Part shown: one piece after another, positions 1 to 20,981 of the stretch
How positions within the stretch are numbered: position 1 is the first letter of the stretch
Layout of the letters: each line of letters starts with the position of its first letter
Virus record (IMG/VR): IMGVR_UViG_3300041809_002094
Location: 1 to 20,981 of that record
DNA: 20,981 nucleotides
Direction: 5' to 3' (one strand)
Source of the DNA: a virus
Made by a program: the position numbers and the translations under genes
Notes under the pieces: generated by a model
What the model saw: only the letters and a program-made list of their open reading frames with translations
Told to the model about the DNA's origin: nothing
Databases searched by the model: none

Positions 1-1091
1 TCGGTTTTCGCATCCCGATCATTGCGCGTTCCGATGGTTCGATTATCGATGGCCATTTACGCCTCAAGGCGGCGCAACGTCTAGGGCTGACCGAAGTGCC
101 AGTGGCGCTGGCCGATGAACTGTCGGATGCGCAGATCAAGGCGTTCCGTCTGCTCGCCAACCGTTCGGTGGCTTGGGCGGAATGGGACAATGAACTTCTT
201 GCCCTTGAACTCAAGGATTTGCAGGAGATCGGCTACGATCTCGGCCTAACCGGCTTTGACGACGGCGAACTGAAAAGCCTGATGGAAGATGATGCTTCGG
301 CTGGTCTCACCGACGAAGATGCGGTGCCGGATACTCCCGCCGAGCCAATTTCCAAGCCGGGCGACGTTTATGTCATTGGCAACCACCGTCTGCTCTGCGG
401 CGACAGCACGGTGCTGGCAAACGTGGAAAAGGTTCTCGACGGCGCGCTTGCGGATATGGTGTTCACGGATCCGCCCTATAACGTGAACTATGCCAACACG
501 GCCAAAGACAAGATGCGCGGGAAGAATCGCGCAATCCTGAATGACAACCTCGGCAACGATTTTGAAAAGTTTCTTTATGACGCTTGCGTCAACATGCTTA
601 CCGTCTGCAAAGGCGCGATTTATGTCTGCATGTCGTCGAGCGAACTGCACACGCTGCAAAAAGCTTTCATTGAGGCTGGCGGCAAATGGTCGACCTTCGT
701 CATCTGGGCGAAAAACACCTTCACGCTCGGTCGCGCCGATTATCAGCGGCAGTATGAACCCATCCTCTATGGCTGGAAACAAGGCGTCAACCACTTCTGG
801 TGCGGCGCACGTGATCAAGGCGATGTGTGGTTCGTTAACAAACCCACGAAGAACGATCTGCATCCGACAATGAAGCCGGTCGAGCTGGTTGAACGCTCCA
901 TTCGCAACAGCAGCAAGAGCCGAGACATCGTTTTGGATTGCTTCGGCGGCTCCGGCACAACGCTTATCGCGTGCGAAAAAACAGGTCGGCAAGCACGGCT
1001 GATCGAACTCGACCCCAAATACTGCGACGTGATCGTCAAGCGCTGGGAAGAGTTTACGGGCAAGAAGGCGGAAAGATTGACGACCTGTTAA
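1..1091 (+). CDS. ParB-domain DNA methyltransferase, beta class (5' end outside window)
   Basis: The reading frame is open from base 3 to the TAA at 1089-1091 (362 residues visible), so the start lies upstream. The first visible residues contain IIDGHLRLKAAQRLG, typical of the ParB-like nuclease fold that phages often fuse to a methyltransferase. Next comes the catalytic motif DPPY at 468-479 (motif IV), then the late conserved segment HPTMKP, then the S-adenosylmethionine-binding FGGSG at 942-956 (motif I). Motif IV before motif I marks the beta class, which methylates exocyclic amino groups (N6-adenine or N4-cytosine). No restriction partner is visible, so it probably modifies phage DNA to evade host restriction, or acts as an orphan regulator; that role is inference. 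Target sequence is unknown. Confidence 0.9.
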   Translation, partial: GFRIPIIARSDGSIIDGHLRLKAAQRLGLTEVPVALADELSDAQIKAFRLLANRSVAWAEWDNELLALELKDLQEIGYDLGLTGFDDGELKSLMEDDASAGLTDEDAVPDTPAEPISKPGDVYVIGNHRLLCGDSTVLANVEKVLDGALADMVFTDPPYNVNYANTAKDKMRGKNRAILNDNLGNDFEKFLYDACVNMLTVCKGAIYVCMSSSELHTLQKAFIEAGGKWSTFVIWAKNTFTLGRADYQRQYEPILYGWKQGVNHFWCGARDQGDVWFVNKPTKNDLHPTMKPVELVERSIRNSSKSRDIVLDCFGGSGTTLIACEKTGRQARLIELDPKYCDVIVKRWEEFTGKKAERLTTC

Positions 1092-1146
1092 GAAAATCTT
1101 CACTCCGGCCACGATACCCTGTAGGTTGAAAACGATTGGAGACGGC

Positions 1147-1620
1147 ATGAAGCGGACGATTTCGACCATTGGTTATGAGGGCGCGACGATTGAACAGTTC
1201 GTCGCAGCGCTTAAGTATGCCTCGATCGATCTGTTGATTGACGTCCGCGACATACCTTTGTCTCGCAAAAAAGGCTTCTCGAAGAACCAGTTAGCCGAAA
1301 TACTGCGCTCATGGGGGATTGAATACGTCCATCTGCGCGGGCTTGGCGATCCCAAAGAGGGACGCGAGGCCGCTCGTGCCGGCAACTACGCGTTGTTCGA
1401 AAAGATTTTTGGCAAGCACATGCGTTCGGAAGTGGCCGAAAGAGATTTAGGCACGGCGTCGCAGCTGGTGCGCGATAGCCGCGCATGCCTCATGTGCTTT
1501 GAAGCCGATTATGAGAAGTGCCATCGGAGTATCGTTGCCGATCATCTGTCACGCACGACGGGATTGACGGTAACCCCTCTGGCCGTTCAGGATGTTCAGG
1601 TTGGCAGAATCGCTGCCTGA
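1147..1620 (+). CDS. DUF488 family protein
   Basis: 157 residues. The family signature is visible throughout: STIGYEG at the N-terminus, LIDVRDIPLSRKKGFSK, YVHLRGLGDP, and near the end LMCFEADYEKCHRSIVA with a conserved Cys and Cys-His pair. I chose ATG 1147 because GGAG at 1138-1141 sits just upstream; an in-frame TTG at 1126 would add seven residues and lacks a better site. DUF488 has no firmly assigned biochemical role that I can state; the conserved Cys, His and Arg suggest nucleic-acid or metal chemistry, which is inference. It sits 55 bases after the methyltransferase and 20 bases before the next ORF, so the three probably form one transcription unit. Confidence 0.85.
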   Translation: MKRTISTIGYEGATIEQFVAALKYASIDLLIDVRDIPLSRKKGFSKNQLAEILRSWGIEYVHLRGLGDPKEGREAARAGNYALFEKIFGKHMRSEVAERDLGTASQLVRDSRACLMCFEADYEKCHRSIVADHLSRTTGLTVTPLAVQDVQVGRIAA

Positions 1621-1640
1621 ATTTATCCTCCGGTCTGGTC

Positions 1641-2408
1641 ATGACGAATTTCGAAGGCGCATCCGAAGCCATTATTCTTGTCAAAGCCTCGCCCCAAGTT
1701 GGAAAGAAACATGGCGAGACCGTTTGCTGCGCCGGTGTAAACGACGCGGGCGAATGGGTCAGGCTTTATCCCGTCACGTTCCGTACACTCGATCAGGCCA
1801 GCCAGTTTCGTCGCTGGGACAGAATTCGGTTCCGTTGGCAGAAGCCGAAGGATGATTCGCGCCCTGAAAGTTTGCGCGTCGATCATCAGTCGATCGAGAT
1901 CATCGGAGAGCTGAAACAAAAAGAACGCCTCAATTTTCTGTCTCGCCTTGAGGTGACTTCCATCAATAAGATAAGGGGCGAGGGTCGGACGCTGGCATTG
2001 TTGAGGCCGCGCGATCTAAAATTCTCGATCGAGAAGAAATCGGACGATATCTTCTCGGAAGAAAAAAAGAAGTTTGCCGAGTTTGCCGCGCAGGCTGATC
2101 TGTTCAATTCCTCGCCGCTTATCCCTTATGAGCCATGCCCTTACGTATTCAAGTATAGCTATGTCACCGACGATGGCGAACGCACCGGTACCTGCCAGGA
2201 CTGGGAAACGGACGCCACGTTTTACAACTGGAGCCGTCACTACGGTGAACAAAAAGCGCTTGAAAACATGCAGCGCGTGTTTGGCGAAGAGTATCCGAAC
2301 AAGGGCATGGTGTTTGCCATGGGAACGCATTCGCTCTATCCGGACACATGGTTGATCAACGGCATCATCCGTTTGGATGAAATCCGGCAGATGAGCCTTG
2401 ATATATAA
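1641..2408 (+). CDS. Hypothetical protein next to DUF488
   Basis: 255 residues, not confidently assigned to a family. The open frame runs back to 1518, but coding character starts at ATG 1641; the earlier part lies inside the DUF488 gene. The N-terminal third looks like a compact beta-rich domain (AIILVKASPQVGKKHGE, then VCCAGV, EWVRLYPVTFR, FRRWDRIRFRW). The C-terminal half has a CQDWE segment followed by many aromatic and charged residues. No signal peptide or membrane segment. The 20-base gap to the DUF488 gene suggests the two are translated and act together, perhaps as a phage accessory or defence-related pair; that is inference from position only. No strong ribosome-binding site precedes the start. 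Confidence 0.7.
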   Translation: MTNFEGASEAIILVKASPQVGKKHGETVCCAGVNDAGEWVRLYPVTFRTLDQASQFRRWDRIRFRWQKPKDDSRPESLRVDHQSIEIIGELKQKERLNFLSRLEVTSINKIRGEGRTLALLRPRDLKFSIEKKSDDIFSEEKKKFAEFAAQADLFNSSPLIPYEPCPYVFKYSYVTDDGERTGTCQDWETDATFYNWSRHYGEQKALENMQRVFGEEYPNKGMVFAMGTHSLYPDTWLINGIIRLDEIRQMSLDI

Positions 2409-2418
2409 TGGAAAAGGC

Positions 2419-2865
2419 ATGAGCGAAGAACCGAAGCTTAATCCACTGATCCCTGAATTGCTTTGCAACAACGTCGACGTCAGCATCGCGTTCTATACGC
2501 AGGTGTTGGGCTTTAAGATTCTTTATCAGCGCCAAGAGGCGCGTTTCGCGATGGTCGAGCGCGCGGGCGCTCAGATCATGTTGGATGAATTGGTGCCGGG
2601 AAACCCTCGTTCGTGGATCGCCGGACTGCTCGAGGTTCCTTTTGGGCGTGGCATGAATCTGGATATTCACGCAGACAAGGTTCAAGAGCTTTACGAACAC
2701 GTCAAGACGGCAGGGGCCAAAATCTTTCTGCCTATTGAAGAAAAGTGGTACCGCGCGGACGATATCGACTTGGGTTGCCAACAGTTTATCGTGCTGGATC
2801 CAGATGGTTACCTTCTGCGCTTTTCCGAAAACATCGGAACGCGCCAGACGCAAACGGCGCTGTAA
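2419..2865 (+). CDS. VOC family protein, bleomycin-resistance-like
   Basis: 148 residues with the two beta-alpha-beta-beta-beta halves of the vicinal oxygen chelate fold. N-terminal half: IPELLCNNVDVSIAFYTQVLGF and MVERAGAQIMLDEL (about residues 10-60). C-terminal half: GRGMNLDIHADKVQELYEHV, LPIEEKWYR and FIVLDPDGYLLRF. The conserved pattern fits the bleomycin-resistance/dioxygenase branch, which binds a small molecule in a dimer groove; the usual glyoxalase metal ligands are not all present, so an enzymatic role is uncertain. ATG 2419 is preceded closely by GGAAAAGG, a good ribosome-binding site. This is not a virion gene; it is cargo placed between the DUF488 pair and the terminase. Confidence 0.85.
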   Translation: MSEEPKLNPLIPELLCNNVDVSIAFYTQVLGFKILYQRQEARFAMVERAGAQIMLDELVPGNPRSWIAGLLEVPFGRGMNLDIHADKVQELYEHVKTAGAKIFLPIEEKWYRADDIDLGCQQFIVLDPDGYLLRFSENIGTRQTQTAL

Positions 2866-2917
2866 TATATCGATCAGACGCCCGGCGATCCAATAAACCA
2901 TCCCGGGAGTATCTATC

Positions 2918-3388
2918 ATGGCAGGCCGCAAGCCGCTGCCCACGCACCTTAAACTGGTCAAGGGGACGGCCCGACCGCATCGTTTGAACAAGAACGAGCC
3001 GAAACCGTCCATCATCGTGCCGGAACCCCCGGCGCATCTCGACGATCGGGCAAAGGCAAAATTTACCGAACTGGCGGAGATGCTGGCGCGCCACGGCGTT
3101 ATGACCGAACTCGATGCTGGAGCGATCGCTCGTTACGCAGTCGTATGGTGCCGCTGGGTCGACGCCGAGGCCGAGATCAAGCGGCGCGGCCCTGTGGTCA
3201 AAACCGCCAGCGACAACGTTATTCAGAACCCGTTTCTGGCAGTGGCGAACAAATGCTTGCTGCAGATGGCGCAGATCGAAAGCGAATTCGGTCTGACGCC
3301 GTCGTCACGCACCCGCATCCGCATGGAGGCGCCGTCCGACACCGTCGATCCATTCGAGGAGTATCTCAACCGTGGCAAAGAGACGTAA
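2918..3388 (+). CDS. Terminase small subunit, P27 family
   Basis: 156 residues. The start MAGRKPLPTHLKLVKGTAR is the typical opening of P27-type small terminases, followed by basic residues, a helical region with LDDRAKAKFTELAEML and a C-terminal segment ending in acidic residues. It recognises phage DNA and delivers it to the large subunit for packaging. GGGAG at 2903-2907 precedes ATG 2918. Its last 17 bases overlap the start of the large terminase gene in another frame, the usual arrangement for coupled translation. Confidence 0.92.
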   Translation: MAGRKPLPTHLKLVKGTARPHRLNKNEPKPSIIVPEPPAHLDDRAKAKFTELAEMLARHGVMTELDAGAIARYAVVWCRWVDAEAEIKRRGPVVKTASDNVIQNPFLAVANKCLLQMAQIESEFGLTPSSRTRIRMEAPSDTVDPFEEYLNRGKET

Positions 3389-5060
3389 AGCCCAGACCTG
3401 TCCGGTCAAGGCTTACGCCCGCGCGGTGTTCGAGGGCAAGATTGCCGCCGGAAAGCTGGTTAGGCTTGCCTGTCAGCGGCATCTCGACGATCTGGTCAAT
3501 GGCAAAGCCCGTGGCCTGATCTGGGATGCGAGCGCCGCGCGACACGCCGTCGTGTTCTTCGGCCATTTGCGTCATTCGACAGGCGAATGGGCAAACCAGC
3601 CGTTTGAACTGCAATCGTGGCAGGCCTTCGTCATCGGTTCGCTCTACGGATGGAAACGTGCCGATGGTTTGCGCCGCTTCCGAACCTCCTACGTCGAGGT
3701 GGCGCGCAAAAATGGCAAATCGGTCATGCTGGCCGGTACTGCGCTTTATGCCTTGGTCGCGGATGGGGAGATGGGGGCGCACATCTATGCCGCCGCCACC
3801 ACACGCGACCAAGCGAGGATCATTTTTGGCGAGGCCGAACGCATGGTCAACGCCAGTCCGGCACTCAGGGCACGTGTAACGCGCACCGTCAATAATCTGG
3901 CAGTATTGCCGACCTCAAGTTGGTTCCGACCGCTGTCGGCTGATGCATCGAAGATGGACGGCCTCAACGTGCACTTCGCGGCGGTCGACGAAGTGCATGA
4001 GCATCCGAATGCGGAGATTATCCAGAAGCTCAACACCGCCACCGGCGCACGGCGCCAGCCCTTGATCTTCGAGATCACCACGGCGGGACACGACCGCCAG
4101 TCGGTGTGTCGCCAGCATCATGAGTTCTCGGTCAAGGTCTTGGAAGGCTCTGTGCCGACAGAGGCCTCCGATAGCTGGTTCGCCTATATCGCCACCATTG
4201 ATCCGGGCGACGAATGGACTGATCCCTCCGTTTGGATCAAGTCCAATCCCAGCCTTGGCGTCACCGTCAAGATCGAGGATTTGAAGCGCCAAGTCGAGGA
4301 AGCCCGCGAGATGCCGGCGCAGCAGAATGCCATCCGGCGGTTGCGTCTCAACGAGTGGACAGAACAGGCCACGCGCTGGATCGACATGGGCGTCTGGGCC
4401 GACAACGCCGAACCGTTCGACGAGGAGGATTTGGTCGGGCGGACTTGTTATGGCGGTCTGGATTTGGCCCGCGTCAACGATCTGTCGTCGCTGGCGCTGG
4501 TGTTTCCGCCGGAACATCCTGACGAAAAGGTCAAGGTGATCTGGCGTCACTGGTGCCCGCGGGATGACATTTTGCGGCGGGTACGACGCGATCGCGCGCC
4601 TTACACAATCTGGCGCGACCAAGGATATCTGATCGCCACCGAAGGCAACACGACGGATTTCAAGTTCATCGAGGCCGAAGTTCTGGAATTGGCAACCCGC
4701 TTCAACATTCTGGAAATCGCCTATGACCGCACCTTTGCTGGCGAACTGGTACGCAATCTTCAGGATGAGGGAGTCAGCATGATCGAGTTCGGTCAGGGAT
4801 TTATCAGCATGGGGCCAGCCGCAGCCGAATTTATGCGCCTGTTGATCGGGCGGTCATTGCGGCACGGCGGCAATCCCGTCGCCACGTGGTGCGCTTCCAA
4901 CGTCACGGCGCGCCGCGATCCCGCCGGCAACGAAAAGCCCGATAAGGAACGCTCGATTGAGCGCATAGATGCGATTGTGGCTACCATCATGGCGGTAGGA
5001 CGATTGCAGACCGCCGAGGGCGGTTCAGTCTATGAGGAACGCGGGCTTCTGATGATCTGA
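3372..5060 (+). CDS. Terminase large subunit (packaging ATPase/nuclease)
   Basis: 562 residues, normal length for HK97-type TerL. The N-terminal ATPase has the Walker A variant ARKNGKS at residues 111-117 and Walker B FAAVDEVHEH at about 202-211, with Asp206-Glu207 as the likely catalytic pair. The C-terminal RNase H-like nuclease starts at GGLDLARVNDLSSLAL with Asp364 as first metal ligand, continues through LEIAYDR and ends with IDAIVATIMAVGR carrying the last acidic residue. It drives DNA into the prohead and cuts the concatemer. The start is GTG 3372, inside the small terminase gene. The HNH protein that often accompanies HK97-type terminases is not next to this gene. Confidence 0.96.
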   Translation: MAKRRKAQTCPVKAYARAVFEGKIAAGKLVRLACQRHLDDLVNGKARGLIWDASAARHAVVFFGHLRHSTGEWANQPFELQSWQAFVIGSLYGWKRADGLRRFRTSYVEVARKNGKSVMLAGTALYALVADGEMGAHIYAAATTRDQARIIFGEAERMVNASPALRARVTRTVNNLAVLPTSSWFRPLSADASKMDGLNVHFAAVDEVHEHPNAEIIQKLNTATGARRQPLIFEITTAGHDRQSVCRQHHEFSVKVLEGSVPTEASDSWFAYIATIDPGDEWTDPSVWIKSNPSLGVTVKIEDLKRQVEEAREMPAQQNAIRRLRLNEWTEQATRWIDMGVWADNAEPFDEEDLVGRTCYGGLDLARVNDLSSLALVFPPEHPDEKVKVIWRHWCPRDDILRRVRRDRAPYTIWRDQGYLIATEGNTTDFKFIEAEVLELATRFNILEIAYDRTFAGELVRNLQDEGVSMIEFGQGFISMGPAAAEFMRLLIGRSLRHGGNPVATWCASNVTARRDPAGNEKPDKERSIERIDAIVATIMAVGRLQTAEGGSVYEERGLLMI

Positions 5061-5066
5061 GGCCCC

Positions 5067-6416
5067 ATGAAACTGCCTGGAATTTTCAGCGCCGTCGGTC
5101 GCGCTCTTTCGCCGAAACGAACCCGCGCTTCCGCTGGCGTGCCGTCTTACGGGATGATCCCGCCGCTCGGTTCGGTGCCGAGCGCGTCGGGGTTGATGAT
5201 CTCGCAAGCCACGGCGATGGCGGTATCGGCCGTCTATGCCTGCGTGGCCATCCGGGCGAAGGATGTGGCGCGCTGCACGCCGCGCCTTTTCATCCCCAAA
5301 AGGGACGGCGGACGAGATCAGGTCAAGGATCACATCGTCGCCAAACTGTTCGCGCGACCGAACCGCCAGCAGACATGGTTCGAATTCTGGCAACAGATGA
5401 TGGTCGGGTATCTGCTGCGCGGGAACGCTTACGCCGCCATCTTGCGCGACCGCAGCGGTAACCCAATCGAGTTGATCCCCATCAACCCGGACGCCGTCAT
5501 GGTACTGGAAGCGTCCGACGGGTCGATCTTCTACAACGTTAACCGCATCGGCCTTTGGCAAATTGCCATGCTGAGGAACATGCAGGTGGCGATCCCTGAG
5601 GAGGATGTCTTCCACCTGCGGGGCATCAGCTTCAATACGCTGGTCGGCGTTTCAACCATCGGGTTGGCGCGGGACGCCATCGGCCTTGCCATGGGGCTTG
5701 AACAACAGGCCTCGCGGTGGGTTGGCAATGGCGCGCGCCCGTCCGGCGTGCTTAAAGCCAAGACGCGGCTGTCGGAACCAGCGGCCATGCGCCTCAAGCA
5801 GCAATGGCAGGCGTTTACCGGCGGCCTGCAGAATGTCGGTCAGACGGCGGTGCTGGAGGAAGGCGTTGAATGGCAGTCGGTGCAGCTGACTTCGGTCGAC
5901 CTTGAATTCATCCAACAACGCAACCTGCAAGTTGCCGACATCGCCCGATATTACGACGTCCCGCTAAGCCGTCTCGGTGTGGCCGGCAGCGCGTCAAGCA
6001 AGATAACGCCCGCCGAGGAAGAACAGTCCTACGTCAATCACACGGTGATGCCTGATCTGGTGATCGCCGAACAAAAGTTCATGCAGGTGTTTGGCCTCGA
6101 CAAAGAAGGCATCGAGGTTGATTTCGACGAAGGACAATTGCTCCGCGCCGACATCATGACCCGCTACAACGCCGCGCGCCTCGGGGTGCTCACCGGAATC
6201 CTGACGCCGAACGAAGTGCGACGTTCCGAAGGGTTGCCGCCCGTGGAAGGCGGAGATCGTCTGATGGTGCCTGCCAATACCGCCGCGCTCGGTTCCGACA
6301 TGACCGGCACTGCGCCGGATGGTGCCGGGCGACCCGAGAGCGGCAATCCGCCGAAACCCGGCGTGCCGACCAGCGGCGACGCTGACCCGCAACTCGACCC
6401 GCAAGGCGAACTGTAA
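5067..6416 (+). CDS. Portal protein, HK97 family
   Basis: 449 residues. Diagnostic stretches are AVYACVAIRAKDVA near residue 57, GYLLRGNAYAAILRD near 113, ELIPINPDAV, and EFIQQRNLQVADIARYYDVP in the C-terminal half. Twelve copies form the ring at the capsid vertex through which DNA passes. The C-terminal 40 residues are rich in Gly, Pro and Asp and look disordered. ATG 5067 follows the terminase stop by six bases, with TGAGG as a likely ribosome-binding site overlapping that stop. Confidence 0.96.
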   Translation: MKLPGIFSAVGRALSPKRTRASAGVPSYGMIPPLGSVPSASGLMISQATAMAVSAVYACVAIRAKDVARCTPRLFIPKRDGGRDQVKDHIVAKLFARPNRQQTWFEFWQQMMVGYLLRGNAYAAILRDRSGNPIELIPINPDAVMVLEASDGSIFYNVNRIGLWQIAMLRNMQVAIPEEDVFHLRGISFNTLVGVSTIGLARDAIGLAMGLEQQASRWVGNGARPSGVLKAKTRLSEPAAMRLKQQWQAFTGGLQNVGQTAVLEEGVEWQSVQLTSVDLEFIQQRNLQVADIARYYDVPLSRLGVAGSASSKITPAEEEQSYVNHTVMPDLVIAEQKFMQVFGLDKEGIEVDFDEGQLLRADIMTRYNAARLGVLTGILTPNEVRRSEGLPPVEGGDRLMVPANTAALGSDMTGTAPDGAGRPESGNPPKPGVPTSGDADPQLDPQGEL

Positions 6417-6435
6417 CTAACATGGAGAAGAAATC

Positions 6436-7320
6436 ATGACGATGATGCGTGCGGCCGTTTCGGCTGAGATCAAACCGCTGGGCGAAAACGAGGTGGAAGT
6501 CATCATCTCGACTTCGGCGTTGGCGCGCGATGGACACATTCTTGAGCCGTCCGGATGCGATCTGACCAATTACCGCGCCAATCCCATCGTCCTCTGGCAA
6601 CACAATCCAGATGTTCCGGTCGGACGCGCCGCCGATCTTGCCATTGAAGGCGATAAAATTCGCTCGCGCATCGTCTTTGCGCCTGCCGGCGTCTCGCCGA
6701 AGGCCGACGAAGTGCGCGGACTCGTCAAAAACGGAATCGTATCTGGCGTTTCGGTCGGCTTCGATGTTCTCGACAGTGAGCCGATCGATCCGCAGAAACC
6801 GCGCGGCGGCCAACGCTTTACCAAGTGGGAGCTGCTGGAATGTTCCTTTTGCTCGGTGCCGGCCGATCCTGGCGCGGCGGTGACGGCCCGGGCACAACCT
6901 CAGGAGAAAAACAACATGACAAACACACAAACACGGGCTGGCAAAAAACTGTCGGCCGCCACCAAACAACAGCTCGATGACGCTGCCGACCATTTGCAGC
7001 GCGCCATGGAACGCCATAAGGCGCTCGGCGATCAGATGGACGACATCAGGGATCAAAACGACGGCGACAATGGAATCCGTGCCGATCTTGCCGATCTTCA
7101 CGAGGATGCCAGCGATACGCATCGCGCCCTCGGCCGTTCGTTGCGGGCTTGCCAGCGCTGTTTGCGCGCCGCGACGAAAAATCCCAAGCCTGCATCTTCG
7201 GATGACGATAACGAAGATGAAATCGAAACCTCCTCAGGCGATGGACAGCAAGACGACGCCCGCAGCGCCGATCTCCGCCGCCGCAAAGCCGATCTTCAAG
7301 CCTTGTCGCAGAGGAACTGA
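6436..7320 (+). CDS. Prohead protease with C-terminal scaffold-like extension
   Basis: 294 residues. Residues 1-150 are an S78-type HK97 prohead protease: VLWQHNPDVPVGRA carries the likely catalytic His56, and WELLECSFCSVPADP the likely nucleophile Ser137. It cleaves scaffold and capsid N-termini during maturation. From residue 161 the protein changes to a charged, helical, low-complexity region with acidic runs (SSDDDNEDEIE) and ends in basic residues, typical of a scaffold. An internal ribosome-binding site and ATG lie exactly at the boundary (see 6916-7320). GGAGAAG at 6424-6430 precedes the ATG at 6436. Confidence 0.93.
   Translation: MTMMRAAVSAEIKPLGENEVEVIISTSALARDGHILEPSGCDLTNYRANPIVLWQHNPDVPVGRAADLAIEGDKIRSRIVFAPAGVSPKADEVRGLVKNGIVSGVSVGFDVLDSEPIDPQKPRGGQRFTKWELLECSFCSVPADPGAAVTARAQPQEKNNMTNTQTRAGKKLSAATKQQLDDAADHLQRAMERHKALGDQMDDIRDQNDGDNGIRADLADLHEDASDTHRALGRSLRACQRCLRAATKNPKPASSDDDNEDEIETSSGDGQQDDARSADLRRRKADLQALSQRN
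6916..7320 (+). CDS. Possible nested scaffold protein from internal in-frame start
   Basis: AGGAGA at 6902-6907 followed by eight bases and ATG at 6916 is a near-ideal initiation site inside the protease gene, in the same frame. It would make a separate 134-residue protein starting MTNTQTRAGKKLSAATKQ, made only of the helical charged region after the protease domain. Lambda makes its Nu3 scaffold the same way, from within the C protease gene. The capsid protein downstream also has its own N-terminal delta-like region, so a separate scaffold would be an addition and not a necessity. Expression is inferred from the sequence only. Confidence 0.5.
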   Translation: MTNTQTRAGKKLSAATKQQLDDAADHLQRAMERHKALGDQMDDIRDQNDGDNGIRADLADLHEDASDTHRALGRSLRACQRCLRAATKNPKPASSDDDNEDEIETSSGDGQQDDARSADLRRRKADLQALSQRN

Positions 7321-7358
7321 CTTTCATCCGGCACATAAAACGTATCGGATGATGCCCC

Positions 7359-7428
7359 AACCCGCCCTTGGGCAAGGCGCATTAGACCGTCGTGATGACG
7401 GCCTGTCCCTTTAGATGGAGCCTATCCT
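7359..7428 (+). promoter_or_regulatory. Two-hairpin leader of the major capsid gene (copy A of a repeated element)
   Basis: This leader has a first short hairpin around 7363-7374 (GCC-CTTG-GGC core), a second perfect hairpin CCGTC-GTGAT-GACGG at 7387-7401, and the ribosome-binding segment TTTAGATGGAG ending at 7420, eight bases before ATG 7429. The same elements in the same order precede the tail tube gene at 11231-11297. In the first 20 bases 18 match, and 17 bases across the second hairpin are identical. No T-run follows the hairpins, so they are not terminators; an mRNA stabiliser, processing site or translation enhancer is more likely. Confidence 0.7.
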
Positions 7429-8847
7429 ATGCCTAAAATCGCAGAACTCTTGCAGCAACGTGCGCGCGCCTTCGACGAATTCAAGACGCTCGCTGAAAAA
7501 CCTTCGCTCACCGAAGCCGAACAGGCGGAATACGAGACGAAGAAACGCGCCGTCACCAACCTCGACGCGCAGATCGCCCGCGCCCGCGAAGCGCAGGCGC
7601 TGTCTGCCGACACGGCGAAACCGGTTGCAGGGCAAGATGCCCCCGATGCCAAGGTAGCAGCGACGGTCGAAAAAGACCGTTATGTCAAGGAACGCAGCCT
7701 TGTGATCGGTGCCGCAGCCAAAATGATGGCCTACGGTGGTGGCAATCTGTTCAACGCACGTCAGGCCTCGGTCGAGGTCTATGGCGAAAGTCATCCGGTG
7801 ACCCGCGCTCTGGTCGCTTCGACTGGCCCGGCTGGCGGCTTCATCGTTCCGCCCGATTACATGAACGAGGTCATCGAACTGCTGCGCCCGGCAGCGGTTG
7901 TGCGCGGCTCCAACCCGCGTGTCATCCCCATGCCGCGAGGCACGATGACCTTGCCCGGTCAGGCAAGCCCGGCAACCGCCAGCTACGGCGCAGAGGGTTC
8001 GCAGATCGCCACGTCGCAGCAGACCCTGAAGCAGATCGTCGCCAGCTTCAAGAAACTGACGGCTCTGGTGCCGATCTCCAACGATCTCATGCGCTACGCC
8101 GATCCGGCGATCGACGCCTTGGTGCGCGACGATCTGGTCGAAGTGATTGCGTTGCGTGAAGACCTTGCTTTCCTGCTCGGCGATGGCACGCAGGCGGCCC
8201 CTATGGGCTTTACCGGCTTCGCCAACGCATGGGCTGTATCGCAAGGGGGCACCGCGGGCATGTGGAGTTCCACCGGCAATTCGACAGCAGCCGTCAACGG
8301 CGCATCCGGCAATCCGTTGCTCGGCCAGAACGGCGGAAACTTCATCACGTCCAACGGGAACTACACCGAACCTACCGTTGTCAGTGAGTTGACCGGCCTG
8401 ATCAACCGATTGGACGTCGCCAATGTGCCCGACCGGCGCCGCATGTGGTTCATGCATCACCGGACTTACAACTACCTGTTCGGTTTGCTGAACAGCCTCG
8501 GCCTCTATGTCTTCCGCGACGAATTGTCGCGCGGAACGCTCTATGGCTATCCGTTCAAGAAAACCACCCAGTTGCCGATCAACGTATGGGATCCCACCGG
8601 CACGAATAAGGATTGCTCGTTCATCATCCTCGCGGAAATGAGCGAGGCCATGATCCTCGACTCGATGAGCCTGGAACTCGCCGTGTCGCGCGAAGGCACC
8701 TACACAGACGCCAACGGCAATATGGTGTCGTCCTTCCAATACGACCAGACGCTGATCCGCGCCATCACCGAACACGACTTCCAGCTCCGCCACGACTCCG
8801 GTTGCGCGGTTCTGCAGTTTGTTCGTTGGGCGCCGACTGTTCAATAA
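7429..8847 (+). CDS. Major capsid protein, HK97 family
   Basis: 472 residues. Residues 1 to about 110 are a helical, charged delta-type region (KIAELLQQRARAFDEFKTL, then AEQAEYETKKRAVTNLDAQI) that acts as an internal scaffold and is normally removed by the protease. The mature fold starts around ALVASTGPAGGFIVPPDY, followed by the E-loop and P-domain segments LRPAAVVRGSNPRVIPMPRG, LVPISNDLMRY and REDLAFLLGDG. GGAG at 7417-7420 gives a strong start at ATG 7429. It is the most abundant virion protein, which agrees with the special leader upstream. Confidence 0.97.
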   Translation: MPKIAELLQQRARAFDEFKTLAEKPSLTEAEQAEYETKKRAVTNLDAQIARAREAQALSADTAKPVAGQDAPDAKVAATVEKDRYVKERSLVIGAAAKMMAYGGGNLFNARQASVEVYGESHPVTRALVASTGPAGGFIVPPDYMNEVIELLRPAAVVRGSNPRVIPMPRGTMTLPGQASPATASYGAEGSQIATSQQTLKQIVASFKKLTALVPISNDLMRYADPAIDALVRDDLVEVIALREDLAFLLGDGTQAAPMGFTGFANAWAVSQGGTAGMWSSTGNSTAAVNGASGNPLLGQNGGNFITSNGNYTEPTVVSELTGLINRLDVANVPDRRRMWFMHHRTYNYLFGLLNSLGLYVFRDELSRGTLYGYPFKKTTQLPINVWDPTGTNKDCSFIILAEMSEAMILDSMSLELAVSREGTYTDANGNMVSSFQYDQTLIRAITEHDFQLRHDSGCAVLQFVRWAPTVQ

Positions 8848-8883
8848 ACGACCAACTTAATCATCTAACTCTGGAGGATTTCC

Positions 8884-9321
8884 ATGTCTGATATCACCAC
8901 ACAACGCAACATCGGTTCGCTTATCGCCCCGGTCACAGGCGTATTTCCGCAGTCCGCCGCTACCGGCACCGTTAACGGTGTCAGCATCGACCGTACGTTG
9001 CACAATCTTGCCGGTTCCTGTGAAATGCTGCAGGCCATAGGATCGGCAAGCGGCGCTCCCACGGCGCTCAGCGTGCAAACCACCCTGCAACACTCGCCTG
9101 ATAACGTCACTTGGAGCAACTACCAGTTTGGCGGCGTGACGCAGCAGACGGCAGCGCTCACAACAGCGAACAGTTCGAACACAGCCGCTATCGATCTTAC
9201 AGGGGCTTACCGCTTTATTCGCACAACAACGACCATCGCCTTCACAGGCGGCACCACGCCGACAATTCCGATCACGACCAACGTCGTTCTCGGCGGCGAG
9301 CGCGTGCTGGTGGCGGCATAA
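8884..9321 (+). CDS. Probable head decoration or structural protein
   Basis: 145 residues, unrecognised at family level. Composition is Thr, Ser, Ala and Gly rich with alternating beta pattern (TLQHSPDNVTWSNYQFGG, AYRFIRTTTTIAFTGG), no signal peptide and no membrane segment. This and the place directly after the capsid gene suggest a surface decoration or stabilising protein. A strong ribosome-binding site, GGAGG at 8873-8877, suggests high expression. Function is inferred from position and composition. Confidence 0.75.
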   Translation: MSDITTQRNIGSLIAPVTGVFPQSAATGTVNGVSIDRTLHNLAGSCEMLQAIGSASGAPTALSVQTTLQHSPDNVTWSNYQFGGVTQQTAALTTANSSNTAAIDLTGAYRFIRTTTTIAFTGGTTPTIPITTNVVLGGERVLVAA

Positions 9322-9324
9322 GCC

Positions 9325-9579
9325 ATGAAAATGGTCGAATTCACCCGCGATATGCGCCCGCAGCGAGCGGGCGAAACGCGGGTCGTTCCCGACGCCGTGG
9401 CGGAAAAGCTGATCGCGGCCGGAGACGCCAAGCCCCGCGACAGCGTGTTTGACAAGGCGGAGTCGCGGTTGCGTCCCCTTCCGGAGTACGGATCGGACTC
9501 CGCGCAGCCTCGGCGCGTCAAAAACAGTCCAGCAAAACCGTCCATCGGCAAGTCCTACAAAACCCGCAAACGGGGTTGA
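9325..9579 (+). CDS. Small hypothetical head-region protein
   Basis: 84 residues. The N-terminal half (VEFTRDMRPQRAGETRVVPD then AVAEKLIAAGDA) looks like the small beta-barrel proteins often found just after phage capsid genes; the C-terminal half is basic and probably disordered (KNSPAKPSIGKSYKTRKRG). It begins three bases after the upstream stop and ends one base before the connector gene, so it is translated as part of the operon. Exact function unknown. Confidence 0.7.
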   Translation: MKMVEFTRDMRPQRAGETRVVPDAVAEKLIAAGDAKPRDSVFDKAESRLRPLPEYGSDSAQPRRVKNSPAKPSIGKSYKTRKRG

Positions 9580-9580
9580 T

Positions 9581-10267
9581 ATGTCCGTTCGCATCGTCTC
9601 CTCGGTTTTGACAGCGGCGTCAAGTTACGACCTGACAACGCTGGCCAATATCAAGGACGATTTGGCCATACCAGCGACGGATACCTCCAGCGACACGACG
9701 CTTGCCCGGTTCATCACCGAGCAATCGGCGCTGGTGGCGCAATATTGCAACCGCGTGTTCACCATCGAGACAGTGCAGGACGTCATCATGCCTGATCGGG
9801 ATCCGTATCCCTATCAGGTCACCGGCATGATGTCCGAATTGCAACTGTCGCGCTGGCCGGTTGTTTCGGTGACGTCGGTAACGGATCAGGTTTTCGTCGG
9901 CGTCGACAATACGCTGGACGAAGGGGGCGATTTTATCGTCGATCTGGAACGCGGCTGGCTAACCAAACTCGATCCCAACACCGGTTATCCCACCGGCTGG
10001 AGTCCAGACCAATACACCATCCAGTACACGGCAGGTTATTTCACGCCCGGCACGACAAATCCGCCCGCCGATCTGGAAATGGCCGTGCTTCGGCTGGTCA
10101 CCGCCCGTTTCAAGGCGCGCGGGCGCGATCCTTTCCTGCGCAGTCAGGGCGAACCCGGCGTCGGTCAGGAGCAATACTGGATCGGCGCATTGCCGGGGCA
10201 GACGGGGCCGTTCCCGCCCGACATTGCGTCTGTTTTGGAAAAGTACCGCGTACCGTTGGCGAGGTAA
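9581..10267 (+). CDS. Head-tail connector protein, HK97 gp6-like
   Basis: 228 residues. The frame opens earlier, but ATG 9581 directly follows the upstream TGA and gives the typical start. LTTLANIKDDLAIPATDTS and ARFITEQSALVAQYCNRVF form the N-terminal helical part of gp6-like adaptors, and YTIQYTAGYFTPG followed by DLEMAVLRLVTARF is the usual C-terminal signature. The protein docks under the portal and links head to tail. Its position after the capsid genes and before the gp10-like protein fits. Confidence 0.88.
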   Translation: MSVRIVSSVLTAASSYDLTTLANIKDDLAIPATDTSSDTTLARFITEQSALVAQYCNRVFTIETVQDVIMPDRDPYPYQVTGMMSELQLSRWPVVSVTSVTDQVFVGVDNTLDEGGDFIVDLERGWLTKLDPNTGYPTGWSPDQYTIQYTAGYFTPGTTNPPADLEMAVLRLVTARFKARGRDPFLRSQGEPGVGQEQYWIGALPGQTGPFPPDIASVLEKYRVPLAR

Positions 10268-10269
10268 GA

Positions 10270-10767
10270 ATGGACTTTAGCGCCGTTATCGTCGGCGACC
10301 GTCGCGTTGTCGCCCGTTTCGATGAATGGCCATCGGAAATCCACAATACGCTGCTTGAGCGCATCCGCGCCTTGACCGGCGAATTGGAAGCGAGGGTTCG
10401 CGCACTGGCGCCGGAACGTACAGGCAAGCTCAAAAACGAGATTGCCTCACGTCTCTTCGACGATCCGCAGAAGATCAAGGGGCTGGTGACGCTGGACGGC
10501 GATCTGCCCGGTTCGGAATACGCCAAGGCGGCGGCGTTGGAATACGGCGCGCCGGGTCGTGGTGGACGTTTCAAGGTGCGCGCTTACCACCGCACCATCT
10601 CGGAAGCTTACGGACGCGATATTTCGCCCAAAAGCATCGACATCGCAGCTTATTCGCGCGTCGCCAATATCGATGCGCGGCTTTATTTGCGTACCGGCCT
10701 TGCCGGCATGGAAGACGAAGCGGCGGCGGAATTGGCCACGGCGATGAACCAGAGGTTCAAGGAATGA
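10270..10767 (+). CDS. HK97 gp10-like head-tail joining protein
   Basis: 165 residues. The pattern ELEARVRALAPERTGKLKNE (about residues 38-57), then AAALEYGAPGRGG and the C-terminal RLYLRTGLAGMEDEAAAELA, matches the gp10 family of HK97-type phages, whose members act at the head-tail junction or in tail completion. GAGG at 10261-10264, overlapping the upstream gene's end, precedes ATG 10270. Confidence 0.85.
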   Translation: MDFSAVIVGDRRVVARFDEWPSEIHNTLLERIRALTGELEARVRALAPERTGKLKNEIASRLFDDPQKIKGLVTLDGDLPGSEYAKAAALEYGAPGRGGRFKVRAYHRTISEAYGRDISPKSIDIAAYSRVANIDARLYLRTGLAGMEDEAAAELATAMNQRFKE

Positions 10768-10771
10768 CCAA

Positions 10772-11194
10772 ATGCGCGAAGATATCATATCCGCCTTGTT
10801 TGAAGTCGCGCTTACGGCAGCCAAATTCAACACCAGCGGTCGCCGCCTGCAATTGTGGAGCAAGGTCTCGTCCTTTCCGGCGCTGTTTGTCCAGTCCATC
10901 GGCACACGCTACCCACCGCGCGACATACGCGGCCTCCCGCCAGAGCGCACGATCACAGCCGAACTTTGGGTCTATACCGATGTCGGCAAGGATCCGAACG
11001 CCAATCCCGAAGAAGCTCTCAACGACATCATCGACGCCATCGAGGCGGCATTGGCCCCGAGCGTCGTAAGCGGCGTTCAAACGCTCGGCGGCCTCGTGTC
11101 ACACTGCTGGATCGAAGGCGAAATCGAACAGTTTCCCGGCGTGCTTGACGGCATCGCCAAAGCCATCATCCCCGTGAAAATCCTGATCCCGTAA
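10772..11194 (+). CDS. Tail terminator, DUF3168-like
   Basis: 140 residues. The N-terminal helix MREDIISALFEVALTAAK, a central PPRDIRGLPP segment, ELWVYTD and the alternating C-terminal strands fit DUF3168 proteins, the equivalent of gene 8 of gene transfer agents, which cap the growing tail tube. AAGGA at 10759-10763 lies eight bases before ATG 10772. It is followed by a 103-base leader carrying the repeated two-hairpin element. Confidence 0.8.
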   Translation: MREDIISALFEVALTAAKFNTSGRRLQLWSKVSSFPALFVQSIGTRYPPRDIRGLPPERTITAELWVYTDVGKDPNANPEEALNDIIDAIEAALAPSVVSGVQTLGGLVSHCWIEGEIEQFPGVLDGIAKAIIPVKILIP

Positions 11195-11230
11195 TTCCAT
11201 AATTCCACCGGCCACCCTGTGGAAAGCCGT

Positions 11231-11297
11231 AACCTGCCCTTCGGCAAGGCAACCACACCGTCGTGATGACGGCATATCCCTTAGATGGAGTCCAAAA
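11231..11297 (+). promoter_or_regulatory. Two-hairpin leader of the tail tube gene (copy B of a repeated element)
   Basis: Copy B of the leader before the capsid gene. Hairpin 1 is TGCC-CTTC-GGCA at 11235-11246. Hairpin 2 is CCGTC-GTGAT-GACGG at 11258-11272, identical to copy A. TTAGATGGAG at 11281-11290 is the ribosome-binding segment, seven bases before ATG 11298. The bases between hairpin 2 and TTAGATGGAG and those around hairpin 1 have diverged, so the stem, loop and ribosome-binding parts look selectively kept. Confidence 0.7.
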
Positions 11298-12080
11298 ATG
11301 CCTCTTGAACAATACAGCTTTGGTGCCGGAACCTTGTTTCTTGTGCGCACCGATATCGCAACGCCTTCGCCTACGCGCGTCGGCACATTGCAGAACATCA
11401 ACGTCGACATGTCGTTCGACGCCAAGGAATTGATCGGCCAATACCAGGCGCCGGTCGCCGTCGCACGCGGCAAGATGAAGATCACGGGAAAGGCCAAGTT
11501 CGCCAAAATCAACGCCCGCGCTCTCAATGATGCCTTCTTCGGCCAGAACCTCGCTACCGGCGAGCAGATTCAGGTTGTCGACGAAGGTGGGCCGAGCGGC
11601 ACGGCGATTCCGGCCAGTCCTTACCAAATTGTCGTCGCTAACGGCGCGCAGATGTCGTCGGCCAGTCCCGGCATCGATCTCGGCGTGTTCAACGCCGCCA
11701 CCGGCATCCAGCTTGCGCGCGTTGCATCGGCGCCGACGGCAGGCCAGTACAGTTGCGACATGACCACGGGTACCTACACCTTCAGCGAAGCCGATGAAAC
11801 TGCCGGAATCAAGGTTGTCATCTCCTACACCTATTTTGAGACGACAACCGGCGGCCGCATCACTGCCTACAACCAGTTGATGGGTTCGTCGCCGATATTC
11901 CGGCTCAACCTTGGCAACAGCTTTCAGGGAAACAAACTGGCGCTGAGCCTCTACCAATGCATCCCCACCAAGACCGCGTGGGAGTTCAAGAACGAGGATT
12001 TCACCATTCCCGATTTTGAGTTCTCGGCTTTTGCCGACAACCTTGGCCGCATCTTCGACTGGTCTAGCGACCAGATTTAA
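11298..12080 (+). CDS. Major tail tube protein
   Basis: 260 residues. The N-terminal half has NINVDMSFDAKELIGQYQ and KMKITGKAKFAKINARALND, typical of siphophage tube proteins; an inserted middle region has YSCDMTTGTYTFSEADE and a strand-rich VVISYTYFETTTGG. The C-terminal part, TAWEFKNEDFTIPDFEF then FADNLGRIFDWSSDQI, is the common ending. The protein polymerises into the hollow tail tube; its position between tail terminator and chaperone genes fits exactly. Confidence 0.88.
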   Translation: MPLEQYSFGAGTLFLVRTDIATPSPTRVGTLQNINVDMSFDAKELIGQYQAPVAVARGKMKITGKAKFAKINARALNDAFFGQNLATGEQIQVVDEGGPSGTAIPASPYQIVVANGAQMSSASPGIDLGVFNAATGIQLARVASAPTAGQYSCDMTTGTYTFSEADETAGIKVVISYTYFETTTGGRITAYNQLMGSSPIFRLNLGNSFQGNKLALSLYQCIPTKTAWEFKNEDFTIPDFEFSAFADNLGRIFDWSSDQI

Positions 12081-12109
12081 TCTCCAACCGAACGGCATCG
12101 TCGCGGTCA

Positions 12110-12131
12110 CGCCCCGATCAAATCCGGGGCG
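12110..12131 (+). terminator. Strong hairpin after the tail tube gene
   Basis: CGCCCCG (12110-12116), an eight-base loop, then CGGGGCG (12125-12131): a perfect seven-base GC-rich stem 30 bases after the tail tube stop. Only a short TTT follows at 12135-12137, so full intrinsic termination is doubtful. It could attenuate transcription or protect the 3' end of the tail tube message, lowering expression of the chaperone and tape measure genes. No other terminator is seen before them. Confidence 0.5.
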
Positions 12132-12173
12132 GACTTTGCGCGTGTTGTCGCAGCAAACTGAAAGGAACCTATA

Positions 12174-12536
12174 ATGTCCAATGATCGCACCATTACGCTG
12201 GGCGGCCAGGATTTTCCCATAGCACCTCTTACCTTGGGCCAAATGCGCCAGGCTGGCCCGGCCTTTACGCGCATCGGCATTGAAACCACCGATGGCATGG
12301 GAGCGCAGACGACCCTCCTCTATCTCGCCATGCATGCGGCGAATCCTGCCGTTACGTCCGCTGACGTCGACGCCATCGTCGGCGTCACATTTCCCGAACT
12401 GAAAATGGCGATTGAGACGGTGGCGCGGCTGATGGGCGTCGAGATGCAGGATATCAAGCCGGGGGAAGCGCCGCCGGCTCTGCCGGCAACAGCAGCATCG
12501 GCGACCTCAACTGGGCCGACATCTACGGCAGCCTGA
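12174..12536 (+). CDS. Tail assembly chaperone, short form (lambda gpG-like)
   Basis: 120 residues: ITLGGQDFPIAPLTLGQMRQ, a helical middle (ITSADVDAIVGVTFPELKMA-type segment at 12350-12410) and a low-complexity Ala/Pro/Thr/Ser tail. It matches the gpG-like or GTA gene-10-like position between tube and tape measure genes. AAAGGAACC precedes ATG 12174. The low-complexity tail is what one expects where a ribosome has passed a frameshift site, since the -1 frame is the conserved one from there on. Confidence 0.8.
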   Translation: MSNDRTITLGGQDFPIAPLTLGQMRQAGPAFTRIGIETTDGMGAQTTLLYLAMHAANPAVTSADVDAIVGVTFPELKMAIETVARLMGVEMQDIKPGEAPPALPATAASATSTGPTSTAA

Positions 12537-12673
12537 TGATGGCGTGCGGCTACACGCCGACCGAAATTGATGCTCTGCCTTTCCCCGTCTATCTCGATCT
12601 CCTCGCGTACTGGCGCCGAAATCCGCCCGCCCACCTGCTGCTGAAGTGGTTCGTCGGCTACACGGCGGCGTGA
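12174..12673 (+). CDS. Tail assembly chaperone, long form by -1 frameshift (lambda gpGT-like)
   Basis: The -1 frame is open from 12416 to the TGA at 12671-12673. After a Gly/Ser/Ala linker it encodes DLNWADIYGSLMMACGY, TPTEIDALPFPVYLDLLAYW and a C-terminal LLLKWFVGYTAA, resembling the small chaperone partner (TIGR02216-like) of gene transfer agents. A shift at the G-run 12461-12465 would give one protein of about 166 residues. The coding pattern begins before the only good ATG (12536, overlapping the short form's TGA), which favours frameshift over separate translation, although a coupled start there would give a 45-residue protein. Confidence 0.7.
12461..12487 (+). promoter_or_regulatory. 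Probable -1 frameshift signal
   Basis: The run GGGGGAAG at 12461-12468 is read as CCG-GGG-GAA in the zero frame, so a tRNA on GGG can slip back one base and keep full pairing. Four bases later a perfect hairpin, GCCGG-CTCTG-CCGGC (12473-12487), can stall the ribosome. This is not the ideal lambda heptamer G-GGA-AAG, because the A-site codon GAA would re-pair with GGA and mismatch in the middle. Confidence 0.55.
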
Positions 12674-12730
12674 CGCCGCAGGCTTCTGATTAGTGCGGGG
12701 ATCATATCTTGGCGTGCGCATACTGCTTGA

Positions 12731-12745
12731 AGCAATAGGATTGCT
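12731..12745 (+). promoter_or_regulatory. Hairpin enclosing the tape measure ribosome-binding site
   Basis: AGCAAT (12731-12736), loop AGG, ATTGCT (12740-12745): a six-base stem with a three-base loop ending six bases before ATG 12752. The only Shine-Dalgarno-like sequence, AGGA, lies in the loop and first stem base, so it would be partly hidden. This could keep tape measure synthesis low. The rest of the gap after 12673 shows nothing. Confidence 0.35.
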
Positions 12746-12751
12746 GCCCTC

Positions 12752-15700
12752 ATGTCCTCCAACATCGCCGTTAGCATCAGCGCCGACGTTACCGGCCTTA
12801 CCGCCAAACTCGCCGTCGCAAGGGCCGATCTGTCGGCCACGACCACCGAATTGCGGAACATGGCTGCGCAGATGCGCGCCGCCGGATCCTCCGCGTCTGA
12901 CCAGCTAAAGGCAGGATTGCAGCAAGCGGCGGCGGCAACGGCTTCGGCTCAAAGCAACGTTACAAAGCTTCGTGCCCAAATTCAGTCGGCAAAGCCGCCG
13001 ACAGAGGAGTTGTCTGGTGCCTACGAACACCAATCCCAAATCATCCGCGAAAAGCTGATCCTCGCCCATGAAGCGTTCATGGGCAACTACAAGCGCATGG
13101 CAGGCTCTATGATGGTGCTTACCGAGCGCACCGGCAGCTTGGCTGGAGCCTTCGGAACGCTTATCACTCCGACAACGCTAGTTGCGGCCGCCGTTGTCGC
13201 CGTCGCGGGTGCCTTCGTCGGGGCGCTGGCGGTGGCCGAACGCTGGGGTGAGTCCTTCGGGCAAATCAAGGCGGCGATGGATGCGACAGGCCAGAGCCTT
13301 GGGGTCAACAAAGGCCAGATCGCCTCCTATATCGACAATATCCGGCAACTTCACGGCGCGAACACCGAGACCGCGACCGAAATGGTTGAAATGTTCGCGC
13401 GGCAGCGCGATATCGGGGTCGGGTCTTACGTTGCGTTGGGTCAGGCGGCCGCCGGTTATGCGCGTGTCACTGGCAGCGATGTTCCCAAGGCGACCGAGGA
13501 GCTGATCTCGGCGCTCGATGGCGGCTATGACAGCCTTTCGAAGCTCGACCAGCGGTTTTCTTTCCTATCGCCTACGCAGGCGCAAGCGATCCACGACTTC
13601 GAGGAAAGCGGGCAGAAAGCGCAGGCTTTTGCCGTCGCCATCAGCGCCTTGCAGGCGAAGTTCGGGCCACTGGTCAATGACGGCCTGACGCCACTGCAGA
13701 ACAGCACAAACGACCTTAAAAACGCATGGCAGAACCTCACCCGTGCCATCGGCGACAGCAGTTGGGCGAACGCCTTTAATGCCGGCGTTGCCCATGTGCT
13801 TGAGGGCTTGGCATACCTGATTAATGGTTTCCATAGTGCCAAACAAGCCGTCACGGCATTTTCCGCAAGCGCCACGGTACCGACAGCCGGTGTTCCGACA
13901 TCAGGCGGTGGCGGCAGTAACAAAAGTGAACAACTTCGCATCCTGCGCGAAATTCAGGACGAGAACTTCCGCCTTAAAGCCGACGATGCGGAGCGTAGCC
14001 GCATCAAAAAGGAACTGGCGCGCGACGAAGAGGCGCTGAAGACGGCCACCGGCGGCGAAGCGGCGATCATTCAAGACAACATCGCCTTGCTGCAGCGCCA
14101 GCAGCGGGAAGTGAACAATCGCGTCGGCTCCGGCCAAATGCAGGATTTGCGCGACCAGCTTGAGCAAGAACTGGTTGCCCGTCGCTTGGTTGGCGAGCAG
14201 GAAAAGCAATACGAGCTGAAGTTCTGGCAGGAGCATCTCGATCAGGTGCAGGCCGGATCGAAAGCGGAACTCCAAATCCGCAAACAAATCGCAGCCGATC
14301 AGCATGAAATAGACACCAAGGCGTTGTCCGACGAATGGCAGAATTTCTCGGAAACCATGCGCCTCAAGATCGAGGCGTCGAAAAGCAACGTCGCGCAGCA
14401 GATTGCGCTGGCCGAGCAATGGGTCGATAAGGGCCAAGACCTCTACGGCAGCGATATCAAGAACTACAAGTCCGCGCTCGACGAGAAAGCGCGTCTGCTT
14501 CAGCAGCAAATCCAGAACGACCGCAAGATCCGCGAGATCGCGCTGGCAAGCCAAGCGGAGATCGCCAAGATCGATCTTGCGGGAGCGCCCGCGCCGAAAG
14601 GCAAAGGCGGCGAGAGCATCCTCGACTCTTTGTTCGGCGACGTCAGCGGCGATGGAGCAAAAGCCGAACTCGACCGCCGCATGAACGCGCTGACGCTGGA
14701 GTTTCAGGCCAAACAGGCCGAATTCCAGAACATCATCAGCGACAGCAACAGTACGCCGGTTCAGATCGCCGAGGCGCAGTCCAAGCTGGGAGCGGCCACC
14801 GAGCAATACGCCGTCGATGCCGCCAATCTCAACAAACAGGCGGCGCAACAGGTCACGCAAGCATGGGAGAGCGCGTTCGCCCCCATAGAACACGCCTTCG
14901 ACTCCTCCATCGAAGGCATGCTGCGCGGTACGCAGACCTTGCAGGAAGGGATGCGCAAACTGGCGCAATCCATGGTGCTGAGCTTTATCCAGTCAGGCAT
15001 CAAGCAATCGTTCTCCGGGCTTGCGCGGGAAATGGCGAGCCTTACCGCGCCGATGTTCGGATCCGGCGGCGCGGCGCGAGACGCTGGCTCGCTGGTCGGC
15101 CTCGGCTCCGGCGCGGCTGGGGTCGGTGGCCAGACGGCGCAAGCCACGGCGCTCACGGCCAACACGACGGCTTTGACGTCGCTAACGGCGGCTCTGTCCG
15201 GCCATAGCGCGCTTATGACCGCCAACACGACGGCCACAACGGCAGGAACGGCTGCGACGACCAGCAACACGGCATCGCAAACCACAAATTTGCTCGGCAA
15301 CACCGTTCAGACGGATATCAACACAAGCGCCGTCGCTGCCAACACGGCTGCGGTGTCTTCGGAATCCGCAGCCTCAGGCGGCGGGTTCTTCGGCAGCATG
15401 ATGAGCTTTCTGCCGGCCTTCGATGTCGGCAGCAATAGCGTGCCGCGCGACATGGTGGCGCAAGTCCATCAAGGCGAGATCATCGTTCCCGCAGCGAAAG
15501 CTGCCGGTATCCGTTCCGGCCAGTCCATGCTCGGATTTGGCGGCGGCACGCGAATGGCGCTGCCTCAAGGCGCGGCTGAAAATCTGCGGGCGGTGAATTC
15601 AAACGAACCGCCGAGCGCCATCGGTGGAAACACTGACAATTCCCGTTCATCGGGCGACGTCAATTTTCACTATTCGCCATCCATCAATGCCCGCAACAAC

Positions 15701-15790
15701 GTGGATCTTGAAACCGTGCTTATGCAACAAGGAGGGTCGATGCGGCGATGGCTCAACAATCAGATGCGCAACGGATCGTTCAAGGCGTAA
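12752..15790 (+). CDS. Tape measure protein
   Basis: 1012 residues, the longest gene here. It begins with a helical region (SISADVTGLTAKLAVARADL) as in many siphophage tape measures. A hydrophobic stretch at about 131-160 (ITPTTLVAAAVVAVAGAFVG) can enter the membrane during DNA ejection. Long coiled-coil-like segments rich in Glu, Lys and Gln run from about 390 to 670, and an Ala/Thr/Asn low-complexity region at about 800-865. The C-terminus has VPRDMVAQVHQGEIIVPAAK, a common tape measure ending. Length sets tail length; at the usual 1.5 angstrom per residue this suggests a tail of roughly 150 nm. Starts at ATG 12752. Confidence 0.95.
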   Translation: MSSNIAVSISADVTGLTAKLAVARADLSATTTELRNMAAQMRAAGSSASDQLKAGLQQAAAATASAQSNVTKLRAQIQSAKPPTEELSGAYEHQSQIIREKLILAHEAFMGNYKRMAGSMMVLTERTGSLAGAFGTLITPTTLVAAAVVAVAGAFVGALAVAERWGESFGQIKAAMDATGQSLGVNKGQIASYIDNIRQLHGANTETATEMVEMFARQRDIGVGSYVALGQAAAGYARVTGSDVPKATEELISALDGGYDSLSKLDQRFSFLSPTQAQAIHDFEESGQKAQAFAVAISALQAKFGPLVNDGLTPLQNSTNDLKNAWQNLTRAIGDSSWANAFNAGVAHVLEGLAYLINGFHSAKQAVTAFSASATVPTAGVPTSGGGGSNKSEQLRILREIQDENFRLKADDAERSRIKKELARDEEALKTATGGEAAIIQDNIALLQRQQREVNNRVGSGQMQDLRDQLEQELVARRLVGEQEKQYELKFWQEHLDQVQAGSKAELQIRKQIAADQHEIDTKALSDEWQNFSETMRLKIEASKSNVAQQIALAEQWVDKGQDLYGSDIKNYKSALDEKARLLQQQIQNDRKIREIALASQAEIAKIDLAGAPAPKGKGGESILDSLFGDVSGDGAKAELDRRMNALTLEFQAKQAEFQNIISDSNSTPVQIAEAQSKLGAATEQYAVDAANLNKQAAQQVTQAWESAFAPIEHAFDSSIEGMLRGTQTLQEGMRKLAQSMVLSFIQSGIKQSFSGLAREMASLTAPMFGSGGAARDAGSLVGLGSGAAGVGGQTAQATALTANTTALTSLTAALSGHSALMTANTTATTAGTAATTSNTASQTTNLLGNTVQTDINTSAVAANTAAVSSESAASGGGFFGSMMSFLPAFDVGSNSVPRDMVAQVHQGEIIVPAAKAAGIRSGQSMLGFGGGTRMALPQGAAENLRAVNSNEPPSAIGGNTDNSRSSGDVNFHYSPSINARNNVDLETVLMQQGGSMRRWLNNQMRNGSFKA

Positions 15791-15801
15791 TGATCAAATG
15801 A

Positions 15802-16524
15802 TTAGGCGGTCTGCCAAAAGTCCGGACGGACTGCGCTCCTACAGGTTAAGCCCCAAACCGTTGATGGTGTCTCATGCGGTAAGTCTGCGTCTCCTCCAAA
15901 TTTTAAGCCTCCATATATCGAGAATTTCCAAAGGCTGATATGGGGATTGTCTGTAGCTTGGGCGCCTTCATACCGAATGGTACCTTCGCCCAAGCTAATA
16001 TTTACCCTGTTTTTGGCGTTCAGGTTAAAGAGCCTATCAAAAACCGTTTCGCCGGTGTTTGACAACATCCCTGCGCCGACAAAATGATCCTCCGTGAGAC
16101 TAACCTGCCAATGATGCCATAAAAGTCCTTTAACAATATATCGGAACAGCCCCTCAAGTTTTGCCCCGTCAAAAGGCAGCGTTAAACCCCGCAACAAAAT
16201 GCCATTCTCGTTAATCCATTCTCGATCGGTTCCTGCGGCAAGCTGTCGATGTAGCTTCGCATTTTTTGTCAGTCTAGGAGGAACCATATTTTCTAAGTTT
16301 GTCGCCGCGTCCGCGTGCCTAGCACCGAAAGGCAATACAGACAAAAGGTAATGCTCAAGCGAGGACTTATCGTTATTGCATGACTTGCAAGCAGGCACTT
16401 GCGGGAGATTGCCTCTCTTATCCAGAAGAAAAAACTCTCTGGCAAAGATATGGTCTCCGGTCTCGGAATTTTTCTGTCCGCAGTAAACACAAGTCTTGTT
16501 TCGGAATCTTTTGCTCATAACCAT
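15802..16524 (-). CDS. HNH nuclease-like protein, antisense moron
   Basis: 240 residues (238 from the second ATG at 16518). The N-terminus holds CVYCG, DHIFAREFF and CKSCNNDKSSLEHYLL: two Cys pairs that should bind zinc around an HNH (beta-beta-alpha metal) nuclease core, with His of DH and Asn of CNN as likely catalytic residues, similar to the HNH_5 type. The rest (residues 80-240) is unrecognised. GC is much lower than in the virion genes (22 of 60 bases in 16081-16140) and the gene faces against the tail operon, so it was probably acquired separately as a free-standing endonuclease or a defence/exclusion moron. It fills exactly the space between the tape measure stop and the next + gene. 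Confidence 0.85.
   Translation of the reverse strand: MVMSKRFRNKTCVYCGQKNSETGDHIFAREFFLLDKRGNLPQVPACKSCNNDKSSLEHYLLSVLPFGARHADAATNLENMVPPRLTKNAKLHRQLAAGTDREWINENGILLRGLTLPFDGAKLEGLFRYIVKGLLWHHWQVSLTEDHFVGAGMLSNTGETVFDRLFNLNAKNRVNISLGEGTIRYEGAQATDNPHISLWKFSIYGGLKFGGDADLPHETPSTVWGLTCRSAVRPDFWQTA
15816..15832 (-). terminator. Weak intrinsic terminator candidate for the HNH gene
   Basis: Read on the - strand: AGTCC, loop GTCC, GGACT, then TTT before GG. The stem is only five bases, the T-run is short, and the hairpin lies within the last codons of the HNH gene. Possible but weak. Confidence 0.25.
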
Positions 16525-16547
16525 TAATCTAGCCGAGAATCAGCAAC

Positions 16548-17525
16548 ATGGCTCTCATCAAATGCGCCGGTTTCGACTATCTCACGACGTTGGCTCCGGC
16601 CTCTGCGTTGGCGAGCCTTGGCTTCAGCAACGTCGCCATCCTGCCAGGACAGGGCCGCGCGAGCGGCGGCGCGGCAAAATTGGGTCAGATTAATCTGCCT
16701 TCGCGGCTTGGCACATTCTACTGCGGCTTTGCCCTCGGCAACCCTTCGGGTGTCGAAATCGACTTCAACGATTCCGTCTATGGACGAAACTTTAGCTTGA
16801 AATTTAGCACAGCAGGTGTGGTCACCTGCACGCCGTCCGGATCAAGCGCCGTGTCATCGCCGCCGATGGCGGTGATCCCCGGCGCTGTATGGCAGTACAT
16901 CGAGGTTTATGGATTGATCGCCAATTCGGGCGGAGCCGTTACGGTACGAGTCAACGAAGCTGTCGTCTTATCGGTTGTCTCGGCCGACACGTCCAACAAT
17001 GGCTCGACAGGCGTTGACCAAATCAGCTTCGGCTATAGCGCCGACACTCTTGTCGATGACTTTTACATCTGCGACAACACCGGCGCGGCGTTGAATAATT
17101 TCCTCGGAAACACCCGCATACCAGCGCAAACGCTTAATGGAGCAGGATCGTCGACGCAATGGACGCCGACCGGCTCGGCCTCGTTCAACTGGCAGCTGGC
17201 CAGCAATCCCTATATGGACGATAGCTCTTATGTGTCCTGCGCCACGCCGAACGACCTTGATCTTTACACCCTGACGCCAGTCGTCAACGCCCCGCAAATT
17301 CTCGCGGTGCAGAGCATTGTCGTCGCGCGTCAGGATGACAGCGGCCAGCGCCAGATCGAATCCGTAATCCAATCGGGCACAACAAAAGCGACTGGCGCGG
17401 TGGTCAACACGAGCGGTTCCTATGCCGGCCATACCGATATTTTCGCCACCGATCCCAACACCGGGGGCAGCTGGACATATCAGGCGGTGAACGCGCTTCA
17501 GGTCGGCGCGGAACTCGTCACGTAA
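16548..17525 (+). CDS. Probable virion structural protein, lectin-like beta fold
   Basis: 325 residues, not named confidently. The first 190 residues are beta-rich with FYCGFALGNPSGVEIDF, WQYIEVYGLI, VTVRVNEAVVLSV and DTLVDDFYICDNTGAALNNF, a pattern I associate with concanavalin-like domains of phage tail or head-fibre proteins. The C-terminal part (SYVSCATPNDLDLYTLTPV, IVVARQDDSGQRQIE) is also beta-rich. It lies between the antisense HNH gene and the DUF2460 gene, a place where gene transfer agents have no gene, so it may be a phage-specific tail side protein. Its ribosome-binding site is weak. Confidence 0.75.
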   Translation: MALIKCAGFDYLTTLAPASALASLGFSNVAILPGQGRASGGAAKLGQINLPSRLGTFYCGFALGNPSGVEIDFNDSVYGRNFSLKFSTAGVVTCTPSGSSAVSSPPMAVIPGAVWQYIEVYGLIANSGGAVTVRVNEAVVLSVVSADTSNNGSTGVDQISFGYSADTLVDDFYICDNTGAALNNFLGNTRIPAQTLNGAGSSTQWTPTGSASFNWQLASNPYMDDSSYVSCATPNDLDLYTLTPVVNAPQILAVQSIVVARQDDSGQRQIESVIQSGTTKATGAVVNTSGSYAGHTDIFATDPNTGGSWTYQAVNALQVGAELVT

Positions 17526-17526
17526 C

Positions 17527-18360
17527 ATGGCTGTCCATATCGATTTTCTTGCCGCCGAAACAGCGGCGAAGGGCGTTGCGCCTGTTCGGTTCAATCAGAC
17601 GGCGTTGGAACTCGCGGCCAAAACGAAAGCGCCGCTGAGGCTGAACGCCGTTTTTGCAGAAAGCACCGCCAAGGGCAATGCGCCTTTGCGGCTTGCCTTT
17701 CTTGCCGTCGAATCCTTGGTTCTGATTGGGAGTCCGCCATCCGTGAGTACCGAAAAGTTCCCGCTATCGCCCGGCCTCGGCTGGAGCGTTCAGGTTACGC
17801 CTAAATTCAAGACCCGCGTGGCCGATCATGTGTCCGGACGCGAAATCCGCTCCGCTTGGCAGCAATACGCCATTTATGAGCTGACGCTGACCTTCGAACT
17901 TCTACGCGGCGACGCGACGCAGGAAATCCAAACCATGATCGGCTTCTTTCTGGCGCGTCGAGGACAGTACGACACGTTTCTGCTCGATCTTGGCGCCGTT
18001 ACGCAAAGCACGGCAGATAACACCGTGACAATGGGCGCTCAAGGCATGGGCGACGGCACGACCACCGTGTTCACCCTCATGCGCACGGTCGGCGAAGCGA
18101 CTGAGCCGGTGGGGTATGTGTTTCCCGCCGATCTCGCCGGTGTTTACGTGTCCGGCGTTTTGCAGGATCCGGCTAGTTATTCGTTCGCCGCGCCGAACAC
18201 GCTCACTTTCAATACCGCGCCAGCAAGCGGTAGCCAGATCACCGCGTCATTCCGTTACTACTTCGTCTGCCGCTTTGCCGCCGATGCGCAAGACTTCGAG
18301 GAATTCATGGCTAATCTCTGGTCTTTACACGAACTCAAACTGACGACGGTCTTGCCATGA
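17527..18360 (+). CDS. DUF2460 (TIGR02217) distal tail protein with repeat-bearing N-terminus
   Basis: 277 residues. From about residue 78, FPLSPGLGWSVQVTPKFKTR then SGREIRSAW and LTFELLRGD, with GDGTTTVFTLMRTVG and the closing FEEFMANLWSLHELKLTTVLP, matches DUF2460, the family of GTA gene 12, which forms the distal tail ring. Residues 6-73 are an added stretch of four 17-residue repeats. The start follows the upstream stop by one base, and the TGA overlaps the next ATG (ATGA at 18357-18360), indicating coupled translation. Confidence 0.88.
   Translation: MAVHIDFLAAETAAKGVAPVRFNQTALELAAKTKAPLRLNAVFAESTAKGNAPLRLAFLAVESLVLIGSPPSVSTEKFPLSPGLGWSVQVTPKFKTRVADHVSGREIRSAWQQYAIYELTLTFELLRGDATQEIQTMIGFFLARRGQYDTFLLDLGAVTQSTADNTVTMGAQGMGDGTTTVFTLMRTVGEATEPVGYVFPADLAGVYVSGVLQDPASYSFAAPNTLTFNTAPASGSQITASFRYYFVCRFAADAQDFEEFMANLWSLHELKLTTVLP
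17542..17745 (+). repeat. Four in-phase 51-base (17-residue) tandem repeats
   Basis: Residues 6-22, 23-39, 40-56 and 57-73 of the DUF2460 protein align without gaps: DFLAAETAAKGVAPVRF, NQTALELAAKTKAPLRL, NAVFAESTAKGNAPLRL, AFLAVESLVLIGSPPSV. The common pattern is a small hydrophobic start, E in mid-unit, A-K, then AP-hydrophobic-R-hydrophobic. The fourth is the most degenerate. Repeats like this usually form regular beta or helical stalks. Confidence 0.75.
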
Positions 18361-19235
18361 AATCCGCTCCCGCCGCCGTCATATCCGCGTTGCAGACAAA
18401 CCGAGAATTGGCTTTCGCCGATTGTTTCACTATCACGTTGGCCGATGGCACGATTGCTCGTTACACAAATACCCAATACACGGTCGCTATCCCGCAACCG
18501 GGCGCGCCTGCGCTGGTTTTCGTTTCCGGCGACATTTTGGTCAACGGCCTTAAGCTTAAACAGACCTGCGGCATCGATATCGACGAACAATCCGTCGACA
18601 TCTCTTTCAAACCGACATCGACCATCGCCGGATTGCCGTGGCCGATTGCCGTCCGCGAAGGCCGTTTTGACGGCGCGACCATCGAGCGGGCGCGCGCGGT
18701 GCTGACGGCTTTCGGCGGATCGGTCATCGGTGGCGCGGCGGTGGTCATGTTCCATGGCCTTGTCGCCACGGTCGACAATATCGGTCGCCTGAGCTGCAAA
18801 ATGACGGTCAAGTCGATGCTGAATAAGCTGGCTGTGGATATGCCGCGCGATATCTGGCAACCCGGATGCCTCAACATGCTTTACGACGGGCTTTGCTCTC
18901 TGGCCAAATCCGCCAACGGCGCGGGCGGCACGGTGGGAGCGGATCCGACGCTTACCTTCATCCCGTGGTCTGGATCGGCGGCTGACACCTACGATCAAGG
19001 CACGATCACTTTTGAAAGCGGCGCGAATGTCGGCGTGTCGCGCACGGTGCGTCAATCGACTACGTCGGGGCTGATCTTGTCCCGTCCGCTCGATTACCTG
19101 CCGACAGAAGGCGACGGTTTCGTGGTTTATCGCGGTTGCGACAAGACTATGGCGACCTGCAAGAGCCGCTTCAACAATCTCGCCAATTTTCGCGGTTTTC
19201 CCTTCGTGCCGCCGCCTGAACTCTCAATGTACTGA
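18357..19235 (+). CDS. DUF2163 (TIGR02218) tail hub protein
   Basis: 292 residues. N-terminal TNRELAFADCFTITLADGT and C-terminal VVYRGCDKTMATCKSRF with NLANFRGFPFVPPPE are the usual ends of the DUF2163 family, equivalent to GTA gene 13, the hub at the tail tip. Four cysteines (in WQPGCLNMLYDGLC and GCDKTMATC) could bind an iron-sulfur cluster as in related hub proteins such as lambda gpL; this is inference from spacing only. ATG 18357 overlaps the upstream stop. Confidence 0.88.
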   Translation: MKSAPAAVISALQTNRELAFADCFTITLADGTIARYTNTQYTVAIPQPGAPALVFVSGDILVNGLKLKQTCGIDIDEQSVDISFKPTSTIAGLPWPIAVREGRFDGATIERARAVLTAFGGSVIGGAAVVMFHGLVATVDNIGRLSCKMTVKSMLNKLAVDMPRDIWQPGCLNMLYDGLCSLAKSANGAGGTVGADPTLTFIPWSGSAADTYDQGTITFESGANVGVSRTVRQSTTSGLILSRPLDYLPTEGDGFVVYRGCDKTMATCKSRFNNLANFRGFPFVPPPELSMY

Positions 19236-19290
19236 GGCAAAAACCTTCGATCATCGTGTTAGACAATGCGAAGGGCTACCACTCGTTCTC

Positions 19291-19321
19291 AAAAAGTGGG
19301 ATCAACATTCCCTGATCCCAC
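19291..19321 (-). terminator. Intrinsic terminator of the HNH gene at 19302-20444
   Basis: Read on the - strand: GTGGGATCA, an eight-base loop, TGATCCCAC, then TTTTT (19295 to 19291). The nine-base perfect stem plus T-run is a classical rho-independent terminator. The stop codon at 19302-19304 that ends the frame beyond the internal TGA lies in its second arm, so the terminator fits the long version of the gene. On the + strand no T-run follows, so tail operon transcription can pass. Confidence 0.85.
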
Positions 19322-20444
19322 TCCCTGCGTAATCGACGACGACATACTTCTCGAATGTGCCGAGAGAAATAGTGCCGAGATGCACCCGTAGGATTGGACC
19401 GCCATAAAGTCTGATCAGGCAGACCAGCCTCTGTCCATTGGAGGTGAGCATCATGACATGGCAATTTTCATTCCGCCTGCTGATTTGCACTGGTAGACGG
19501 TCAATATCCTGCTGATCGACGATGTAACCGACAAATGGATGCTGTTCGTCATCACCGTTACCAGATCAACAATATCTTCGACAGCGATCAAATGCAGAAC
19601 AAGACATAACATCGCACCCAAGCAATTTTATGGCAAGATTGAACGCCGTCTTTGTTATCGCTCGGTTCATCTTTCCCTGATCATGCAAATGTTCAACGTG
19701 AATTTTATAGCCCGGTGGAAAAATTATCGAGCCTGAACCGATTGACGGTTTATTTTGGATTTCTTGTAAAAAGACTATTGCCGTTTCTATGTTCTCGGCA
19801 CGAATCCGGAGTCGATCGTCTTGATCAACAGAAGCCCGGCAAAAAAATGGATTTCGTGATGGCTGGACTGGAAAATGATCAAGCCAAGCAGAGGTTGGTT
19901 TGTCACGCCACTCATATCCGACAAGGCAAGGGGATTTCTGTCCTGCCATAGAACCAAGTTTGGCAACCAGGAATCGCGCTGGCTTTGTCGCATTTGGATG
20001 CTTAAATACAGTAAGTTCACGTTGTTGAATAAATGCATTGAATGCCGCCGCAAGACGTGGCGCACTTTCAACATTTGGCGCAAGAGCCAGCATATCCGCG
20101 CCCGTCCAAATGAATTGTGGTCGGAGACGGGGTTCGAACCCCTCGAGAATCTCTGCCTCATAGGCAATCGGATCATCATCCTTAACCATGTAGATGTGCT
20201 CAGCGGGATGGACGCGATAACTATGCCCTTTTCGCTTTCGACCTGCAGGCCCATGAAAGATACGCGCTATGGCTTCCCCCGGAGAACTTGTCCATGCTCG
20301 TTCGTATAGAGAAAAAGCAGCATTGCAGTCACCACAAACGATGTCCTGAAGAGTCCAATTCTCTCCCTGACCGGCAAAGGCACGCGTAAGCACATGCTCG
20401 TCGGTAAACGGCTTATCTTCGCGGCAGTAAATGCACTTAGGCAT
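19302..20444 (-). pseudogene. HNH nuclease-like protein split by an in-frame TGA
   Basis: From ATG 20444 (GAGGG nine bases upstream) the frame runs 292 residues to TGA at 19566-19568, then stays open for 87 more codons to TGA 19302-19304. The N-terminus has CIYC, TDEHVLTRAFAG and IVCGDCNAAFSLYE, an HNH_5-like zinc nuclease core with Asp-Glu-His and Cys-Asn residues. The downstream part (HPFVGYIVDQQDIDRLPVQI, HVMMLTSNGQRLVCLIRLYG, FEKYVVVDYAG) reads as genuine protein, and the terminator sits at its end. A single change such as CGA or TGG to TGA explains the split. The truncated 292-residue form may still be made. GC is low (21 of 60 in 19741-19800). A TATATT at 20491-20486 is a possible -10 box. 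Probably an acquired moron or endonuclease. Confidence 0.8.
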
Positions 20445-20513
20445 GTTGTTGCCCTCTATCGAGTTAAGAAACCTGACAGTTTCACAATATAGCGAACTTG
20501 AACGTTCCATAAC

Positions 20514-20951
20514 ATGAATGAATTAGAACAACGCACGTCCGTGGTCGCGGAGGCACGGCGCTGGATCGGCACGCCTTATCATCATCAAGCCGATGTGCTG
20601 GGCGCAGGCGTCGATTGCGGCATGCTGCTGGTGCGGGTTTATGTCGATTGCGGCGTTGTTCCGCCCTTCGATCCGCGTCCTTATCCCGTCCAATGGCATC
20701 TGCACCGCGATGACGAGCGTTACCTCGGCTTCATGATGGAATGCTCGTCCGAGGTGGAAGCGCCGGAACCTGGAGACATGGTCGTCTGGAAAATTGGCCG
20801 CGCTTACGCTCACGGCGGCATCGTCGTCGGCTGGCCTCTGGTCGTTCACGCCTATCAGCCGGAAAGCATAGTCGTGGAATCCGATGTCTCGCTTCCAAGC
20901 CCGCTCTCGGAAAACAAAAGCCGCCGTTTCTTTAGTCCTTGGAGGCATTGA
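20514..20951 (+). CDS. NlpC/P60 family tail peptidase
   Basis: 145 residues. ARRWIGTPYHHQ followed by GAGVDCGMLLVRVYVD gives the catalytic Cys35; GRAYAHGGIVVGWP gives the His and VVHAY the third polar residue of the NlpC/P60 triad. Phage and GTA gene-14 members (TIGR02219) sit at the tail tip and cut peptide cross-links of peptidoglycan during DNA entry. The ATG 20514 has no clear ribosome-binding site, perhaps because the HNH cassette was inserted just upstream. The stop TGA overlaps the next ATG. Confidence 0.92.
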   Translation: MNELEQRTSVVAEARRWIGTPYHHQADVLGAGVDCGMLLVRVYVDCGVVPPFDPRPYPVQWHLHRDDERYLGFMMECSSEVEAPEPGDMVVWKIGRAYAHGGIVVGWPLVVHAYQPESIVVESDVSLPSPLSENKSRRFFSPWRH

Positions 20952-20981
20952 TGGGATGGCTCTTTGGCGGAGGCGAGTCGG
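20951..20981 (+). CDS. Start of next tail gene, cut by window end
   Basis: ATG 20951 overlaps the TGA of the peptidase gene (TGATG) and is preceded by GGAGG at 20941-20945. The first residues are MGWLFGGGES. By order with gene transfer agents this should be the large tail-tip/host-attachment protein, but only ten codons are visible. Confidence 0.6.
   Translation, partial: MGWLFGGGES

What the first reader, a model, noticed from the sequence alone, without database searches (positions are those of the whole stretch)
7359..7428. Same two-hairpin leader before the capsid and the tail tube genes
About 60 bases are repeated before the two genes whose products are needed in hundreds of copies: hairpin 1, hairpin 2 (CCGTC-GTGAT-GACGG, identical in both) and TTAGATGGAG. 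No other gene in the window has it. A duplicated mRNA element that raises translation or stabilises the message, or a processing site that releases separate messages, would explain stoichiometry within one operon. TTAGAT could alternatively be part of a phage-specific promoter.
Basis: seen in the sequence. Interest (0 to 1): 0.65.

Follow-up and report, generated by a model that had tools for sequence, protein, structure and literature searches.

The report
Phage RNA pseudoknot before virion genes
The repeated leader is one example of a small folded RNA, apparently undescribed, that many unrelated phages place just before the genes for their most abundant shell and tail proteins, where it probably raises protein output.

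Summary
Exactly two copies occur in the window, before the HK97-type capsid gene (7429) and the tail tube gene (11298). Hairpin 1 is better described as a pseudoknot: an upstream GCCN pairs with the NGGC loop of a stem whose core, C-UU-NGGC-AA, is nearly invariant. Hairpin 2 is a covarying stem-loop, absent from a minority. I found about 150 non-redundant instances in viral contigs. Of 60 downstream proteins scanned, 48 match named major head, major tail/tube or sheath families, many without sequence similarity to each other. Stem pairs and the loop/upstream pair covary strongly. A scan with a scrambled core found no instance. Over 30 loci carry one head and one tail copy, in several lineages. 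Cellular genes do not use it. Among eight phage isolates checked, Rhodobacter phage RcapNL has one, before its major tail gene. No Rfam family matches, and I found no description in the papers held. A conserved RNA structure is strongly supported; a sigma-70-type promoter is not. Its job is inferred: most likely higher translation of high-copy virion genes, with message protection or processing as the main rival. The factor that reads it is unknown.

The parts
7325..7351 (+). hairpin 0 of the capsid leader (CATCCG 7325-7330 / CGGATG 7346-7351), a variable local stem 5' of the element
   Evidence: sequence; many relatives keep a stem here with different letters; upstream regions of instances hold longer helices than shuffles, 5.31 vs 4.34, control 4.62 vs 4.58
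7354..7357 (+). S1 5' strand GCCC of the pseudoknot, capsid copy
   Evidence: pairs with the loop GGGC 7370-7373; the fourth pair covaries across phages
7363..7379 (+). stem S2 with conserved apex: CGCC 7363-7366, C-UU 7367-7369, loop GGGC 7370-7373 (S1 3' strand), AA 7374-7375, GGCG 7376-7379
   Evidence: covariance model hit 38 bits; stem covariation
7387..7401 (+). hairpin 2 of the capsid leader, CCGTC-GTGAT-GACGG
   Evidence: stem covaries among 49 leaders
7414..7420 (+). ribosome-binding segment GATGGAG before the capsid start codon at 7429
   Evidence: GATGGAG(CC) conserved across leaders
7429..8847 (+). major capsid gene, 472 aa
   Evidence: Pfam PF05065 E 4.3e-33
11203..11224 (+). hairpin 0 of the tube leader (TTCCAC 11203-11208 / GTGGAA 11219-11224)
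   Evidence: sequence and fold
11226..11229 (+). S1 5' strand GCCG of the pseudoknot, tube copy
   Evidence: pairs with the loop CGGC 11242-11245; both sides differ from the capsid copy in a compensating way
11235..11251 (+). stem S2 with conserved apex, tube copy: TGCC, C-UU, loop CGGC 11242-11245, AA, GGCA
   Evidence: covariance model hit 31.9 bits
11258..11272 (+). hairpin 2 of the tube leader, identical to the capsid copy
11284..11290 (+). ribosome-binding segment GATGGAG before the tube start codon at 11298
11298..12080 (+). probable tail tube (major tail) gene, 260 aa, phrog_8234
   Evidence: position between the head-tail joining region and the tape measure gene; low-confidence model, best Foldseek hits YSD1 major tail protein and another tail tube protein, E 3e-3 and 4e-3

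Best explanation
The leader is a cis-acting structured RNA. Shown by comparison: an upstream GCCN pairs with the NGGC loop of a short stem, giving an H-type pseudoknot with a near-invariant C-UU...AA core, often followed by a second covarying stem-loop and then the Shine-Dalgarno segment. It sits in front of high-copy virion genes (major capsid, tail tube, tail sheath) of phages whose proteins are not homologous. Inferred: it works in the mRNA after transcription and raises the output of the gene just downstream, most likely by helping ribosomes start there.
For: RNA structure: scans that specified no stem letters gave 33/35 (loop A) and 9/12 (loop T) gene-start hits with 3 or more stem pairs; loop G with only one 3' stem letter constrained gave 19/20 at gene starts against 0/12 elsewhere. 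Stem covariation score 0.755 against 0.19 shuffled, and 0.536 against 0.171 with hairpin 2 included. Pseudoknot: loop G goes with GCCC, C with GCCG, A with GCCU; cluster-level permutation 47 against 23.7, maximum 39 in 20,000, p about 5e-5. Specific core: scrambled core CTTGCGCAA gave no instance. Gene choice: 48 of 60 downstream proteins scanned match named major head, major tail/tube or sheath families. Loci with one head and one tail copy in several lineages. Near the start codon: 17-30 nt, or 43-52 nt when hairpin 2 intervenes, so hairpin 2 could fold away with little change to the distance in space. Almost always intergenic. Matches in cellular genomes outside prophages lie inside unrelated reading frames.
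Against: No experiment or transcript data. The distance argument also fits a 5'-end protection or processing role. Terminator-like hairpins just upstream in 9 of 103 instances (1.8 expected) hint that some messages end or begin there. Many capsid relatives and most of the phage isolates checked manage without the element. One early-gene family (phrog_5931) carries a look-alike without the usual upstream partner.
Confidence: 0.55

Rival explanations
1. Message protection or processing module: the late transcript is cut or ends between hairpin 0 and the pseudoknot, hairpin 0 guards the 3' end of the upstream message and the pseudoknot guards the new 5' end of the capsid or tube message against degradation.
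For: Local helices, and in 9 of 103 cases terminator-like hairpins, lie just 5' of the element; intergenic position; gene choice fits stoichiometry.
Against: A plain 5' stem would suffice for protection and does not explain an invariant C-UU-NGGC-AA core; no cleavage data.
Confidence: 0.3
2. Regulatory site: a phage or host RNA-binding protein or small molecule binds the pseudoknot and switches late virion genes on or off.
For: Near-invariant core nucleotides look like a recognition site; the conserved UCC before the GGAG of the ribosome-binding segment could sequester it.
Against: Autoregulation by the coat or tail protein is unlikely because unrelated capsid, tube and sheath families carry the same core; no shared candidate factor was identified; no Rfam riboswitch match.
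Confidence: 0.1
3. Phage-specific promoter, with TTAGAT or nearby sequence as part of it.
For: Terminator-like hairpins upstream in some phages would require a new start.
Against: Compensatory changes preserve pairing rather than DNA sequence; no enrichment of sigma-70 hexamers upstream.
Confidence: 0.02
4. RNA antiterminator of the HK022 put type that modifies RNA polymerase.
For: Two adjacent RNA hairpins in a long late operon.
Against: Terminators, when seen, lie upstream of the element, and copies sit directly at ribosome-binding sites of particular genes rather than near promoters.
Confidence: 0.03

Closest known systems
T4/T2 gene 32 leader pseudoknot (from my own knowledge)
   Same: H-type pseudoknot in the leader of a highly expressed phage gene
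   Different: that one is read by its own gene product, gp32; this one precedes many unrelated structural genes, has a different core and lies right at the ribosome-binding site
T7 gene 10 leader (from my own knowledge)
   Same: leader of a major capsid gene that raises expression, with a stem-loop upstream of the ribosome-binding site
   Different: T7's is specific to one phage group and has no such conserved pseudoknot; here the same RNA serves both capsid and tail genes in unrelated phages
HK022 put RNA (from my own knowledge)
   Same: two consecutive RNA hairpins acting in cis in a lambdoid phage
   Different: put sites follow early promoters and act on RNA polymerase; these sit at the ribosome-binding sites of head and tail genes
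Rfam cis-regulatory and riboswitch families, including phage-associated motifs
   Same: conserved structured RNA in leaders
   Different: no Rfam 15 family matches the window even at E 5, nor 12 element-bearing loci at gathering thresholds

Membership tests
Any Rfam 15 family | score above the family's threshold | tested here: not met
   0 matches in the window at E up to 5; 0 matches in 12 element-bearing loci at gathering scores
Cis-regulatory structured leader RNA (general kind) | conserved base pairing with compensatory changes | tested here: met
   with scrambled-core control
Cis-regulatory structured leader RNA (general kind) | recurrent position just 5' of a defined class of genes | tested here: met
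Cis-regulatory structured leader RNA (general kind) | measured effect on expression | not testable with these tools
   needs reporter assays or RNA-seq
T4 gene 32-type autoregulated pseudoknot | the downstream gene encodes the protein that binds the leader | tested here: inconclusive
   downstream genes belong to many non-homologous virion families, which makes one common self-binding protein improbable; binding itself was not tested
Sigma-70-type promoter | conserved -35/-10 hexamers at fixed spacing | tested here: not met
   no enrichment upstream of 103 instances
Intrinsic terminator | GC-rich stem followed by a run of U | tested here: not met
   no terminator-like site at either leader in the window scan; no U run follows hairpin 1 or 2 in the window
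HK022 put antiterminator | suppresses termination downstream in cis | not testable with these tools
   needs a readthrough assay

The most novel reading that the evidence does not exclude
A phage-only RNA recognition code: one pseudoknot, read by a common host component, has spread between unrelated phages and is attached to whichever genes must be made in hundreds of copies, a portable device for setting head and tail stoichiometry.
Probability: 0.3. Interest if true: 0.88.

Novelty: new variant of a known kind. Interest (0 to 1): 0.75.

Why it matters
How phages make hundreds of capsid and tail subunits but only a few portal and terminase copies from one operon is usually put down to scattered, gene-specific causes. 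Here a single conserved RNA marks the high-copy genes in many unrelated phages. It can be tested directly with a reporter, and it could annotate major head and tail genes whose sequences match nothing. It also implies an unknown reader in the host or the virus.

Tried and rejected
Promoter: no sigma-70 hexamer enrichment, and pairing rather than letters is conserved. Coat-protein operator: the same core precedes unrelated capsid, tube and sheath families. Known RNA family: no Rfam match. Cellular use: in the genome samples the 15-mer is seven- to nine-fold more common than its reversed form, but apart from prophages the matches I could read lie inside unrelated reading frames, where GCCCTTCGGCAAGGC reads PFGKA in one frame; treated as chance. 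Single-sequence folding energy was uninformative. Isolated phages: a 76-nt consensus found nothing in the phage collection. Phage 16-3, RHph_Y3_1, phi3LM21, ppBeUSDA76-1, phiKM1, Strzyga and LagS-V1, as far as fetched, lack the element. L061, L119, L148, L175 (865), L217 (875), L270 and L083 were set aside as chance in-ORF matches or mis-called starts. Structure prediction for phrog_13692 failed (pLDDT 32), so those genes remain unassigned. Literature: eight searches and two papers read gave no description; the 2017 catalogue of 224 RNA motifs is not held.

Full report
1. The observation. The window is an IMG/VR viral record of 20,981 bases with the late genes of a siphophage: large terminase, portal, prohead protease, capsid (7429-8847), head-tail genes, a probable tube gene (11298-12080) and tape measure. 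The two leaders are real. 26 nt are 92% identical, the 15-nt hairpin 2 occurs exactly twice, and a covariance model of the core finds these two places only (both copies were in its training set). Both copies lie in the intergenic stretch, after the stop codon of the upstream gene (7320 and 11194). Folding one sequence alone is not remarkable.

2. Relatives. Scans of viral contigs with the capsid and tube proteins gave 37 and 9 loci. Close relatives carry the leader before both genes. More distant capsids (52-65% identity) mostly keep one segment, GCCCTTSGGCAAGGC, while the rest changes. Some capsid relatives have no such leader (L019-L021, L033, and L224, L228, L234-L236).

3. A broad family. 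Relaxing the letters gave the rule: a stem of any sequence around an almost invariant C-UU-N-GGC-AA.

4. Evidence for base pairing. Two scans specified only CTTTGGCAA or CTTAGGCAA plus GATGGAGCC further on, so stem letters were free. At gene starts 9/12 and 33/35 non-redundant hits have 3 or more compensated pairs. With loop G and only one 3' letter constrained, 19/20 gene-start hits but 0/12 others were paired. The unbiased stem alignment has a covariation score of 0.755 against 0.19 in shuffles and 0.07-0.28 when slid. In 49 two-hairpin leaders, 117 cells change on both sides (shuffled 42), and hairpin 2 contributes, for example U-A 30 / C-G 19 at one pair. Alignments A3 and A4 were filtered for 3 or more stem pairs, so their first-stem counts lean towards pairing; searches do not share that filter. 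A scan with the core scrambled to CTTGCGCAA gave 19 non-redundant hits, one at a gene start and unpaired.

5. The pseudoknot. GCC lies within 18 nt 5' of the stem in 92/103 instances (45.6 expected on shuffling), and the exact complement of the loop in 70 (16.3 expected). The base after GCC follows the loop base: loop G with C 59, loop C with G 11, loop A with U 13. Counting each protein cluster once, 47 of 84 combinations are Watson-Crick against 23.7 permuted, maximum 39 in 20,000. Loop U follows the rule poorly (A 3, U 4, C 6), so the fourth pair is not obligatory. In the window the capsid copy has GCCC/GGGC and the tube copy GCCG/CGGC, a compensating difference inside one genome. That the pseudoknot and the simple hairpin (with UU-AA pairs) coexist or alternate is possible and untested.

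6. Which genes. From 66 protein clusters I scanned 50 representatives: 16 match major head families (phrog 10, 617, 212, 1005, 1328, 29, 371, 1357), 12 major tail, 8 phrog_290 (Pfam Phage_tube_2 in two of three tested; L078 had no Pfam match), 2 tail sheath, 4 the window's tube family phrog_8234, 2 phrog_13692 of unknown function, 5 unassigned, 1 head closure judged chance. Ten further loop-A and loop-T examples were 7 major head and 3 major tail or tube. That is 48 of 60 with a named high-copy virion function. phrog_5931, in an early-gene setting, lacks the usual upstream partner and may be unrelated. Thirty-four loci, the window included, carry two or more candidate elements before genes, in each case a head and a tail gene; one of them also has a third match judged chance. 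Several of these loci are overlapping stretches of the same contigs, and the loci fall into about seven lineages by protein sequence.

7. Distribution. Carriers with taxonomy are mainly alphaproteobacterial or unclassified proteobacterial assemblies. Among eight phage isolates checked, only Rhodobacter phage RcapNL has it, once, 31 nt before its annotated major tail gene (model E 7e-5). In samples of 385 and 398 bacterial genomes the hits outside prophages that could be read lie in unrelated reading frames. So the element looks phage-specific, mostly in uncultivated phages, which may be why it is not in Rfam. Searches of the papers held found no description; the largest catalogue of RNA motifs was not available, so an earlier description cannot be excluded.

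8. How it probably works. The distance from stem to start codon is bimodal: about 17-30 nt, or 43-52 nt when hairpin 2 lies between. If hairpin 2 folds, the pseudoknot is close to the ribosome-binding site in both arrangements. Together with gene choice and intergenic position (median 32 nt after the upstream stop codon) this favours action on translation initiation of the next gene; that step is inference. Protection or processing of the message is the main rival, helped by local hairpins and, in 9 of 103, terminator-like structures just upstream. A promoter is disfavoured.

9. Verdict. Strongly supported: a conserved phage RNA with a pseudoknot and an optional second hairpin, tied to high-copy virion genes. 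Inferred: that it raises output, and by which route. As a kind it is a structured leader RNA; the family, and its attachment to non-homologous head and tail genes, appear new.

Noticed in passing
window 15802-16524 (-) and 19566-20510 (-): Two ORFs on the opposite strand within the tail gene region begin with Cys-x-x-Cys motifs (CVYCGQ, CIYCRE) that resemble HNH-type endonucleases; they may be mobile insertions. Not tested with profiles.
   Followed up: no
window 3-2865: Left of the terminase genes lie ORFs that look by eye like a ParB/methyltransferase fusion (open at the window's edge), a DUF488-like protein and a glyoxalase-like protein, unusual neighbours for late genes. Not tested with profiles.
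   Followed up: no
window 7370 and 11242; L413, L423, L447, L095: Head and tail copies in one phage often differ at the first loop base (G at the head gene, C or A at the tail gene), mostly with a matching upstream change, as if the two copies were kept distinct or evolve apart.
   Followed up: partly
L054, L088, L127, L150, L152, L155: A phrog_5931 gene of unknown function in an early-gene region follows a GCCCTTGGGCAAGGC look-alike without the upstream partner at the usual distance; it could be a different use of the stem.
   Followed up: partly
L098 6541-8031, L185 3744-5354 (-): phrog_13692 proteins (about 500 aa, unknown function) follow the element; by this association they may be major head proteins. 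Structure prediction was uninformative.
   Followed up: partly
L022, L026, L070, L086, L117, L123, L131, L134, L225: Terminator-like hairpins with U runs lie just upstream of the element in these phages, which suggests that the preceding message can end there.
   Followed up: partly
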